From assembly GCF_003258295.1 (NCBI RefSeq), contig NZ_QKYN01000066.1:1-64000 (forward strand): 64,000 bases of DNA, given 5' to 3'. Below the pieces are notes generated by a model. It made no database searches and was not told where the DNA came from. It saw only the letters and a list, made by a program, of their open reading frames with translations. Position numbers and translations under genes: made by a program. This DNA comes from Streptacidiphilus pinicola. Its GTDB lineage: Bacteria; Actinomycetota; Actinomycetes; Streptomycetales; Streptomycetaceae. Below, piece by piece: positions 1-64,000 of the stretch (the stretch's first letter is position 1; the number at the start of each line of letters is the position of its first letter).

Positions 1-54
1 GTCCCTCGCCGCGCAGTACCCGGCGCCGGCGCCGGGTACTGCGCGGCGAGGGAC
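1..54. repeat. Perfect 54-bp palindrome at the window edge
   Basis: Bases 1-27 are the exact reverse complement of bases 28-54, with no spacer. The element lies inside the 3' part of nuoB and is read as codons there. A 27-bp perfect inverted repeat inside a coding region is not expected by chance. It is either a fold-back artefact at a contig end or a genuine intragenic hairpin. The sequence left of base 1 is not visible, so its true extent is unknown. Confidence 0.9.
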
Positions 55-563
55 TCGCGCGCGATCTTCTCCTGGAGCTTGAGGATGCCCTGCAGCAGCG
101 CCTCAGGACGCGGCGGGCAGCCGGGGACGTAGACGTCGACCGGGATGATCTGGTCGACGCCCTTGGTCACCGAGTAGGAGTCCCAGTAGGGGCCGCCGGA
201 GTTCGAGCAGGCGCCGAACGAGATGACGTACTTCGGCTCGGGCATCTGCTCGTACAGGCGCTTCACGGCCGGGGCCATCTTGTCCGTCACCGTGCCCGAG
301 ACGATCATCAGGTCCGCCTGGCGCGGGCCGGGCGCGAAGGGGATGACGCCGAGCCGGATGAAGTCGTGCTTGGCCATGGACGCGGCGATGAACTCGATCG
401 CGCAGCAGGCCAGGCCGAAGTTGAAGCACCACAGGCTGTACCGGCGGCCCCAGTTCAGCACGACCTTGATCGGGTCGGGCGCCATCCGGGCCAGCGGGCC
501 CAGCTTGCGGACTTCGAGCGCGCCGGGACGTGAGGGGTCCGGGGTTCCGAGATTCACGACCAT
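1..563 (-). CDS. nuoB: NADH-quinone oxidoreductase subunit B (partial, 3' end missing)
   Basis: This is the peripheral-arm subunit of complex I that carries the N2 4Fe-4S cluster and passes electrons to quinone. The ATG at 563 begins [10 protein letters not shown]; the body contains [14 protein letters not shown] (tandem Cys), [28 protein letters not shown] and [16 protein letters not shown], which supply the cluster-ligand cysteines. About 187 codons are visible and no stop is reached before the edge. The start overlaps the end of nuoA by 10 nt, so the two are translationally coupled. The motifs [15 protein letters not shown] resemble the second nuo operon of streptomycetes more than the canonical one (from memory). 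The last codons coincide with the 54-bp palindrome, so the extreme C-terminus should be treated with caution. Confidence 0.93.
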
Positions 564-955
564 TCCAGGACACCCTTCTTCCAGGCGTAGAGCAGACCCA
601 CCGCGAGGAAGCCGATGAAGACACCCATCTCCACCAGCGTCCCCGTCCCGAAGCCGGGCCCGGAGAAGACCGTGGCCCAGGGGAACAGGTAGATCGCGTC
701 CACCGCGAAGATCACATACAGGAAGGCGTAGACGTAGTAGCGGACCTGGGTCTGCGCCCAGCCCTCGCCCACCGGGTCGACGCCGCACTCGTAGGCCAGC
801 AGCTTCTCCGGCGTGGGCGCGAAGGGCCGCAGCAGCCGGTTGGCGGTGAAGGCCGTACCGACGAAGAGGATCCCGATCAGCGCCATCAGGCCGACGACGG
901 AATAGGCGTGGAAGTACCCCGGGTGGGATGCCGCCAGTGCCTGCACGGCCTGCAT
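554..955 (-). CDS. nuoA: NADH-quinone oxidoreductase subunit A
   Basis: Small membrane subunit of complex I, 133 aa with three predicted membrane helices. It has the conserved [11 protein letters not shown] motif and the [24 protein letters not shown] block typical of NuoA/ND3. The ATG at 955 was chosen because GGAGGCGAC lies just upstream and the longer reading frame upstream has no family similarity. It is the first gene of a leftward nuo operon and overlaps nuoB by 10 nt. The 238-nt gap to the divergent sensor kinase must hold the operon promoter. No NADH-input genes are visible, so whether this locus encodes a full or partial complex cannot be judged here. Confidence 0.95.
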
Positions 956-1117
956 GGTCGGTCGCCTCCGTTGGTCGCGTGTCTGGCTTAGGTGTCCGGG
1001 TCGCGTGTGGCGGGTGTGTCTCTTGACCCAATCCTTGCCTTTACGGGGCAGGAGTCTAGGTCCCAGCGGCTCCGACCTGTGAACCGCGCCCACCCGTTGA
1101 GCGGTCCCGGCCCCGGT

Positions 1118-1135
1118 GGTAGGGCTGTCCCCACC
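1118..1135 (+). promoter_or_regulatory. Operator-like dyad upstream of sensor kinase
   Basis: GGTAGGGCTGTCCCCACC is an imperfect dyad with 7-nt arms (6 of 7 pairing) around CTGT. The same 21-nt stretch (1117-1137) recurs at 3682-3702 upstream of the kinase-less sensor paralog. It lies 58 nt before the kinase ATG. The repeat is seen directly; recognition by a LuxR-type response regulator is inferred. Confidence 0.6.
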
Positions 1136-1193
1136 CCCGGTCTCCGCCCATCCCCATGGCGCACGGCACCCCGGAACGGTCAGGCTTGGGATC

Positions 1194-2348
1194 ATGACTG
1201 AGCCGAACCGCCGTGCCCGGCGCCCCCACTTCGACGCCCGGATGGGGCGCCAGGTCGCCTACCTGCTCGCCGACCTCCCGATCGGCATCCTCGGCTTCGC
1301 CCTCACGGTGCCGCTGCTCTCGCTCGGCATCGGTCTGCTCGTGACCGTGGTGGGCTTCTGGCTGCTCTTCGCCGTACTGCTGTTGCTGCGGGCGGGCTCG
1401 GCGATGGAGCGCGCGCGGGCCCGCGCGCTGCTGGGCGAGGAGGTGCCGGACCCGGCGCCGGTCCAGGCGCGCAAGCCCGGCATCATGCAGAAGGTCTTCT
1501 CGACCCTGGGCGACGGCCTGTCCTGGCGCACCGCGCTGTACTTCGTGCTGATGCTGCCCTGGGGCATCGTCGCGTTCACCCTCACGGTGGTCTCCTCGGT
1601 CCTGCTCTTCCCGCTGCTGCCGTGGATCGTCCACGGGCTCTCCGCGGTCGACCGGGCGCTGGTCGGCTCGCTCCTCTCCCCCGGCCGGCTGACCGAGCGC
1701 GTCCGCGAGCTGGAGGACGACCGCGGCACGGTCGTCGACTCGGCCGCCGCCGACCTGCGCCGGATCGAGCGCGACCTGCACGACGGCGCGCAGGCGCGGC
1801 TGGTCACCCTCGCCATGGACCTGGGCCTGGCCAAGGAGAAGCTGACGGAGGATCCGGAGGCGGCGGCGCGGATGGTCGAGGGCGCGCACAACGAGGTGAA
1901 GCTGGCCCTGCGGGAGCTGCGCGACCTGGCCCGCGGCATCCACCCGGCGGTGCTCACCGACCGCGGCCTGGACGCGGCGCTGTCCTCGGTCGCCGCCCGC
2001 TGCCCGCTGCCGGGCGGCGTGCGGGTGGAGGTGGAGCTGGACGAGCGGCCGGACTCGGCGATCGAGGGGATCGCCTACTTCACCGTCAGCGAGCTGCTCA
2101 CCAACGCCGCCAAGCACGCCCGCGCCGACAGCGCGAGCGTGGAGATCTGGCGCGCCGAGGACCGCCTGATGCTGCTGGTCCGCGACGACGGCACGGGCGG
2201 CGCGCAGGAGCTCCCGGGTGGCGGCCTGGCCGGTCTCGCGGAGCGGATCCGGGCCGTGGACGGGGTCTTCGTGGTCAAGAGCCCGCTGGGCGGGCCGACG
2301 GTCGTCACGGCCGAACTGCCCTGGCGCACGCGCGGCACCAGCCGGTGA
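1194..2348 (+). CDS. NarL/DesK-type sensor histidine kinase
   Basis: Membrane sensor kinase of 384 aa. The N-terminal third (about residues 15-160) has four hydrophobic segments matching the actinobacterial putative-sensor domain. It is followed by HisKA_3 with the phosphoacceptor motif ERDLHDGAQARLV (His about 196) and a HATPase_c domain (ELLTNAAKHARA, VRDDGTGG, GGGLAGLAERI). The start MTEPNRR at 1194 was preferred to an upstream ATG because it places the shared dyad at 1118-1135 in the promoter. No response regulator is adjacent; a LuxR-type regulator lies at 61.7-62.4 kb beside korA. In S. coelicolor the corresponding kinase and regulator genes are, from memory, close together next to the second nuo operon, so the pair may have been separated here. 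The ligand is unknown. Confidence 0.88.
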   Translation: MTEPNRRARRPHFDARMGRQVAYLLADLPIGILGFALTVPLLSLGIGLLVTVVGFWLLFAVLLLLRAGSAMERARARALLGEEVPDPAPVQARKPGIMQKVFSTLGDGLSWRTALYFVLMLPWGIVAFTLTVVSSVLLFPLLPWIVHGLSAVDRALVGSLLSPGRLTERVRELEDDRGTVVDSAAADLRRIERDLHDGAQARLVTLAMDLGLAKEKLTEDPEAAARMVEGAHNEVKLALRELRDLARGIHPAVLTDRGLDAALSSVAARCPLPGGVRVEVELDERPDSAIEGIAYFTVSELLTNAAKHARADSASVEIWRAEDRLMLLVRDDGTGGAQELPGGGLAGLAERIRAVDGVFVVKSPLGGPTVVTAELPWRTRGTSR

Positions 2349-2442
2349 TGCCGGATTTGACCGTATGTTCGTCACGGTTAAGAAGCTGTACTGCGACGGT
2401 TGGGTCTCTGCCCCTACACCCTTCGCCCCGGTGTCACTAAGC

Positions 2443-2484
2443 TACGGCGTTCGACCGCGCGTGAACGCGCGGTCGAACGCCGTA
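2443..2484. terminator. 19-bp perfect hairpin, likely terminator
   Basis: Two perfectly complementary 19-nt arms (2443-2461 and 2466-2484) flank a TGAA loop. It lies between the kinase stop (2348) and the next gene (2526). There is no T-tract, as is common for streptomycete terminators. It could also act in the 5' leader of the downstream gene. Confidence 0.6.
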
Positions 2485-2525
2485 CGTATCGCCGATGCAC
2501 CGAAGGAACTCGGGGGACACACGAA

Positions 2526-3095
2526 GTGACCACGCCGCAGAACCCGTACCAGACCCCGCAGCAGGGCGGCCAGGCCCCGCAGAACCCGTACGCCGCGCCG
2601 GGTGGCGCGGTCCCGCCTCAGGGTTACCCCGGCCAGGCCGCGCCCAACCAGGGCGTCCCGCCGCAGGGTTACCCGGGCCAGGCCCCGCAGGGCTTCCCGG
2701 CCCCGCCCGCCGCCGGCTACGCCGCCCCGCCGGCCGCGCCGAAGGTCTCCGTCAAGCGCCGCTTCGGCTTCGCCGGGGCGCGTCTGATCGTCAGCCTCGT
2801 CCTGCTCGTCGTGGTCGGTGGCGGCTACTGGGTCTACGACCAGATGAGCGGCGGCGCCGACACCGCCAAGGCCGGCGACTGCATGCACAACGACGGTTCG
2901 GACACCAGCCCGGACCTGCACGTCATCAGCTGCTCCGACTCCGGCGCCCAGTACAAGGTCGTCAAGGCCGCCAGCGGTGACGACAGCAGCCAGTGCAACG
3001 ACGCCCAGGGCGCGACCAAGGTCTACACCCAGACCGGCGGCCGCGGGACCTCCGACGTCACCCTGTGCCTGGCCGTCCTCGGCAGCAACGGCTGA
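2526..3095 (+). CDS. LppU/SCO3897-family membrane protein
   Basis: A 189-aa protein of unknown function. A Pro/Gln/Gly-rich low-complexity cytoplasmic head (residues 1-75, repeats of PQGYPGQ) is followed by basic VKRRFGFAGARL, one membrane helix (LIVSLVLLVVVGGGYWVY), and an extracytoplasmic domain with four conserved-looking cysteines (GDCMHND, VISCSD, SSQCNDA, TLCLAV). This matches the LppU/SCO3897 family of actinobacteria. The GTG at 2526 has GGGGGA about 9 nt upstream. The GNAT gene follows after 7 nt, so the two are probably co-transcribed. The Pro/Gln-rich head is typical of streptomycete single-pass proteins and often makes family assignment difficult. Confidence 0.75.
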   Translation: MTTPQNPYQTPQQGGQAPQNPYAAPGGAVPPQGYPGQAAPNQGVPPQGYPGQAPQGFPAPPAAGYAAPPAAPKVSVKRRFGFAGARLIVSLVLLVVVGGGYWVYDQMSGGADTAKAGDCMHNDGSDTSPDLHVISCSDSGAQYKVVKAASGDDSSQCNDAQGATKVYTQTGGRGTSDVTLCLAVLGSNG

Positions 3096-3102
3096 CGCAG
3101 CC

Positions 3103-3687
3103 TTGCCGACGATCGTCCGCTTCGCCGAGCACGCGGTCCCGCCCGAACTCCGCGCGCAGGCACTCGCCCTGCAGGAGCAGGCGTGGCCGAGCGAGCCCGG
3201 CGGGGCGGACGATCCCGCGCACGACCCCGCACACGACCCGGCGCTGGAGCCGTACAGCCTGCTGCTCCTCGACGCCGACCGGACCGTGCTGGCCGCACTC
3301 GACGTGCTCAGCAAGGAGTTCACGCACGCGGGTGAGCGCTGGCGCGCCAGCGGCCTGAGCCGCGTCGTCACCGACCGGGCCCGGCAACGCGCGGGCCACG
3401 GCCGCACGTTGGTGGCCGCCGCGCTGGCGGGGATCCGCGACAGCGGCGTCGACCTCGGCCTGTTCACCTGCGACCGCCCGCTGCGCGCGTTCTACGCGGG
3501 CGCCGGCTGGCAGGAGTTGCCCGGTGCCGTCCTGGTCGGCGGCACGCCCGAGGCGCCGTTCCCGAGCGACCAGTGGGACAAGGTCACCATGGGCGCCTTC
3601 TTCACCCCGCGCGCCCGCGCCGCCGCGCCGCGCTTCGCCCACACCCGGATCGCGCTCCACCCCGGGAGCATCGACAAGCTCTGGTAG
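3103..3687 (+). CDS. GNAT family N-acetyltransferase
   Basis: Predicted cytoplasmic acyl-CoA-dependent acetyltransferase of 194 aa. The acetyl-CoA pyrophosphate-binding signature is RQRAGHGRTLVAAAL, followed by a strand-helix ending LRAFYAGAGWQELPG, typical of GNAT motif B. The likely start is TTG at 3103 (LPTIVRFAEH), 7 nt after the preceding stop; it lacks a strong ribosome site, so coupling to the upstream gene is likely. The substrate cannot be inferred. Its TAG stop lies within the shared dyad at 3683-3700, so the promoter of the next gene overlaps this coding end. Confidence 0.75.
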   Translation: MPTIVRFAEHAVPPELRAQALALQEQAWPSEPGGADDPAHDPAHDPALEPYSLLLLDADRTVLAALDVLSKEFTHAGERWRASGLSRVVTDRARQRAGHGRTLVAAALAGIRDSGVDLGLFTCDRPLRAFYAGAGWQELPGAVLVGGTPEAPFPSDQWDKVTMGAFFTPRARAAAPRFAHTRIALHPGSIDKLW

Positions 3688-3700
3688 GGCTGTCCCCACC
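3683..3700 (+). promoter_or_regulatory. Second copy of the operator-like dyad
   Basis: Identical to 1118-1135 (21 nt identical when flanks are included, 3682-3702). It overlaps the stop codon of the GNAT gene and lies 110 nt before the ATG of the kinase-less sensor protein. Confidence 0.6.
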
Positions 3701-3810
3701 CCGAACACACCGAGTCACCCCAATGCCCCCGCGGCGCCCGCCCGGCAGGCTGGAACGCAGCACACGATCCAGCGATGCACGAGAAGCGACGCACGAAAGG
3801 CGGCTGCGGC

Positions 3811-4431
3811 ATGACCACCCCCGCGATCCCCACAGGCCGGACCTGGCGGGAGACCCTCCATCTGATCCTCGACCTGCCGCTGGGCATCCTCTCCTTCAGC
3901 TACGTGGTCGTTCTTCTCGCCTTCGGGCTCGGCACCTCGATGACCTTCCTCGGGCTGCCGGTCCTCGTCGCCTGCGTCGGCGGGGCGCGCGGCTTCGCCG
4001 CGATGGAGCGGGCCCGCGCCCGCGCGCTGCTCGGTGTGGACGTCCCCGCGCCCGCGACGCCGACGCCGCCCCGCCCCGGCTTCGTCGGCTGGATCCGCGG
4101 CATGCTCGGCAACGGCGCGAACTGGCGTGCCGCGCTCTACGCGTTCCTGCTGCTGCCGATGGGCATCCTCGGGTTCACCCTCGCGGTGGTGCTCTGGAGC
4201 GTGGGCCTCTCCGCGGCTCTCTACCCGCTCTACCAGTGGGTCTTCCCCAGGTACGTGGGCTGGCCCGGCTACAGGCTGTGGGAGAACAACGGCCACAGCC
4301 ACTACCTCTCCGGCTGGCCGGAGATCGCCGCCACCTGCGTCGCGGGGATCGTGCTGGTGCTGCTCGCGACGCAGGTGGTGCGGGGGCTGGCGGCGGTGCG
4401 CCGGGGCATGGTGCGCGGGCTGCTGCGCTGA
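3811..4431 (+). CDS. Kinase-less sensor-domain membrane protein
   Basis: A 206-aa protein with four hydrophobic segments. It is paralogous to the N-terminal sensor domain of the kinase at 1194. Both share a LPxGILxF block, the AMERARARALLG motif, an xxWRxALYxxLLLPxGIxxFTLxVV block and a closing membrane segment. It ends after the membrane domain with RRGMVRGLLR and has no HisKA or HATPase region, and no kinase remnant lies downstream (the convergent gene ends at 4436). Start ATG at 3811. It may modulate signalling by hetero-oligomerising with the full kinase, or be a decayed second kinase; both are inference. Confidence 0.8.
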   Translation: MTTPAIPTGRTWRETLHLILDLPLGILSFSYVVVLLAFGLGTSMTFLGLPVLVACVGGARGFAAMERARARALLGVDVPAPATPTPPRPGFVGWIRGMLGNGANWRAALYAFLLLPMGILGFTLAVVLWSVGLSAALYPLYQWVFPRYVGWPGYRLWENNGHSHYLSGWPEIAATCVAGIVLVLLATQVVRGLAAVRRGMVRGLLR

Positions 4432-4435
4432 CCCG

Positions 4436-6175
4436 CTAGCGAGTCCCCACCGTCCGCGTGTCCCGCCCGGACCGCAGCACGGTGCCGGGGACGGCGCCGG
4501 TCAGCTTGCCCTCCCGGACCGTCTCGACGCCGTTGACCCGGACCGCGACGACGCCCTCCGGGCGGGAGTCGAGACGCGGGCTGTCGCCGGGGAGGTCGTG
4601 GACCAGGGTGGCCGGGCCGGCGTCGATGGTCTCCGGGTCGAGCAGCACCAGGTCCGCGAAGTTCCCCACCGCGACCGTCCCCCGTCCGCGCAGGCCGAAC
4701 AGCTCCGCGGGGTCGGCGGTCAGCATCCGGACCGCCTGCTCCAGCGGGAGCAGTTGCCGCCGCCTCAGGCAGTCGCCCAGGAACCGGGTGGTGTACGGAG
4801 CGCCGCACATCCGGTCCAGGTGGGCGCCGGCGTCGGAGCCGCCGAGCATGACGTCCTCGTGCTGCCAGGTCTCCTGACGGAGCGTCCAGCTGGCGGGGTC
4901 GTTGTCGGTCGGCATCGGCCACAGCACGGTGCGCAGCTCGTCGTTGACGCAGATCTCGACGAGTGTCGCGAACGGGTCCTGGCCGCGGTCCGCCGCGATC
5001 TCGCGGACGACGCGTCCGGTGAGGCCGTCGTTGGCCCCGGAGTAGGTGTCGCCGATGACGTAGCGGCCGAAGTCGGCGAGGCGGCGGAAGACGCCCGCCT
5101 CGGGGCTGTCGGCGCGCCGCAGCAGCTCCTCGCGCACCTCGGGGCGCCGCAACTGCGCGATCCGCTCCGGCACCGGCAGGCCCAGGATCGGCCCCCAGCC
5201 GGGGATCAGGTTGAGCGCGCAGAAGGTGCCCAGGCTCATGTTCATCGGCGTCAGGATCGGCATGGTCAGCGCGACGATCCGGCCGCCCGCGGCCCGCGCC
5301 CGCTCGCTGGCCAGCAGTTGGCGCGGCACCCGGTCCGGGACGGCCGCGTCGACGGTCAGCACGTTCCAGTTGAGCGGACGTCCCGCGACGGCGCTCATCT
5401 GCACCAGCAGGTCGATCTCGGCGTCGGCGAACTTGTCCAGGCAGCCCGCGACGATGGCCTCGATCTGCGTGCCCGGGGCCTCGCCGACGGCGCGGCAGAG
5501 CGCGAGCAGCTCCTCCCGCCGCGCGTGCCGGGAGGCGACGGGCTGACCGTCGCCGTCCGAGTGCGTACTGGACTGCGTGGTGGACAGGCCCCACGCGCCC
5601 TCGGCCATGGCCTGCTTGAGCAGCGCGACCATCTGCGCCAACTGCCCGGGCGTGGGCTGCCCGCCGACGGCACCTTGGCCCATGACGTGGCGCCGCAGCG
5701 CGCAGTGGCCGACCATGAAGCCCGCGTTGACGGCGATCCTCCCGTCCAGCGCGCCGAGGTACTCGCCGAAGGTCGACCACGTCCACGGCACGCCCTCCTC
5801 GAGCGCGGCCAGCGACATGCCCTCGACGCGGGCCATCATCCGCCGCGTGTAGTCGGCGTCCTCCGGGCGCGCCGGGTTGAGCGGCGCGAGGGTGAACCCG
5901 CAGTTGCCGCCGGCGACGGTGGTGACGCCGTGCCCCAGCGACGGGGTCGCGAACGGATCCCAGAACAGCTGGGCGTCGTAGTGGGTGTGCGGGTCGACGA
6001 AGCCGGGGGTGAGCACCAGCCCGGTGGCGTCCTCGGTGGAGACCGCCGGCTCCGCACAGGCTCCCGCCGCCGTGATGACGGCGATCCTCCCGTCCTTGAT
6101 GCCGACGTCGGCGGAGCGGGCCGCGGCGCCGGTGCCGTCGACGAGGGTCGCGCCCTGGATGAGGTGGTCGAGCAT
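4436..6175 (-). CDS. Amidohydrolase, N-acyl-D-amino-acid deacylase type
   Basis: A 579-aa metal-dependent hydrolase of the amidohydrolase superfamily. The N-terminal beta-sandwich (VDGTG..DVGIKDGRI) leads to the metal motif GFVDPHTHYDAQLFWDP. The sequence also has GHCALRRHV, GWGP, LGGSDAGAHLDRMC and a C-terminal GTVAVGNFADLVLLDP segment, all typical of D-aminoacylase/dihydroorotase-like enzymes of this length. It lies 13 nt downstream of the LLM oxidoreductase and is the last gene of that unit. Many actinobacterial members of this subgroup sit in catabolic clusters and have no proven D-aminoacylase activity, so the substrate here is open. Confidence 0.82.
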   Translation of the reverse strand: MLDHLIQGATLVDGTGAAARSADVGIKDGRIAVITAAGACAEPAVSTEDATGLVLTPGFVDPHTHYDAQLFWDPFATPSLGHGVTTVAGGNCGFTLAPLNPARPEDADYTRRMMARVEGMSLAALEEGVPWTWSTFGEYLGALDGRIAVNAGFMVGHCALRRHVMGQGAVGGQPTPGQLAQMVALLKQAMAEGAWGLSTTQSSTHSDGDGQPVASRHARREELLALCRAVGEAPGTQIEAIVAGCLDKFADAEIDLLVQMSAVAGRPLNWNVLTVDAAVPDRVPRQLLASERARAAGGRIVALTMPILTPMNMSLGTFCALNLIPGWGPILGLPVPERIAQLRRPEVREELLRRADSPEAGVFRRLADFGRYVIGDTYSGANDGLTGRVVREIAADRGQDPFATLVEICVNDELRTVLWPMPTDNDPASWTLRQETWQHEDVMLGGSDAGAHLDRMCGAPYTTRFLGDCLRRRQLLPLEQAVRMLTADPAELFGLRGRGTVAVGNFADLVLLDPETIDAGPATLVHDLPGDSPRLDSRPEGVVAVRVNGVETVREGKLTGAVPGTVLRSGRDTRTVGTR

Positions 6176-6188
6176 GCTCCTGCGCCCC

Positions 6189-7313
6189 TTAGCTAGCCGC
6201 CTGCCGGAAACGGGTGGTCCGGTGCACCGGATCGGTGTCGATCTTCGGGATGACGTGCTCGCCGATCAGGGAGATGGTCTGCGCGGTCAACTCCGGCGGC
6301 ACGCCCACCGGCAGGCCGAAGACCAGCTGGTCCGCGCCCGCGGACTCCCAGCGCTTGCACTGCCGCAGCACGTCGTCCGGGTCGCCGCAGATCATCAGCT
6401 CCTCCTCGACGAGGAGCTGGATCAGCTCCTCGCTGTACTCGGGGAGCAGCTCCGGCCACTCGGGGATGCCCTCGGGCCGCGGGAAGGTGTCGTGGTAGCG
6501 GAAGAGCAGCGACTGCAGGTAGTTGAGCCCGCCGCGGGCGGCGATCCGGCGCGCCTCCTCGCGGGTCTCCGCGCAGACGGCCGTCGAGGTGACCATGACG
6601 TTGTCGTTGACGAAGGCCCCGACCGGCTCGGCCTCGCGGATCGCGTGCTTGTAGCTCTCGACGACCCACTCCATGTCGGAGACCTTCTGCACGCTGAAGC
6701 CCAGCACGCCAAGACCCTTGCGCGCGGCCATCTCGTAGGAGGAGGGGCTGCCGGCTGCGTACCACATGGCCGGGTGGGCCTTTCCGTACGGCTTGGGCAG
6801 CACCTTGCGCGGCGGCAGCGACCAGTGCTTGCCGGAGAAGCCCTGGTACTCCTCCTGGAGCCACATCTTGGGGAACTCCCCGATGGTCTCCTCCCACATC
6901 TCCTTGGTGGCGTTCATGTCCGTCACCTCGGGGAGGAATCCCAGGATCTCGTGGCTGCCGGCGCCGCGGCCGGTGCCGAACTCGAAGCGGCCGCCGGAGA
7001 GGTGGTCCAGCATGGCGACGCGTTCGGCGACCTTGACCGGGTGGTTCACCCGGGGCAGCGGGTTGAAGATGCCGGAGCCGACGTGGATCCGCTCGGTGGC
7101 GTGGGTGAGGTAGCCGATGGCCACGTCGTTGGCGGAGAGGTGCGAGTACTCCTCCAGGAAGTGGTGCTCGGTGAGCCAGGCGTACTTGAAGCCCGCCTTG
7201 TCGGCCTGGACGACGTAGTCCATCTCCTCCAGCAGGGCCTTGTGCTCGGCCTCCGGGTCGGCCTGGGAGCGACTTCTGGGCACGTAGCCCTGGATGAAGA
7301 CACCGAACTCCAT
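6189..7313 (-). CDS. LLM class flavin-dependent oxidoreductase
   Basis: A 374-aa luciferase-like monooxygenase. It has an N-terminal TIM-barrel strand MEFGVFIQGYVP, the AWLTEHHF motif, RIHVGSGIFNPLPRVNHPVKVAERVAMLDHLSGGRFEFGTGRGAG (the family's non-prolyl cis-peptide and flavin region), and a C-terminal GDPDDVLRQCKRWESAGADQLVFGLPVG. The HF/EHHF form resembles FMN-dependent luciferase-like enzymes more than classical F420 reductases, so the cofactor is uncertain. First gene of a two-gene unit with the amidohydrolase. A TCTGAC-type palindrome lies 19 nt upstream of the start, suggesting TetR-type repression. Confidence 0.88.
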   Translation of the reverse strand: MEFGVFIQGYVPRSRSQADPEAEHKALLEEMDYVVQADKAGFKYAWLTEHHFLEEYSHLSANDVAIGYLTHATERIHVGSGIFNPLPRVNHPVKVAERVAMLDHLSGGRFEFGTGRGAGSHEILGFLPEVTDMNATKEMWEETIGEFPKMWLQEEYQGFSGKHWSLPPRKVLPKPYGKAHPAMWYAAGSPSSYEMAARKGLGVLGFSVQKVSDMEWVVESYKHAIREAEPVGAFVNDNVMVTSTAVCAETREEARRIAARGGLNYLQSLLFRYHDTFPRPEGIPEWPELLPEYSEELIQLLVEEELMICGDPDDVLRQCKRWESAGADQLVFGLPVGVPPELTAQTISLIGEHVIPKIDTDPVHRTTRFRQAAS

Positions 7314-7331
7314 GAACGTTCACCCATCCAT

Positions 7332-7348
7332 ATCTGACGATCCATCAG
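7332..7348. promoter_or_regulatory. TetR-like operator, site A
   Basis: TCTGACGATCCATCAGA, a 17-bp dyad with TCTGA/TCAGA arms, 19 nt upstream of the LLM oxidoreductase. It is one of five related sites in the window (the others are at 8273, 10477, 47054 and 61682). Confidence 0.65.
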
Positions 7349-7405
7349 ATTGCGTTCCCGACTCTCGCACCCCCTCCAGCAGGGGTCAAGAGTCAGCCCA
7401 ACCGG

Positions 7406-8245
7406 TCAGCCGATGCTGACGCCGCTCATCCAGCCGCCGTCGGCGACCATCGGCTGACCGGTGACGTAGGACGAGTCCGCCGAGGTCAGGAAGAGCGCCA
7501 CTCGCGCCATCTCCTCCGGCCGGCCGATCCGGCCCAGCGGCACCGCCTTGCCGTACAGGTCCGCCGTGGCGGCGGCGAGGGCGGCGGCGTCCTCCGGGCT
7601 CAGCGCCGGGGCGCCGTCCGCGCCCGCGAAGGCGTTGGCCGGGTCGGACATCGGAGTGTCCACCGCGCCCGGGCAGATCGCGTTGACCCGGATGCCCTTC
7701 GGCGCCAGCTCCAGCGCGGCGACCCTGGTCATCGCGACGATCGCGCCCTTGGTCGCCGCGTACGAGGTCAGCAGCGCCATACCGGTCAGCGCGGTGTACG
7801 AGGCGGTGTTGACGATCGTGCCGCCGCCGGCGGCCTCGATGGCGGGCGCGGCGGCGCGCATACCGAGGAAGCAGCCGACCTGGTTGACCCGGACCACCGC
7901 CAGGTACTCATCCAGCGGCGTGCTGACCAGCTCGTTGAAGCGCAGGATCCCGGCGTTGTTGAGCAGGCCGTCCAGTTTGCCGAAGGCGGAGACCGCCGTC
8001 TCCACCGCCGCCGTCCAGTCCTGCTCGCTGCTGACGTCCAGGTGCTGGTAGCGCACCCGCTCCTGGCCGAGCTCCAGTTGCAGCTCCTTGGCCAGCGCCT
8101 CGCCGCGGTCGTCCAGGACGTCGCCGAGCAGCACCTGCGCTCCCTCGGCGGCGAAGAGCCTGGCCTCCGCCTCGCCCTGGCCGCGGGCGGCGCCGGTGAT
8201 CAGGACGGTACGGCCGGCCAGCCGGCCGCTGGTGGTCTCGGTCAT
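7406..8245 (-). CDS. Short-chain dehydrogenase/reductase, hydroxysteroid-DH-like
   Basis: A 279-aa classical SDR. The Rossmann cofactor motif is TGAARGQG near the N-terminus. LLGDVLDD follows strand 2, LNNAGILRF marks strand 4, a catalytic Ser lies in VNTASYTAL, and the Tyr-Lys pair is SYAATKGAI. PGAVDTPM follows and the C-terminal motif is VTGQPMVADGGW. The ARGQG variant is typical of mycofactocin-associated or hydroxysteroid-type NAD(P)-dependent SDRs (family knowledge). Single-gene unit transcribed leftward between two operator sites. The substrate is unknown but is probably linked to the neighbouring LLM and amidohydrolase genes. Confidence 0.87.
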   Translation of the reverse strand: MTETTSGRLAGRTVLITGAARGQGEAEARLFAAEGAQVLLGDVLDDRGEALAKELQLELGQERVRYQHLDVSSEQDWTAAVETAVSAFGKLDGLLNNAGILRFNELVSTPLDEYLAVVRVNQVGCFLGMRAAAPAIEAAGGGTIVNTASYTALTGMALLTSYAATKGAIVAMTRVAALELAPKGIRVNAICPGAVDTPMSDPANAFAGADGAPALSPEDAAALAAATADLYGKAVPLGRIGRPEEMARVALFLTSADSSYVTGQPMVADGGWMSGVSIG

Positions 8246-8272
8246 GGTGCGGGCTCCCCTCGGAACGCCTTA

Positions 8273-8289
8273 TCTGACAGACCGTCAGT
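8273..8289. promoter_or_regulatory. TetR-like operator, site B
   Basis: TCTGACAGACCGTCAGT, with CTGAC/GTCAG arms, 28 nt upstream of the SDR start and 31 nt downstream-side of the next gene's start region. Related to sites A and C-E. Confidence 0.65.
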
Positions 8290-8319
8290 TTCCTGAAGGA
8301 GCCCGCACAAGGGAAGACC

Positions 8320-9240
8320 TCACACAACCAGCGGCAGTACGTCCGCCGCGATCAGCTCCAGCTGCGCGACGTACTCCTTGGCGTCCCGACTGCGCGGGCG
8401 CAGCTGCAGATGTGTGACGCCGACCGCGACGTAGCGGCGCAGCAGCTCGGCCAGCTCCTCCGGCTTGCCCGTGACCGAGCGCCGCCCGATCTCCCAGCCC
8501 GCCTCGCCGACGTACAGCGGCGGCGCGATCGCGTTGACCACGAACGCCCGGTCCGACCGCCCCTCCCGCTCGCGCACGGAACGGATCAGCTCCAGCTGGG
8601 CGGGGAGCGTGTCGAGGGTGTCGCCCTGGGAGAGCCAGCCCTCGGCGTGCGCGGCCGCGCGTCGCACCGCCGCCGGGGACGAGCCGCCGACCCAGATCGG
8701 CGGCGGCGCCTGCACGGGACGCGGGCTGACCGCCAGATCACGGAACGGGAAGCGCGGCCCGGGATGCTCCGGGTACTCCTCGGTCAGCGCGACGCGCAGC
8801 GCCGCGACGGTCTCGGTCAGGATCTCGCCGCGCCGGTGGAAGTCGACGCCGAGCGTCTCGAACTCCTCCTGCACATGGCCCGCGCCGACACCCAGGATCA
8901 GCCGGCCGCCGCTGAGCAGGTCCAGCGTCCCGTACTGCTTGGCGCTCAGCAGCGGATGCCGCAGCGGCGCGACGGCGACGTGCGACAGCAGCCGGGTGCG
9001 CGAGGTCAGCGCGGCGAGCCAGCCCAGCGTGGAGACCGGGTCGTACCAGGTCGCGCCCATCGGCCCGGCCAGCCGGCGCGGGATAGCGACGTGGTCGCAG
9101 CAGGCGAGGTAGGCGTAGCCGAGCCGGTCGGCGGCCTGGGCGACGGCGGCCAGCTCGGTCGGGCCGGCCCGCGTCTCCCAGGGCTCCACGAACATCGTGC
9201 TCTGCGCCTGGACGGGCAGCTGGATCCCGAACTCAGCCAC
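8320..9240 (-). CDS. LLM class F420-dependent oxidoreductase
   Basis: A 306-aa bacterial luciferase-fold oxidoreductase. Motifs: GYAYLACCDHVAIPRR near residue 45, TRTRL-type strand SRTRLLSHVAVAPLRHPLLSAKQYGTLDLLSGGRLILGVGAGHVQEEFETLGVDF (the TIGR03619-like block), PPIWVGGSSPAAVRRAA and a C-terminal GVTHLQLR. This pattern is characteristic of F420-dependent members in actinobacteria. Its start overlaps the stop of the upstream amidohydrolase by 8 nt, so the two are translationally coupled. FO synthase at 47.9-50.5 kb would supply the deazaflavin precursor. The substrate is unknown. Confidence 0.86.
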   Translation of the reverse strand: MAEFGIQLPVQAQSTMFVEPWETRAGPTELAAVAQAADRLGYAYLACCDHVAIPRRLAGPMGATWYDPVSTLGWLAALTSRTRLLSHVAVAPLRHPLLSAKQYGTLDLLSGGRLILGVGAGHVQEEFETLGVDFHRRGEILTETVAALRVALTEEYPEHPGPRFPFRDLAVSPRPVQAPPPIWVGGSSPAAVRRAAAHAEGWLSQGDTLDTLPAQLELIRSVREREGRSDRAFVVNAIAPPLYVGEAGWEIGRRSVTGKPEELAELLRRYVAVGVTHLQLRPRSRDAKEYVAQLELIAADVLPLVV

Positions 9241-10456
9241 GGCCGCCCCACAACCCCTCAGCCGTCAGGCCCAGCAGCCCGATCGCGTTGCCGCGCACCA
9301 ACTGCTCGACCACCGGCGTGTCCAGGTGGCCCATCTGCTCCTCCGCCACCTCGCGGCTGCGCGGCCAGGTGGAGTCGGAGTGCGGGTAGTCGGTCTCGTA
9401 GAGCACGTTGGCGGCGCCGATGGCGTCGAGGTTGCGCAGACCGTGCGGGTCGTCGAAGAAGCAGCCGTAGATGTGCTCGGCGAAGAGCTCGCTGGGCCGG
9501 GTCAGCACCTTGTCGGCGACGCCGCCCCAGGCGCGGTTCTCCTCCCAGACCACGTCGGCGCGGGCCAGGATGTAGGGGATCCAGCCGATCTGCCCCTCGG
9601 CGTACATGATCTTCAGGCCGGGGAACCGGTCGAACTTGCCACTCATCAGCCAGTCGACCATGGAGAAGCAGCAGTTGGCGAAGGTGATGGTGGAGCCGAC
9701 CGCGGGCGGCGCGTCCGCCGAGGTGGAGGGCATCCGCGAGGAGCTGCCGATGTGCATGGCGATGACCGTCCCGGTCTCCTCGCAGGCGCGCAGGAACGGG
9801 TCCCACGCGTCGGTGTGGATGCTGGGCAGGCCCAGGTGCGGGGGGATCTCGCTGAAGCAGACGGCCCGCACGCCGCGCGCGGCGTTGCGCCGTACCTCGG
9901 CGGCGGCCAGCTCGGCGTCCCACAGCGGCACGATGCCGAGCGGGATCATCCGGCCCTGCGCGGCCGGGCCGCACCACTCCTCGACCATCCAGTCGTTGTA
10001 GGCGCGGATGCAGAGCAGGCCCAGCTCGTGGTCCTTCGCCTCGGTGAAGGTCTGGCCGCAGAACCGCGGGAAGGTCGGGAAGCAGAGCGCCGACTGGACG
10101 TGGTTGACGTCCATGTCGGCGAGCCGCTCGGGTATGGAGTACGAGCCGGGGCGCATCTGCTCGTAGGTGATGGCCTCCAGCCGCACCTCCTCGCGGGGGT
10201 AACCGACGGCGGTGTCGAGGCGGGTGAGCGGACGGCGCAGGTCCTCGTAGACCCACCAGTCGGCGAGGGTGCCCTCGCTCCCCGGCTCGCCCATCCGCGG
10301 CGCGAACCGCCCGCCGACGAAGGTCATCTCGGCGAGCGGGGCCCGGACGATACGCGGGCCGAGCTCGCGGTACTTGGCGGGCAGCCGGTCCTGCCACACG
10401 TGCGGCGGCTCGACGGTGTGGTCGTCCACCGAAATGATCCAGGGGAAGCTCTCCAT
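9233..10456 (-). CDS. Amidohydrolase family 2 (ACMSD-like) hydrolase
   Basis: A 407-aa TIM-barrel metal-dependent hydrolase or decarboxylase of the Amidohydro_2 family. It begins IISVDDHTVEPPHVW (the family's D-x-H/D-D-H-like N-terminal metal motif). It contains FPTFPRFCGQ, LCIRAYNDWMVEEW, VIAMHIGSSSRMPST (metal His), KIMYAEGQIGWIPYILARAD and LYETDYPHSDSTWP (catalytic Asp), which are standard for the family. First gene of a unit with the F420-type LLM gene, preceded at 21-37 nt by operator site C. Family members act on aromatic or alicyclic carboxylates; the substrate here cannot be deduced. Confidence 0.86.
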   Translation of the reverse strand: MESFPWIISVDDHTVEPPHVWQDRLPAKYRELGPRIVRAPLAEMTFVGGRFAPRMGEPGSEGTLADWWVYEDLRRPLTRLDTAVGYPREEVRLEAITYEQMRPGSYSIPERLADMDVNHVQSALCFPTFPRFCGQTFTEAKDHELGLLCIRAYNDWMVEEWCGPAAQGRMIPLGIVPLWDAELAAAEVRRNAARGVRAVCFSEIPPHLGLPSIHTDAWDPFLRACEETGTVIAMHIGSSSRMPSTSADAPPAVGSTITFANCCFSMVDWLMSGKFDRFPGLKIMYAEGQIGWIPYILARADVVWEENRAWGGVADKVLTRPSELFAEHIYGCFFDDPHGLRNLDAIGAANVLYETDYPHSDSTWPRSREVAEEQMGHLDTPVVEQLVRGNAIGLLGLTAEGLWGGRG

Positions 10457-10476
10457 GCCGGTCAGGCTACGCGCAA

Positions 10477-10493
10477 TCTGACGATCCGTCAGG
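10477..10493. promoter_or_regulatory. TetR-like operator, site C
   Basis: TCTGACGATCCGTCAGG, with perfect CTGACG/CGTCAG arms around ATC, 21 nt upstream of the amidohydrolase-2 start. Confidence 0.7.
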
Positions 10494-10543
10494 ACCCGTG
10501 CAAGGGGTACCGCCGCGCGGCCTGACCAGGCCGGGACCCGGGA

Positions 10544-11620
10544 CTACGGGAGTGTGCCCAGGGTGACGTCGGCCGTCTTGCTCGCGCCGTCCCGCAGGTA
10601 GGTGACCTGGACCTGCTGGCCCGGCTTGAGCGAGGCCAGCGCCTGGGAGAGGGCCTGGGAGCTGTCGACGGTGATGCCGCCGAGCTGCGTGATCACGTCA
10701 CCGGCCTGGATCCCGGCCTTGTCCGCCGGCCCGCCACTGGTCACCGCCACCACCCCGGCCCCGGAGGTCTGACTGCCGTTGGCGTTGGTGACGATCACGG
10801 TCCGGACCCCCACGCCGAGCGCCGCCCGGCCGGAGTTGACGACCTTGCCGTACTTGATCATCTGATCGGCCAGGTCCGTCACCGACGACGCCGGGATCGC
10901 GAAGCCGATGCCCGGCGCCTGCGCCCCACCCTGGTCACTGCTGACGGCGGCCAGCGTGTTGACGCCGATGACCTGGTCGGAGAGGTTGACCAGGGCGCCG
11001 CCGCTGTTGCCGGGATTGATGGCCGCGCTTGTCTGCACCATGTTGGGGATCGTCGTGCCCTGCGGGTTCTCCTCGGACTTGCCCTCGCTGACGGTGCGTC
11101 CGGTGGCGGAGACGATGCCCTGGGTGACGCTGGAGGACAGTCCGAGCGGACTGCCCATGGCCAGCACGATCTGGCCGACCGCCACCTTGGAGGTGTCCCC
11201 GAACACCGCGGGCGTGAGCTTGGCGGGCGGACTGCTGAGCTTGATCACCGCCAGGTCGTTGGCCGGATAGCTGGCGACCAGGGTCGCCGTCAGCGCCTTG
11301 GACTGGTCCGACAGCAGCACCTGGAAGCTCGTGGCGGTGCCGACGACATGGGCGTTGGTGACGATGTCGCCCTTGGTGTCGTAGACGATGCCCGTGCCGA
11401 GGCTGTTCGCTGCGTTGATCTGCACGATCGACGGCAGCACGGCCTTGACGGTGTTCTCGTAGTCGGTCTGCAGATCGTTGCTGACACTCGGGCCGGGAGC
11501 GGGGGTGCCTTGGTCCGAAGACGCGGCACTCCCGCCGCCGCCACCGCTGGTGCACGCGGCGAGCGCGAGCAGGGTCGCGGCGGCGACGACGGGGAGGAGG
11601 CGACGGGCCGGGAACTCCAT
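10544..11620 (-). CDS. HtrA/DegP-like serine protease lipoprotein with PDZ domain
   Basis: A 358-aa surface protease. An N-terminal signal with lipobox LALAAC (acylated Cys) is followed by a Gly/Ser linker. The trypsin-like domain has the triad in TNAHVVG (His), PANDLAVIKL (Asp) and INPGNSGGALV (Ser). A C-terminal PDZ domain follows (GVVAVTSGGPADKAGIQAGDVITQLGG). ATG at 11620 was preferred over a GTG at 11635 because GAAGG sits 8 nt upstream of the ATG. It likely degrades or chaperones misfolded proteins on the outer face of the membrane. The intergenic gap after the amidohydrolase is short, but the operator makes separate promoters likely. Confidence 0.92.
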   Translation of the reverse strand: MEFPARRLLPVVAAATLLALAACTSGGGGGSAASSDQGTPAPGPSVSNDLQTDYENTVKAVLPSIVQINAANSLGTGIVYDTKGDIVTNAHVVGTATSFQVLLSDQSKALTATLVASYPANDLAVIKLSSPPAKLTPAVFGDTSKVAVGQIVLAMGSPLGLSSSVTQGIVSATGRTVSEGKSEENPQGTTIPNMVQTSAAINPGNSGGALVNLSDQVIGVNTLAAVSSDQGGAQAPGIGFAIPASSVTDLADQMIKYGKVVNSGRAALGVGVRTVIVTNANGSQTSGAGVVAVTSGGPADKAGIQAGDVITQLGGITVDSSQALSQALASLKPGQQVQVTYLRDGASKTADVTLGTLP

Positions 11621-11704
11621 GACTGCGACCTTCACTGTGGACGGCGATCGGCTTCTGTCCGCATTGTCGCTTTTGTCATCAAAGATTCCCGGAAGGCGCG
11701 CGAG

Positions 11705-13834
11705 CTAGCTCTTCGCCTTCGTCAGGTCGTAGACGGTCACCCCGGCCACGGTCTTCGCGGTGTAGTTCTTCGCGACCCAGGAGGCGATCTGCGCCGAGTC
11801 GCTGGACCCGCCGGTGCTGCTCCCGCCGCCGCCCATGGTCAGCGCGCCGCCCAGGAAGTAGTGCACCTTGCCGGCCCGCACCAGGCTCTCGAACTCGGCG
11901 AGCGTCGGCGCCGGGTCGGTGCCGTTGAACCCGCCGACGGCCATCACCGGCGCGTCGCTCGCCAACTGGTACCCGGCCGCGTTCTGCGAGCCGACGGCGG
12001 CGGCCACCCAGGTGTAGCCGGACGCGCCCGCCTTGAGCAGCGCGGTCAGCGCGGCGCCCGGCTTGCTGCCGTCCAGCAGGCCGCCCGCGCCCCCGCCGCC
12101 GCCACCGGGCATCCCGCCGCCGGTCCGGGTGCCACCGCCGAACCCCTTGAGGCCCTGACCTCCCTGGCTGCTCTGGCCGCCGCCCGGGAAACCACCCTGA
12201 CCGCCGCCGGTGGAACCACCGCCCGCGAAGCCGCCGCCCGGTGCGCCACCGGTCCGCGTGCCACCCGCGGGCATCCCACCGCCGCGCATCCCACCGCCCC
12301 GCATGCCGCCACCGCCCGGACCGCCGCCGAAGCCGCCGCCCTGCACGGACGGGCCGGCCGAGGGCAGCGAGCCGCTGTGTGCCGTGCCCGCCGTCTCCAC
12401 GCTGTACGCCGCCGGGCCGGCCAGCGAGGCCAGCACCGCGGCGGCCGCGGCCGCCGCCCAGAACCGACGGCCGATCAGCGGCCCGAAGGCCAGCACCAGG
12501 GCCGCCGCCAGCCCGACCAGCAGCACCGCCCAGCGCAGCCACGGCAGCCAGTCCGCACTCCGGTCGAGCAGCACGTACGCCCACACGGACGTCACCGCCA
12601 CCACGCCCGCCGCGACACCGGAGGCGGCCCACTGCCCGCGCCGCTCCCACACCAGCCCGGCGCCGAGCCCGACCACCACGGCGATGTACGGCGCGAGCGC
12701 CACGTTGTAGTACGGGTGGAAGATCCCGGCCATGAAGCTGAAGACCAGGAAGGTCGTCACCAGCGCGCCGCCCCACAGCACCAGCGCCGCCCGCACCCCG
12801 TCCGTGCGCGGCGCGCGGCGGGCAGTAAAGGGGCCGAGCCACCACAGCCCGGCCACCAGCAGCAGGAACGCCGCCGGCAGCAGCCAGGCGATCTGACCGC
12901 CCATCTCGGACGTGAACAGCCGGGTGATGCCGGTCGCGCCCCACATGCCGCCCCCGGTCGCGCCGCCGCCCCCGCCGCCGACGCTGCCGGTCTCCGCGCC
13001 GGTGATCCGGCCGAAGCCGTTGTAGCCGAAGGTCAGCTCCAGGAAGTCGTCGTGCTGGCTGCCGCCGATGTACGGCCGGTACTGAGCGGGCGTCAGCTCG
13101 ACCACGGCCACCCACCAGCCGGAGCTGACCACCAGCACCACCAGCGCGAGCAGCAGCTGCCGCACCCGCCGCCACAGCCCCGTCGGGGCGAACAGCAGGT
13201 AGGTCAGCCCGAAGGCGGGCAGCACCAGGAACGCCTGTAGGGTCTTGGTCAGGAACGCGAAGCCGACACAGGCCGCCGCCAGCAGCAGCCACCGCGTCCG
13301 CGCCTGCTCCTGCGCCCGCTGCACGGCGTAGCCGGCCAGGGCCAGCAGCAACGCCAGCAGCGCGTCGGGGTTGTTGAAGCGGAACATCAGCGCCGCGACC
13401 GGCGTCAGCGCCAGCACCGCGCCCGCGACCAGCGCCGGCCCGGCCGAGAAACGCCGCTTGACCGCCGCGTACACCACCGCGACGGCGGCGACGCCCTCCA
13501 GCGCCTGCGGCACCAGGATCGACCAGGCGTTGACGCCGAAGACCCGGGCGGAGAGCTCCATCACCCACAGGGACGCCGGCGGCTTGTCGACGGTGATGAA
13601 GTTCGCCGAGTCCGAGGAGCCGAAGAACATCGCCTTCCAGCTGTGCGCGCCCGCCTGCACGGCGGCCGAGTAGAACTGGTTGGCCCAGCCGGACGCGCCC
13701 AGATCCCACAGGTAGAGCAGCGCGGTCAGGGCCAGCAGGCAGAGGAAGGCTGGCCGGGCCCAGCGTGGATCACCCGTCCTCTCGGGCGCGGGTGCGGGCT
13801 GGTCGACGGTCGGTTCGGGGAGCGTAGCGGTCAT
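11705..13834 (-). CDS. Glycosyltransferase family 39 (PMT/ArnT-like) membrane protein
   Basis: A 709-aa integral membrane glycosyltransferase with about 11-13 hydrophobic segments. It carries the GT-C signature region in its first third (NFITVDKPPASLWVMELSARVFG, with acidic catalytic residues in the preceding loop), typical of the PMT_2/YkcB group that uses polyprenyl-phosphate sugars. After the last helices (about residue 490) comes a Gly-rich stretch of roughly 100 residues (GGGMRGGGMRGGGMP, GGGFAGGG, PGGGGGGAGG). A folded extracytoplasmic C-terminal domain (GSKPGAALTALLKAGASGYTWVAAAVGSQNAAGYQL to YDLTKAKS) follows. Start ATG at 13834. It lies downstream of the two-component pair at 13.9-16.1 kb in the same direction, so it may be its target. 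Acceptor unknown. Confidence 0.85.
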   Translation of the reverse strand: MTATLPEPTVDQPAPAPERTGDPRWARPAFLCLLALTALLYLWDLGASGWANQFYSAAVQAGAHSWKAMFFGSSDSANFITVDKPPASLWVMELSARVFGVNAWSILVPQALEGVAAVAVVYAAVKRRFSAGPALVAGAVLALTPVAALMFRFNNPDALLALLLALAGYAVQRAQEQARTRWLLLAAACVGFAFLTKTLQAFLVLPAFGLTYLLFAPTGLWRRVRQLLLALVVLVVSSGWWVAVVELTPAQYRPYIGGSQHDDFLELTFGYNGFGRITGAETGSVGGGGGGATGGGMWGATGITRLFTSEMGGQIAWLLPAAFLLLVAGLWWLGPFTARRAPRTDGVRAALVLWGGALVTTFLVFSFMAGIFHPYYNVALAPYIAVVVGLGAGLVWERRGQWAASGVAAGVVAVTSVWAYVLLDRSADWLPWLRWAVLLVGLAAALVLAFGPLIGRRFWAAAAAAAVLASLAGPAAYSVETAGTAHSGSLPSAGPSVQGGGFGGGPGGGGMRGGGMRGGGMPAGGTRTGGAPGGGFAGGGSTGGGQGGFPGGGQSSQGGQGLKGFGGGTRTGGGMPGGGGGGAGGLLDGSKPGAALTALLKAGASGYTWVAAAVGSQNAAGYQLASDAPVMAVGGFNGTDPAPTLAEFESLVRAGKVHYFLGGALTMGGGGSSTGGSSDSAQIASWVAKNYTAKTVAGVTVYDLTKAKS

Positions 13835-13892
13835 GCCCTCACGGTCCCCGGGCACGCTGTCGGACGGGTGTGCCGTTCCTGTGCGCCCGCCG

Positions 13893-15335
13893 TCAGCTCG
13901 TCGCTGTGGCCGCGTCGGCCAGCGGGAGCCGGACGGTGAACACGGTCTCGCCGGGCTCGCTGGTCACCCACACCTGCCCGCCGTGCGAGGACACGACGGC
14001 GGCGACGATGGCCAGGCCCAGCCCGGTACTGCCCGCCTTGCGCGAACGCGAGCCGTCGCCGCGCGCGAAGCGCTCGAAGACCGTGGGCAGCAGTTCCTGC
14101 GGAATCCCGGGCCCGTCGTCGGCGATCGCCACCACCGCGCAGTCGCCCTCGCGGGTCAGCGAGGCCGTGACGGTGGTCCCGGCTGGTGTGTGCTTGCCCG
14201 CGTTCGCGAGCAGGTTGACCAGCACCTGGTGCAGCCGGTGCTCGTCCCCGAGCACCTCGGCGGCGTCCTCGGGCAGCCGCACCTCCCACTTGTGGTCCGG
14301 TACGGCCGCGTGCGCGTCCCGCACGGCGTCCACGACCAGCGGCGCGAGGTCCAACGGCGCCCGCTCCAACGGCCGCCCGGCGTCGAGCCGAGCGAGCAGC
14401 AGCAGGTCCTCGACGAGCGCGGTCATCCGCGTCGCCTCGGACTCCACCCGCCCCAGCGCGTACGCGGTGTCCGGCGGCACGCTCTCCCGGCTGCGCCGGG
14501 TCAGCTCGGCATACCCCTTGATCGACGCCAGCGGCGTCCGCAGCTCGTGACTGGCGTCCGCGACGAACTGCCGCACCCGCGTCTCACTCGCGTGCCGCGC
14601 CTCCAGCGCGGCGGAGACATGGTCGATCATCCTGTTCAACGACGCCCCGACCAGCCCCGACTCCGTCCGGGTATCGGTGTCCTGCGCGGGCACCCGCGAC
14701 AGCCGCCCCACCTCGCCCTCATGGAGGGGGAGAAGCGAAATGCGAGCAGCGGTCGCCGCGACCCGGTCCAGGGGCCGGAGGGAAACCCGGATCAGGCCGA
14801 ACCCGACGAAGCCGACCAGTATCACGCCCGCGACGCCGAGGACCGCCTCGGTGGCCACCAGGTTCTGAACGGTGCTGGAGATCCGCGCCATGGAGAGGGC
14901 CACCACGACCCGCCCACCGGCCTGGCTGCCGGGACTGTGCTGGGCCAGCGCACGGTACGTGCCCAGGTTGGGCACGGTGATGTCGTGGAAGTAGCCATCG
15001 TCGGGGACCGCGGCCAGCGCGGCGATCTGAGCGGTGGTCAGCGTCCTGGTGTCGAAGTTGGAGCGTCCGCTCTGCTGCGCGGCGCCGTTCTGATCGAAGA
15101 CCGCCCCAACGGCGTCCTGGTCGAAGCCCGGCGCGATCATGAAGTGATCCTGGCCCATGGGGGCGTTGGCCCGGACGATGGTGTCCTGGACCTTGCTGTC
15201 GAGATTGGCCATCAGATTCTCGCGCAACAGCGCCGTGCTGGCGACACCGACGGCCCCCAGCACGGCGGCGAACAACACCGTCATGGTGACGACCAGCCGC
15301 ACGCGGAGCGGCCACGTGGACCAGGGGCGGATCAT
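13893..15335 (-). CDS. OmpR-partner sensor histidine kinase
   Basis: A 480-aa kinase. It has one N-terminal membrane helix, an extracytoplasmic sensor domain (about residues 40-160), a second helix (VLGVAGVILVGFVGFGLI), HAMP, and HisKA with FVADASHELRTPLASIKGY (phospho-His). HATPase_c boxes follow: N box LVNLLANAGKHTP, G1 IADDGPGIP, F box FERFARGD, G2 GSTGLGLAI. Its ATG overlaps the response-regulator stop by 4 nt (ATGA), so the pair is coupled. The architecture resembles mycobacterial TrcS-like and streptomycete CseC-like kinases. The signal is unknown; the glycosyltransferase directly downstream suggests envelope sensing (inference). Confidence 0.92.
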   Translation of the reverse strand: MIRPWSTWPLRVRLVVTMTVLFAAVLGAVGVASTALLRENLMANLDSKVQDTIVRANAPMGQDHFMIAPGFDQDAVGAVFDQNGAAQQSGRSNFDTRTLTTAQIAALAAVPDDGYFHDITVPNLGTYRALAQHSPGSQAGGRVVVALSMARISSTVQNLVATEAVLGVAGVILVGFVGFGLIRVSLRPLDRVAATAARISLLPLHEGEVGRLSRVPAQDTDTRTESGLVGASLNRMIDHVSAALEARHASETRVRQFVADASHELRTPLASIKGYAELTRRSRESVPPDTAYALGRVESEATRMTALVEDLLLLARLDAGRPLERAPLDLAPLVVDAVRDAHAAVPDHKWEVRLPEDAAEVLGDEHRLHQVLVNLLANAGKHTPAGTTVTASLTREGDCAVVAIADDGPGIPQELLPTVFERFARGDGSRSRKAGSTGLGLAIVAAVVSSHGGQVWVTSEPGETVFTVRLPLADAATATS

Positions 15336-16102
15336 GACGCCGTCGCGGTGGCCTCCGCCGGGGCCGGCTTGAGGACGTAGCCCGCGCCGCGCATGGTGTG
15401 GATCATGGGGGTGCGGCCCGCGTCGATCTTGCGGCGGAGATAGGAGATGTACAGCTCGACGACGTTGCCCTGGCCGCCGAAGTCGTAGTTCCAGACCCGG
15501 TCCAGGATCTGCGGCTTGCTCAGCACCCGGCGCGGGTTCCGCATCAGGAAGCGCAGCAGCTCGAACTCGGTCGCCGTGAGACGGATGGACGTGCCGGCGC
15601 GGTGGACCTCGCGGCTGTCCTCGTCGAGCGTCAGATCGCCGACGACCAGCAGGGACTCGCTGCGCGCCGCGGCCGCGCCGCTGCGGCGCAGCAGGCCGCG
15701 CAGGCGGGCGACGACCTCCTCCAGGCTGAAGGGCTTGGTGACGTAGTCGTCACCGCCGGCCGTGAGGCCGGCGATGCGGTCCTCGACGGCGTCCTTCGCC
15801 GTCAGGAACAGCACCGGGACGTCGTGCTGGTCGGCGCGCAGGCGGCGCATGACCTCCAGACCGTTCAGGTCCGGCAGCATGACGTCGAGGATCACCGCGT
15901 CGGGACGGAAGTCGCGGGCGGCGCGGATCGCGGAGGCGCCGTCGCCCGCGGTGGTGGTCTGCCAGCCCTCGTAGCGCAGGGCCATGGAGAGCAGGTCGGC
16001 GAGGGGAGCCTCGTCGTCGACGACCAGCACCCGCACGGGGGTGCCGTCGGGGCGGCGGAGCTCGGAGGAGGCATCGGCCGGAGTCGTGGTCATGGCGGAC
16101 AC
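15332..16102 (-). CDS. OmpR/PhoB-family response regulator
   Basis: A 256-aa regulator. The receiver domain has acidic pocket VVDDEAPL, phospho-acceptor Asp in DAVILDVMLPDLNG, switch Thr in LFLTAKD and Lys in DDYVTKPFSLEE. A winged-helix DNA-binding domain follows (SIRLTATEFELLRFLMRNPRRVLSKPQILDRVW, VVELYISYLRRKID, IHTMRGAGYVL). The start is GTG at 16102 or ATG at 16093; neither has a strong ribosome site. First gene of the regulator-kinase-glycosyltransferase run. The 91-nt gap to the rhomboid gene upstream would hold its promoter. Confidence 0.93.
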   Translation of the reverse strand: MSAMTTTPADASSELRRPDGTPVRVLVVDDEAPLADLLSMALRYEGWQTTTAGDGASAIRAARDFRPDAVILDVMLPDLNGLEVMRRLRADQHDVPVLFLTAKDAVEDRIAGLTAGGDDYVTKPFSLEEVVARLRGLLRRSGAAAARSESLLVVGDLTLDEDSREVHRAGTSIRLTATEFELLRFLMRNPRRVLSKPQILDRVWNYDFGGQGNVVELYISYLRRKIDAGRTPMIHTMRGAGYVLKPAPAEATATAS

Positions 16103-16193
16103 GTTGCCGATGTTGAATGAGAAATCGATGAGGTCCGGCTACGTCGGAGCTGTGAGTTCCCTGGGAGTTTCGCTCAGCCCGCACACAGCGCTC

Positions 16194-16904
16194 TCACAAC
16201 AGACCGAGGTCGCCCAGCTCCTTGTGCAGGTCAGCGCGCTCGGACGGCGCCACCACCGGTGCCGCGCCCGGCGTGGCCGGAGCGACGACCGCCCCCTTCG
16301 GGCGGCGGTCGCGCAGCAGCCACGCGCCGGCGATGCCGCCCACCAGACCGCCCAGGTGCGCCAGCCAGCTGATGCCGGGGGTGCCGGGCACGGCGATGGT
16401 GACCAGGTAGGCGAAGGACGCCGCCATGACCAGCCCGATCAGGGTGTCGATCAGGTGCCGGTCGAAGATGCCGCGCAGCACCACGTAGCCGAAGTACCCG
16501 AAGATCACGCCGCTCGCGCCGACGCCGACCGTGTCGCCGCCCTGGAAGAACCAGACCGCGAAGCCGCTCGTCAGGGTCACCAGCAGGGTCAGCCACAGGA
16601 AGCGCACCACGCCGCGGTAGGCCGCCAGGAAGCCGAAGACGAACAACGGGCCGGAGTTGGACTCGATGTGATCCCAGCTGAAGTGCAGGAACGGCGCCGT
16701 GAAGATGTCCGGCAGCCGGCCCACGTCGTGCGGGATCACCCCGTACTCGTAGGAGAGCCGCTGCTGGTCGACCCAGTTGAAGATCTGCAGGGCCCAGATG
16801 ACCACCAGGAAGCCGAACATGACGAAGAAGGCCTTCCTGGCCTCTCCGATCATCTTCTCCGGGGTGTCCAGCTCCTTCGGCGCCCACAGCGCTCGCTCCG
16901 CCAT
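16194..16904 (-). CDS. Rhomboid family intramembrane serine protease
   Basis: A 236-aa polytopic protease. The catalytic Ser motif is GASGVIFGYFGYVVLRGI in a membrane helix and the catalytic His lies in WLAHLGGLVGGIAGAWLL. The family NxxxxH/HFSWDHIESNSGPLFVFG loop (the W/HxxxNxxxL element) is also present. A C-terminal Ala/Pro-rich cytoplasmic tail ends ELGDLGLL. It cleaves single-pass membrane proteins; the substrate is unknown. Single gene, leftward, separated from the aldose epimerase by 39 nt. Confidence 0.9.
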   Translation of the reverse strand: MAERALWAPKELDTPEKMIGEARKAFFVMFGFLVVIWALQIFNWVDQQRLSYEYGVIPHDVGRLPDIFTAPFLHFSWDHIESNSGPLFVFGFLAAYRGVVRFLWLTLLVTLTSGFAVWFFQGGDTVGVGASGVIFGYFGYVVLRGIFDRHLIDTLIGLVMAASFAYLVTIAVPGTPGISWLAHLGGLVGGIAGAWLLRDRRPKGAVVAPATPGAAPVVAPSERADLHKELGDLGLL

Positions 16905-16943
16905 GCCAGCACTGTAGGCCGAACGTGGCCCCGCACAGGAAGG

Positions 16944-17888
16944 TCAGAGCGCGCCGATACCGAATCGGTGCGCGACCCGCGCGCCCGGCTCGACACCGAC
17001 CACGTCCTCGCCGGTCGCGAAGGCGTTCGGCGGGCAGCTCATCGGCTCCACGGCGATGCCGGCCCGACGGTAGGTCGCGGGCAGGGTGTCCCCGGTGTAG
17101 AGCTGCACCCAGTCCAGGCCGGCGCCCAGCCGCAGCTCAACGCCGCGGCCGCCGTCGGCCTCGGTGAGGCGGACCCGGGCCAGGCCGTCGGCGTCGCGGG
17201 TGAGGCCGGTGCAGGCGGTGTCCAGCTGCGTGCCGCCGATCGGGCGCGGCTTGCGGAAGTCGTACTGAGTGCCGTCCACCGACTCGCGGGCGCCGGTCGG
17301 CACCTTGCGGTCGTCGACGGGCAGCCAGGTGTCGGCGGGGACCTCCAGCACCGCCTCGTCGATGCGGCCGGGGCCACGACCGAGCGTCAGGTACGGGTGC
17401 GCGCCGAGGCCGTAGGGGGCGACGCGGTCGCCCAGGTTACGGGCGGCGACCTCGACGGTGAGGCCGGCCTCGTTCAGCTCGTAGTGGGCGGTCAGCTCCA
17501 GGATGTGCGGGTACCCGTGCATCGGGTAGAGCCGCAGGCCGAAGCGCACGTACGCGCTGTCCTGGCCCGCGTCCTCGGCGACCACGCGCCAGGGCAGGAA
17601 GCGGGTGAAGCCGTGGCTGGCGTTGCCCGTCGCGGGCTCGCTGAGGTCCAGTTGCCGGTCCTCGCCCTGCCAGCGGTAGCGGCCGTCGCGGACCCGGTTG
17701 GGCCACGGGATCAGCAGCTGACCGGCCCCGCCGGGGGGCTGGGTCTCCACCGGGTACTTGACCACCAGCGGGCGGCCGCGGTGGCTCAGTCCGCGCAGGC
17801 CGGCGCCGACGCCGCTGATCACGGCGCGGTAGTCGCCGGCCTCGAGCACCTGCTGCGGCCCGTTCGGGGAGAGGTTCGCATCAGCCAT
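16944..17888 (-). CDS. Aldose 1-epimerase family protein
   Basis: A 314-aa mutarotase-fold enzyme that interconverts alpha and beta anomers of hexoses, or a related sugar epimerase. Motifs: LLIPWPNRVRDGRY, the substrate-binding and catalytic His in GNASHGF, GLGAHPYLTLG, and a C-terminal IAVEPMSCPPNAF carrying the catalytic Glu. Start ATG at 17888 with GAGGATGAGCGC upstream. The length is normal for bacterial members. No linked sugar operon; housekeeping role in carbohydrate use is the simplest reading. Confidence 0.9.
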   Translation of the reverse strand: MADANLSPNGPQQVLEAGDYRAVISGVGAGLRGLSHRGRPLVVKYPVETQPPGGAGQLLIPWPNRVRDGRYRWQGEDRQLDLSEPATGNASHGFTRFLPWRVVAEDAGQDSAYVRFGLRLYPMHGYPHILELTAHYELNEAGLTVEVAARNLGDRVAPYGLGAHPYLTLGRGPGRIDEAVLEVPADTWLPVDDRKVPTGARESVDGTQYDFRKPRPIGGTQLDTACTGLTRDADGLARVRLTEADGGRGVELRLGAGLDWVQLYTGDTLPATYRRAGIAVEPMSCPPNAFATGEDVVGVEPGARVAHRFGIGAL

Positions 17889-18105
17889 GCGCTCATCCTC
17901 GCACTGACGCGCGCCGCTCTCACCCCGGTCTCACCCGCTCTCACGCCGGTCTCCCCCCGGCGAACCCGACTCCCGGCCACCAGTGCTAACCTCACGCTCA
18001 CTTGCGACTTGTATCTCACGGACCATCAGGTCCGCTGCTGCACCTTCCGTACGGGCGTACGGACCCCTTCACGGCGGCGACGACAGACTTGCGAAGAGGC
18101 ACGCG

Positions 18106-20217
18106 TTGACGGCTCGACACGTCCGCAGACGGTCACGGCGTTGGATCGGCATGGGCTTCGTCCTCGCGGCCGGCGCGCTGGTGGTCGGCGCGGTCGCCGA
18201 GGCCGCCCCGACCGGTGCCGGTGCCAAGGGCCCGACGCCGACGGCCGCGCCCGCCGTGGGCTCGCTGGCCTGGCCGAGCGTCCCCGCGCACCCCTCCACC
18301 GCGCTGCAGCACGACTTCGCCGAGGCCGCGGCCGAGTTCCACGTGCCGGTGCAGGTGCTGCTCGCGGTCTCCTACGAGGAGACGCTGTGGGAGTCCCACG
18401 GCGGGCGGCCGAGCACCACCGGCAACTACAACGTCATGGGCCTGACCCAGGTCTCCCCCGGCGACCTCAGCCCGACCGTCCAGCCCGACGTCGGCGGTCC
18501 TGGTGACGGCGCCGCCGCGCACCGCCCGTCGGCGGCCGCCCTGAAGCAGCTGCGGCAGGTGGACACGGCCTCGCCCGCGCTGCACACGCTGCAGACCGCC
18601 GCGGCGCTGGCCGGCGTCCCGGCCAAGCGGCTGCGGACGGACATGAAGCAGAGCGTGCGCGGCGGCGCGGCGCTGCTCGCCTGCTACGAGGCCGCCGCGT
18701 CCGCCGGCGGGCACGGCCTGCCGACCGACCCGGCGAGGTGGTGGCCGGCCGTGGTCGCCTACGCGCAGGCCGAGACACCGGCGGCGGGGCAGCAGTTCGC
18801 GGCCCGCGTCTACGCCGTGGTGCAGCAGGGTGCCTCCCGGCTGACCGACGACAACCAGCAGCTGACGCTGCCCGCCTCGCCGTCCGTCCAGCCAGCGCAG
18901 CTGGCCGGGGCGCTCGCCGCCCTCGCCGTGCCCGGCTCCGGTTCGGAGTGCCCGTCCGGCCTGGCCTGCGCCTTCACGCCCGCCGCCTACCGGCAGGACG
19001 CCAAGGCCAGCGCCACCGACTACGGCAACTACGCGCAGGCCGACCGCCCGACGGACGGCGACGGCATCTCGTACCTGGTGCTGCACGCCACCCAGGGCTC
19101 CCGCGACGGCGCGATCGCCTTCTTCCAGGACCCGGCCGCCTACGCCAGCGCCCACTACCTGGTCGGCCGCGACGGCTCGGTGACCCAGCTGGTGCCGACC
19201 AAGGACATCGCCTGGCACACGGGCAACCGCACCCTGAACGCCCACTCGATCGGCGTCGAGCAGGAGGGCTTCGCGCTGCGCACCGGCAGCTGGTACACCG
19301 AGGCCGAGTACCAGTCCTCCGCCGCGCTGATCCGCTATCTGGCGGCCCGCTTCGGCATCCCGCTGGACCGCGAGCACCTGCTCGGCCGCGACGACGTCCC
19401 CGCCCCCGTGCAGGCCGGCCGTGCCGTGACGACACACGGGGACCCGGGCCCGTACTGGGACTGGAGCCACCTGCTCGACCTGGTCGGCGCGCCGCTGACC
19501 GGTCTGCACGCGCAGCCTGTCGTCGGCGGCACGGTCACCGTCGCCCCGCCGTACGACCGCACCACCCAGCCGGACCTCACCGGCTGCGGCAGCCCGACCC
19601 GCGCCTGCCCCTCTCATCCGGCCGACTTCGTCTACCTGCGCACGGCCCCGTCCGCGAGCGCGCCGCTGCTGGGCGGCGGCGGCACCGCCGCCTCGGACGT
19701 GTCGGACAAGGCCGGGTACGGGCAGACCTTCGTCGTCGCGGGGGTCGCCTCGTCCGGCAGCGGGGGCGACTGGGTCGGGGTCTGGTACGGCGGCCAGGAG
19801 GCGTGGTTCGAGGACCCGTCCTGGCGCGACACCCTCGTCCCCGATCCGACGCCGGGCGCGGCGCTCACGCTGGTCACCCCGACCGGCGACCAGCCGATCC
19901 CGGTCTACGGCCGTGCCTACCCCGAGAGCTCCGCGTACCCGGCCCCGCTGGCCTCGCTCGCGGCCTCGTCGGCCCAGGCGCTGACGCCGCTGGCGGCCAC
20001 CATCGCCCCCGGCCAGGCCTACCTCGCCGCCGGGCAGCTGAGCGGCGACTTCTACGCCGCGAACTACGGCTGCGCGGGCGCGACGGGCTGCGCCATGGTG
20101 ATCGGAGCCACGCAGTACTACCCGATCCGGTTCGACCACCGGCTCGCCTTCGTCCGCGCCTCGGACGTGCAGCTGATCGGCCCCGCCTCGCTGCCCACGG
20201 CCACCCCCACCCGCTGA
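18106..20217 (+). CDS. Secreted N-acetylmuramoyl-L-alanine amidase (Amidase_2)
   Basis: A cell-wall hydrolase of about 703 aa. The export signal is twin-Arg-like or Sec (basic RRRSRRWIG then FVLAAGALVVGAVAEAAP). An N-terminal helical domain (FAEAAAEFHVPVQVLLAVSYEETLWESHGG..NYNVMGLTQ) looks like a lysozyme-type fold. The central Amidase_2/PGRP domain carries zinc ligands in YLVLHATQGS and THGDPGPYWDW and the substrate block SAHYLVGRDGSVTQLVPTKDIAWHTG. The C-terminal part resembles SH3-like repeats. TTG at 18106 follows GAAGAGGC at suitable spacing; ATG at 18151 is an alternative that would trim the basic region. Upstream (17889-18105) I see only low-complexity CTCTCACxCCGGT-like repeats and no clear operator. 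Confidence 0.85.
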   Translation: MTARHVRRRSRRWIGMGFVLAAGALVVGAVAEAAPTGAGAKGPTPTAAPAVGSLAWPSVPAHPSTALQHDFAEAAAEFHVPVQVLLAVSYEETLWESHGGRPSTTGNYNVMGLTQVSPGDLSPTVQPDVGGPGDGAAAHRPSAAALKQLRQVDTASPALHTLQTAAALAGVPAKRLRTDMKQSVRGGAALLACYEAAASAGGHGLPTDPARWWPAVVAYAQAETPAAGQQFAARVYAVVQQGASRLTDDNQQLTLPASPSVQPAQLAGALAALAVPGSGSECPSGLACAFTPAAYRQDAKASATDYGNYAQADRPTDGDGISYLVLHATQGSRDGAIAFFQDPAAYASAHYLVGRDGSVTQLVPTKDIAWHTGNRTLNAHSIGVEQEGFALRTGSWYTEAEYQSSAALIRYLAARFGIPLDREHLLGRDDVPAPVQAGRAVTTHGDPGPYWDWSHLLDLVGAPLTGLHAQPVVGGTVTVAPPYDRTTQPDLTGCGSPTRACPSHPADFVYLRTAPSASAPLLGGGGTAASDVSDKAGYGQTFVVAGVASSGSGGDWVGVWYGGQEAWFEDPSWRDTLVPDPTPGAALTLVTPTGDQPIPVYGRAYPESSAYPAPLASLAASSAQALTPLAATIAPGQAYLAAGQLSGDFYAANYGCAGATGCAMVIGATQYYPIRFDHRLAFVRASDVQLIGPASLPTATPTR

Positions 20218-20308
20218 GCGCTCGTTCGGTCCCGGCTGCGCCCGTTCTCGCCGAATAGCGCGCAGCCTCACATCGCGGCAGTCTGGACAGCGGAGCTACT
20301 GCTGATTA

Positions 20309-20330
20309 ACTTAACGTTCGTTCGACAAGT
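20309..20330. promoter_or_regulatory. Degenerate TetR-like dyad upstream of acyl-CoA dehydrogenase
   Basis: ACTT and AAGT ends frame a 22-bp element with regularly spaced CG steps (14 of 22 positions symmetric). It lies 22 nt before the GTG start, overlapping where a promoter would be. It differs from the TCTGAC-type sites. Function inferred. Confidence 0.4.
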
Positions 20331-20351
20331 TTCCAGGAGAGGAGCGCCGTC

Positions 20352-21509
20352 GTGCGCCGCACCGTTTTCACCGAGGACCACGAGGCGTTCCGGGAGACCA
20401 TCCGCGACTTCATCACCAAGGAGGTCGTCCCGGTCTACCCGGAGTGGGAGCAGGCGGGCCACGCCCCCAAGGACTTCTACCTGAAGCTCGGCGAGCTGGG
20501 CGTCTTCGGCATCGAGGTGCCGGAGGAGTTCGGCGGCGCGGGCATGACCGGCTTCAAGTACCAGGCGATCGTCACCGAGGAGTGCGCCCGCGCGGGCGTC
20601 AGCTTCGGCTCCGCCGGCGTGCACACCGGCCTCTGCCTGCCGTACATCATGGAGTACGCGAACGAGGAGCAGAAGAAGCGCTGGCTGCCCAAGTTCGTCT
20701 CCGGCGAGATGATGACGGCCATCGCCATGACCGAGCCGGGCACCGGCTCCGACCTGGCCGGCATGACCACCACCGCCAAGCTCTCCGAGGACGGCCGGCA
20801 CTACGTCCTCAACGGCGCCAAGACCTTCATCACCGGCGGCGTCCAGGCCGACCTGGTCCTGGTCATCGCCCGCACCTCCCCGGCGACGCCGGAGGACCGT
20901 CGCGCCGGCCTCTCCATCCTCTGCGTCGACACGACGCTGCCGGGCTACTCGGTCGGCCGCAAGCTCGACAAGATCGGCCTGCGCACCTCCGACACCGGCG
21001 AGCTCTCCTTCGTCGACGTCAAGGTCCCGGTCGAGGACCTGCTGGGCGAGGAGGGCAAGGCCTTCTCCTACCTGGCCCACAACCTGGTCCAGGAGCGCCT
21101 CGCCATCGCGGTCGGCGCCTACGCCGCGGCCCGCGCCGCGGTCGACCTGGCCGTGGCCTACACCAAGGACCGCAAGGTCTTCGGCCAGTCCGTCGCCTCC
21201 TTCCAGAACACCAAGTTCGAGCTGGCGGCCTGCGAGGCCGAGGTCGACGCGGCGCAGGCGGTCGTCGACCGCGCGCTGGAGTCCTTCGAGGTCGGCGAGC
21301 TGACCCCGGCCGACGTCGCCAAGGCCAAGCTGTTCACCACCGAGGTCTGCAGCCGCGTCGTCGACCGCTGCCTCCAGCTCCACGGCGGCTACGGCTACAT
21401 CCTCGAGTACCCGATCGCCCGCCTCTACGCGGACAACCGCGTGTTCCGCATCTACGGCGGCACCAGCGAGGTCATGAAGATGGTCATCGCCAAGTCGCTG
21501 GGGCTGTGA
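20352..21509 (+). CDS. Acyl-CoA dehydrogenase (long-chain/isovaleryl type)
   Basis: A 385-aa FAD-dependent acyl-CoA dehydrogenase catalysing alpha,beta-dehydrogenation in beta-oxidation. Motifs: AMTEPGTGSDLAGM (FAD/substrate), FITGG, KIGLRTSDTGELSFVDVKVP, QLHGGYGYILEYPIARLYADNRVFRIYGGTSEVMK. The usual short/medium-chain catalytic Glu (IYEGT) is Gly here; the base is probably Glu248 in VQERLAIA, as in long-chain and isovaleryl-CoA dehydrogenases. The GTG start has AGGAGAGGAG just upstream. Single gene; a degenerate TetR-like dyad precedes it and a strong terminator follows. Confidence 0.92.
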   Translation: MRRTVFTEDHEAFRETIRDFITKEVVPVYPEWEQAGHAPKDFYLKLGELGVFGIEVPEEFGGAGMTGFKYQAIVTEECARAGVSFGSAGVHTGLCLPYIMEYANEEQKKRWLPKFVSGEMMTAIAMTEPGTGSDLAGMTTTAKLSEDGRHYVLNGAKTFITGGVQADLVLVIARTSPATPEDRRAGLSILCVDTTLPGYSVGRKLDKIGLRTSDTGELSFVDVKVPVEDLLGEEGKAFSYLAHNLVQERLAIAVGAYAAARAAVDLAVAYTKDRKVFGQSVASFQNTKFELAACEAEVDAAQAVVDRALESFEVGELTPADVAKAKLFTTEVCSRVVDRCLQLHGGYGYILEYPIARLYADNRVFRIYGGTSEVMKMVIAKSLGL

Positions 21510-21520
21510 GTCGGTGAGCG

Positions 21521-21552
21521 AAGGGGCCCGGGGCGTCGGCCCCGGGCCCCTT
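21521..21552. terminator. Bidirectional terminator
   Basis: 14-bp perfect GC-rich stem (21521-21534 with 21539-21552) and GTCG loop, with AA/TT at the base. It lies between the convergent acyl-CoA dehydrogenase and MerR-PP2C genes. Confidence 0.85.
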
Positions 21553-21557
21553 CCGCG

Positions 21558-22574
21558 TCACTCGACGTCGCCGACGGCGACGGCGATGTTGTCCGGCCCG
21601 CCGGCCTTCCTGGCCAGCGTGACGAGCTCGCGCACCGCCGCGTCCGGGTCCTCGGCGGCGACGAGCACCCGGCGGAGCTCCGCCTCCGGCAGGACCGCCG
21701 AGAGACCGTCGGAGCAGAGCAGGTACCGGTCCCCCGCCTCGGCCTGACGCGCCGACACGTCGGCGTGGCTGTCCTCGCGGCCGTCCAGCGCACGCGTCAG
21801 CAGCGCGCGCTGCGGATGGGCCGCAGCCTCGTCCTCGGTGAGCCGGCCCTCGTCGACCAGCGTGCGGGCGTAGGAGTGGTCCGTGGTGAGCCGGATCAGC
21901 TCGCCGCCGCGCAGCAGGTACGCGCGCGAGTCGCCGATGTGGGCCAGGGCGAACTCGGAGCCGGTCCGCACCAGCGCGGTGAGCGTCGTTCCCGACTCCT
22001 CCAGCGCCGCGATGTCCTGGTTCGCCTGCGCCAGAGCGGCCGGCAGCGGGCCCGACAGCGACGCCAGCGCGTCGACCGCGAGGGCGCTCGCCCGCCCGCC
22101 GGCGGGGCCGAAGCCGTCGGCGACGGCGAGCAGACCGGGGCCCGCGCAGGCGGTGTCCTGGTTGGTCTCCCGGACCAGACCGGAGTCGGACGCGGCCGCG
22201 CCGCGCAGGGTGAACTCGGTGGTGGTCGTCATCGTGGGTGCCTTCCCCTTGAAATGGTCCGCAAGGAAGCGCGCCAGCCGGCGCCGGGACTCGGTGTCGT
22301 GCTCGACCTGCGCCCAGTACGTCGCCACCTCGTCGGCCGCCGCCGCGGGCGGCAGCGCGCAGACGGTGGTGATCCGGGCCAGCGGCATGCCGAGCAGCCG
22401 CAGCCAGGCGACCAGCCGGGCCCGCTCCAACTGGGCTGGCTCGTAGTACCGGTAGCCGGACGCCGGGTCGACCCGCACGGGTCGCAGCAGGCCGAGCTCG
22501 TCGTAGAGCCGCAGGGCCTTCGGCGTGAGCCGCGACAGCCGCGCGAACGCGCCGATGGTCAGCAGCTCGTCCAT
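21558..22574 (-). CDS. MerR HTH fused to PP2C-family protein phosphatase
   Basis: A 338-aa two-domain protein. Residues 1-110 form a MerR-type DNA-binding head (LLTIGAFARLSRLTPKALRLYDELGLLRPVRVDPASGYRYYEPAQLERARLV, then a dimerisation helix). Residues 120-338 form a PP2C Ser/Thr phosphatase: ETNQDTA, LAVADGFGPAGG (metal Asp-Gly), ALAHIGDSRAYLLRGGEL, LLCSDGLS, GGPDNIAVAV. The DGMGG motif is altered to DGFGPAGG, but the metal-binding Asp residues appear intact. An internal ATG (MTTTTEF) between the domains could give a phosphatase-only product. It may link a Ser/Thr kinase signal to transcription (inference). ATG at 22574 is preceded by GGGAG. Confidence 0.85.
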   Translation of the reverse strand: MDELLTIGAFARLSRLTPKALRLYDELGLLRPVRVDPASGYRYYEPAQLERARLVAWLRLLGMPLARITTVCALPPAAAADEVATYWAQVEHDTESRRRLARFLADHFKGKAPTMTTTTEFTLRGAAASDSGLVRETNQDTACAGPGLLAVADGFGPAGGRASALAVDALASLSGPLPAALAQANQDIAALEESGTTLTALVRTGSEFALAHIGDSRAYLLRGGELIRLTTDHSYARTLVDEGRLTEDEAAAHPQRALLTRALDGREDSHADVSARQAEAGDRYLLCSDGLSAVLPEAELRRVLVAAEDPDAAVRELVTLARKAGGPDNIAVAVGDVE

Positions 22575-22681
22575 GTCCCCACTCCCTCGCTCCGGACCCC
22601 CGTCGGGCCCGGTGCGATCGATGCTGGGCCTTGTCCCAAGGTGAAGGTCAACGCCGGACCGTCATGATCCCTGAGGAGCCG

Positions 22682-23017
22682 TCATCGCGGCTGCTGCCGG
22701 GCCGCCTCCGCCAGCGGAAGCCACTGCTCGTGCTGGGCGAGCGTCAGGCAGATCCAGTCCTTCATCGGCCGACCGCCCATCGGGTCGAACAGATGACTGC
22801 CGGGCAGTGCGAGCGCGGCGGCGTGCTCCCCGGTGTCCCGGTTCAGCCGCACCACCAGCTCCTCGCCGTGCAGGCCGACGAAGGCTTTGCCGTTCGGGTC
22901 CTTCAGGCAGGCCATCCCGAACATCTGCCCTCGCTTGACACCGCGCGGCGCCAACTCCTCGGCCAGCCCGGCGAACAGCTCCTCGGGGGCCCCGCCCGAT
23001 CCGACCGACTCCGCCAT
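22682..23017 (-). CDS. TfoX N-terminal domain family protein
   Basis: A 111-aa small protein with the TfoX_N-type pattern (VKRGQMFGMACLKDPNGKAFVGLHGEELVVRLN, then LFDPMGGRPMKDWICLTL). Such stand-alone domains are common in actinobacteria and not tied to competence; the function is unknown. Its ATG overlaps the stop codon of the upstream SRPBCC gene (TGATG), so the two are co-translated. The 107-nt gap to the MerR-PP2C gene shows no obvious signal. Confidence 0.75.
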   Translation of the reverse strand: MAESVGSGGAPEELFAGLAEELAPRGVKRGQMFGMACLKDPNGKAFVGLHGEELVVRLNRDTGEHAAALALPGSHLFDPMGGRPMKDWICLTLAQHEQWLPLAEAARQQPR

Positions 23018-23451
23018 CACTCGCTCCCGCCGGTGAAGAAGGGGGCCGGCTCGCCGGTCTCGGCGTAGGTCTTGAGTGCCGTGAACTTGGTGGCCCAGCC
23101 GTAGGTGAAGCTGCGGTACGTCTCGTCCTGCGCCGGGAAGCCCGCGTGGGTGAAGACCAGCGTCACCTCGGGCTTGCCGGGCTCGGTCTCGCGCAGCTCG
23201 TAGGTCTGCGTGGTGCCGGTCCAGGGACCGTTCCGGCCGGCCAGCACCAGGCGGTGCGGCTCGGACTCCACGACGGTGAGCCGCCAGGGCTCGGGCACGC
23301 CGGGGAACCCGAGGGCGTGCTCGGCCCCGACGCCCTCGCCCACGACGGCGTCCGCCGTGAACCAGCTGCGGACGCCCGCCTCGGTGGCGACGGCGGCGCG
23401 CACGGTCTCGGCGTCGGCCTGGATGGTCAGCTGCATCGCGATGTCGGCCAT
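23017..23451 (-). CDS. SRPBCC (START/AHSA1-like) family protein
   Basis: A 144-aa START/Bet v 1-like lipid- or ligand-binding fold (MQLTIQADAETVRAAVATEAGVRSWFTAD, HRLVLAG, VTLVFTHAGFPAQDETYRSFTYGWATKFTALKTYAETGEP). It is divergent from an ArsR regulator that is followed by a second SRPBCC gene; the arrangement is typical of ArsR-controlled SRPBCC genes in actinobacteria. Start ATG at 23451 with GAGAGG upstream. Coupled to the TfoX-like gene. Confidence 0.8.
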   Translation of the reverse strand: MADIAMQLTIQADAETVRAAVATEAGVRSWFTADAVVGEGVGAEHALGFPGVPEPWRLTVVESEPHRLVLAGRNGPWTGTTQTYELRETEPGKPEVTLVFTHAGFPAQDETYRSFTYGWATKFTALKTYAETGEPAPFFTGGSE

Positions 23452-23507
23452 CGGACGCCCCTCTCTCGCACTGGTCAGTGTGTCCGGGTTCGCCCCGGAG
23501 CACTTTC

Positions 23508-23523
23508 TTTAGGTGACACTAAA
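23508..23523. promoter_or_regulatory. ArsR-type operator candidate
   Basis: TTTAGGTGACACTAAA has TTTAG/CTAAA arms and sits in the divergent SRPBCC/ArsR intergenic region. A partial repeat, GTGACTAAAATAGG, follows at 23554-23567 and overlaps the regulator's candidate starts. Confidence 0.5.
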
Positions 23524-23571
23524 ATAAGGTCGCGGGAGACGCAAGCTGAAGCCGTGACTAAAATAGGAGCC

Positions 23572-23916
23572 GTGGACCAGGTGAAGGCGATCAGCGAGCC
23601 CAGACGCCGCGAGATTCTGCGGCTGATCTGGGACGACGAACTGTCCGCGGGACAGATCGCGGACCGCTTCGAGGTCACCTTCGGGGCCGTCTCGCAGCAC
23701 CTGAAGGTGCTCCGGGACGCCGGGCTGGTCGTCGTCCGAAAGGACGGCACCAAGCGGTACTACGTGGCGGACCGTGCTGGGATGGGACCACTGGCGGCCT
23801 ACCTGGAGTCGATGTGGCTCTCCTCGCTGGACACCCTCGCCGCCCTGGCCGAGCAGGCCCAGCGGGACGAGGTCCGGCGGGCCGCGGCACGTGAGCTGGA
23901 GGAGCCGGAGCCGTGA
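23572..23916 (+). CDS. ArsR-family transcriptional regulator
   Basis: Winged-helix regulator of about 114 aa: VDQVKAISEPRRREILRLIWDDELSAGQIADRFEVTFGAVSQHLKVLRDAGLVVVRKDGTKRYYVAD. The alpha-3/alpha-5 Cys metal sites of SmtB/ArsR proper are absent, so it is the SdpR-like metal-independent type that pairs with SRPBCC genes. The start is uncertain (GTG at 23554, 23572 or 23581); 23572 matches the family N-terminus. The stop overlaps the next gene's GTG (GTGA). Probably autoregulatory through the dyad at 23508-23523. Confidence 0.82.
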   Translation: MDQVKAISEPRRREILRLIWDDELSAGQIADRFEVTFGAVSQHLKVLRDAGLVVVRKDGTKRYYVADRAGMGPLAAYLESMWLSSLDTLAALAEQAQRDEVRRAAARELEEPEP

Positions 23917-24386
23917 CCATCACCCCCGAGGGCAACGTCGTCGTCAAACGGCGGATCAGAGCCACCCCGGAGACGCTCTTCTCCTTCTTCACCGAGCACG
24001 ACCGCTGGCTCTCCTGGCAGGGCGTCGAGGGCTTCTTCGACCCACGCCCCGGCGGGATCTACCGGATGCGGGTCGTCGGCGACGCGATCGCCGCCGGCAC
24101 CTTCACCACGCTCGAGCCCTACCGGCGGATCGTCTTCACCTGGGGATGGGAGAACGTGGGCGACCCGGTGCCGCCCGGCAGCAGCCGGGTGCAGATCGAC
24201 CTCGCCAGGGAGGCCGACGGGACCCTGCTCACGCTCACCCACTCGCAGTTGCCCGAGCCCGCGCGCCAGCCGCACCAGGACGGCTGGGAGCACTACCTGG
24301 CCCGCCTCACCGTCCGCGCCGAGGGCGGCGACCCCGGCCCGGACGCGTGGATGCAGGAGGCGGACGAGGCGGAAGAGGACGACTGA
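23913..24386 (+). CDS. SRPBCC domain-containing protein (AHSA1 type)
   Basis: A 157-aa protein: VVVKRRIRATPETLFSFFTEHDRWLSWQGVEGFFDPRPGGIYRM, IVFTWGWENVGDPVPPGSSRVQIDL, LTLTHSQLP, GWEHYLARLTV. This is the activator-of-Hsp90-like (AHSA1) subgroup that almost always follows an ArsR gene. GTG at 23913 overlaps the regulator stop by 4 nt. Ligand unknown. Acidic C-terminus (EADEAEEDD). Confidence 0.85.
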   Translation: MTITPEGNVVVKRRIRATPETLFSFFTEHDRWLSWQGVEGFFDPRPGGIYRMRVVGDAIAAGTFTTLEPYRRIVFTWGWENVGDPVPPGSSRVQIDLAREADGTLLTLTHSQLPEPARQPHQDGWEHYLARLTVRAEGGDPGPDAWMQEADEAEEDD

Positions 24387-24432
24387 GCGAATTCGCTCGC
24401 GCCCGACCGCCGGGATCACGGAGACTGCGGAG

Positions 24433-25158
24433 ATGGACGCCCCTTCGCACTCCGAGACCTTCAGCGCGCACTTCGACTCCCGCGGCTACCCGGTCGTGGA
24501 CGTCCGCACCGGCTACGCCGGCTGGGTCGACGGCTACGAGGACACCGTCGAGGACCTGATGGACGTGGACGTCCTGGCGTCCCTCACGGTCCCGCGGTGG
24601 CCGGAGCTCCCGCACGCCGCCGACCTCGGCTGCGGCACGGGCCGCACCGGCGCGTGGCTGCGCGCCCAGGGGGTCGGCGCCGTGGACGGAGTGGACCTCA
24701 CCCCCGAGATGCTGGACCGCGCCCGGGCCCGGGGCGCGCACCGGACACTGGCCGAGGCCGACCTCGCCCACACCCGACTGCCCGGCGGGTCCTATCCGCT
24801 GGTGATCACCTCGCTGGTCGACGAGCACCTGCCCGACCTGCGCCCGCTCTACCGCGAGGCGTTCCGGCTGGCCGAGCCGGACGGGCTGTTCGTGCTGGTC
24901 GGACTGCACCCGCAGTTCATCATGACCGCGGGGATGCCGACCCACTTCACCGCCGCGGACGGCACCGAGACCGCCATCTCGACGCACCTGCACTACGTCA
25001 GCGACCACGTGGCGGCGGGCCTCGCCGCCGGCTGGACGCTGGCGGAACTGCGCGAGGAGCCGGTCGGCGACGCGTGGGTGGCGCGCAAGCCCAAGTGGGA
25101 ACGGTTCCGCGGCATCCCGGTCTCCGCGGCCTACGTGTGGCGCAAGGCCACTCGCTGA
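24433..25158 (+). CDS. Class I SAM-dependent methyltransferase
   Basis: A 241-aa methyltransferase. SAM motif I is ADLGCGTGRTGAWLRAQG, motif II is VDGVDLTPEMLDRARARG, followed by LAEADLAHTRLPGGSYPLVITSLVDEHL and a DGLFVLVGLHPQF strand. The start is ATG at 24433 with GGAG nearby. It lies 46 nt after the SRPBCC gene and may be part of that unit. Substrate unknown. Confidence 0.85.
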   Translation: MDAPSHSETFSAHFDSRGYPVVDVRTGYAGWVDGYEDTVEDLMDVDVLASLTVPRWPELPHAADLGCGTGRTGAWLRAQGVGAVDGVDLTPEMLDRARARGAHRTLAEADLAHTRLPGGSYPLVITSLVDEHLPDLRPLYREAFRLAEPDGLFVLVGLHPQFIMTAGMPTHFTAADGTETAISTHLHYVSDHVAAGLAAGWTLAELREEPVGDAWVARKPKWERFRGIPVSAAYVWRKATR

Positions 25159-25161
25159 CCA

Positions 25162-25212
25162 ACTTGTCCAGTCAAGTGTGAGCCATCCGGCCGACCACTT
25201 GTTCAGTCAAGT
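25162..25212. promoter_or_regulatory. Paired GntR/HutC-like palindromes
   Basis: ACTTGTCCAGTCAAGT (25162-25177) and ACTTGTTCAGTCAAGT (25197-25212), centre-to-centre 35 bp, are each dyads with ACTTG/CAAGT arms. They resemble GntR/HutC-family operators (ACTNGTCTAGACNAGT-like, including DasR dre sites). They precede the secreted phosphoesterase at 25309. A related pair lies at 51990-52038. Confidence 0.6.
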
Positions 25213-25308
25213 TTGGTCCGCATTCTTCCGAACGACAACGTCGGCCTGTACTTATGTCCCGTCCATGACGCACAGCCAGCAGCACCTCCACACGGGACGA
25301 GGTACACC

Positions 25309-27117
25309 ATGCGACTGCGCCGGAGCGCACTCGGCGGGCTCATTGCCCTCCTTGGCACGCTGATCGTCGCCACCCCTGCCCCCGCCCAGGCGGCGGGGAG
25401 CAGTGGCAACCTGATCGTGAACGGCGACGCGGAAGCCGGCGGCTTCTGCACCAACGACTGGAGCGCGGCCACCACCGTGCCCGGCTGGACCGTCCAGTCC
25501 GGCGGCATCAACGTGATGTGCTCCTCGGTCGGCTCGTTCGGCTACCCGAGCGACGGCAACACCCCGGGCAAGGCCTTCTTCGCGCCGGGCAACTTCGGCG
25601 ACGGCTCGATGAGCCAGAACGTCGACGTCTCCTCCGCGGCCTCCGCGATCGACGGCGGCGGCGTGCACTACGACCTGTCCGGCTGGCTCGGCGGCTGGAC
25701 CACCTACGGCGGCTACGCGGCCGTGAGCCTGCACTTCCAGGACGCGAGCGGCAACCCGGTCGGCGCGACCGCCAAGCTGCCGACGGTCTCCGCCACCGAC
25801 CGCGGCCTCGCCACCAAGTTCCTCGCGCGCAGCGCCACCGGCTCCGTCCCCGCCGGGACCCGGAGCATCCAGGTCGAGGTGCAGTTCCTCAGCACCTCCA
25901 ACGAGACCGGCTACCTGGACAACCTGTCGCTGAGCCTGGACACCCCGGTCACCGCCCCGGCGGCGCTCACCCCGCCCACCTCGCAGGTGCCGGGCTACGA
26001 CCACGTGTTCACCGTGATGATGGAGAACACGGACTACTCCGAGGTCATGAACGACCCGACGGACACGCCGTTCATCCACAGCCTGATGACCCAGGGCGCC
26101 ACGCTGACGGACTCCCACGGCGTCTACCACCCCAGCGACGAGAACTACCTGGCGATCGCGGGCGGCGACACCTACACCAAGGGCGCCACCTACTGGCCCA
26201 ACATCAACTCGCCCGAGCGCAACCTGGGCGACACGATCGAGGGCGCGGGCAAGACGTGGAAGGCCTACGAGCAGGGCATGGGCACGCCGTGCAACGCCAG
26301 CAAGGGCGGCGCGGACAGCTACTACGAGCCCGACGACGCGCCGTTCATCAACTACACCGACATCAGCGGCAACGCGTCCCGCTGCGCCGCGCACCTGTTC
26401 GACACGACGCAGCTGACCACCGACCTGAAGTCCGCGTCGACCACGCCCAACTTCTCCTGGATCGCCGCCGACGACTACTACGACGGCGAGTCCTCCGGCA
26501 ACGGCAGCGCCACCAGCCTGAAGACGCAGGACGGTTGGCTGCAGCAGACGCTCGCGCCGATCATGTCCTCCCCCGCCTGGACCCAGCAGCGCTCGCTGAT
26601 CCTGCTGACCTGGGACGAGAGCGAGAACGAGGGCTACGACCACGTCGCGACCATCGCGGTCGGCTCCCAGGGCACCGTGCCGGCCGGCACCAGCAGCCCG
26701 AGCCACTACGACCACTACAGCGTCGCCCGCACCATCGAGGACGCGCTCGGCCTGCCGGGCCTGACGGCCAACGACAGCTACGCCACGCCGCTCAACGACG
26801 CCTTCGCCCCCTCCGGCGCCGGCTCCCCGACGCTCACCGGCGACCTGAACGCGGTCAGCAACGGCGGCAACGTGACCTTCCGCTACGCCCTGCCGTCCAC
26901 GGCGCAGGTGAGCGCGAAGAACTGGATCGGGATCTACCCGGCCGGCGTGAAGCCGGGCGCGCAGTCCTCCCTCGCCTGGGCCTACACCCCCAACCAGAGC
27001 GGCGCGGCCACCTTCTCCACCAGCAAGCTGAGCGGCGCGGGCAGCTACGACGTCTACTACCTGGCCAACGACGGCTACGGCGTCCTGGCCGGCCCCTTCC
27101 GCCTGACGGTCGGCTGA
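25309..27117 (+). CDS. Secreted phosphoesterase-family protein with N-terminal carbohydrate-binding-like domain
   Basis: A 602-aa exported protein. Signal peptide MRLRRSALGGLIALLGTLIVATPAPAQA; residues about 28-220 form a beta-sandwich with NLIVNGDAEAGG and YLDNLSLSL, as in galactose-binding folds. The phosphoesterase domain (PF04185, phospholipase C/acid phosphatase) carries HVFTVMMENTDYSEV, SHGVYHPSDENYLAIAGGDT, FSWIAADDYYDG, ILLTWDESENEGYDH. The C-terminal 90 residues (VTFRYALPS..KNWIGIYPAG..WAYTPNQSG..YYLANDGYGVL) resemble a SKICH/purple-phosphatase-like beta domain. It probably releases phosphate or head groups from extracellular phosphoesters. Preceded by paired GntR-like sites. Confidence 0.82.
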   Translation: MRLRRSALGGLIALLGTLIVATPAPAQAAGSSGNLIVNGDAEAGGFCTNDWSAATTVPGWTVQSGGINVMCSSVGSFGYPSDGNTPGKAFFAPGNFGDGSMSQNVDVSSAASAIDGGGVHYDLSGWLGGWTTYGGYAAVSLHFQDASGNPVGATAKLPTVSATDRGLATKFLARSATGSVPAGTRSIQVEVQFLSTSNETGYLDNLSLSLDTPVTAPAALTPPTSQVPGYDHVFTVMMENTDYSEVMNDPTDTPFIHSLMTQGATLTDSHGVYHPSDENYLAIAGGDTYTKGATYWPNINSPERNLGDTIEGAGKTWKAYEQGMGTPCNASKGGADSYYEPDDAPFINYTDISGNASRCAAHLFDTTQLTTDLKSASTTPNFSWIAADDYYDGESSGNGSATSLKTQDGWLQQTLAPIMSSPAWTQQRSLILLTWDESENEGYDHVATIAVGSQGTVPAGTSSPSHYDHYSVARTIEDALGLPGLTANDSYATPLNDAFAPSGAGSPTLTGDLNAVSNGGNVTFRYALPSTAQVSAKNWIGIYPAGVKPGAQSSLAWAYTPNQSGAATFSTSKLSGAGSYDVYYLANDGYGVLAGPFRLTVG

Positions 27118-27144
27118 TCACCGGCCGACCGGCGGCTGACCCTG

Positions 27145-27159
27145 CGTCAACTATTGACG
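27145..27159. promoter_or_regulatory. Palindrome upstream of GH27 gene
   Basis: Perfect 6-bp arms CGTCAA/TTGACG around CTA, 79 nt upstream of the GH27 start. The TTGACG half could also serve as a -35 box. Operator role inferred. Confidence 0.4.
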
Positions 27160-27237
27160 TCGCCATGCGGACCCTGTGAAATGCCGGTGCGTTGAACTTC
27201 GTTTGGTCCTGTTGCCTTCTGTCGCGGAGGATGCACG

Positions 27238-29409
27238 ATGCACCGAAGGGTCCGCACCTTACTGGCCGGCACCGCGGTCATGGCAACGGCGCTGCTGGGA
27301 CTCGCTCCCGGCGGCGCCGTCGCCGCGCACGCCGAGTCGAACGGCGTCGCGCTCACGCCGCCGATGGGCTGGAGCAGTTGGAGCTTCATCCGGAAGAACC
27401 CCACCGAAACGAACATCGAGGCACAGGCCCTGGCGCTGAAGAACAGCGGCCTGCTCGCCCACGGCTACCAGTACGTCAACGTGGACGACTTCTGGTACCT
27501 CAACCCCGGTAGCACCGTGGACTCCTACGGCCGCTGGGCCACCGACACCGGCCGTTTCCCGCACGGCATGGGCGCGGTCGGCAGCTATGTCCACAGCCTG
27601 GGGGAAAAGTTCGGGATGTACCTGACGCCCGGCATCCCCGTCGCCGCGTACAACCAGAACACGCCCATCGAGGGCACGAGTTGGCACGCCCGTGACATCG
27701 TCTCCGACACCACGGACTACGAGACCAACTACAACTACGGCTCGGGCTCGATGTACTACATCGACTACGCCAAGAACCCGGCCGCCGCGCAGGCCTTCCT
27801 GAACTCCTGGGCCGACCAGCTCGCCTCCTACGGCGTCGACTACCTGAAGATCGACGGCGTCGGCGACTGGGACACCGCCGACATCCAGCACTGGTCGCAG
27901 GCGCTGAACCAGGCCGGCCGGCCGATCCACCTGGAGCTCTCCAACAGCCTCGACCCGGCCAATGCCGCCACCTGGCGCCAGTACGCCAACGGCTGGCGGA
28001 TCGAGGGCGACGTCGAGTGCTACTGCGGCACCGGCTCCTACCCGCTGACCAGCTGGAACAGCGTCTCCTCCCGATTCTCCGACGTACCGAGGTGGATCCC
28101 GTTCGCCGGCCCCGGCGGCTGGAACGACCTCGACTCGGTCGAGGTCGGCAACGGCTCCAACGACGGCCTGTCCGTGGACGAGCGGCAGACCCAGCTCACC
28201 CTGTGGGCCGTCGAGGACGCGCCGCTGCTGCTCGGCACCGACCTCACCAACCTCGACCCGACCGACCTGTCGCTGCTCACCAACGACCGCGTGATCGCCG
28301 TGGACCAGGCGGGCAACCCCGCGCACCCCGTCGACCAGGTCGCCGCGCAACAGGTGTGGAGCGCGGCCAACGCGGACGGCAGCTACACCGTCGCACTGTT
28401 CAACCTCGGGTCGGGCACCGCGACCGCCACCGCGCACTTCACCGACCTCGGCTTCAGCGGCGCGGCCGACGTCCAGGACCTGTGGAGCGGCGCCGACCTC
28501 GGCAGCTCCACCGGAACCTTCTCGGCCTCGCTGGCCGCCCACGCCTCCCGCCTGCTGCGGATCACCCCCGCCTCCGGCGACGCGTTCACGACCATGCACT
28601 ACGCCGTCGTCAACGCCGCGACCGGCCAGTACCTCGGCACCAGCGGCTCCTCGCTGGTCACCGCGGCCGCCGACGGCGCCGCCGACCAGCAGTGGCAGCT
28701 CGCCCCGGCCGGCGATCAGGGCTACCGGATCGCGAACACCGCCAGCGGCGAGCTCGCCAACATCCCCGGCGGCAGCACCGCCGCGGGCACGCAGCTGATC
28801 CAGTACCCGGACGACCACAGCGCCAACTCCCAGTGGACCTTCACCCCGAACGGCTCCGGCGGCTACACCGTCGCCTCCCGCTCGGACGGCCAGGTGCTGG
28901 ACGTCAGCGGCTCCGCCGTCGTCCAGCAGCCCGCGAGCGGCGCGGCCTCGCAGAGCTGGAAGCTGGTGCCGGTGCTGACCCCGGGCGCGCAGTACCGGAT
29001 CGCCAACGGCGCCACCGGCGGCCGGATCGACGTGAGCAACGACTCCACCGCCGACGGCGCGAGCATCCTGCAGTGGCAGGACAACGGGCAGGCCGACCAG
29101 CGCTGGTCCTTCACCGCGCAGTCCGGCGGCGCGGTCACCGTGGTCAACGCGAACAGCGGCAAGCTGCTCAACATCCCCGGGCCGACCACCGGCCAGGGCA
29201 CCCAGCTGATCCAGTACCACGACGACGGCAACAGCAACTCCCGCTGGCAGGTGCTGGACGCGGGCCCCAACCTGGTGCAGTTCCGCAGCGTCTACGACGG
29301 CCAGCTGATCGACCTGAACAACAGCGGCCGGTCGAACGGCACCTCGGTCCTGCAGTGGCCCGCCGACGGCGGCGTCAACCAGACCTGGACGCTGCTCGCG
29401 CCGGAGTAG
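27238..29409 (+). CDS. Secreted GH27 alpha-galactosidase-like enzyme with two RICIN domains
   Basis: A 723-aa exported glycosidase. The signal peptide ends near AHAES. The GH27 domain starts ALTPPMGWSSWSF. The nucleophile is Asp206 in DYLKIDGVGD and the acid/base is probably Asp258 in WRIEGDVEC. An all-beta C-domain ends near residue 435. Two ricin-type beta-trefoil modules follow (QLIQYPDDHSANSQWTF, ILQWQDNGQADQRWSF, QLIQYHDDGNSNSRWQV, VLQWPADGGVNQTWTL). The leucine at residue 8 is the rare TTA codon (27259-27261), so translation may depend on the bldA tRNA. GGAGG precedes the ATG. Likely acts on galactose- or arabinopyranose-containing polymers. Confidence 0.9.
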   Translation: MHRRVRTLLAGTAVMATALLGLAPGGAVAAHAESNGVALTPPMGWSSWSFIRKNPTETNIEAQALALKNSGLLAHGYQYVNVDDFWYLNPGSTVDSYGRWATDTGRFPHGMGAVGSYVHSLGEKFGMYLTPGIPVAAYNQNTPIEGTSWHARDIVSDTTDYETNYNYGSGSMYYIDYAKNPAAAQAFLNSWADQLASYGVDYLKIDGVGDWDTADIQHWSQALNQAGRPIHLELSNSLDPANAATWRQYANGWRIEGDVECYCGTGSYPLTSWNSVSSRFSDVPRWIPFAGPGGWNDLDSVEVGNGSNDGLSVDERQTQLTLWAVEDAPLLLGTDLTNLDPTDLSLLTNDRVIAVDQAGNPAHPVDQVAAQQVWSAANADGSYTVALFNLGSGTATATAHFTDLGFSGAADVQDLWSGADLGSSTGTFSASLAAHASRLLRITPASGDAFTTMHYAVVNAATGQYLGTSGSSLVTAAADGAADQQWQLAPAGDQGYRIANTASGELANIPGGSTAAGTQLIQYPDDHSANSQWTFTPNGSGGYTVASRSDGQVLDVSGSAVVQQPASGAASQSWKLVPVLTPGAQYRIANGATGGRIDVSNDSTADGASILQWQDNGQADQRWSFTAQSGGAVTVVNANSGKLLNIPGPTTGQGTQLIQYHDDGNSNSRWQVLDAGPNLVQFRSVYDGQLIDLNNSGRSNGTSVLQWPADGGVNQTWTLLAPE

Positions 29410-29426
29410 GGTCCGCAGGTGGTTGC

Positions 29427-29930
29427 ATGGGGGCCGTGACGATCGACGAAGCCATCCTCACGGCCCTCCGCACCCACACCACGCTGACCCTCGCCTACAC
29501 CGACGCCGAGGGCCCGCAGGGGTGCGCCGTGCTCTACGCCGTGACCGACGCGGGCGCCGCCGTCTTCGTCACCGCCGCCACCACCCGCCACGGCCGGGCC
29601 CTGGCCGCCGACCCGCGGGCCGCCTTCACCGCCCAGGCCGACGGCCAGCGGTGGACCGAGCTGACCGGCGTCCAGGGCCGCGGCCTGGTCCACCGCCTGC
29701 CCGAGGGCAGCCCGGAACGCGCCGCCGCCTGGGCCGCGTACACGCAGCGCTTCCCCTTCGTCACGCACGATGAACGGCTCGCCGCGGCACTGGCCGCGAC
29801 CGACCTGTGGGAACTGCGTCCCAGCTGGCTGCGGCTGATCGACAACGGCCGCGGCTTCGGGGTCAAGACCGAGTGGAGTGCCGGGCAGGCGGGCCGGGGG
29901 GCGACCGAGGAGCCTCGGCCCAAGGGTTGA
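29427..29930 (+). CDS. Pyridoxamine 5'-phosphate oxidase-like flavin-binding protein
   Basis: A 167-aa split-barrel protein: HTTLTLAYTDAEGPQGCAVLYAVTDAGAAVFVTAATTRHGRALAADPRAAFTAQ, LTGVQGRGLVHRL, LWELRPSWLRLIDNGRGFGVKTEW. The pattern is that of the PNPOx-like/FMN- or F420-binding family rather than true PdxH. ATG at 29427 has AGGTGG upstream; GTG at 29436 is an alternative. It lies only 17 nt after the GH27 stop but is functionally unrelated. Reaction unknown. Confidence 0.78.
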   Translation: MGAVTIDEAILTALRTHTTLTLAYTDAEGPQGCAVLYAVTDAGAAVFVTAATTRHGRALAADPRAAFTAQADGQRWTELTGVQGRGLVHRLPEGSPERAAAWAAYTQRFPFVTHDERLAAALAATDLWELRPSWLRLIDNGRGFGVKTEWSAGQAGRGATEEPRPKG

Positions 29931-29958
29931 AACAAGAGCCGCAGGGCACGACCATAGA

Positions 29959-29984
29959 ACCGGATGCCGTCGGGTGCATCCGGT
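29959..29984. terminator. 9-bp hairpin, probable terminator
   Basis: ACCGGATGC and GCATCCGGT pair perfectly around an 8-nt loop, 29 nt after the PNPOx-like gene and before the next gene. Confidence 0.55.
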
Positions 29985-30037
29985 GGTCCCGCTGCACGTG
30001 GACGAGCACGTGAACGTAGCGGTTGGGAGGCGGTGGG

Positions 30038-30610
30038 ATGGCCACACCGTCGGTCGCACCACAGCCCTCGGCGCCGGTTCCGCGCCGCGGCAATCCCCTG
30101 CGCCGCCGCACGGACGCCCTGAGGTTCTGGGTGCGGGTGATCTTCGCCGCGGCCCTGGGCATCGCGGTCGCGCTCACGGTCCTGCTCGGCCTCCACCTCT
30201 ACGCCGACGGCCGCGCCCAGGCCGCCCGCCAGGCCGCCGGGCTGCACCGGGTCGACGCCGTCGCGGCGACCCAGCCGGTCTCGGCCGGCGTCGACACCTG
30301 GATCGCCACCCTCACCTGGACCGACAACGGCCGCTCCCACCGCGAGCAGGCCCCCGTCCCACCCGCGACCGCGCCGGGCGACCACGTGACCGTCTGGGTC
30401 AACTCCCAGGAGGTCCCGCAGCCGGACCCGATCCCCGCGGTCCAGAGCGCCGGCAGCGCCGCGACCTACTCACTGGCGATCTTCTCCGGCGCGGTCCTGC
30501 TGCTCTCCGGCGGCTACGCCTACACCCGGCACCGCATCGACACCTCGGCCTGGAAGTCCTGGGAGAACGAGTGGGCCAAGGTCGAGCCGGAGTGGACCCA
30601 CCGTCACTGA
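30038..30610 (+). CDS. Rv1733c-like membrane protein
   Basis: A 190-aa protein with two membrane helices (VIFAAALGIAVALTVLLGLHLY and YSLAIFSGAVLLLSGGYAYT). The extracytoplasmic loop between them contains WIATLTWTDNGRSHREQAPVPPATAPGDHVTVWVN. This matches the actinobacterial Rv1733c family of unknown function, which is widespread in streptomycetes. ATG at 30038 is preceded by GGGAGG. The C-terminal basic/acidic tail WKSWENEWAKVEPEW is a family trait. Confidence 0.75.
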   Translation: MATPSVAPQPSAPVPRRGNPLRRRTDALRFWVRVIFAAALGIAVALTVLLGLHLYADGRAQAARQAAGLHRVDAVAATQPVSAGVDTWIATLTWTDNGRSHREQAPVPPATAPGDHVTVWVNSQEVPQPDPIPAVQSAGSAATYSLAIFSGAVLLLSGGYAYTRHRIDTSAWKSWENEWAKVEPEWTHRH

Positions 30611-30642
30611 TCCACCCCGGGCCCGCCTGCTCTTTGCGTGTG

Positions 30643-32223
30643 TCAGCCCAGCGTCACGTCGTCGTAGAGGGTGTACGTCGGGTCGCCGGGGTAGTTGTCG
30701 TCGTGGCTGACGAGCGTCAGCGTGTAGCTGTGCCCGGCCGTGACGGCGTTGGTCAGCTGCGTCCACCCGGAGTTGGACACACAGGTGTTGGCCAGGACAG
30801 TCTGCGTGGTACCGGCGGTGTTGTCCTTCAGCGTTGCGGTCGCCCAGTCGTACTGCACCGTGTCGGGGCAGACGTTGTCGTACCAGAAGGACAGCTGCGA
30901 GGTGCCGCTCGGTGCGGTGAAGGTCTGCGCGGCCGTCGAGTCGCCGTTGGTCGCGGTCTGCGCGCCCAGCTGCGCGGCGTAGCTGCCGGAGTGCGCACCG
31001 GAGTTGACCACGCTGGTGGTGCCGGTGGTGGTCCAGCCGGTGAAGTCACCGGACTCGAAGCCGCCGTTGGCGACGCCGCCGCCACCGCCCGCCTGCGGGT
31101 TGACCGTCCAGCTGAAGCTGGCGCTGCCGGACACGCCGGTGCCGTCCGTGGCGGTCACCGTGACCTGCGAGGTACCGGCCGTGCTCGGCGTCCCGGACAC
31201 CACCCCGGTCGAGGAGTTGAGCGACAGCCCGGCCGGCAGGCCGGTCGCGCTCCAGCTCAACGTCTGACCCGAGGCCGAGTCACTGCCCTGCAGCTGCAAC
31301 GAGGCGGCGGTACCGGCGGTCGAGGTCTGCGTTCCCGGGTTGGTCACCGTCACCGTGTTGCCGGTACCACCGGAGGTACCGAACACGTCGGTGATCGGCG
31401 TCGCGTTGACGGCGTTGTTCGTCGGCGCCACCCCGAGGCTGTCCTCGACGGTGCGCAGCACGTTGTCGTGCGTGATGTTCTCGCTGTACTGACCCGGCGT
31501 CACACCCTGGCCCACCATCAGGGTCGGGATCTGGTTGCTGGCGCTGGAGTCGTCCTCGTCCCAGGTGACCACGAGCAGGCTGTTGTGGGCCTTGGCCCAC
31601 TGCGCGTAGCCGTCGATGTTGCTCTGCAGCCAGCTGTCACCCTGCTGGATCGTGCCGTCGTGCATGTCGTCCTGGAGGTTCGGCACGACGAACGACAGCT
31701 TGGGCAGCGTGGTGTAGTCGCTCGGGAACGCCGCGAAGGTGCGGTTGTCGGCCGCCGGGACGTCGGTGAAGTCCGACCACGGGTTGTGCTTGCGCGCGTA
31801 GTTGCCGCTGGTGCAGCCGGTGTAGCCGTCGGACGGCATCGACTCCGAGTAGCCCGTGAAGGTCTTCCCCGCCGCGAGCGTCTCCCCGCCGAGGTCCGGC
31901 CCTGAGAAGCTGTGCGGGCAGCTGTCGTCGCTCACGCCCTGGGTCGAACCGGAGAAGAGCTCCAGGTAGTTCGGCTCACTGGGGTGGGTGACGGCGAACG
32001 ACTGCGTGAACACCGCGCCCTGGGAGGCGAGGTTGTTGATGTACGGCGCCGAGGAGCTGCCGATGATCTCGTCGTAGGCGTGGTTCTCCTCGATCACGAC
32101 CACGATGTGGTCGAACGCCGGCACGCTCGTCGCCGCGCGCGCGGCGGTGGCCGGCGCGGCAAGTCCCGCCACTGCGGCGCCGAGCGCCGCCAGCGTGGCG
32201 AGGGTGGTTCGGATGGGCTTCAC
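30643..32223 (-). CDS. Secreted acid-phosphatase/phospholipase C-like phosphoesterase with Ig-like domain
   Basis: A 526-aa exported protein. Signal peptide (VKPIRTTLATLAALGAAVAGLAAPATA). The phosphoesterase domain has FDHIVVVIEENHAYDEIIG, FAVTHPSEPNYLELFSGS, LSFVVPNLQDDMHDGTI and LLVVTWDEDD (AcpA-like metal and nucleophile blocks). A putative-Ig domain follows (LSWSATGLPAGLSLNSSTGVVSGTPSTAGTSQVTVTATD), then a C-terminal carbohydrate-binding-like domain (NGGFESGDFTGWTTTG). GTG at 32223 follows GGGAG. It is the second phosphoesterase of this superfamily within 7 kb but has a different accessory architecture and no GntR-like sites upstream. Confidence 0.87.
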   Translation of the reverse strand: MKPIRTTLATLAALGAAVAGLAAPATAARAATSVPAFDHIVVVIEENHAYDEIIGSSSAPYINNLASQGAVFTQSFAVTHPSEPNYLELFSGSTQGVSDDSCPHSFSGPDLGGETLAAGKTFTGYSESMPSDGYTGCTSGNYARKHNPWSDFTDVPAADNRTFAAFPSDYTTLPKLSFVVPNLQDDMHDGTIQQGDSWLQSNIDGYAQWAKAHNSLLVVTWDEDDSSASNQIPTLMVGQGVTPGQYSENITHDNVLRTVEDSLGVAPTNNAVNATPITDVFGTSGGTGNTVTVTNPGTQTSTAGTAASLQLQGSDSASGQTLSWSATGLPAGLSLNSSTGVVSGTPSTAGTSQVTVTATDGTGVSGSASFSWTVNPQAGGGGGVANGGFESGDFTGWTTTGTTSVVNSGAHSGSYAAQLGAQTATNGDSTAAQTFTAPSGTSQLSFWYDNVCPDTVQYDWATATLKDNTAGTTQTVLANTCVSNSGWTQLTNAVTAGHSYTLTLVSHDDNYPGDPTYTLYDDVTLG

Positions 32224-32364
32224 GGTTTGGGTCTCCCGAAGTCTTCCCGAATCGCTCCGACGCGGCCGCAATCCCCGGCCGCCGCCTGCCACCGTGTCGC
32301 CAAGTCGTGCTCACGACAAGAGAAATCCTGCACTCTTGCCCGGAAATTCACCCACCGTGAAGCA

Positions 32365-32384
32365 TGTGAAGAACGTTCTTCACA
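32365..32384. promoter_or_regulatory. Perfect 20-bp palindrome
   Basis: TGTGAAGAACGTTCTTCACA is fully self-complementary with no loop, which favours an operator over a terminator. It lies 142 nt upstream of the phosphoesterase start and 32 nt past the end of the DinB-like gene. Confidence 0.5.
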
Positions 32385-32415
32385 GCGAACCCCCAGGTTT
32401 GCCTGACCGAGCCGG

Positions 32416-33072
32416 CTAGCCCACCGAACCCGCCCGCGGGAAGCGAGCCGCGTAGGTCTCCAACCCGTCCCCCGCCAGGTCCTCCAGATGCGCGGTCCTG
32501 CCCGTCATCGTCATCACCAGCGAGAGCATCGGCCCGCGCACCTCCGGCCCCTCCCCGTGCGTCCAGCCCACATCCTCGGCCCGCAACCGCACCCCGGCGA
32601 TCCGGTTCTTCGAACCGATCAGCAGATTCGAGCCCTGGAAGAAGTCCGCGGTGCGCACCAGCGCCTCCTCCGGATACACCCGCCGCAGGCCGAGCGGCCG
32701 CCGGATGTCCTCGGAGTGCACCACCGCCTCCCCCAGCATGGCCATCACCGGCCCGGGCGGCGACGTCGTCCGCCCCTGCGCGGCACGGAACTCGGCGATC
32801 GTCTCCTCCGGCGTCCCTTTCGTCCACGCGGCGACCCCGGCGGCGGAGAACTTCGGGAACTTGAACCCGGCCTTCGCCATCTCCCTCAGGAAGCGCGGCG
32901 GCGTCATCATCGCCGTCGACAGCATGTGCCCCAGCACCTGGTGCACGCTCCACTCACTGCACAGCGACCGCGTCCCCCACACCCCGGGCGTCCGCCCGAC
33001 CCCCTCCAGATCCCCCAGCAACGCCTCCCGCTCCGCGTGGATCAGCGGCCACGGACTGCCGTCAGCGCCCAT
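32416..33072 (-). CDS. DinB-like/maleylpyruvate isomerase family protein
   Basis: A 218-aa protein of the actinobacterial TIGR03083-like group. It has a four-helix DinB-type core with putative metal-binding His in WSVHQVLGHML and GEAVVHSEDIRRPLG, plus a C-terminal domain (GVRLRAEDVGWTHGEGPEVRGPMLSLVMTMTGR..HLEDLAGDGLETYAARF). These proteins are often annotated mycothiol-dependent or maleylpyruvate isomerase family without proven activity. Start ATG at 33072, with GAGGTGA just before it; an upstream in-frame GTG is possible. Confidence 0.75.
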   Translation of the reverse strand: MGADGSPWPLIHAEREALLGDLEGVGRTPGVWGTRSLCSEWSVHQVLGHMLSTAMMTPPRFLREMAKAGFKFPKFSAAGVAAWTKGTPEETIAEFRAAQGRTTSPPGPVMAMLGEAVVHSEDIRRPLGLRRVYPEEALVRTADFFQGSNLLIGSKNRIAGVRLRAEDVGWTHGEGPEVRGPMLSLVMTMTGRTAHLEDLAGDGLETYAARFPRAGSVG

Positions 33073-33448
33073 CACGATCACCTCACCGGACCGGCCTACT
33101 GGGTTCCTCCCACAAGTAGCACCGCCACCCCCCGGCCGCGACCCGGCAGACCATTCGTCTGCATACGACTTGGGTCCGGCGGATGGCTTGTCAGGAACCT
33201 GGCAAGCCACGAATGAAACCGCCGGTGCGGTTTGAATTCTGCCTCCGGCGCCTCTCGGCGGCCCTGACCTGCTCAAACGCTGTCGGGCGACCATCGGGGC
33301 CGAATCCGCTGACGACCAATCAGGAAGGAGAGCCAGGACGCCGAGTTGAGCAATCCACGAGCGCGCGGGCGTACAAATGGCCTGCAATTTCTCGATCCCC
33401 TCGTCAGCACCCTCCCGCCGCAGGACCACCTCCGAGAACGGATTTCCC
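33073..33448. other. Divergent intergenic region with two palindromes
   Basis: This 376-nt gene-free stretch separates the DinB-like gene and the acyltransferase. It contains a near-perfect 26-bp palindrome at 33184-33209 (TGGCTTGTCAGG and CCTGGCAAGCCA arms, one G-T wobble, AA centre). A hairpin with perfect 7-bp arms AAACCGC/GCGGTTT lies at 33216-33233. The local base composition is less GC-biased than its flanks. I see no coding signal. Confidence 0.6.
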
Positions 33449-34636
33449 ATGGCCACTGACGAAGTAATGGCCGGCCCGGCGCCGGTCAGAGAGAGAACGA
33501 TCGGCACGAGCGACACGGCCGCCGAGGCGCAGCGCACACGTGCGTCCCGACTGCCGTCTCTGACCGGCCTGCGCTTCCCCGCCGCGCTGGCGGTGTTCCT
33601 CTTCCACTGCTTCATCCCGATCCCGTCACTGCAGCTCCTCGGGGACGAACGCACCCAGTTCCGCCTCTTCGACTGGTTCGGCCAGACCGGCGGGCTCGGC
33701 GTCACCTTCTTCTTCGTGCTCAGCGGCTTCGTGCTGACCTGGTCGGCACGGGACACGGACACCGCGCCGCAGTTCTGGCGGCGCAGGTTCGTCAAGATCT
33801 ACCCGAACTACGTGGTCGCCTGGGTGCTCGCCATGCTGGCCTTCGCCGGCCCCTCGACCCCGATCCACGTGGCGGTCTCCAACCTGTTCATGGTCCAGGT
33901 CTGGGTGCCCAGCTACGCCACCAACTTCAGCGTCGACCCGCCGAGTTGGTCGCTGGGCGCGGAGGCGATCTTCTACCTGAGCTTCCCGCTCCTGCTGGCG
34001 GCCTTCCGCCGCGTGAACCCGCGTCACCTGAAGTACTGGATCATCGGCGCGATGGCGGCCGTGTGGGCCACCCCGGCGCTGGCGTACGCCCTGTTCCCGA
34101 AGACCCCGCTGATCCCCGGCGGATACAGCTCGGTCTCGGCCTACTGGTTCAGCTACGTGCTGCCGCCGGTCCGGCTCTTCGACTTCGCCCTCGGCATCCT
34201 GGTCGCCCTCGCGGTCAAGCACGGACGCTGGCGCAACATCGGCATCATCCCGTCCGTCCTGCTGCTGGCCGGCGGGTACTGGCTCACCTACCACGTGCCC
34301 TACCTCTACGCCCAGCGCGCGACGATGATCATCCCGATCGCCCTCCTGATCGCGGCCACCGCGACCGCGGACATCGAGGGCCGTTTCACACCCTTCCGCA
34401 ACCGCGTGATGGTGTGGCTCGGCGAGATCTCCTTCGCCTTCTACCTGCTCCACTACGTGGTGCTGGCCTCGCTCCGGAAGGCACTGGGCACCCAGACCTT
34501 CTCCACCGCGGCCGGCCTCTCGATCATGCTCGGCGCGGCCGTCGGCACGGTCCTGCTCTCCTGGGCCCTCCACACCGCGGTCGAGACCCCACTGGTCCGC
34601 CGCTTCAGCCGCTCCCGCCGCGCGAAGACCGCCTGA
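33449..34636 (+). CDS. Acyltransferase family 3 (OafA/YrhL-like) membrane protein
   Basis: A 395-aa polytopic O-acyltransferase with about ten hydrophobic segments. It has SLTGLRFPAALAVFLFHCF (family His), LGVTFFFVLSGFVLTWS, FWRRRFVKIYPNYVVAW (Arg-rich motif), PPSWSLGAEAIFYLSFPLLL (Ser/Glu motif) and ISFAFYLLHYVVLASL. It acylates surface polysaccharide, peptidoglycan or a secondary metabolite. ATG at 33449 was chosen over 33377. Ends with a basic tail RRFSRSRRAKTA. Confidence 0.9.
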   Translation: MATDEVMAGPAPVRERTIGTSDTAAEAQRTRASRLPSLTGLRFPAALAVFLFHCFIPIPSLQLLGDERTQFRLFDWFGQTGGLGVTFFFVLSGFVLTWSARDTDTAPQFWRRRFVKIYPNYVVAWVLAMLAFAGPSTPIHVAVSNLFMVQVWVPSYATNFSVDPPSWSLGAEAIFYLSFPLLLAAFRRVNPRHLKYWIIGAMAAVWATPALAYALFPKTPLIPGGYSSVSAYWFSYVLPPVRLFDFALGILVALAVKHGRWRNIGIIPSVLLLAGGYWLTYHVPYLYAQRATMIIPIALLIAATATADIEGRFTPFRNRVMVWLGEISFAFYLLHYVVLASLRKALGTQTFSTAAGLSIMLGAAVGTVLLSWALHTAVETPLVRRFSRSRRAKTA

Positions 34637-34655
34637 ACCATCCCCGCCCACCAGA

Positions 34656-34687
34656 AACGCCCCGGACCGTGATCGGTCCGGGGCGTT
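34656..34687. terminator. Bidirectional terminator
   Basis: 14-bp perfect stem (34656-34669 with 34674-34687) and TGAT loop with AA/TT base. It terminates both the acyltransferase and the opposing tRNA gene. Confidence 0.85.
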
Positions 34688-34695
34688 CGCGCATG

Positions 34696-34768
34696 TGCCC
34701 CATGCAGGATTCGAACCTGCGACACCGGCTTTAGGAGAGCCGTGCTCTATCCCCTGAGCTAATGAGGC
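34696..34768 (-). tRNA. tRNA-Arg (anticodon CCU)
   Basis: The 73-nt gene reads GCCTCATTAGCTCAGGGGAT at its 5' end. The acceptor stem GCCTCAT/ATGGGGC pairs fully with one G-U. The anticodon loop CTCCTAA gives anticodon CCU, and the T arm is GCAGGTTCGAATCCTGC with discriminator A. CCA is not encoded. It decodes the rare AGG codon. No integrase or attachment-site duplication was seen next to it. Confidence 0.96.
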
Positions 34769-34844
34769 TCGTGACTCCTGACAGGGTAGCGGATCACTGG
34801 GGCGGCGGTCCTCACCCGCTCGGCCGTGGGGCGACCGTGGGGGC

Positions 34845-37697
34845 TCAGTAGCGGGCGCCCAGGTCGGCGAGCTTGGCCTCGAGGACCGCGGCGAGGGGGT
34901 TGTCGCGGCCGGTGAGGGCGGTGAGGGCTTCGGTCCAGGCGGCATGGGCGGCGGCGGGGCGGCCGGCGGTGGCGTGGAGGTCGCCGAGGCGGTCGAGGGT
35001 GGCGGCCTGGTTGTCGAAGTCGCGCAGCTCGGCGCGGAGCGTGGCCGCCTGGCGGAAGGCGCGGGCGGCCTCGGCCGTGCTGCCGAGGCGGAGCCGGATC
35101 TGGGCGAGGCTGTCCAGGACGGCCGCCTCGACGTAGGGGATCGGCTCCGGGGAGGACTGCAGGACGGCGACCGCCGCGTCGTAGCACTCGGCCGCCTCCG
35201 CGTAGCGCTCCAGCGCGTGGAAGGCGTAGCCGCGGTTGTTGAGCGTCGCCGCGTGCAGGCCTGGCTTCTCGGCGAGGCGGCCGTCGGCCACGGCCAGGCC
35301 GTGCCAGTAGGTCGCCTCCTCGTAGCGCTTCTGGTGGTGCATGATGATGCCGACGTGCGACAGCGTCGCCGTGTGGGCGTTGGCGTCGCCGGAGAGCTCT
35401 GCCTGGGCCAGCGCCTCGCGGGCGCGGCGCTCGGCCAGCACCAGGTCGCCGATGCCGATGTCGGCGATGCTGAGGCCGAGCAGCATCCAGGCCTGCCCGA
35501 GCCGGTCGCCGAGCCGCCGGGCCGAGGCCAGGCCGATCAGGTTGACCGAGCGGATGGACTGCCAGTTGCCGCTCTGCACCGCGAAGATGTGCATCGCGAA
35601 CGCCAACCGCCAGGTGACCGGGGTCGGTTCGCCCTGGGCGCTGAGCAGCACCGCCTCGGTCAGGTTGGCCCGCTCGTCCTGGTACCAGGCCAGCGCCGAG
35701 CCGCGGTCGGTGAAGCCGGGCAGGCCGCCGGGGCAGGGGCCGTTCTCGGGGCGGCACAGCGGGGTGCGCTCGCGCTGCAGCAGCTTGGCCGCGTGGTCGG
35801 TGGCGTGGGCGTACCAGGCGGCGAGGCGCTCCGCCGCCGGGTCCCGCTCCGCGGCGAAGGACTCGCGCGCGCACTCCTGCGCGTAGACGCGCACCAGGTC
35901 GTGGTACGAGTACCGCTCCTCGCCGCGCGCCTCCAGCAGGTGGGTGCGGGCCAGTGCCTCGAGCAGCCGGCGCGCGTCGGCGAGCGGGACCTCGAGCATC
36001 GCGGCGGCCGAGTCGGGGGTGAAGTCGGGGCCGCTCCAGGCGGTCAGGACCGCGAAGGCGCGGGCCACCTCGGGCTCCAGCGCGTCGTACCCGACGGCGA
36101 AGCAGCCGCGGACGGCGCGGTCCTCGACGTGGAGCTCGTCCAGGCGGCGGTCCTGCCCGCGCAGCCGGGCGGCGAGCGTGGCGACGCGCCAACCGGGCTG
36201 GCACGCGAGGCGGCTGGCGGCGATCCGGATCGCCAGCGGCAGCCCGGCGCACAGCCGCAGCACCTCCGCGACGGCCTCCGGCTCCGCCTCCACCGCCGCC
36301 GGGTCGACGATCCGGCCGAAGAGCCGCGCGGCCTCGTCCTCGGGCAGCACGCCGACGGAGAACCGGCGCGCCCCGTCCACGCCGGGCAGCGAGCTGCGGC
36401 TTGTGACCAGCACCGCACAGCCGCCGGAGGCGGGCAGCAGCGGCCGCACCTGGGCGGCGTCGCGGGCGTTGTCGAGCAGCAGCAGGACCCTGCGCCCGGC
36501 CAGCGTGGACTGGTAGAGCGACTCGCGTTCCTCGACGTCGTCGGGGATGCGCTGCTGCGGGACGCCGAGGCCGCGCAGGAAGCGGGCCAGCACCTCGGCG
36601 GGGTCGGCGGGGGTGCCGCCGAAGCCGCGCAGGTCGGCCTGGAGCTGTCCGTCGGGGAAACGGTCGGCGGTCTGGTGGGCGACGTGCAGCGCGAGCGAGG
36701 TCTTGCCGGCGCCGCCGGCTCCGGCCAGCACCGCGACGGTGGCGGCGCCGCCGCTCTCGTCCCGGTCGGCCAGGGTCTCGCGCAGCCGCGCGACGAGGAC
36801 CTGACGCCCGGTGAAGTCCCGTAGCCCCGGCCTCAGTTGATGCGGCACCACCGCGTCGGGCCCGCCGGCGGGCGCGGCGGCGGACCGGACGGGCGGGACC
36901 GAACGAGGGGGTGCCGGTGCGGACGCGGGCACCGCTGCCAGCTCCGGGTCCGCGTCGAGGATGCCCTGATGGGCGCGCTGCAGCGCGGGCGCCGGGTCGA
37001 CGCCGAGCTCCTCGGCGAGCCGGCGGCGGACCTCCCGGTAGGTCTCCAGCGCCTCGCCGCGGCGGCCGCTGCGGTACAGGGCCAGCAGCCGCAGCTCCGC
37101 GACGCGCTCGTCGAGCGGCTGCTCGGCGTGGAGCGCGGCCAGCTCGGCGACGACCTCCTGGTGCCGGCCGAGCACCAGCTCGGCCTCCAGGCACTGCTTG
37201 TGGACGGCGACACGCAGCGCGTCGAGGCGCTCGGCCTCCGCGCGCAGCACCGTGCCGGTGAGACCGGCGAGCGCGGGGCCGCGCCAGCAGGCGAGGGCAC
37301 GGCGCAGGGCCGGGACCGTGAGCGCCGGGTCGGCGGCGACGCGGCGGGCCTCGCGCCGGGCGTGGTCGAAGGCGAGCAGGTCGAGCTGGTGCGGCGCGGG
37401 CTGCAGTTGGTAGCCCCCGCCCCGGGTGGCGACCAGACCGGGCACGCCCGCGTCGGCGAGCGCGCGGCGCAGCCCGGAGACGGCGTCCTGCACCTGGCGC
37501 ACGGCCGTGGTGGGACCGCCGTCGTCCCACATCACGTCGACCAGGCGGTCCATCGGGACGACCCGCCCCGCGTCGAGCAGCAGCGCCGCGAGCACCTTGG
37601 CGACACGTGGCCCGCCGAGCGCGACCTCGCCGCCGTCGACCTCCACCTGCAGGGCCCCGAGGACACCCATCCGGATGTCCGCCTGTCTCGTGCCCAC
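34845..37697 (-). CDS. SARP-family regulator with BTAD, NB-ARC and TPR domains (AfsR-like)
   Basis: A 950-aa regulator. An OmpR-like winged helix comes first (MGVLGALQVEVDGGEVALGGPRVAKVLAALLLDAGRVVPMDRLVDVMW, then RQVQDAVSGLRRAL, GGGYQL). The BTAD helical domain follows (VPALRRALACWRGPALAGL..LRAEAERLDALRVAVHKQCLEAELVLGRHQEVVAELAALHAEQPLDER..LALYRSGRRGEALETYREVRRRLAEELGVDPAPALQRAHQGIL). The NB-ARC ATPase has P-loop LAGAGGAGKTSLAL and kinase-2 RVLLLLDNARD. C-terminal TPRs end EALTALTGRDNPLAAVLEAKLADLGARY. GTG at 37697 has GGGGAG upstream. No biosynthetic cluster is adjacent, so it may act in trans. Confidence 0.92.
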   Translation of the reverse strand: MGTRQADIRMGVLGALQVEVDGGEVALGGPRVAKVLAALLLDAGRVVPMDRLVDVMWDDGGPTTAVRQVQDAVSGLRRALADAGVPGLVATRGGGYQLQPAPHQLDLLAFDHARREARRVAADPALTVPALRRALACWRGPALAGLTGTVLRAEAERLDALRVAVHKQCLEAELVLGRHQEVVAELAALHAEQPLDERVAELRLLALYRSGRRGEALETYREVRRRLAEELGVDPAPALQRAHQGILDADPELAAVPASAPAPPRSVPPVRSAAAPAGGPDAVVPHQLRPGLRDFTGRQVLVARLRETLADRDESGGAATVAVLAGAGGAGKTSLALHVAHQTADRFPDGQLQADLRGFGGTPADPAEVLARFLRGLGVPQQRIPDDVEERESLYQSTLAGRRVLLLLDNARDAAQVRPLLPASGGCAVLVTSRSSLPGVDGARRFSVGVLPEDEAARLFGRIVDPAAVEAEPEAVAEVLRLCAGLPLAIRIAASRLACQPGWRVATLAARLRGQDRRLDELHVEDRAVRGCFAVGYDALEPEVARAFAVLTAWSGPDFTPDSAAAMLEVPLADARRLLEALARTHLLEARGEERYSYHDLVRVYAQECARESFAAERDPAAERLAAWYAHATDHAAKLLQRERTPLCRPENGPCPGGLPGFTDRGSALAWYQDERANLTEAVLLSAQGEPTPVTWRLAFAMHIFAVQSGNWQSIRSVNLIGLASARRLGDRLGQAWMLLGLSIADIGIGDLVLAERRAREALAQAELSGDANAHTATLSHVGIIMHHQKRYEEATYWHGLAVADGRLAEKPGLHAATLNNRGYAFHALERYAEAAECYDAAVAVLQSSPEPIPYVEAAVLDSLAQIRLRLGSTAEAARAFRQAATLRAELRDFDNQAATLDRLGDLHATAGRPAAAHAAWTEALTALTGRDNPLAAVLEAKLADLGARY

Positions 37698-37892
37698 CGG
37701 TCCCGCTGCTCCCCTGACGTCGCCTCGGCCCTGACATGTCGTCGTGGCCAGGACGAACCTAGGACGGACCAAGGACGGATGTCCATATCGTCATGGTTGC
37801 AGGCTCGAGCAGGGTGGCACGGGGGATCACCCAGCTCGAGCCGTTCGCATGCCTTCCCCCGCCTTCCCCGCGCGGCGGCGCACCATGGTTGT

Positions 37893-38348
37893 ATGAGCGA
37901 CTTCGACGAACTTCCTCCGAGCGACCGGGCGAAGGTCTACGCCTCCCCCGGCGTCCAGGTCCGCTTCGACGCGGCCCGCTGCCGGCACAGCGGACGCTGC
38001 GTGCTCGGCGCCCCGGAGGTCTTCGACACCGACGCCCGCCCGTGGATCCAGCCGGGCAACGCCGACCCCGAGCACGTCGCCGAGGTCGTGCGCCGCTGCC
38101 CGACGGGCGCGCTGCACTACCTGCTGGCGGACGGCCCGGCCGAGGAGCCGGACCGGCCGACCACGGTGACGCCGCTGCCCGACGGCCCCCTGGAGATCCG
38201 TGGCGATCTGCGCCTCACCGGCCCCTGGGGCGAGGCGCGCGAGGTCCCCGAGGTGCGCGCACAGCTGTGCCGCTGCGGGGCGAGCGCGAACAAGCCCTTC
38301 TGCGACGGCTCGCACGAGCGCATCGGCTGGCACGACGACAGGCCATAG
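37893..38348 (+). CDS. Ferredoxin-like Fer4_19 domain fused to CDGSH iron-sulfur domain
   Basis: A 151-aa two-domain Fe-S protein. The N-terminal half carries a divergent mono-cluster 4Fe-4S domain (RFDAARCRHSGRCVLGAPEVFD, VVRRCPTGALHY). The C-terminal half is a CDGSH domain whose 2Fe-2S ligands are in LCRCGASANKPFCDGSHERIGW. Linker PDGPLEIRGDLRLTGPWGEAREVPEVRA. Cytoplasmic redox or cluster-transfer role; partner unknown. The ATG at 37893 is close to an out-of-frame ATG at 37885. Divergent from the SARP gene; a GNAT gene follows. Confidence 0.88.
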   Translation: MSDFDELPPSDRAKVYASPGVQVRFDAARCRHSGRCVLGAPEVFDTDARPWIQPGNADPEHVAEVVRRCPTGALHYLLADGPAEEPDRPTTVTPLPDGPLEIRGDLRLTGPWGEAREVPEVRAQLCRCGASANKPFCDGSHERIGWHDDRP

Positions 38349-38470
38349 GGAACACCGGTATCCCGGACGCTTCTTTCCGCGATCCCGCGACGGCGGGCGT
38401 GTCCGTTCGCCCGCGCACCGCCTGCATGAACCAGACTGCAAGACGAGGCAGACGCGAGGAGGCGGTGCGG

Positions 38471-38779
38471 ATGAGCACGAGCGAGGCGGAGGTCACGGTC
38501 GCGGACGCGCCGCAGGCACACCGGTTCGAGGCACGGATCGAGGGCGAGCTGGTCGGCTTCGCGTCCTACGTGCGCGACGACGAGCGCGTGACCTACCAGC
38601 ACACCGTCGTCGGCCCCGCCTACGAGGGCCTCGGCATCGGCGGGCTGCTGGCGCGGACCGCCGTCGAGGACGGCCTCCGCCGGGGCATCGAGGTCGAGGT
38701 GACCTGCCCGTTCATCAAGGCCTGGCTGACACGACACCCGGAGTACCAGGACAGACTGTCCGGTACTCCGGGTGCGTGA
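38471..38779 (+). CDS. YjdJ-like GNAT N-acetyltransferase
   Basis: A 102-aa minimal acetyltransferase: HRFEARIEGELVGFASYVRDDERVTYQHTVVGPAYEGLGIGGLLARTAVEDGLRRGIEVEVTCPFIKAWLTRHPEY. The pattern GLGIGGLL is the acetyl-CoA site and CPFIKAWLTRHPEY is diagnostic of the GNAT-like N-acetyltransferase YjdJ/Gtn10 group. ATG at 38471 has GAGGAGG upstream. Weakly linked to the ferredoxin-CDGSH gene 122 nt upstream. The substrate is unknown. Confidence 0.85.
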   Translation: MSTSEAEVTVADAPQAHRFEARIEGELVGFASYVRDDERVTYQHTVVGPAYEGLGIGGLLARTAVEDGLRRGIEVEVTCPFIKAWLTRHPEYQDRLSGTPGA

Positions 38780-38807
38780 GGAGAGAACTACCGCAGATCG
38801 CAGACCG

Positions 38808-40256
<1,449 letters not shown>

Positions 40257-40428
40257 TTAGGCAGACCGGGTCGCAAACCTCAAGCCAGTGCCGGGCCAAT
40301 GAGAGTTGCGTCACGCGGCGATAACAAGATTCACAGAATCTCCCCGGCGAATTGCCCGATTTGCCCCTGCGGTTTGTCAGCCTTCCGCTGGCGATGTCCG
40401 CTTGATGCACCTTCGGCACAACGTAAAA

Positions 40429-40458
40429 GCGCGCCCGCCCCGGGCGGGGCGGGCGCGC
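40429..40458 (-). terminator. Intrinsic terminator of the carboxypeptidase gene
   Basis: 13-bp perfect GC-only stem (40429-40441 with 40446-40458), GGGC loop, followed on the minus strand by TTTT. An outer pair CACCTTCG/CGAAGGTG (40408-40415 and 40463-40470) could extend it. Confidence 0.88.
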
Positions 40459-40506
40459 GATGCGAAGGTGATGTGTCGTCAGCCCGGGCCGATCAAGCCA
40501 ACCTGA

Positions 40507-42708
40507 TCAGCCCAGCCGCGTGAGCTTGGAGCCGAAGCCCGGGGCGGCGAGGCCCGACTGCAGTGCGACCGGCACCGTCCGCGCCGTCGCCCCGCTGCCG
40601 ACCACCAGCTCGCCGACGACCGTGCCCGCCGCCGCGCTGTGCGGGATCCCCTGGCCGCCCAGCGGCCGCAGCGAGACGTCGACGGTCAGGCCGCTCCAGC
40701 CCGCCACCTGCACGTCCTGCGTGGCCACCACCGGTGTCCGGCCGCCCAGGCCGTCGTCCACGTAGCCGACGACGTCGCCCTTGCGCGCCATCATGTGCCC
40801 CTGCAGCGCCTGCTCGGCACTGATGACCAGCTTCTTGCTGTTGGCCAGCACCTGGTCGAGGATGCCCTGCCCCGGCCCGCCGCCGATCGCCGGCTGACTC
40901 AGCGTCACGCCGACGATCATCTGGTCCACGCCACCAACCGACTGCTGGGCCGCCCAGACCAGGTTGCCCAGCGCCGCGGTGCTGGTGCCGGTCTTGATCC
41001 CGATCACGCCGTCGTGGCCGACGAGCGTGTTGGTGTTCGGAGTCAGGCCGTTCTGCGGCGAGTTGAAGCTCTGTGTACCGACCACCTCACGGAAGACCGG
41101 GTCGGCCATCGCGGCGGTCGCCAGCTTCAGCTGGTCCCCGGAGTTGCTGCGCGTGGTCGCGTCCAGACCGCTCGGGTCCGTGTACGTCGACTGCGTCATG
41201 CCCAGCCGCGCGGCGGTGGCCTGCATCTTCTGCACGAACGCGGCGTCGGTGCCGGCGTCCCACCGCCCGAGCAGCCGGGCGATGTTGTTGGCCGACGGGA
41301 TCATCAGCATCTGCAGCGCCTGGTACTCGGTGAGCTGCTCCCCCGCCGTGACCTTCTGCACCGATTCGCCGGACTTGCTCCCGGTGTTGTAGTCGTTGAC
41401 CGCGCCCTGGTCGACGGTGATCGACGGCCCCTGATCGCCCTTCTTCAGCGGGTGGTCGTGCAGCACGACGTAGGCGGTCATCATCTTGGTCACGCTCGCC
41501 AGCGGCACCGGGTTGCCGCTGCCGCTCGTGCCCATCAGCCCCAGGCCGGGCACGCTCACCGCGGCCTGCCCCTTGGTGGGCCAGTCGAGCGCCAGCGACC
41601 CGCCGTTGAACGCGTAGCTGCTCGCGGTGGTCTGCGCCAGCGTCGGCGACGGCACCGGCCGCAGCTCCTGCACGGTGCCGAGGATCAGCACGAGCAGCAC
41701 CAGCAGCGTCCCGTACAGCCGCGCCCGCCGCAGCGCGATCCGCGTCGGCGTCATCGGCCGGGCACTCAGCCGCGCCAGCACCTCCATCGCCTCGACGGTC
41801 GTCTCCGGCGAGTCGGCGACCGCGGTCGCCCCGGCCGGCACGCCCCGCGCGGGCGCCTCACCCCCCACCCCGGAGGGCACGGCCGGCGCCCGCGGCCCGG
41901 GCGGCGGCGGAATCGGCGGCAGCGCGGACATGGGCCGCGTCTCGTCGTCCGCGATCCCCCGCGGAGCGGGGGGAGCGGGAGGCGCCGAAGGGGCCGGAGG
42001 CTCCTCGCCGTCGTCGGCCTCGGGCTCCTCGGGCTCCTCGGGCTCGTCAGCGGCGTCGGAGTCGGCGTCGGAGTCGGCGTCGGAGTCGGCGTCGGCATCA
42101 GCCTCGGCAACGGCGGGCTCGTCCAACGCGTCGGAGTCGGCGTCGGTCTCAGCCTCGGTCTCGGTCTCCGGCGCCTTCTCGATCACCGCGGCGCGCAGCA
42201 GCCGCGTCTCGTCGTCGGCCGGCGGCTCCTCGGCGTCGGCGGCATCGTCGGCGTTGGCGTCGGCCTCAGCGGCCTCAGCCTCCGGCTCGGCCGGCTCGCC
42301 TTCGTCCTCGCCCTCCGGCGCAGCCTCAGGCTCCGTCTCCGGGGTCTTCTCGATCACGGCGGCGCGCAGCAGGCGCGTCTCGCTGTCGTCCGCGGACTCG
42401 GGCTCCTCAGGCTCCTCAGGCCCAGTCTCCTCGGCGGCGGCGTCCTCGGGCTCCGTCTCCGGCGCCTTCTCGATCACCGCGGCGCGCAGCACCCGCGTCT
42501 CGTCGTCCGCGACCGGCTCCTCCGGCTCCGGCTCCGGTGCGCGCAGGGTGCGGGTCGGTGAGTCCGTGGGAGTCGGCGCGGCGGGTTCGGACTTCTTTGT
42601 CGTCCCGGTCGCCTCCGTGTCGTCGACGGCCTGCTTCGCCGTCGAACGTTCCGCTTCCTGCTCCTCCGCTCCCGCGGTCCGGATCGACCTGTCGGGGGAC
42701 TCACCCAC
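40507..42708 (-). CDS. D-alanyl-D-alanine carboxypeptidase with long acidic repeat N-terminus
   Basis: A 733-aa type II membrane penicillin-binding protein. Residues 1-320 are a cytoplasmic, disordered, Asp/Glu/Ala/Pro-rich tail. It contains three LRAAVIEK repeats, each preceded by ETR, plus a fourth DDETRPMS. One helix (LYGTLLVLLVLILGTVQEL) precedes the S11 peptidase: SxxK in LASVTKMMTAYV, SxN in MIPSANNIARLL, KTG in IGIKTGTSTAALG. The C-terminal beta-domain is GDVVGYVDDGLGGRTPVVATQDVQV. GTG at 42708 with GAGGAGG 9 nt upstream is a better start than TTG 42726. It trims peptidoglycan stem pentapeptides. The tail is far longer than in typical family members. Confidence 0.92.
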   Translation of the reverse strand: MGESPDRSIRTAGAEEQEAERSTAKQAVDDTEATGTTKKSEPAAPTPTDSPTRTLRAPEPEPEEPVADDETRVLRAAVIEKAPETEPEDAAAEETGPEEPEEPESADDSETRLLRAAVIEKTPETEPEAAPEGEDEGEPAEPEAEAAEADANADDAADAEEPPADDETRLLRAAVIEKAPETETEAETDADSDALDEPAVAEADADADSDADSDADSDAADEPEEPEEPEADDGEEPPAPSAPPAPPAPRGIADDETRPMSALPPIPPPPGPRAPAVPSGVGGEAPARGVPAGATAVADSPETTVEAMEVLARLSARPMTPTRIALRRARLYGTLLVLLVLILGTVQELRPVPSPTLAQTTASSYAFNGGSLALDWPTKGQAAVSVPGLGLMGTSGSGNPVPLASVTKMMTAYVVLHDHPLKKGDQGPSITVDQGAVNDYNTGSKSGESVQKVTAGEQLTEYQALQMLMIPSANNIARLLGRWDAGTDAAFVQKMQATAARLGMTQSTYTDPSGLDATTRSNSGDQLKLATAAMADPVFREVVGTQSFNSPQNGLTPNTNTLVGHDGVIGIKTGTSTAALGNLVWAAQQSVGGVDQMIVGVTLSQPAIGGGPGQGILDQVLANSKKLVISAEQALQGHMMARKGDVVGYVDDGLGGRTPVVATQDVQVAGWSGLTVDVSLRPLGGQGIPHSAAAGTVVGELVVGSGATARTVPVALQSGLAAPGFGSKLTRLG
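42054..42096. repeat. 12-bp tandem repeat in the carboxypeptidase gene
   Basis: About 3.5 copies of gtcggcgtcgga encode an Asp-Ala-Asp-Ser stretch in the acidic tail. It is prone to copy-number variation. Confidence 0.8.
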
Positions 42709-42934
42709 GTTGCCCAGCCTCCTCAAAGCTCATGCCCGCTTCTGCCTGCGCACCAGTCTCCTGCACCCCGCGCACTTCCCGCGCTCGCCAGGCCGCTGAC
42801 CGGCCGCACGATCAGACGAGACACCGGCCACACCTGGTTCCGAAAGATCACAGCGAGGTGTCACATTCGAGGCCCTCTCGACAGGGGGGTGTGGGCTGCG
42901 TCACTCTGTTGTGCATCCACGCGGGGAGGCTTGG

Positions 42935-43651
42935 ATGGGCAAGAGCCGCAGAACAATTCCCGAGGAGCTGCTGCTGCTCGCTCTGGACCCGACCACGGGT
43001 ACCACGGCGCAGCCGCAGACGCTCGACCTCGGACTGGCCGGAGCACAGCTCGTCGAGCTGGCCATGGCCGGACGAATAGTCCCGGACGGGGACCGGATCA
43101 CCGTGGTGAATCCGCGACCGACCGGCGACCCGACCCTCGACCACGCGCTCGAGCTGCTGCGCAGACGCGGCAGTGCGGTGCGCGCCGTGCAGTGGATCGG
43201 CGGCCCGAGACTGGGCCTGCGCCAGACCTATCTCGCGCACCTGGAGCGGTGCGAGATGGTGAAGGCCGTGCCGGGCCAGGTGTGCGGAGTGTTGCCGACG
43301 ACCCGCTATCAGGCGTCGGACGACTGTACGAACAGCGCCATCAAGGAACGCCTCGACGCGGCGATCCGGACCGGGGTCCCCCCGGACCCGCGGACCGCCG
43401 CGCTCGCCGCCCTGGCCCACGCGGTCGGGCTCGGCAAGCATCTCTACCCGGGCAACGAGGGACGGTCCTGCAGATCACGTCTGCGCGACCTGATCCGCTA
43501 CGACCCGCTCGGCGGCATGGTCGCGCACGCGGTCATGGACGTGCAGAACGGCATGCCGACCACGCAGGTGCGCACGGGCTCCCGCCCGACCGCGCGCCCG
43601 GCCGCCCGGCCCGCCGTGGTCACCGGCATGGTCCGGGCCGGCATCAGGTAG
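42935..43651 (+). CDS. GPP34/GOLPH3-family phosphoprotein
   Basis: A 238-aa homolog of the Golgi phosphoprotein 3 family: IPEELLLLALDPTTGTTAQPQTLDLGLAGAQLVELAMAGRIVPDGDRITVVNPRPTGDPTLDHALELLRR. The PtdIns4P-binding WxxR-type pocket of the eukaryotic protein is not evident. Bacterial members are abundant in streptomycetes and of unknown function. ATG at 42935 has GGGGAGG upstream. Basic, Pro-rich tail TRPTARPAARP. Followed by a strong terminator. Confidence 0.85.
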   Translation: MGKSRRTIPEELLLLALDPTTGTTAQPQTLDLGLAGAQLVELAMAGRIVPDGDRITVVNPRPTGDPTLDHALELLRRRGSAVRAVQWIGGPRLGLRQTYLAHLERCEMVKAVPGQVCGVLPTTRYQASDDCTNSAIKERLDAAIRTGVPPDPRTAALAALAHAVGLGKHLYPGNEGRSCRSRLRDLIRYDPLGGMVAHAVMDVQNGMPTTQVRTGSRPTARPAARPAVVTGMVRAGIR

Positions 43652-43690
43652 TTCCGAGAACAGGGCAGCACGGCAACACGGCGCACCGCA

Positions 43691-43744
43691 GGACACGAGC
43701 GGAGGCGGCGGCGAACCACCCTTCGCCGCCGCCTCCTCGTGTCC
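43691..43744. terminator. Long hairpin terminator after GPP34
   Basis: A 23-bp stem (43691-43715 with 43722-43744), interrupted only by a 2-nt bulge, with a 6-nt loop. It lies 40 nt after the GPP34 stop. The right flank continues into a tandem GTTCCTCGT repeat near 43744-43770. Confidence 0.85.
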
Positions 43745-43933
43745 GGCATGTTCCTCGTGTTCCTCGTGTTCCGCGGATTCCTCGGACGCGAGCGGCAGTT
43801 GTGGGCGCAGAATCGTTCCGTCTTTGGGCCAATCCGTCAAGAACCGGGCCGATTGAGCCACATGAGGGCGTGTCGGGATGGCATCCTGGCTGGCTATAGG
43901 GGCGTGCCAGTCCACCGATGCCCAGGAGAGACC

Positions 43934-44794
43934 GTGTCGACCGCCAGCGTCAATCCCACCGTCCGCCGCCGCCGGCTCGGGGCCGAGCTCCGCCGACTGC
44001 GGGAGCAGAAGGGCCTCACCGCGGAGGAGGTCGCGCAGCAGCTGCTGGTCTCGCAGTCCAAGATCAGCCGCCTGGAGAACGGGCGGCGCAGCATCAGCCA
44101 GCGCGACGTGCGCGATCTCTGCGAGGTCTACGGGGTCAGCGACCCCGCGATGATCGAGGGCCTGATGACCATGGCCCGCGAGTCGCGTCAGCGCGGCTGG
44201 TGGCACGCCTTCGGCGACGTGCCCTACAGCGTCTACATCAGCCTGGAGGCCGAGGCGGTCTCCATCCGCACCTACGAGTCGCTGTTCATCCCGGGCCTGC
44301 TGCAGACCAGGGACTACGCGCACGCCGTCGTCGCGGGCATCCAGCCGGAGGCCCAGCCGGCGCAGATCGAGAAGCGCACCGACGTCCGCATGGTCCGCCA
44401 GGACCTGCTGCGCAAGGGCGACGACCCGCTGCGGCTCTGGGCGGTCATCGACGAGGCGTCGCTGCACCGCGTCGTGGGCAGCCAGGAGACGATGCGGGCG
44501 CAGCTGGAGTCACTGATCGAGACCAGTCTGCTGCCGCACGTGACGGTGCAGGTGCTGCCGTTCGGGGTGGGCGCCCACCCCGGCATGACCGCCAACTTCT
44601 CCGTCCTGGAGTACCGGGACGCGTCCGACGCGACGGTGGTCTACCTGGAGGGCGTCACGAGCGACCTCTATCTGGAGAAGGAGTCGGACGTCCGCGCCTA
44701 CGCGACGCTCTACGAGCACCTCCAGGCCCAGGCGCTCGGCCCCGAGCAGACCCGCGAACTCGTGCACAAGGTGGCGAAGCTGCACACCCGCTGA
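43934..44794 (+). CDS. XRE-family regulator with DUF5753 (Scr1-type)
   Basis: A 286-aa regulator. The N-terminal HTH_XRE is LGAELRRLREQKGLTAEEVAQQLLVSQSKISRLENGRRSISQRDVRDLCEVYGV; the C-terminal DUF5753 has WWHAFGDVPYSVYISLEAEAVSIRTYESLFIPGLLQTRDYAHAVV and IETSLLPHVTVQVLPFGVGAHPGMTANFSVLEY. This family pairs with DUF397 proteins in streptomycetes (Scr1/Scr2, WhiJ types). GTG at 43934 follows AGGAGAG. The DUF397 partner is 204 nt downstream. Role in development or antibiotic control is inferred from family members. Confidence 0.92.
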   Translation: MSTASVNPTVRRRRLGAELRRLREQKGLTAEEVAQQLLVSQSKISRLENGRRSISQRDVRDLCEVYGVSDPAMIEGLMTMARESRQRGWWHAFGDVPYSVYISLEAEAVSIRTYESLFIPGLLQTRDYAHAVVAGIQPEAQPAQIEKRTDVRMVRQDLLRKGDDPLRLWAVIDEASLHRVVGSQETMRAQLESLIETSLLPHVTVQVLPFGVGAHPGMTANFSVLEYRDASDATVVYLEGVTSDLYLEKESDVRAYATLYEHLQAQALGPEQTRELVHKVAKLHTR

Positions 44795-44998
44795 GCCGCA
44801 CCGAGGCCCGCTGAGATCGCGAAGGCGCGGAAGAATACACCACGGGCATGCTCCGGCAGCGTTTCGTCCACCAATTCCTGTCGGATGAGTGAACGCCGAC
44901 AGTCGGAGGTTCCCAGCGGAGGGACGGGGTGGGCAGACTGACACCCGTAATCGCGATCAGCGGATCGTCACCTTGCTCTCCCCGAACTGGAGATGGAA

Positions 44999-45211
44999 AT
45001 GATCACTGAGGACCACCGCGACGGCGCCGCCCTCGACTGGCGCAAGTCCAGCTACTCCGGAGCCAATGCCTGTGTCGAGGTCGCGCGTCCCGACGGCGCG
45101 GTCTTCGTCCGTGACTCCAAGGACCTGGCCGGACCGTCGCTCGCCTTCACCCGCGAGGCCTGGCAGTCCTTCCTCGCCGAGGTTGGGACCGGCTCGCTGG
45201 ACCAGGCCTGA
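44999..45211 (+). CDS. DUF397 domain protein (partner of XRE/DUF5753)
   Basis: A 70-aa protein: LDWRKSSYSGANACVEVARPDGAVFVRDSKDLAGPSLAFTREAWQSFLAEV. This is the standard DUF397 signature (W-RKSSYS-x-CVEV-x-VRDSK). ATG at 44999 is favoured because GGAG lies 6 nt upstream; ATG 44993 would overlap that site. DUF397 proteins bind and relieve their cognate XRE/DUF5753 partner in published Scr pairs (family knowledge). The 200-nt spacer suggests its own promoter. Confidence 0.9.
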   Translation: MITEDHRDGAALDWRKSSYSGANACVEVARPDGAVFVRDSKDLAGPSLAFTREAWQSFLAEVGTGSLDQA

Positions 45212-45214
45212 GGA

Positions 45215-45252
45215 GATGCCCGGCGGGAGCACCCCCGCTCCCCCCGGGCATC
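45215..45252 (+). terminator. Terminator after DUF397 gene
   Basis: A two-part stem, GATGCCCGG/CCGGGCATC with inner GGGAGC/GCTCCC, and a 6-nt loop, starts 4 nt after the stop. Confidence 0.75.
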
Positions 45253-45321
45253 TCAACGCGCGACAAGATCACCCCAGCCCGATCACCCAGCCTCATCACC
45301 CCAGCCCGTTCCCCAGCCCCA

Positions 45322-46200
45322 TTACCGCAGCTCGTCGACGTAGGCGTCGGTCCCGGGCAGGGTCGGCAGGAACGGCGCCACCAGCTCCACCCGCGCCCCT
45401 GGCACCGCCCCGGCCACCTCCCCGTCCAGGCCGGTGAAGGCGTCCCAGCAGCTGCGCGGGTCCTGCTGCAGGAACCAGAGCAACGTCAGCCGGGTGTCCG
45501 TGCCGTCCACGGGCTTCACGTACGACATCCGGTCCACCGGCAGCGGCAACGGCTCGAAGAGCGTGCACATCGCCGCAGGCGAAGGCCCTCCCGGGCCGGC
45601 GGCCCGCAGCCGGGACGGCAGGTGCCGGTCCATCAGCCAGTCGGTCAACTGCCGCCGCTGCTCCGCCGTCTCCGTGTCGATGACCTCCAGCACCAGCCCC
45701 TGGTACGGGTGGTCGAGCGCGTGGATGTCGCGCGGGCCGGCCGCACCGTCCCGGTAGTACGTGCTGACGTGCTGCTGGAAGGCGGTGAACACGTGGGTGC
45801 GATCGCGGTAGACCCGGCCGTCCCGGTTCAGCCGCTTGTTGATCTGCACCGTCCAGCGCATGTGCGCGTCGTGGCGGCCCTGGGTGACCCAGTAGACGGA
45901 GAGATAGCACCCCGCCGTGACCGGCAGATCAACCGCCTCGGTCACCGCCGACTTCTCCGGGTAGCGCAGCAGCTGCAGCTCACGGGTGGCCACGAAGCGC
46001 CGCCCCGCGAACATCCAGGGCATCGCCATCGCCCCGGCGTAGTAGTGGTCGTCCTCGTACCAACGGTTGTAGGCGTACTCGTGGCCCGGCAGCGGCTCGA
46101 CCATGGTGATCAGTGCGCTGCCGATACCGACGCCGTAGGGGCCGCGCGCGGCCAGCTCGGTGTAGCGCAGCAGTTCTTCCGCGTCATCGGAATCCGTCAT
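45322..46200 (-). CDS. Conserved hypothetical protein, EthD/dimeric alpha-beta barrel-like
   Basis: A 292-aa soluble protein that I do not recognise firmly. The N-terminal segment ITMVEPLPGHEYAYNRWYEDDHYYAGAMAMPWMFAGRRFVATRELQLLRYP looks like an EthD/NIPSNAP-type dimeric alpha-beta barrel (HxxYNRWYxxxH). A second half (MCTLFEPLPLPVDRMSYVKPVDGTDTRLTLLWFLQQDPRSCWDAF) may be a repeated barrel. Such proteins occur in actinobacterial catabolic clusters. Start ATG at 46200, divergent from the double-HTH regulator at 46329. Function unknown. Confidence 0.65.
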   Translation of the reverse strand: MTDSDDAEELLRYTELAARGPYGVGIGSALITMVEPLPGHEYAYNRWYEDDHYYAGAMAMPWMFAGRRFVATRELQLLRYPEKSAVTEAVDLPVTAGCYLSVYWVTQGRHDAHMRWTVQINKRLNRDGRVYRDRTHVFTAFQQHVSTYYRDGAAGPRDIHALDHPYQGLVLEVIDTETAEQRRQLTDWLMDRHLPSRLRAAGPGGPSPAAMCTLFEPLPLPVDRMSYVKPVDGTDTRLTLLWFLQQDPRSCWDAFTGLDGEVAGAVPGARVELVAPFLPTLPGTDAYVDELR

Positions 46201-46328
46201 GGAGCTGACGGTAAGTCAGATCAAGGCAACTGCCCAGAGGAAGCTCCAGACGTTCGGCACCCCGCCCACGACGGCCTTGTGCGATCGTTGCCTGGGCCGA
46301 CCCGCCTTGTCCGCTTAGCCTCCGTTTC

Positions 46329-47012
46329 ATGCCGAGACGCTCCCCTGCCGCCTCCCACGCCCCGGTTCCCTTCGACCCGGCGGCGGCCCACGCGGTGCGG
46401 TACGCCCTGGGACTCAGCCCGGCCATGGTCGCCCGCTCCCTCGCCGAGTCCTACGCCATGCCGGTCCCGCCCACCCAGGTCATCGCCTGGGAGACCGGCG
46501 CCGCACATCCCTCCGAACGCGAACTGATCGCGCTCGCCCGCGTGTTGTGGTGCCTGCCCGGCCAGCTGATGGGCGGCAGGGAGGAGTCGCTGCGGGACCA
46601 CCGGCTCGCCCTCGACCTGCCCCAGGATCAGGTGGCCCGCCGACTGCGGATCACCCCGCGCGAGTACGCCAAGCTGGAGGTGCACTGGACCGGCGACCGC
46701 AACCTCACCCGCGACCTGGCCGAGGTGCTGCGGCTCGACGCCCCCACCCTGGTCCGGGTCTGCGAGCGGGAGGAGGAGCTGGAGGAGCTGCTGCGCCGCG
46801 CGATCGACGGCCGCTGGCAGGCCCAGGTACGGCCGGTGCTCGACCTGGTGCCGACGCTGTCGGAGCGCTGGGTCTCCGAGGCGCTGCAGACGCTCGCCGC
46901 CGAGAAGGCCACCTCGAGCGCCCTGTGGGGCGGGAGCACGACGCCCGCCCCGACCCAGGAGGAGGAGGTGGGCCAGCTGGAGCGCTTCTGGGCCCTCGTC
47001 ACCCCCGTATAG
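46329..47012 (+). CDS. Regulator with two tandem HTH domains
   Basis: A 227-aa cytoplasmic protein with two XRE-like helix-turn-helix units. The first is residues 17-78 (AVRYALGLSPAMVARSLAESYAMPVPPTQVIAWETGAAHPSERELIALARVLWC). The second is about 88-148 (HRLALDLPQDQVARRLRITPREYAKLEVHWTGDRNLTRDLAEVLRL). The first HTH has a longer turn than usual. The C-terminal helical region ends EEEVGQLERFWALVTPV. No effector domain. Divergent from the EthD-like gene, which may be its target. Confidence 0.75.
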   Translation: MPRRSPAASHAPVPFDPAAAHAVRYALGLSPAMVARSLAESYAMPVPPTQVIAWETGAAHPSERELIALARVLWCLPGQLMGGREESLRDHRLALDLPQDQVARRLRITPREYAKLEVHWTGDRNLTRDLAEVLRLDAPTLVRVCEREEELEELLRRAIDGRWQAQVRPVLDLVPTLSERWVSEALQTLAAEKATSSALWGGSTTPAPTQEEEVGQLERFWALVTPV

Positions 47013-47053
47013 GTCTGGCGCACGGGTCTGGCACCCTGCACGTGGAAGTCCTA

Positions 47054-47072
47054 GTCTGACGCATCGTCAGAC
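47054..47072. promoter_or_regulatory. TetR-like operator, site D
   Basis: GTCTGACGCATCGTCAGAC, with perfect 8-bp arms around CAT, is the strongest copy of the family. It is 39 nt upstream of the SDR at 47111. Confidence 0.75.
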
Positions 47073-47110
47073 CGGCTCGTCGGTCAAGGGCATGCCCCGG
47101 GAGGATCGCC

Positions 47111-47896
47111 ATGCTGCTCGAAGGACGCACCGTCGTGGTGTCCGGCGTCGGACCCGGCCTCGGCCACCGGGTCGCCATGGCCGCGGCGCGGGACGGCGCC
47201 AACGTCGTGCTCGGCGCGCGCACGGGTGAGAACCTGGCGAAGACCGCCGAGCAGATCGAGACGACCCGTCCCGGCGCGACCGTATGGAAGCGGACCGACA
47301 TCGCCGACGCCGAGCGCTGCGACGAGCTCGCCGCCCTCGCCGTCGAACGCTTCGGCCGGATCGACGCGGTGATCCACGTCGCCGCCATGGACCAGTCCTT
47401 CGGCGGCCTCGCGGACGCCGACTTCGACGAGTGGCGCCGGGTCCTCGACGTCAACCTGATCGGCACGCTGCAGCTGACGCGCTCCTGCCTCCCCGCACTG
47501 CGTGAACGCGGCGGCTCCGTCGTGATCATCGGCACCCAGTCCGCGATCGCCGCGCCGTCCCAGGTCCGCCAGGCCGCCTACGCCGCCTCCAAGGGCGCGT
47601 TGACCAGCGCGATGTACAGCATGGCCCGCGAGCTCGGCCCGGACCGGATCCGGGTCAACACCGTGCTCCCGGGCTGGATGTGGGGCCCGATGGTGGAGGC
47701 CTACGTCACCTGGACCGCCACCGGCGAGAACGTCCCGGAGGAGGAGGTCGCCCAGCGCCTCACCGAGCGGGTCGTCCTGCCTGAGCTCGCCACCGACGGG
47801 GACGTGGCCGAGGCCGCGATCTTCCTCGCCTCCGACCGCGCCCGCGCCATCACCGGCCAGTCCCTGCTGGTCAACGCGGGCGAGATCATGCGCTGA
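47111..47896 (+). CDS. Short-chain dehydrogenase/reductase
   Basis: A 261-aa SDR. The cofactor motif VSGVGPGLGHR is the GxGxGLG variant. VIHVAAMDQSFGG replaces the usual NNAG, with catalytic Ser in IIGTQSAIAAPSQ, Tyr/Lys in AAYAASKGAL, and a C-terminal ITGQSLLVNAG. Motifs resemble the 47-type steroid/aryl-alcohol SDRs of mycobacteria. ATG at 47111 with GGGAGGATCGCC before it. It ends 14 nt before the convergent FO synthase. Its operator links it to the LLM/SDR island at 4-10 kb and to korAB. Confidence 0.88.
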   Translation: MLLEGRTVVVSGVGPGLGHRVAMAAARDGANVVLGARTGENLAKTAEQIETTRPGATVWKRTDIADAERCDELAALAVERFGRIDAVIHVAAMDQSFGGLADADFDEWRRVLDVNLIGTLQLTRSCLPALRERGGSVVIIGTQSAIAAPSQVRQAAYAASKGALTSAMYSMARELGPDRIRVNTVLPGWMWGPMVEAYVTWTATGENVPEEEVAQRLTERVVLPELATDGDVAEAAIFLASDRARAITGQSLLVNAGEIMR

Positions 47897-47909
47897 CCAG
47901 CAACCTCTC

Positions 47910-50534
47910 TCAGTCCACCACCGGCAGCAGTTCCGGCAGGTGCCCGTCCGAGGCCAGCGCCGCCGCCCGCCGCTCCGGCGGGACCGGCCCGTACAGGGTC
48001 GTGCGCTGGCCGGAGCGCCGCCCGGCCGCCGAGGCGACGGCCTCCAGCTCGCGGATGGACTTGTAGCTGCCGTAGGACGAGCCGGCCATCCGGGAGATGG
48101 TCTCCTCCATGAGCGTGCCGCCGAGGTCGTTGGCGCCGCTGCGCAGCATCTCGGCCGCGCCCTCGGTACCGAGCTTGACCCAGCTGGTCTGGATGTTGGG
48201 GATCCGGCCGTGCAGCAGCAACCGGGCCATCGCGGTGACGGCGCGGTTGTCGCGCATCGTCGGGCCCGGCCGGGAGATGCCCGCGAGGTAGACCGGCGCG
48301 TTGGTGTGCACGAACGGCAGCGTCACGAACTCGGTGAACCCGCCCCGGCCGGCCTCCAGTGAGCGGTCCTGGATCTCCGCCAGCAGCCGCAGGTGACCGA
48401 GCCAGTGGCGGGGCTGGTCCACGTGCCCGTACATCATCGTGGACGAGGAGCGGATGCCCAGCTCGTGCGCGGTGGTGACGACCTCGACCCAGGTGGCGGC
48501 GGGCAGCTTGCCCTTGGTGAGCACCCAGCGGACCTCGTCGTCGAGGATCTCGGCGGCGGTGCCGGGGATGGTGTCGAGCCCGGCCTCCTTCGCCTGCGCG
48601 AGCCAGTCCCTGACGGACAGTCCGGTACGGGTCGCGCCGTTGACGATCTCCATCGGCGAGAAGGCGTGCACGTGCATGCCGGGCACCCGCTCCTTCACCG
48701 CGCGGGCGATGTCGAAGTAGGCGGTGCCGGGCAGGTCCGGGTGGATGCCGCCCTGCATGCACACCTCGGTCGCGCCGACCTGCCACGCCTGCTCGGCGCG
48801 GTCGGCGACCTGGGAGAGCGAGAGCGTGTACGCGTCGGCGTCGGTGCGGCGCTGCGCGAAGGCGCAGAAACGGCAGCCGGTGTAGCAGACGTTGGTGAAG
48901 TTGATGTTCCGCGTGACGCAGTAGGTGACGACGTCCCCGACGACATCGCGGCGCACCGCGTCGGCGACGGAGCAGAGCGCGTCGAGCGCCGGGCCGTCCG
49001 CGTGGAACAGTGCCAGCGCCTGCGGGTCCGTCAGCCGGCGCGGGTCGTCTGCGGCGACGGCCAGGGCCTCGCGCACCTCGGCGTCCAGGCGCTGCGGCGA
49101 CGACCTCTCGGGGGCGCCCGTCGCGGCCGCGACCTCGCGCAGCGCCTCCCAGTCGCCGTAGACCTCGTCGAAGTCGCCGCGCCGGTCGCCGGAACGCCCG
49201 CCGCCCGGCCCCTGTGCGTCGATCTCGGTGTGCAGCTCGGTGCGCCCGCTCGCGGTGAAGACCTCCTCGGGCTCCTGCCAGGGCAGTCCGACCGCCATGG
49301 CCCCCTCCCTGGCCAGTCCCGTCTCCGGGTCGGCCAGCGCGCGGACGTGCGGCAGCAGGCGCGGGTCGAGCCACGGCTCCCCCTGGCGCACGTACGCGGG
49401 GTAGACGCAGAGCCGCTCGCGCAACTCGAAGCCGGCCACCCGGGAGCGCGCGGCCAGCTCCTCGATCTGCGGCCAGGGGCGTTCGGGGTTGACGTGGTCG
49501 ATGGTCAGCGGCGACACGCCGCCCCAGTCGTCGACCCCGGCGCCGATCAGCCGCTCGTACTCGCTGTCGACGAGATTCGGCGGCGCCTGGAGACAGGCGG
49601 AGGGACCGAGGATGTGCCGGGCCACAGCCACCGTGGCGACGAGCTCGTCCAGTTCGGCGTCGGGCATGCCGCGCATCGCCGTGTCCGGCTTGGCGCGGAA
49701 GTTCTGGATGATCAGTTCCTGGATGCCGTGGTAGGACCGCGAGATCCGGCGCAGGGCGAACAGGGAGTCCGCGCGTTCCTCGACCGTCTCGCCGATGCCG
49801 ATCAGCAGGCCGGAGGTGAACGGGACGGCGGAGCGGCCCGCGTCCTCCAGCACCCGCAGCCGGACGGCCGGCTCCTTGTCCGGGGAGCCGTGGTGCGGCC
49901 CGCCGGGCTCCGACCACAGCCGGGTGGCGGTCGTCTCCAGCATCATGCCCATGGACGGGGCGACCGGCTTGAGGCGCTGGAAGTCGGTCCAGGACAGCAC
50001 GCCCGGGTTGAGGTGGGGCAGCAGGCCGGTCTCCTCCAGGATGCGGACGGAGACGGCGCGGACGTAGGCGATGGTGTCGTCGTAGCCGTGCGCGTCGAGC
50101 CACTCGCGGGCCTCGGGCCAGCGGTCCTCGGGCTTGTCGCCGAGCGTGATCAGCGCTTCCTTGCAGCCGAGCGCGGCGCCCTTGCGGGCGACGTCCAGCA
50201 CCTCGTCCGGCGACATGAACATCCCGTGCCCGGCCCGACGCAGCTTGCCGGGGACGGTGACGAAGGTGCAGTAGTGGCACTTGTCCCGGCACAGCCGGGT
50301 GAGCGGGATGAAGACGCTCTTCGAGTAGGTGATGACGCCGGGTCGGCCGGCCGCCGCAAGGCCCGCGTCGCGCAGCCGGGCCGCGGACGCGGCGAGCTCG
50401 CGCAGGTCGTCCCCGCGGGCCCGGAGCAGGACCGCGGCCTCCGCCACGTCGAGGGCCACGCCCTGCCGCGCCCGGTGCAGCGCACGGCGCATGGCGTTGG
50501 CGGTCGGACCCGCTCCGATCTCCTGATCCTTCAT
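47910..50534 (-). CDS. fbiC: Bifunctional FO synthase (CofG-CofH fusion)
   Basis: An 874-aa double radical-SAM enzyme. It makes the deazaflavin chromophore FO of coenzyme F420 from tyrosine and the 5-amino-6-ribitylaminouracil intermediate. The CofG half has CRDKCHYC and [15 protein letters not shown]; the CofH half has [10 protein letters not shown] and [20 protein letters not shown], each with a complete CxxxCxxC cluster motif. C-terminus [24 protein letters not shown] matches streptomycete proteins. ATG at 50534 (MKDQEIG) is chosen; ATG 50546 (MVHPMKD) is also possible. Supplies F420 to enzymes such as the LLM oxidoreductase at 8320. Single gene. Confidence 0.96.
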
Positions 50535-50697
50535 GGGGTGAACCATACGCGGGACCGCTTCCGACCCCCAGGTCGAACCCTGAGATCGTCTCAGGGTCGC
50601 GTAGTCCGACGGGTGGAACCGGTTTTGCGCCCGTGGGCCGATGCCGCGTCCGGAGGTGGAGGCGTTCAATGGCAGCGTGGGAAAGAGGGAGGAAACC

Positions 50698-51915
50698 ATG
50701 GAGGGACAGACAATGGCGCCCAACAGCGACCGGGGCGGGAACGACCGGGCAGGCACCGCGCGGACGAGCCGCAAGCGACTGATCCTGGTCTCGGCGGCGG
50801 TGGCCGCGGTCGCGGGTTCCGTCGCCGCGGGCACGGCGCTGGCGGCCGGGCCTTCGCTGCCGCCGGTGACGGCGCAGGCGCTGCTGGCACGCGCCCTCGG
50901 CAGCCACCAGCAGGTCTTCTCGGGCACGATCGAGTCCACGGTGGATCTGGGCGTGCCCTCACAGCTCGTCTCCCAGCTGCCCTCGGCGCTGGCCTCCTCG
51001 GGCTCGCAGAAGGGCGCGGGCGCGGGCGCCAACCCGCAGGCGCAGCAGGCCGAGCAGCAACTGCTGGGCCTGCTCTCCGGCACGCACAGCTTCGACGTGG
51101 CCGCCGACGGTCCGAACCGACAGTCGTTCAGCTCCAGCGACACGGGACGCACGGTCCGCTTCGTCCACAACGGCAGCGAGGCCTGGTCCTACGACAGCCA
51201 GAGCGACCAGGTCACCCACTACACCGGGATCCGCCCGGACGACGCCACCGCGCAGCCGAGCAACCCGACGCCGACCACCCCGGCCGACGCGGCGCGCCTG
51301 CTGCAGCAGATCGCCCCGTACAGCGCGGTCTCGGTGGACGGCAACTCGATGGTCGCCGGCCGCCAGGTCTACGTCCTGGTCGTCACGCCGAAGGGCAGCG
51401 GTTCGAGCATCGGCGACGTCCGCCTCTCGGTGGACTCGAAGACCTCCATGCCGCTCGGCGTGCAGATCGACCCTGCTGACGGCAGCAGCCCGATCGCGGA
51501 CGTGCGCTTCTCCAAGGTCAGCTTCGACGAGCCGGTCGCGAGCACCTTCGACTTCGCCGCGCCGCAGGGCGCCAAGGTCACCACGAAGACCGCGGGCGAG
51601 ACGGGCAAGTCCGGGGAGAAGACCGCCCCGCACGGCACCAAGCCGGGGCAGCGCGGCCCGGCCGCGCCGCAGCAGCGGCCGAACGACATCCAGGTCCTCG
51701 GCTCCGGCTGGACCACCGTCTACAAGATCAGCCCGTCCGCCATGGCCAAGGGCGGCAAGGGCGGCAACCCGCTGGACGCGCTCAAGACCATCGGCCACTC
51801 CGTCCCGGGCGGCACGCTGTTCACCACCAAGGTGGTCAACGTCCTGGTCACCGACAACGGCACCGTCTACGCGGGCGCGGTCACCCCGCAGTACCTGGAG
51901 AACCTGGCCAAGTAG
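50698..51915 (+). CDS. LolA-like (DUF2092) periplasmic/secreted protein
   Basis: A 405-aa exported protein. An N-terminal membrane anchor or signal ([24 protein letters not shown]) is followed by an incomplete beta-barrel of the LolA/LppX type: [107 protein letters not shown] Lys/Pro/Gly-rich linker and a small C-terminal domain ([38 protein letters not shown]) complete it. It probably binds a lipid or an outer-surface ligand. ATG at 50698 follows GGGAGG. Divergent from FO synthase. Confidence 0.82.
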
Positions 51916-51925
51916 CAGGCCCGCA

Positions 51926-52038
51926 GTTCAGACAGGCCCGTTGTCCAGACAGGCCCGTTGTCCAGACAAGAGCAGGGCCGAGTCGCAAAACTAGTCCAGA
52001 CAAGTCAAGAGGCTTTCCGAGAACTAGTCCGGACAAGT
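51926..52038. promoter_or_regulatory. GntR/HutC-like palindrome cluster
   Basis: Full dyads ACTAGTCCAGACAAGT (51990-52005) and ACTAGTCCGGACAAGT (52023-52038) lie 33 bp apart. Upstream, TTGTCCAGACAAG (51958-51970) is another dyad, and a 17-bp unit ttgtccagacaggcccg occurs once in full with degenerate copies on both sides (51926-51970). They lie upstream of the secreted phosphodiesterase at 52164 and resemble those at 25162-25212. Confidence 0.65.
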
Positions 52039-52069
52039 GATCGGTCGACCGAGGTTCGGTCGGCCGATC
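52039..52069. terminator. 14-bp hairpin between operators and phosphodiesterase
   Basis: Arms 52039-52052 and 52056-52069 pair with one mismatch around GGT, starting directly after the second palindrome. It may terminate the upstream gene or lie in the 5' leader. Confidence 0.5.
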
Positions 52070-52163
52070 ACATCTGCTCATGCACCGTTCTTCCAGTCTT
52101 ACCCATCGGTAGTTAGCGTGCAGGTCCGTCATGCAACGGCCCGCCTCTACCGAGGAGCTCACC

Positions 52164-53189
52164 GTGCGCAAGCGCGCTCTGCTCGCCACCACCCTCGCCG
52201 CAGCCACCGCCGTCCTCGGCGGTCTGACCACCGCGCCCGCCGCCCAGGCGTCGACCGGCAACTCGCTCTCGGTCTTCGCCTGGAACGTCGACCTGGCCAC
52301 CTCCGTGGTCGACAGCACGCAGAACGAGAACGCCGCCGGCCGCACCCCGGTCATCGAGTCGATCATCAAGCAGCACGACGCCGACGTGGTCGTCCTGGAC
52401 GAGCTCTTCAACCACGACTCGACGAGCAGCATCGAGAGCGCGCTGGCCGCGCAGTATCCGTACCACACGCCCGTCGTCGGCCAGGTCTGCTCCGGTGGCG
52501 GCTGGAACGGCATCAGCGGGGACTGCTCGAACTCCTGGTTCGTCATCAACGGCGGCACCATGATCTTCTCGAAGTACCCGATCACGGCCCAGTACGCCCA
52601 TGTCTTCTCCAACTCGACCTCCGGCACCTGGGACTACAACGCCGACAAGGGCGCCGCGCTGGCCGAGATCGACAAGAACGGCGTGAACACCTGGGTCGTC
52701 GGCACCCACCTGCAGGCCGACCAGTCCGGCACCTCCACCGACACCACCCAGGCCACCCGCCTGGCCCAGCTCGGCGAGATCCGCAGCTGGGTCAACGGCA
52801 TCGCGGGCACCTCCGCGCCGGTCCTGATCGGCGGCGACCTCAACGTCGAGTACTTCCACGGCGCCTCGCGCGGCGACTACACCAACGCCGAGAACGCGGT
52901 CGGCGGCGTGCTGGGCACTCCCGCCACCGACTCGAGCCAGCTGACCACCATGGACTGCCCGGTGTCGGCCTGGTGCCAGTACATGTCCGGCGTCGAGTCC
53001 TTCCCGAGCGACTACCAGGACAGCCTCGACTACGTCGGCTACCTGAACGCGCCGGGCCGTCCGACCCCGCTGGCGCTGCCCTCCGTCGCCACCGACTTCG
53101 ACCCGCAGTCCGGCTGGACCCAGGGCCAGGTCGACACCCAGTCCCCCAGCGACCACTACCCGGTGCAGGCCACCTTCCAGCTGCCGTAA
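52164..53189 (+). CDS. Secreted sphingomyelinase C-like phosphodiesterase
   Basis: A 341-aa exported member of the endonuclease/exonuclease/phosphatase superfamily. Signal VRKRALLATTLAAATAVLGGLTTAPAAQA. Catalytic blocks: FAWNVDLATS (Asn), DADVVVLDELFNHD (metal Glu), VGTHLQAD (His), VLIGGDLNVEYFHG (Asp/Asn), SLDYVGYLNA, SPSDHYPVQATF (C-terminal Asp-His). The pattern fits sphingomyelin or phospholipid phosphodiesterase C. GTG at 52164 follows GAGGAG. Preceded by paired GntR-like operators shared with the phosphoesterase at 25309, and followed by a terminator. Confidence 0.9.
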   Translation: MRKRALLATTLAAATAVLGGLTTAPAAQASTGNSLSVFAWNVDLATSVVDSTQNENAAGRTPVIESIIKQHDADVVVLDELFNHDSTSSIESALAAQYPYHTPVVGQVCSGGGWNGISGDCSNSWFVINGGTMIFSKYPITAQYAHVFSNSTSGTWDYNADKGAALAEIDKNGVNTWVVGTHLQADQSGTSTDTTQATRLAQLGEIRSWVNGIAGTSAPVLIGGDLNVEYFHGASRGDYTNAENAVGGVLGTPATDSSQLTTMDCPVSAWCQYMSGVESFPSDYQDSLDYVGYLNAPGRPTPLALPSVATDFDPQSGWTQGQVDTQSPSDHYPVQATFQLP

Positions 53190-53235
53190 GCACCCGGCAT
53201 CCGGGCCCCACCGCAGGTGGTGGTCCACACCACTC

Positions 53236-53268
53236 GACGGGGTGTCAGCTGCCCCTCGACACCCCGTC
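53236..53268 (+). terminator. Terminator after the phosphodiesterase
   Basis: 11-bp stem GACGGGGTGTC/GACACCCCGTC with an 11-nt loop, 46 nt after the stop. Confidence 0.7.
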
Positions 53269-53376
53269 TCACCTGCTGAAAGGCACCTTGACGCACGTCA
53301 GTTGAGCGGATGCCATGGACCGTCCACCCACGCCCGGTTGCGGGGGCGTCGTCGGTCCGAGCAGAAGGCATCACGT

Positions 53377-54672
53377 ATGAGCATCAGCCGCCGCGCCGTC
53401 CTCGCCACCGCGGGGACGGCGCTGCTGAGCGGCTGCGCAAGCAGCGGCACCAACGTCACCGGGCCCAACGGCACGCCCTCCTCACTGGAGGTCTTCTCCT
53501 GGTGGACCGAGGGCGGGGAGCACGCCGCGCTCGCCTCCTTGGTCAGCGAGTTCCACGTGCACAACCCGCACATCGACTTCATCAACCGCGCCGTCGCCGG
53601 GGGCGCCGGCGCCAACGCCAAGGCGGAGCTGGCCCGCCGCCTCGCGGCCGGCGACCCGCCGGACACCTTCCAGGGGCAGGCCGGCGCGATGCTCGACGAC
53701 TACGTCGACGCCGGGCAGCTGGAGGACCTCGGCTTCCTCTACCAGCAGCAGGGCTGGGACCGGACGCTCAGCGGCACGCTGCTGCAGCTGACGCAGCGCA
53801 AGGGCCGGCAGTGGTCGGTGCCGCTGGACATCCACCACATCAACGTGATCTGGGCCAACCGGCACGTCTGCGAGCGGGCCGGCGTGCCGACCGCGCCCGC
53901 CTCGGTCGACGACTTCGTCGCCGCCCTGCACAAGGTGGCCGCGACCGGCAAGAACCCGCTGGCCATCTCCGCGACGCCGAACGAGATCTGGCAGGTCAAG
54001 CACCTGATGGAGTGCCTGTTGTTGGCCGGGGTCGGCGCCGCCGCCTGGCCGGCGCTGTGGCGGACGGGCGCGAACTGGGCCTCCCCGCAGGTCACCCAGG
54101 CCCTGGAGCAGCTGCGCACGATCCTCGCGCTGGCCGTGAACCCGACGGCCGAGGTCTCCTGGAACCAGGCCAGCGCCATGGTCGGGCGCGGCGACGCCGC
54201 CTACCAGATCATGGGGGACTGGACCGAGGCCAGCTTCGTCCTCTCCGGCCTCTCGCCCCACCTCGACTACGGCTGGGCCCCGGCCCCCGGCACCGGCGAG
54301 GCGTTCCTGTTCGCCTCCGACTGCTTCACCCTGCCCAAGGGCGCCAAGGACCGCGACGCGGCCATCGCCTGGCTGGTCGAGTGCGGCAGCCAGGCCGGCC
54401 AGGACTCCTTCACGGCGGTCAAGGGCGCGATCCCGCCGCGCGCCGTGATCGGCGAGTCGGAGCGCGGGCTCTTCGACGTGTACTCGAACTGGTCGATGGT
54501 CGAGTGGACCACCAAGCAGGTCGTCGGCTCGCTCACGCACGGCGTGGTGGCCCGGGCGGCCTGGAACAACGCGATCGACGCCGCGCTGAACCAGTTCGTC
54601 ACCACGCGCGACCCCGCGCGCCTGCAGACGGCCCTGGAGGCCGCCGCGAAGCAGTACGCCGGAGCGATCTAG
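53377..54672 (+). CDS. Orphan ABC sugar-binding lipoprotein
   Basis: A 431-aa family-1 extracellular solute-binding protein. The N-terminal SRRAVLATAGTALLSGCASS combines a twin-Arg and a lipobox Cys. LEVFSWWTEGGEHAALASLVSEFHVHNPHIDFINRAVAGG and LPKGAKDRDAAIAWLVECGSQ are typical of sugar ABC receptors. ATG at 53377 follows AGAAGG. No permease or ATPase genes are adjacent, so the transporter must be elsewhere. A TGACG/CGTCA dyad lies near 53289-53300. Stop overlaps that of the convergent DeoR gene on a single CTAG. Confidence 0.88.
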   Translation: MSISRRAVLATAGTALLSGCASSGTNVTGPNGTPSSLEVFSWWTEGGEHAALASLVSEFHVHNPHIDFINRAVAGGAGANAKAELARRLAAGDPPDTFQGQAGAMLDDYVDAGQLEDLGFLYQQQGWDRTLSGTLLQLTQRKGRQWSVPLDIHHINVIWANRHVCERAGVPTAPASVDDFVAALHKVAATGKNPLAISATPNEIWQVKHLMECLLLAGVGAAAWPALWRTGANWASPQVTQALEQLRTILALAVNPTAEVSWNQASAMVGRGDAAYQIMGDWTEASFVLSGLSPHLDYGWAPAPGTGEAFLFASDCFTLPKGAKDRDAAIAWLVECGSQAGQDSFTAVKGAIPPRAVIGESERGLFDVYSNWSMVEWTTKQVVGSLTHGVVARAAWNNAIDAALNQFVTTRDPARLQTALEAAAKQYAGAI

Positions 54673-55472
54673 CCTCCCGGCCGCTGGCCCTGACCGCCGG
54701 CCACCAGCACCCGGCCGACCGCCGCCGAGGCCTGTTCCCGGGCCTCCGGCGGCAGTTCGGCGTCCGTCACCAGGGTGTGCACCGCCGACAGCGGGGCGTA
54801 GGAGGACAGGCTCACCACGCCCCACTTGCTGTGGTCCGCCAGCACCACCACCCGGCCCGCGCAGGCGATCAGGGCCCGGTTGGTCTCCGCCTCGGCGAGG
54901 TTGGGGGTGGTCAGACCGGCCGCCGGGTCGACGCCGTGGCAACCGAGGAAGAGCTGGTCCACGTGGAGGTCGTCCAGGGCCAGCGCGGCCATCGGGCCGA
55001 CCAGCGCGTCGCTGGGGGTGCGCACGCCGCCGGTGAGCACCACCGTCGGCCCCGGCCGGCCGGGGCGGCGCGCCTCGGCGAAGACCTCGGCGACGCGGAC
55101 CGAGTTGGTGACCACCGTGAGCCGCTCGACGCGCAGCAGGTTGCGGGCGAAGGCCCGCGTCGTGGTGCCGGCGGACAGGGCGATCGCGGTGCCGGGACGG
55201 ACCAGCCGGGCGGCGAGCTGCGCTATCTCGTCCTTGGCCTCCGGCTCCCACTCCTGCTTGGCGTCGAAGCCGGGCTCCACGCCGCCCGCGCCGTCGGCGT
55301 GCAGCGCGCCGCCGTGGACCTTCTCCACCAGGCCCAGCCGGGCCAGTTCGGCGAGGTCGCGGCGGATCGTCATGTCGGAGACGCCGAAGCGCGCGGACAG
55401 CTCCCCCACCCGCACGCTGCCGCTCCGCCGGATCTCCGCGAGGATCACTGACTGGCGCCGCTTCGCCAGCAT
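54669..55472 (-). CDS. DeoR/GlpR-family transcriptional repressor
   Basis: A 267-aa sugar-responsive repressor. The N-terminal HTH is RRQSVILAEIRRSGSVRVGELSARFGVSDMTIRRDLAELARLGLVEKVHGGAL. The C-terminal DeoR effector domain carries the sugar-phosphate loop ALSAGTTTRAFARNL, VVTNSVRVAEVF, VLTGGVRTPSDALVGPMA, LGCHGVDPAAGLTTPNLAEAETNRALI and VVLADHSKWGV. ATG at 55472 has GAGGGGAG upstream. Convergent with the orphan binding protein and sharing CTAG with its stop; it may still act on that transporter (inference). Confidence 0.92.
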   Translation of the reverse strand: MLAKRRQSVILAEIRRSGSVRVGELSARFGVSDMTIRRDLAELARLGLVEKVHGGALHADGAGGVEPGFDAKQEWEPEAKDEIAQLAARLVRPGTAIALSAGTTTRAFARNLLRVERLTVVTNSVRVAEVFAEARRPGRPGPTVVLTGGVRTPSDALVGPMAALALDDLHVDQLFLGCHGVDPAAGLTTPNLAEAETNRALIACAGRVVVLADHSKWGVVSLSSYAPLSAVHTLVTDAELPPEAREQASAAVGRVLVAGGQGQRPGG

Positions 55473-55531
55473 GCCGCTCCCCTCGCCGCGAGAGACGGCC
55501 GCCTCACAGAGTCGGACGCCATAGAACGCAA

Positions 55532-56521
55532 TCAAACAGGATCGCGCATATCACATGCCCCGGGCGCGGTCGGTGTCAAGGGGTCGCGCAGCTCAGCCGC
55601 CGGCGTCGCCGACGGGGCGTCAGTTCCCTTGCGGGCCTGCCGCAGCCCGTCGACGGTCAGGACCAGCAGCGCCACCCAGACCAGCGCGAAGCCCGCCCAG
55701 CGCTCCGGCGGCATGTGCTCGTGGAAGACCGCGATCCCGAGCAGGAACTGGAAGACCGGCGCCAGGTACTGCAGCAGACCCATCGTGGTCAGCGGCACCC
55801 GCACCGCGGCCGCGCCGAAGGCGACCAGCGGGACGGCCGTCACGACCCCGCACAGGGCCAGCAGCGCGGCGTGGCCGGGCCCGTGGGCGGCGAAGGTGGA
55901 CTGGCCGCTCGCGGAGAGCCAGCCCAGGTAGCCGACGGCGGGCAGGAAGAGGAAGGCGGTCTCCACCGCGAACCCCTCCAGGCCGCCCAGGTTCACCGTC
56001 TTCTTCAGCAGCCCGTAGGTGGCGAAGGAGAAGGCCAGCGTCAGCGCGATCCACGGCAGCCGGCCGTAGCCGAGCGTCAGCACCAGCACCGCGACGGCGC
56101 CGGTCGCGACCGCGGCCCACTGCGCGGGCCGAAGACGCTCCCTCAGGACCAGCACGCCGAAGGTGATGGTGACCAGCGGGTTGATGAAGTAGCCGAGCGA
56201 GGTCTCGACGACGTGGCCGCTGTTGACGCCCCAGATGTACATCCCCCAGTTGACGCTGATCACCGCGGCGGCGAGGCCGATCAGCGCGAGCCGCTTGGGC
56301 TGCCGCAGCAGCGGGCGGATCCAGGACAGCGCGTCGGGGTTCCGGATCCGGCTGACGCCCAGCAGCACCACGGCCGCGACCAGCGACCAGGCCATCCGGT
56401 CGGCCAGGATCTCCCAGGCGCCGGCCGGCTTCAGCAGGGGCCAGTACAGGGGGAAGAACCCCCACATGGCGTAGGCGGCGAAGCCCAGGGTCAAACCCTT
56501 GCGTTGCTCATTACCTCTCAC
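55532..56521 (-). CDS. rarD: EamA/RhaT-family permease RarD
   Basis: A 329-aa ten-helix drug/metabolite transporter. Motifs: LTLGFAAYAMWGFFPLYWPLLKPAGAWEILADRMAWSL, VNWGMYIWGVNSGHVVETSLGYFINPL, VTITFGVLVLRERL, YGLLKKTV, AVRVPLTTMGLLQYLAPVFQFLLGIAVFHEHMPPERWAGF. These are the RarD signature. The start is GTG at 56521 (VRGNEQRKG); no strong ribosome site. Substrate unproven, probably an aromatic or amino-acid efflux. The gene ends close to the DeoR promoter region (59 nt). Confidence 0.92.
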   Translation of the reverse strand: MRGNEQRKGLTLGFAAYAMWGFFPLYWPLLKPAGAWEILADRMAWSLVAAVVLLGVSRIRNPDALSWIRPLLRQPKRLALIGLAAAVISVNWGMYIWGVNSGHVVETSLGYFINPLVTITFGVLVLRERLRPAQWAAVATGAVAVLVLTLGYGRLPWIALTLAFSFATYGLLKKTVNLGGLEGFAVETAFLFLPAVGYLGWLSASGQSTFAAHGPGHAALLALCGVVTAVPLVAFGAAAVRVPLTTMGLLQYLAPVFQFLLGIAVFHEHMPPERWAGFALVWVALLVLTVDGLRQARKGTDAPSATPAAELRDPLTPTAPGACDMRDPV

Positions 56522-56574
56522 CCGAGGACGGTAAACGAGACCGCCCCCGGGCGGGAAGTCGGTTCTGCCCGGGA

Positions 56575-58632
56575 CTACTGCATCTCGTCCGCGTGGTCGG
56601 AGCCCTCGATGGTGTGGTCGAGGTGGTCCAGCTTCTCCACCTTGACGCCGGTGGCCTCGGCCACCTCCAGCTCGTCGTGGGCGCTCACCACGTCGAACGG
56701 GACGATGGTGGTGACCACGTTCGGCAGCTTGCCCACGGCGCGGGCGATCTGGTCGGGCGTGCGGCGGTGCAGCAGGCGGCCCAGCACCGGCGAGTAGTTG
56801 CGCTCCGGGATCAGCAGCGTGATCTGGCTCTTCTCCCGCTTGGCGGTCCGGGCGATCAGCTCGACCAGGGCCCGGTTGATCCGGCGGTCGGGGCACTCGA
56901 CGATCTCCAGCGACAGGTCGCCGACCTCGACGTTGTTCCACTGCAGCCGCAGGCGGTCGGCCTCGCGGTCGTCCGTCATGAAGTGCACGGCGCGGATCTC
57001 CGCCGGGCGCAGCGAGCGGGCGTAGCGGATCGCCTTGAGCACGGCCAGGTCGACGCGGTCGACCAGGATGTACATCACCTGGCGGCGCGGGATCGGCTTG
57101 GTCGCGTCGACCGGGGCCATGGCCAGCGCCTCGGCCTCCTCCCGGTAGCGCTTGTTGACCTTGATCAGCGACCAGACACCGATCGGGAAGATCACCACGA
57201 CGACCCAGGCGCCCTCGGTGAACTTGGTGACCGCGAAGATCCCCACGACCGCGAGGGAGGCGATCGCGGCCGCGCCGTTGATGCCGACCTTGACCTTCCA
57301 CTTGCCCTCGCGGCGGTCCAGGTGGTGCTTGACCATGCCCGCGCCGGCCATGGTGAAGCCGGTGAACACGCCGATCGCGTAGAGCGAGACCAGCGAGGAC
57401 AGGTCGCTGTTGGTGGCGATGAGCAGCACCAGCGAGACGGCCGTCAGCACGATGATGCCGCTGGAGAAGGCGAGGCGGTGCCCGCGCCGGGTGAGCTGGC
57501 GCGGCAGGAACGAGTCCTCCGCGACGAAGCTGGCCAGGAACGGGAAGCCGTTGAAGGAGGTGTTGGCGCCGGTGTAGAGGACCAGCGCGGTGGCCAGCTG
57601 CACGAAGACCAGCGCCGCGTAGCCGATCCAGCTGCTGCCGAAGGCCCAGCTGGCCTCCTGCGACACGACCGTCGGGGTGCCGTCGGTGTAGGGCATGGCG
57701 TGGGTGATGTGCGCCAGCAGCGAGACGCCGAGGACACCGGTACCGAGCACGGCCGACATCACGACCATGGTCTTGCGGGCGTTCTTGCCCTGCGGGCTCT
57801 GGAAGACGCTGACGCCGTTGGAGATGGCCTCCAGGCCGGTCAGCGAGGAACCGCCGTTGGCGAAGGCGCGCAGCATGGTCAGCAGCGCGGCGCCGTAGAA
57901 GAAGCCGTGCTCACCGCTGCCGAGGGTGTACATGCCCTGGACGTGGGTGTTCAGCTGGGTGTGGTCGCCGGTGAGGAAGCGGATGAAGCCGACGATCACC
58001 AGCAGGCCCATACCGGCCATGAACAGGTAGGCAGGCAGCGCGAAGGCACGACCGGCCTCGCGGATGCCGCGCAGGTTGCCCCAGCACAGCAGCAGCACGA
58101 CCGCGACGGTCAGCCACAGCTTGTGGACGCCGACGAAGTCTATGAAGGAGTTGTTCCCCCACAGGAACTGCCCGAGGGAGACGATCGCGTCGGTGCCGGC
58201 GGCCGCCTGGACGGCCACGGTGACGATGTAGTCGATCAGCAGCGCGACGGCCGCGATCTGGGCGACCCTGGGGCCGAAGTTCTCGCGTGCGACGACGTAG
58301 GAACCGCCCGCCCGGGTGTAGACCGAGACGACCTCGCGGTACGAGAAGGTCAGCAGGACCAGCAGACCCAGGATGACGAAGGTCAGCGGGATCAGCGCGG
58401 TGAAGGCGGCGATGCCGATCGCGGGGATCAGGATCACCAGCATCTGCTCGGAGCCGTACGCCATGGACGAGATGCAGTCCGAGGCCAGCACGCCGAGTGC
58501 GACGGAGTTGGAGAGCTTCTCGTGGGTGAGCTGTTCGGTGACCAGAGGCTTTCCGAGCAAACGTTTCTTCACTCGGTAGCCGAGGCTCTCCGGGAGTTCG
58601 ACCTCGCCAGAGGGGCTGATGGTGCCGGCCAT
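56575..58632 (-). CDS. APC-family permease of the KimA potassium importer type
   Basis: A 685-aa protein with twelve or so helices and a C-terminal cytoplasmic domain. The N-terminal KRLLGKPLVTEQLTHEKLSNSVALGVLASDCISSMAYGSEQMLVILIPAIG closely follows the KimA/YdaO pattern (KxFLIGKPL..LSSDALSSVAYGTEQ). The C-terminal domain (VMYILVDRVDLAVLKAIRYARSLRPAEIRAVHFMTDD..LIPERNYSPVLGRLLHRRTPDQIARAVGKLPNVVTTIVP) is the cytosolic part that binds c-di-AMP in KimA. ATG at 58632 preferred; ATG 58674 is possible. No riboswitch in the 120-nt leader. Confidence 0.88.
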   Translation of the reverse strand: MAGTISPSGEVELPESLGYRVKKRLLGKPLVTEQLTHEKLSNSVALGVLASDCISSMAYGSEQMLVILIPAIGIAAFTALIPLTFVILGLLVLLTFSYREVVSVYTRAGGSYVVARENFGPRVAQIAAVALLIDYIVTVAVQAAAGTDAIVSLGQFLWGNNSFIDFVGVHKLWLTVAVVLLLCWGNLRGIREAGRAFALPAYLFMAGMGLLVIVGFIRFLTGDHTQLNTHVQGMYTLGSGEHGFFYGAALLTMLRAFANGGSSLTGLEAISNGVSVFQSPQGKNARKTMVVMSAVLGTGVLGVSLLAHITHAMPYTDGTPTVVSQEASWAFGSSWIGYAALVFVQLATALVLYTGANTSFNGFPFLASFVAEDSFLPRQLTRRGHRLAFSSGIIVLTAVSLVLLIATNSDLSSLVSLYAIGVFTGFTMAGAGMVKHHLDRREGKWKVKVGINGAAAIASLAVVGIFAVTKFTEGAWVVVVIFPIGVWSLIKVNKRYREEAEALAMAPVDATKPIPRRQVMYILVDRVDLAVLKAIRYARSLRPAEIRAVHFMTDDREADRLRLQWNNVEVGDLSLEIVECPDRRINRALVELIARTAKREKSQITLLIPERNYSPVLGRLLHRRTPDQIARAVGKLPNVVTTIVPFDVVSAHDELEVAEATGVKVEKLDHLDHTIEGSDHADEMQ

Positions 58633-58752
58633 GGTGTGGATTCCGATCCGGGCGGGAGTGGACCGTACATGCATACTCCCGCCCGATAAGACAAATCGGA
58701 CATCCTTAACGCGCAGCCGGGATCTTAGCGGACCCCTAACGCAGGTGTGACC

Positions 58753-59682
58753 TCACCGAACCATCCATGTGTCGGAACCGCTAAGAAGCGCGCCCAGATC
58801 CCCCTCACCACGCTCGGTGACGGCCTGTTCCAGCTGCGCGTTCAGCTGCCGGTCGTAGCTGGGCCGCTCGACCGCGCGCAGCACACCGATCGGCGTCGGC
58901 TCGGAGAGTCGCGAGAGCGCGAACGCCCGCGTCGGGTCCGGGTCGGTCACGTCGTGGACGTGTTCCTCGCCGTTCACGGTGTACGGCTGCCCGTGCTCCA
59001 GCCGCAGCAGGGCGCTGTCCCGCGTCTCCGGGTCCTTCAGGACCTCGAACGCGCCGTCGTTGAAGATGTTGCAGTTCTGGTAGATCTCCACCAGCGCGGT
59101 GCCCTGGTGCTCGGCGGCCGCGCGCAGCACCGAGGTGAGGTGCTTGCGGTCGGAGTCGATGGTGCGGGCCACGAAGCCCGCCTCCGCGCCGAGCGCGAGC
59201 GACAGCGGCCGGAACGGCTCGTCCAGGGAGCCCATCGGCGTGGACTTGGTGATCTTGCCGGGCTCGCTGGTCGGCGAGTACTGGCCCTTGGTGAGGCCGT
59301 AGATCCGGTTGTTGAACAGCAGGATCTTCAGGTTCACGTTGCGGCGCAGCGCGTGGATCAGGTGGTTGCCGCCGATGGACAGCGCGTCGCCGTCCCCGGT
59401 GATCACCCAGACCGACAGGTCCGGCCGCGAGGAGGCGAGGCCGGTGGCGATCGCCGGGGCGCGGCCGTGGATCGAGTGCATCCCGTAGGTGTTGAGGTAG
59501 TACGGGAAGCGCGAGGAGCAACCGATCCCGGAGACGAAGACGATGTTCTCCCGGGCGATGCCGAGCTCCGGCAGGAAGCCCTGCACGGCGGCGAGGATCG
59601 CGTAGTCCCCGCAGCCGGGGCACCAGCGCACCTCCTGGTCGGACTTGAAGTCCTTCGCCGTCAGCTTCAGAAGATCAGTCAT
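58753..59682 (-). CDS. korB: 2-oxoacid:ferredoxin oxidoreductase beta subunit (KorB)
   Basis: A 309-aa TPP-binding subunit that decarboxylates 2-oxoglutarate (or related oxoacids) to acyl-CoA with ferredoxin. CPGCGDYAILAAVQGFLPELGI (Fe-S/TPP), GCSSRFPYYLNTYGMHSIHGRAPAIATG, VITGDGDALSIGGNHLIHALRRNVNLKILLFNNRIYGLTKGQYSPTSEPG are standard KorB motifs. Start overlaps the korA stop by 8 nt. Terminates 71-120 nt upstream of the KimA start region. Confidence 0.95.
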   Translation of the reverse strand: MTDLLKLTAKDFKSDQEVRWCPGCGDYAILAAVQGFLPELGIARENIVFVSGIGCSSRFPYYLNTYGMHSIHGRAPAIATGLASSRPDLSVWVITGDGDALSIGGNHLIHALRRNVNLKILLFNNRIYGLTKGQYSPTSEPGKITKSTPMGSLDEPFRPLSLALGAEAGFVARTIDSDRKHLTSVLRAAAEHQGTALVEIYQNCNIFNDGAFEVLKDPETRDSALLRLEHGQPYTVNGEEHVHDVTDPDPTRAFALSRLSEPTPIGVLRAVERPSYDRQLNAQLEQAVTERGEGDLGALLSGSDTWMVR

Positions 59683-61588
59683 CGAGCGCCTCCGAGATGA
59701 CGGCGGCCAGCTGGGCGGCCTTGAACGGCATGCCGCTGACCTGCGTGAACGAACGGGCGTCGACGAGATACCTGGCCCGCAGCAGCATCGCGAGCTGACC
59801 GAGGTTCATCTCCGGCACCAGCACCCGCTCGTAGCGCCCCAGCACCTCGCCCAGGTTGGCCGGGAACGGGTTGAGGTGGCGCAGGTGGGCCTGGGCGACC
59901 TTGCCGCCCGCCGCACGGGCCCGCCGGACCCCGGCGGCGATCGGCCCGAAGGTCGAGCCCCAGCCCAGGACCAGCAGGTCCGCGTCGCCGCTCGGGTCGT
60001 CGACCGTCAGGTCCGGCACGGCGATGCCGTCGATCTTGGCCTGGCGGGTGCGGACCATGTGGTCGTGGTTGGCCGGGTCGTAGGAGATGTTCCCCGTCCC
60101 GTCCTGCTTCTCGATGCCGCCGACGCGGTGCTCCAGACCCGGGGTGCCCGGCACCGCCCACGGGCGGGCCAGCGTCTCCGGGTCGCGCAGGTAGGGCCAG
60201 AAGTCGCCCGACCCGTCGGGGGCGTTCGGCTCGGTCGCGAACTCCACCCGCAGGTCCGGCAGCTCGGAGAGCTCCGGCACCCGCCACGGCTCGCTGCCGT
60301 TGGCCAGGTAGCCGTCGGAGAGCAGGAACACCGGGGTGCGGTAGGTCAGCGCGATCCGCGCCGCCTCCAGCGCCATGGTGAAGCACTCCCCGGGCGAGGC
60401 GGGCGCCACGATCGGCACCGGAGCCTCGCCGTTGCGGCCGAACATCGCCTGCAGCAGGTCCGCCTGCTCGGTCTTGGTCGGCAGGCCCGTCGACGGGCCG
60501 CCGCGCTGGATGTCGACGACCACCAGCGGCAGCTCCAGGGAGACCGCGAGGCCGATCGTCTCGCTCTTGAGCGCGATGCCGGGGCCGGACGTCGTGGTCA
60601 CGCCGAGCGCCCCGCCGAAGGCCGCGCCGAGCGCCGCGCCGATGCCGGCGATCTCGTCCTCGGCCTGGAAGGTGCGCACGCCGAAGTTCTTGTGCTTGGA
60701 CAGCTCGTGCAGGATGTCGGAGGCCGGCGTGATCGGGTAGGAGCCGAGGAACAGCGACAGGCCGGACTGCTTCGAGGCCGCGATCAGGCCGTAGGCCAGC
60801 GCCAGGTTGCCGGAGATGTTGCGGTACCGGCCGGGAGTGAAGGCCTTCGCCGCGGGCGCCACCTCGTAGGAGACCGCGAAGGACTCGGTGGTCTCGCCGT
60901 AGTTCCAGCCCGCGCGGAAGGCCAGCACGTTGGCCTCGGCGATGTCGGGCTTCTTGGCGAACTTGGAGCGCAGGAACGTCTCGGTGCCCTCGGTGGGCCG
61001 GTGGTACATCCACGACAGCAGGCCGAGCGCGAACATGTTCTTGGCCCGCTCGGCGTCCTTGCGCGCCAGCGAGGTCTCCTTCAGCGCCTCCACGGTCAGC
61101 GTGGTCAGCGCGACGGGGTGCACCCGGTACTCCTGCAGCGTCCCGTCGTCCAGCGGGTCCGCCTGCCAGCCGACCTTGGACAGCGCGCGCTTGGTGAACT
61201 CGTCGGTGTTGACGATGATCTCCGCGCCGCGCGGCAGGTCGGCCAGGTTGGCCTTGAGCGCCGCCGGGTTCATCGCGACCAGCACGTCCGGCGCGTCGCC
61301 GGGGGTGAGGATGTCGTGGTCCGCGAAGTGCAGCTGGAACGAGGACACACCCGGCAGCGTGCCTGCGGGGGCCCGGATCTCGGCCGGGAAGTTCGGCAGC
61401 GTCGACAGGTCGTTCCCGAAACCGGCCGTCTCGGAGGTGAACCGGTCACCGGTCAGCTGCATCCCGTCACCGGAGTCGCCGGCGAACCGGATCACGACGC
61501 GGTCGAGCCGCCGCACCCCCTTGGCGGGGCTGCGCTGCCCGGGCGACTCGTCGAACGTAGAACCCGGCTCCTCGACCCTGCTGGTCAC
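59675..61588 (-). CDS. korA: 2-oxoacid:ferredoxin oxidoreductase alpha subunit (KorA, gamma-alpha fusion)
   Basis: A 637-aa subunit fusing a gamma domain (residues about 25-190: LDRVVIRFAGDSGDGMQLTGDRF) with the alpha pyrimidine/CoA domains (GNLALAYGLIAASKQSGLSLFLGSYPITPASDILHELSKHKNFGVRTFQAEDEIAGIGAALGAAFGGALGVTTTSGPGIALKSE, RGGPSTGLPTKTEQADLLQAMFGRNGEAPV). The GTG at 61588 has GAGGGAGG upstream, better than ATG 61609. Forms an operon with korB. A TetR-like operator lies 94 nt upstream (site E). In mycobacteria the oxygen-tolerant KorAB is used when fatty acids are catabolised (published). Confidence 0.95.
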   Translation of the reverse strand: MTSRVEEPGSTFDESPGQRSPAKGVRRLDRVVIRFAGDSGDGMQLTGDRFTSETAGFGNDLSTLPNFPAEIRAPAGTLPGVSSFQLHFADHDILTPGDAPDVLVAMNPAALKANLADLPRGAEIIVNTDEFTKRALSKVGWQADPLDDGTLQEYRVHPVALTTLTVEALKETSLARKDAERAKNMFALGLLSWMYHRPTEGTETFLRSKFAKKPDIAEANVLAFRAGWNYGETTESFAVSYEVAPAAKAFTPGRYRNISGNLALAYGLIAASKQSGLSLFLGSYPITPASDILHELSKHKNFGVRTFQAEDEIAGIGAALGAAFGGALGVTTTSGPGIALKSETIGLAVSLELPLVVVDIQRGGPSTGLPTKTEQADLLQAMFGRNGEAPVPIVAPASPGECFTMALEAARIALTYRTPVFLLSDGYLANGSEPWRVPELSELPDLRVEFATEPNAPDGSGDFWPYLRDPETLARPWAVPGTPGLEHRVGGIEKQDGTGNISYDPANHDHMVRTRQAKIDGIAVPDLTVDDPSGDADLLVLGWGSTFGPIAAGVRRARAAGGKVAQAHLRHLNPFPANLGEVLGRYERVLVPEMNLGQLAMLLRARYLVDARSFTQVSGMPFKAAQLAAVISEALDD

Positions 61589-61681
61589 GACGTGGGCCTC
61601 CCTCATCACCGATGGTGGTGCTCCGCATCAAAGATCCTATGCCCGCGAGGTGCCCCGGCGGGGGATCCCACGAACAGGATA

Positions 61682-61698
61682 TCTGACGGCCCGTCAGG
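61682..61698. promoter_or_regulatory. TetR-like operator, site E
   Basis: TCTGACGGCCCGTCAGG, with perfect CTGACG/CGTCAG arms. It abuts the end of the LuxR regulator gene and is upstream of korA. Confidence 0.7.
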
Positions 61699-62382
61699 TC
61701 AGGAATTCAGGTAGGTCAGCACCGCCAGCACCCGGCGATGGTCCTCGGCGCTCTGGCCCAGACCCAGCTTGGCGAAGATGTTGCTGACGTGCTTCTCCAC
61801 GGCCCCGTCGGAGACCACCAGCTGCCGCGCCACGGCGGCGTTGCTGCGGCCCTCGGCCATCAGGCCCAGCACCTCGCGTTCGCGCGGCGTGAGGTCCGCT
61901 AGCACGTCCCGTTTGCGGCTCCGGCCGAGCAGCTGGGCCACCACCTCCGGGTCCAGGGCGGTGCCGCCGCGCGCCACCCGGGAGACCGCGTCGACGAACT
62001 CGCGCACCTCCGCCACCCGGTCCTTGAGCAGGTAGCCGACGCCGCGCGTGGAGCCCGCCAGCAGCTCCGAGGCGTAGCGCTCCTCCACGTACTGGGACAG
62101 CACCAGGGTGCCGACGCCCGGGTGGCGCTCGCGCAGCGCGATGCAGGCCCGCACGCCCTCGTCGGTGTGGGTGGGCGGCATCCGCACGTCCGCCACGACC
62201 ACGTCCGGCAGGCCCTCCGGGGACGCCGCCAGCTCCTCGGCGAGGGCCAGCAGCGCCTCGCCGTCCTCCACCGCGCCGACCACCTTCAACCCGCGGTCGG
62301 TCAGCAGTCTGGTGAGCCCCTCACGGAGCAGCACGGAATCCTCGGCGATCACAACACGGAGCGGTGCGGACTCAAGCGGCAT
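61699..62382 (-). CDS. LuxR/NarL-family response regulator
   Basis: A 227-aa regulator. The receiver domain has [15 protein letters not shown], the phospho-Asp in [17 protein letters not shown], and [13 protein letters not shown]. The LuxR HTH is [51 protein letters not shown] at 62382 (or GTG 62388) lies 10-16 nt after the polyprenyl synthase stop, so it is probably read with that gene. It lacks an adjacent kinase; the sensor kinase at 1194 is the obvious candidate partner. The family is the one that controls DesK-like kinases. Confidence 0.92.
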
Positions 62383-62398
62383 CGTCACATGCTAGAGG

Positions 62399-63409
62399 TC
62401 ACATCGTGCGCAGAGCGACCGCATCGCACAGGCCCTCCAGGGCCGTCTTGGCCGAGCAGTCGGGCAGTGGCCGCAGCAGCGCGCGGGCCTCCTCGGACCA
62501 GCGCAGCGTCTCCTCGCGGGCCTGGGCCAGCGCCGGGTGGGCGCGCAGCAGGCGCAGCGCCTCGGCGTGCAGCTCGTCGTCCTCGATCGGGCCCTCGGTC
62601 AGCTCGCGCAGCCGCAGGTCGCCCGCGACGGACTCGTCCGGCTCGGAGGCGCGCAGCAGCAGCACCGGCAGCGTCGGGACGCCCTCGCGCAGGTCCGTGC
62701 CGGGCGTCTTGCCGGACTCGTGACCGTCGGAGGCGATGTCCAGCACGTCGTCGGCCAGCTGGAACGCGATGCCGATGCGCTCGCCGTACTGAGTCAGTAT
62801 GTCCAGGATCCACTCGTCGGCCCCGGCCAGCATGGCGCCCAGGCGGCAGGAGACCGCGATCAGCGAGCCGGTCTTGCCGGAGAGCACGTCCAGGTAGTGC
62901 TGGACCGGGTCGTCCTCGGGCCCGGGGCCGGCCGTCTCCAGGATCTGGCCGGTGACCAGCCGCTCGAACGCCTGGGACTGCAGCCGCACCGCCTCCGGGC
63001 CGAGGTCGGCCAGGATCTGCGAGGCGCGCGAGAAGAGGAAGTCGCCGGTGAGGATCGCGACGGAGTTGTCCCAGCGGGCGTTGGCACTGACCGCGCCGCG
63101 GCGCATCGACGCCTCGTCCATCACGTCGTCGTGGTACAGCGTGGCCAGGTGGGTCAGCTCCACCACGACCGAGGCGGGGACCACCCCCGGCGCGTTCGCG
63201 TCACCGAACTGCGCGGCGAGGATCGCCAGCAGCGGGCGGAACCGCTTGCCGCCCGCGTAGAGCAGGTGCTGTGCGCCGACTGTGATGAAGGGCACGTCGC
63301 TCTTGGTCGCCTCGACCAGCGCCTGCTCGACGGCGGTGAGCCCGAGGCGGACGTCGGTCTCCAGTTCCTGATCCTGCACGCTCAGCCCGAAGGGGCCCAC
63401 AGCGGTCAC
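62399..63409 (-). CDS. Polyprenyl diphosphate synthase
   Basis: A 336-aa all-trans prenyl elongase that makes the menaquinone side chain. The first Asp-rich motif is LYHDDVMDEASMRRG and the second AFQLADDVLDIASD, with GGKRFRPLL for substrate binding and the Lys/Gln motif KTGSLIAVSC. ATKSDVPFITVGAQHLLYAGGKRFRP is typical of actinobacterial heptaprenyl/octaprenyl synthases. GTG at 63409 (VTAVGPFGLS) has AAGGAG 7 nt upstream. It lies just downstream of nuoN; menaquinone is the electron acceptor of complex I, which fits the context. Confidence 0.93.
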   Translation of the reverse strand: MTAVGPFGLSVQDQELETDVRLGLTAVEQALVEATKSDVPFITVGAQHLLYAGGKRFRPLLAILAAQFGDANAPGVVPASVVVELTHLATLYHDDVMDEASMRRGAVSANARWDNSVAILTGDFLFSRASQILADLGPEAVRLQSQAFERLVTGQILETAGPGPEDDPVQHYLDVLSGKTGSLIAVSCRLGAMLAGADEWILDILTQYGERIGIAFQLADDVLDIASDGHESGKTPGTDLREGVPTLPVLLLRASEPDESVAGDLRLRELTEGPIEDDELHAEALRLLRAHPALAQAREETLRWSEEARALLRPLPDCSAKTALEGLCDAVALRTM

Positions 63410-63492
63410 CGGGAACACTCCTTGCGCTGGTCGGGTGGGGACGGCTGGTAAGAGCCGTCTAGGGCAGCGTATCCGGTCGGCTGTGGATCACC

Positions 63493-63533
63493 GAGCGCGC
63501 CCGGCCCACTGTGACAGCGGACCGGGCGCGCTC
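63493..63533 (-). terminator. Terminator after the nuo operon
   Basis: 12-bp stem GAGCGCGCCCGG/CCGGGCGCGCTC with a 17-nt loop, between nuoN and the polyprenyl synthase start. Confidence 0.78.
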
Positions 63534-63561
63534 GAGGATTCCTCCGGCATTACCCAGGCGT

Positions 63562-64000
63562 TCACCGAACGAGAAGTGACGCCTGGTTCGCAAGGTGCAG
63601 GAAGTACTCCGGCGCCACACCCAGCACGACGGTGACGACCGCGCCCAGCGCGATCGCCGTGCCCGTCAGCGCGCTCGGCACGGCCACCGTCGGGCCGTCG
63701 GCCCGCGGGTCCGAGAAGAACATCAGCACGATGACCCGGATGTAGAAGAACGCCGCGACGGCCGACGACAGCACACCGACGATCACCAGCGGCATGGCGC
63801 CGCCACTCGCCGCCGCCTGGAACACCGCGAACTTCCCGGTGAAGCCGGAGGTGAGCGGGATGCCCGCGAAGGCCAGCAGGAACAGCGCGAAGACCGCCGC
63901 CAGCAGCGGCGAGCGCCGCCCGAGCCCGGCCCAGCGCGACAGGTGCGTGGCCTCCCCGTCCGCGTCGCGCACCAGCGTGACCACGGCGAAGGCGCCCAGC
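63562..64000 (-). CDS. nuoN: NADH-quinone oxidoreductase subunit N (partial, 5' end missing)
   Basis: C-terminal 145 or so residues of the antiporter-like membrane subunit NuoN of complex I. The segment LGAFAVVTLVRDADGEATHLSRWAGLGRRSPLLAAVFALFLLAFAGIPLTSGFTGKFAVFQAA, followed by SSAVAAFFYIRVIVLMFF and a closing helix, is typical. The gene continues past the right edge. It is the last gene of a leftward nuo operon, distinct from the nuoA-nuoB operon at the left edge. Confidence 0.96.
   Translation of the reverse strand, partial: LGAFAVVTLVRDADGEATHLSRWAGLGRRSPLLAAVFALFLLAFAGIPLTSGFTGKFAVFQAAASGGAMPLVIVGVLSSAVAAFFYIRVIVLMFFSDPRADGPTVAVPSALTGTAIALGAVVTVVLGVAPEYFLHLANQASLLVR

Follow-up and report, generated by a model that had tools for sequence, protein, structure and literature searches.

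Genes at the Locus and Their Relation to AbrC

The window, by which we mean the whole stretch of Streptacidiphilus DNA analyzed here (64 kb), holds two sensor genes and, 57-59 kb from them, the gene of a response regulator. The genes and features considered are listed by window position and strand.

554..955, minus strand: nuoA, divergent from abrC1 and sharing with it the upstream region that holds dyad copy 1
1118..1135, plus strand: dyad copy 1, GGTAGGG-CTGT-CCCCACC, recognized by identity and kept upstream of abrC1 in relatives
1181..1186, plus strand: -10-like hexamer CAGGCT, 45 nt after dyad copy 1, found by alignment on the dyad
1194..2348, plus strand: sensor histidine kinase (PF13796, HisKA_3 and HATPase_c), AbrC1 ortholog by synteny
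3103-3687: GNAT gene, stop codon TAG at 3685-3687
3683..3700, plus strand: dyad copy 2, recognized by identity and overlapping the stop codon of the GNAT gene
3746..3751, plus strand: -10-like hexamer CAGGCT, 45 nt after dyad copy 2, found by alignment on the dyad
3811..4431, plus strand: kinase-less sensor (PF13796 only) in the AbrC2 position, grouping with AbrC2 sensor domains in a quick tree
61699..62388, minus strand: NarL/LuxR-type response regulator (Response_reg and GerE), AbrC3 ortholog by synteny

The regulator gene starts 10 nt after a polyprenyl synthase gene, within a same-strand run of nuoN, polyprenyl synthase, response regulator and the alpha and beta genes of a 2-oxoacid:acceptor oxidoreductase. 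By E-value its best NCBIfam models were MadR (109.1 bits) and MctR (97.7 bits), and membership in either family was rejected against curated cut-offs of 300. The only solved structure listed for it at E <= 1e-20 was 3c3w, DevR/DosR of Mycobacterium tuberculosis, which likewise combines a NarL-type receiver with a LuxR-type helix-turn-helix. DevR/DosR binds a G-rich dyad, but it is distant from the regulator here (E 1.5e-21) and has another sensor partner and another site.

On the evidence of synteny, the locus is a predicted local form of the Streptomyces AbrC1/C2/C3 system, with the gene at 1194 as AbrC1, the kinase-less sensor at 3811 as AbrC2 and the 61.7-kb gene as AbrC3. In Streptomyces, AbrC governs antibiotic production, and its combination of two kinases with a single regulator is unusual. 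In S. coelicolor, AbrC1/C2/C3 (SCO4598/4597/4596) consist, like the genes here, of two related sensors and one NarL-type regulator in the same layout (PMC4428217, PMC9739842, PMC9239103, PMC3098853), and nuo2 adjoins abrC1 (PMC9239103) as nuoA does in the window. In six other genomes (G014, G016, G017, G018, G019 and G021), the stretch between nuoA and korA-korB holds the regulator ortholog together with one or two AbrC-type kinases. Beyond the regulator lies a 2-oxoacid oxidoreductase, in the named Streptomyces as in the window, and in S. coelicolor also. The orthology rests on synteny and on these named loci, a set of 80 kept relatives, nearly all labelled Streptomyces, from which S. coelicolor A3(2) is absent. 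The order nuoA-abrC1-abrC2-regulator occurs in one run in 61/80 of them; two have a single kinase, two (L224 and L280) the split form, and most others end early. The regulator is 79-84% identical to those of the 80, and 114/121 family genomes have one regulator match each (E <= 1e-85).

Two components expected of an AbrC system are present in the window, a sensor kinase with PF13796, HisKA_3 and HATPase_c (1194-2348) and a NarL-type regulator (Response_reg and GerE) orthologous to AbrC3 by synteny. In contrast to S. coelicolor, the second sensor, AbrC2, consists of the sensor domain only (3811-4431), and the three genes are not contiguous, the regulator standing at 61.7 kb behind the polyprenyl synthase gene. 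The regulator also lies apart from the sensors in every other genus member examined but G006, where no regulator match was found, and likewise in G015 and G023. The abrC1-abrC2-abrC3 cluster of other genera is split in Streptacidiphilus.

An Identical Dyad Upstream of Both Sensor Genes

The same 21 nt occur at 1117-1137 and 3682-3702. The earlier note had reported this repeat, upstream of two genes with a common sensor domain, from the sequence alone, and both observations were borne out: the two copies are identical, and PF13796 is found in both downstream proteins, with HisKA_3 and HATPase_c in the first only. Its description of a dyad with 7-nt arms and a CTGT spacer is correct as to the dyad, although in the window it is imperfect, with 6/7 arm pairs matching. 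The perfect form, GGTAGGGCTGTCCCTACC, is present in G003, G005, G012 and G014.

Within the 64-kb window the 18-mer has two exact matches and no further match at up to three mismatches; shuffled windows had a mean of 0.12 matches, and 0/100 had two. The genome search for the 18-nt dyad that the note had called for recovered, in 8.43 Mb, two exact copies, the same two as in the window, and no site with one mismatch. Copy 2 does overlap the GNAT stop, as had been pointed out, the TAG at 3685-3687 lying inside it. This overlap seems incidental: G005, G007 and G010 retain the second dyad, although tblastn detected no GNAT gene in the stretch fetched from them.

A Sensor Without a Kinase

In all 16 genomes with the short form of AbrC2, the protein stops where its sensor portion does, and the following 1.6 kb yielded no remnant of a kinase (lowest E 0.13). 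A quick tree placed the short forms of the genus together with three AbrC2 sensor domains (support 0.83); some nodes deeper in this tree are weak, and AbrC1 of G023 falls beside the clade of short forms and AbrC2. Compared with six relatives, dN/dS was 0.22-0.43 for the short sensor, 0.26-0.49 for abrC1 and 0.07-0.21 for the regulator. Given its value, the short sensor gene is under purifying selection and is maintained. Streptacidiphilus provides a natural experiment in which one kinase has turned into a kinase-less sensor and kept its promoter.

Conservation of the Dyad and Promoter Geometry

The consensus dyad GGTRGGG-N4-CCCYACC recurs upstream of abrC1 and abrC2 within the family and, across Actinomycetes, upstream of related PF13796 kinases. 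Among the Streptacidiphilus genomes shown, the best dyad upstream of abrC1 had at least 11/14 arm positions in 13/13 (all 14 in seven), and that upstream of the sensor in 12/13 (all 14 in ten), an arm score of 11/14 alone not being rare in controls. In the named loci, arms of at least 12 were found upstream of abrC1 in 34/63, abrC2 in 32/64, the regulator in 2/76 and korA in 1/78; at a threshold of 13 the corresponding values were 22/63, 3/64, 0/76 and 0/78. One arm is degenerate in many named Streptomyces, which might explain a weak effect there. Class-wide, arms of at least 13 occurred in 27/83 kinase upstream regions (five of 88 kinases, in loci that were too short, were left out), or 26/74 when AbrC loci of the own family were removed, vs 12/1768 control windows taken from these loci; genuine sites may be present in some of those windows. 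Pfam confirmed PF13796 and HisKA_3 in all five distant kinases tested.

The association is not uniform. No exact match to GGTRGGGYTNNCCCYACC was found in 27/121 family genomes, and 23 of these 27 have a regulator match. Three genomes (G020, G050 and G055) have the dyad and lack an AbrC3 match; they were rejected as counter-evidence, since abrC1 runs into the contig end in each and the gap can explain them. A search for nothing but perfect palindromes upstream of 22 paralogous kinases produced a mixed set of hits.

When abrC1 and sensor promoters were aligned on the dyad, it was followed by a variable stretch and then by a CAGGCT-like hexamer. The pattern NAGNNT stood 44-46 nt after the dyad in 27/32 own-family promoters, 19/27 class-wide promoters (arms >=13/14) and 63/118 named promoters. 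The background was 0.38 (own-family) and 0.27 (class-wide) hits as a mean over 105 offsets, peak included, and 0.48 hits per offset outside the peak for the named promoters. G006, with broken frames and incomplete, was left out of the spacing and alignment counts, and the 32 do not include the sensor promoters of G002 (arms 10) and G015 (arms 9), which have no dyad. At copy 1 the hexamer would place the transcription start at or beside the ATG at 1194, predicting a leaderless transcript.

These data bear on whether the two copies have a function at all. Given the paralogy of abrC1 and abrC2, a common upstream block could go back to their duplication, and the repeat could be a functionless relic or chance. 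We consider this highly improbable: across the family the arms and the distance to the -10 are conserved, whereas the intervening sequence mostly varies, and the regulator and korA upstream regions are at background. A chance repeat was rejected on the shuffles, the two genome copies and the class-wide excess.

Half-Sites and the Recognition Helix of the Neighboring Regulator

The half-site was compared with the recognition helix of the regulator encoded beside each kinase, at helix positions that match NarL contact residues. After 22/88 kinases without an adjacent regulator were dropped, the remaining 66 were reduced to 45 distinct helices. A QR (QRIF) helix went with TGTCGGG in 3/3 cases vs 0/42 others (Fisher p 7e-5), the three QR loci all coming from one genus, g59. 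Alanine instead of glutamate at the first contact position went with GGTGTAC (at least 12) in 3/5 vs 0/40 (p 7e-4). These p values are descriptive only, each helix being represented by its best-scoring locus and the classes having been defined after the data were seen.

For a hold-out, predictions were written beforehand for 43 further loci, 13 of which lacked an adjacent regulator and were dropped, leaving 30. A-class helices had GGTRTAC at a score of at least 12 in 2/6 loci vs 0/24 others, with 2/467 in controls. GGTRGGG at the same threshold was found in 6/18 loci of the E and G classes (1/10 E, 5/8 G) and in 0/6 each of the combined H and S class and the A class, vs 21/467 control windows. 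No QR helix occurred among the hold-out loci. In the first set the half-site partly follows the recognition helix of the neighboring regulator, and the hold-out supports this weakly.

Three related kinase loci in the genome of the window have regulators with the helices AKH, AKH and SKH, and one of these loci, L397, carries a GGTGTATCCAGGTACACC dyad. Of the regulators examined, the 61.7-kb one accordingly suits the GGTRGGG site best, in a comparison that covers three related loci in a genome with 54 NarL-type matches.

It is possible, though we put it somewhat short of an even chance, that PF13796 kinases throughout Actinomycetes share one promoter plan: an 18-bp dyad, about 45 nt and a -10 hexamer, in which the dyad would be read by the NarL-type regulator of each operon and one or two recognition-helix residues would set the half-site (GGTRGGG, TGTCGGG or GGTRTAC). 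The kinase-less AbrC2 remnant of Streptacidiphilus would then stand under its parent system as a built-in modulator. We lowered our confidence in this plan slightly because the classes were post hoc, the best loci were chosen, QR came from one genus and the hold-out was weak. If true, it would amount to a readable specificity code for a large, little-studied family, and if the relation between helix and half-site holds, binding sites would become predictable for many unstudied regulators.

A Predicted Operator of the AbrC3-Type Regulator

The best reading of the locus is that of a variant of the known AbrC system, with a conserved predicted operator serving a kinase and a kinase-less AbrC2 derivative. 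The dyad is probably the operator of the AbrC3-type regulator at 61.7 kb, controlling both sensor genes. In the mechanism we propose, a phosphorylated regulator dimer would bind GGTRGGG-N4-CCCYACC, a site whose center lies some 67 nt upstream of the inferred start of transcription, and would control, most likely activate, two separate promoters, one for the AbrC1 kinase and one for the AbrC2 remnant, a membrane sensor that would have been kept while its kinase was lost. When the Streptacidiphilus cluster split, leaving the regulator 57-59 kb away, both sensor promoters would have kept the operator. Any effect of the short sensor on the kinase is likewise putative, and so is the decoy role suggested for it in the earlier note; the purifying selection on its gene does not bear on competition with the kinase. 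The earlier note had named a LuxR-type reader, with the 61.7-kb gene as best candidate; synteny, the class-wide linkage of the dyad, the partial covariation of helix and half-site and the three other own-genome helices support that choice.

An operator upstream of both sensors sets the genes here apart from S. coelicolor, none having been described for AbrC in the literature searched. By titles, abstract openings and passages, that search found no paper describing the dyad. According to PMC4428217, AbrC3 of S. coelicolor autoregulates its own promoter and leaves kinase expression unaffected, and abrC1 and abrC2 are co-transcribed. Control of the sensor promoters, as the note had it, agrees with the spacing from dyad to -10 and is at odds with the S. 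coelicolor data. Autoregulation of the regulator gene through the dyad was not supported, the scores upstream of that gene being at background in the genomes examined. The consensus said to have been given for AbrC3 by Rico in 2014, GAASGSGRMS, does not resemble the dyad and would count against an AbrC3-type reader.

In a rival reading the dyad would be read by a different regulator, such as an exporter repressor, with the AbrC sensor genes among its targets. Sites in genus g6 also stand before MMPL and MacB/FtsX ABC exporter genes and other genes, the AbrC3 gene has no dyad copy of its own, and the S. coelicolor data (PMC4428217) show no kinase effect. We nevertheless regard such a reader as unlikely, given that the dyad accompanies PF13796 kinase operons in different Actinomycetes families and that the half-site partly varies with the helix of the adjacent regulator. 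By eye, among the ORF calls listed for 20 g6 loci, the only regulator-like gene besides the AbrC kinases was a GntR-like gene about 1.5 kb off, in 5/20.

The sign of control is a separate matter. The same operator and regulator could repress both sensor genes in a negative feedback, as sign is not fixed by sequence. Among 65 sites at other loci such as those of g6, 17 had the 44-46-nt spacing on a side, and NAGNNT hits numbered 13 at offset 13, 17 at offset 19 and 13 at offset 45, so that some layouts are compatible with repression at those other genes. In the abrC promoters, by contrast, the dyad stands upstream of the -35 region, and its distance is constant. Such a position is usual for activators. 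AbrC3 is moreover described as a positive regulator (PMC9739842), and repression, while conceivable, seems doubtful to us. Activation of both sensor genes by the AbrC3-type regulator remains the preferred reading, and a conserved operator with fixed promoter geometry offers a concrete test point for AbrC control.

Sites at Other Genes

In genus g6 the dyad would belong to a wider regulon or have another reader, because it stands before exporter genes and offsets 13 and 19 are as common as 45. In this way it points to exporters as possible targets of AbrC in some genera.

No wide regulon was seen in the genome of the window. At up to three mismatches the 18-mer had 12 sites genome-wide vs 14 for a reversed-pattern control, and the ten weaker sites therefore do not stand out as a group. 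Two of the ten, L009 and L010, have NAGNNT at offset 45. L010 lies inside a coding-like frame. L009, with arms of 13/14, is found at the extreme 5' end of a stop-to-stop frame; judged by eye, the likely start codon of this frame comes later, so that L009 could be a third site, before a gene that, again by eye, encodes a probable secreted hydrolase.

Dyad sites beyond the two sensor promoters

In another genus, g6 (loci L171-L190), the same dyad was found upstream of MMPL, MacB/FtsX ABC-transporter and abrC2 genes, and also within a small-protein/MFS interval. This distribution suggests that the genus has an exporter regulon. A weaker dyad in the own genome (L009) is a possible third site there:

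G000:C131:19412-19429, dyad matching 13 of the 14 arm positions

A -10-like hexamer of the form NAGNNT is located 45 nt past this dyad, which precedes a probable secreted hydrolase gene (identity judged by eye).

A perfect TGTCGGG-N4-CCCGACA dyad was observed in the kinase promoters of three PF13796-type loci (L330, L333 and L357), all from one genus, and the regulators adjoining these dyads have a QRIF recognition helix.

Gene neighborhood and contig ends

Between the two sensor genes of the window lies a gene that is present in some relatives only:

2526-3095, membrane protein rich in proline whose C-terminal domain is of the LppU/SCO3897 type (NCBIfam)

In three genomes from two genera, contigs stop within abrC1 (G020:C80, G050:C4 and G055:C12), perhaps reflecting a region that resists sequencing. 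A 54-bp perfect palindrome occupies window positions 1-54, the very start of the contig, and is probably an assembly artefact of the contig end.
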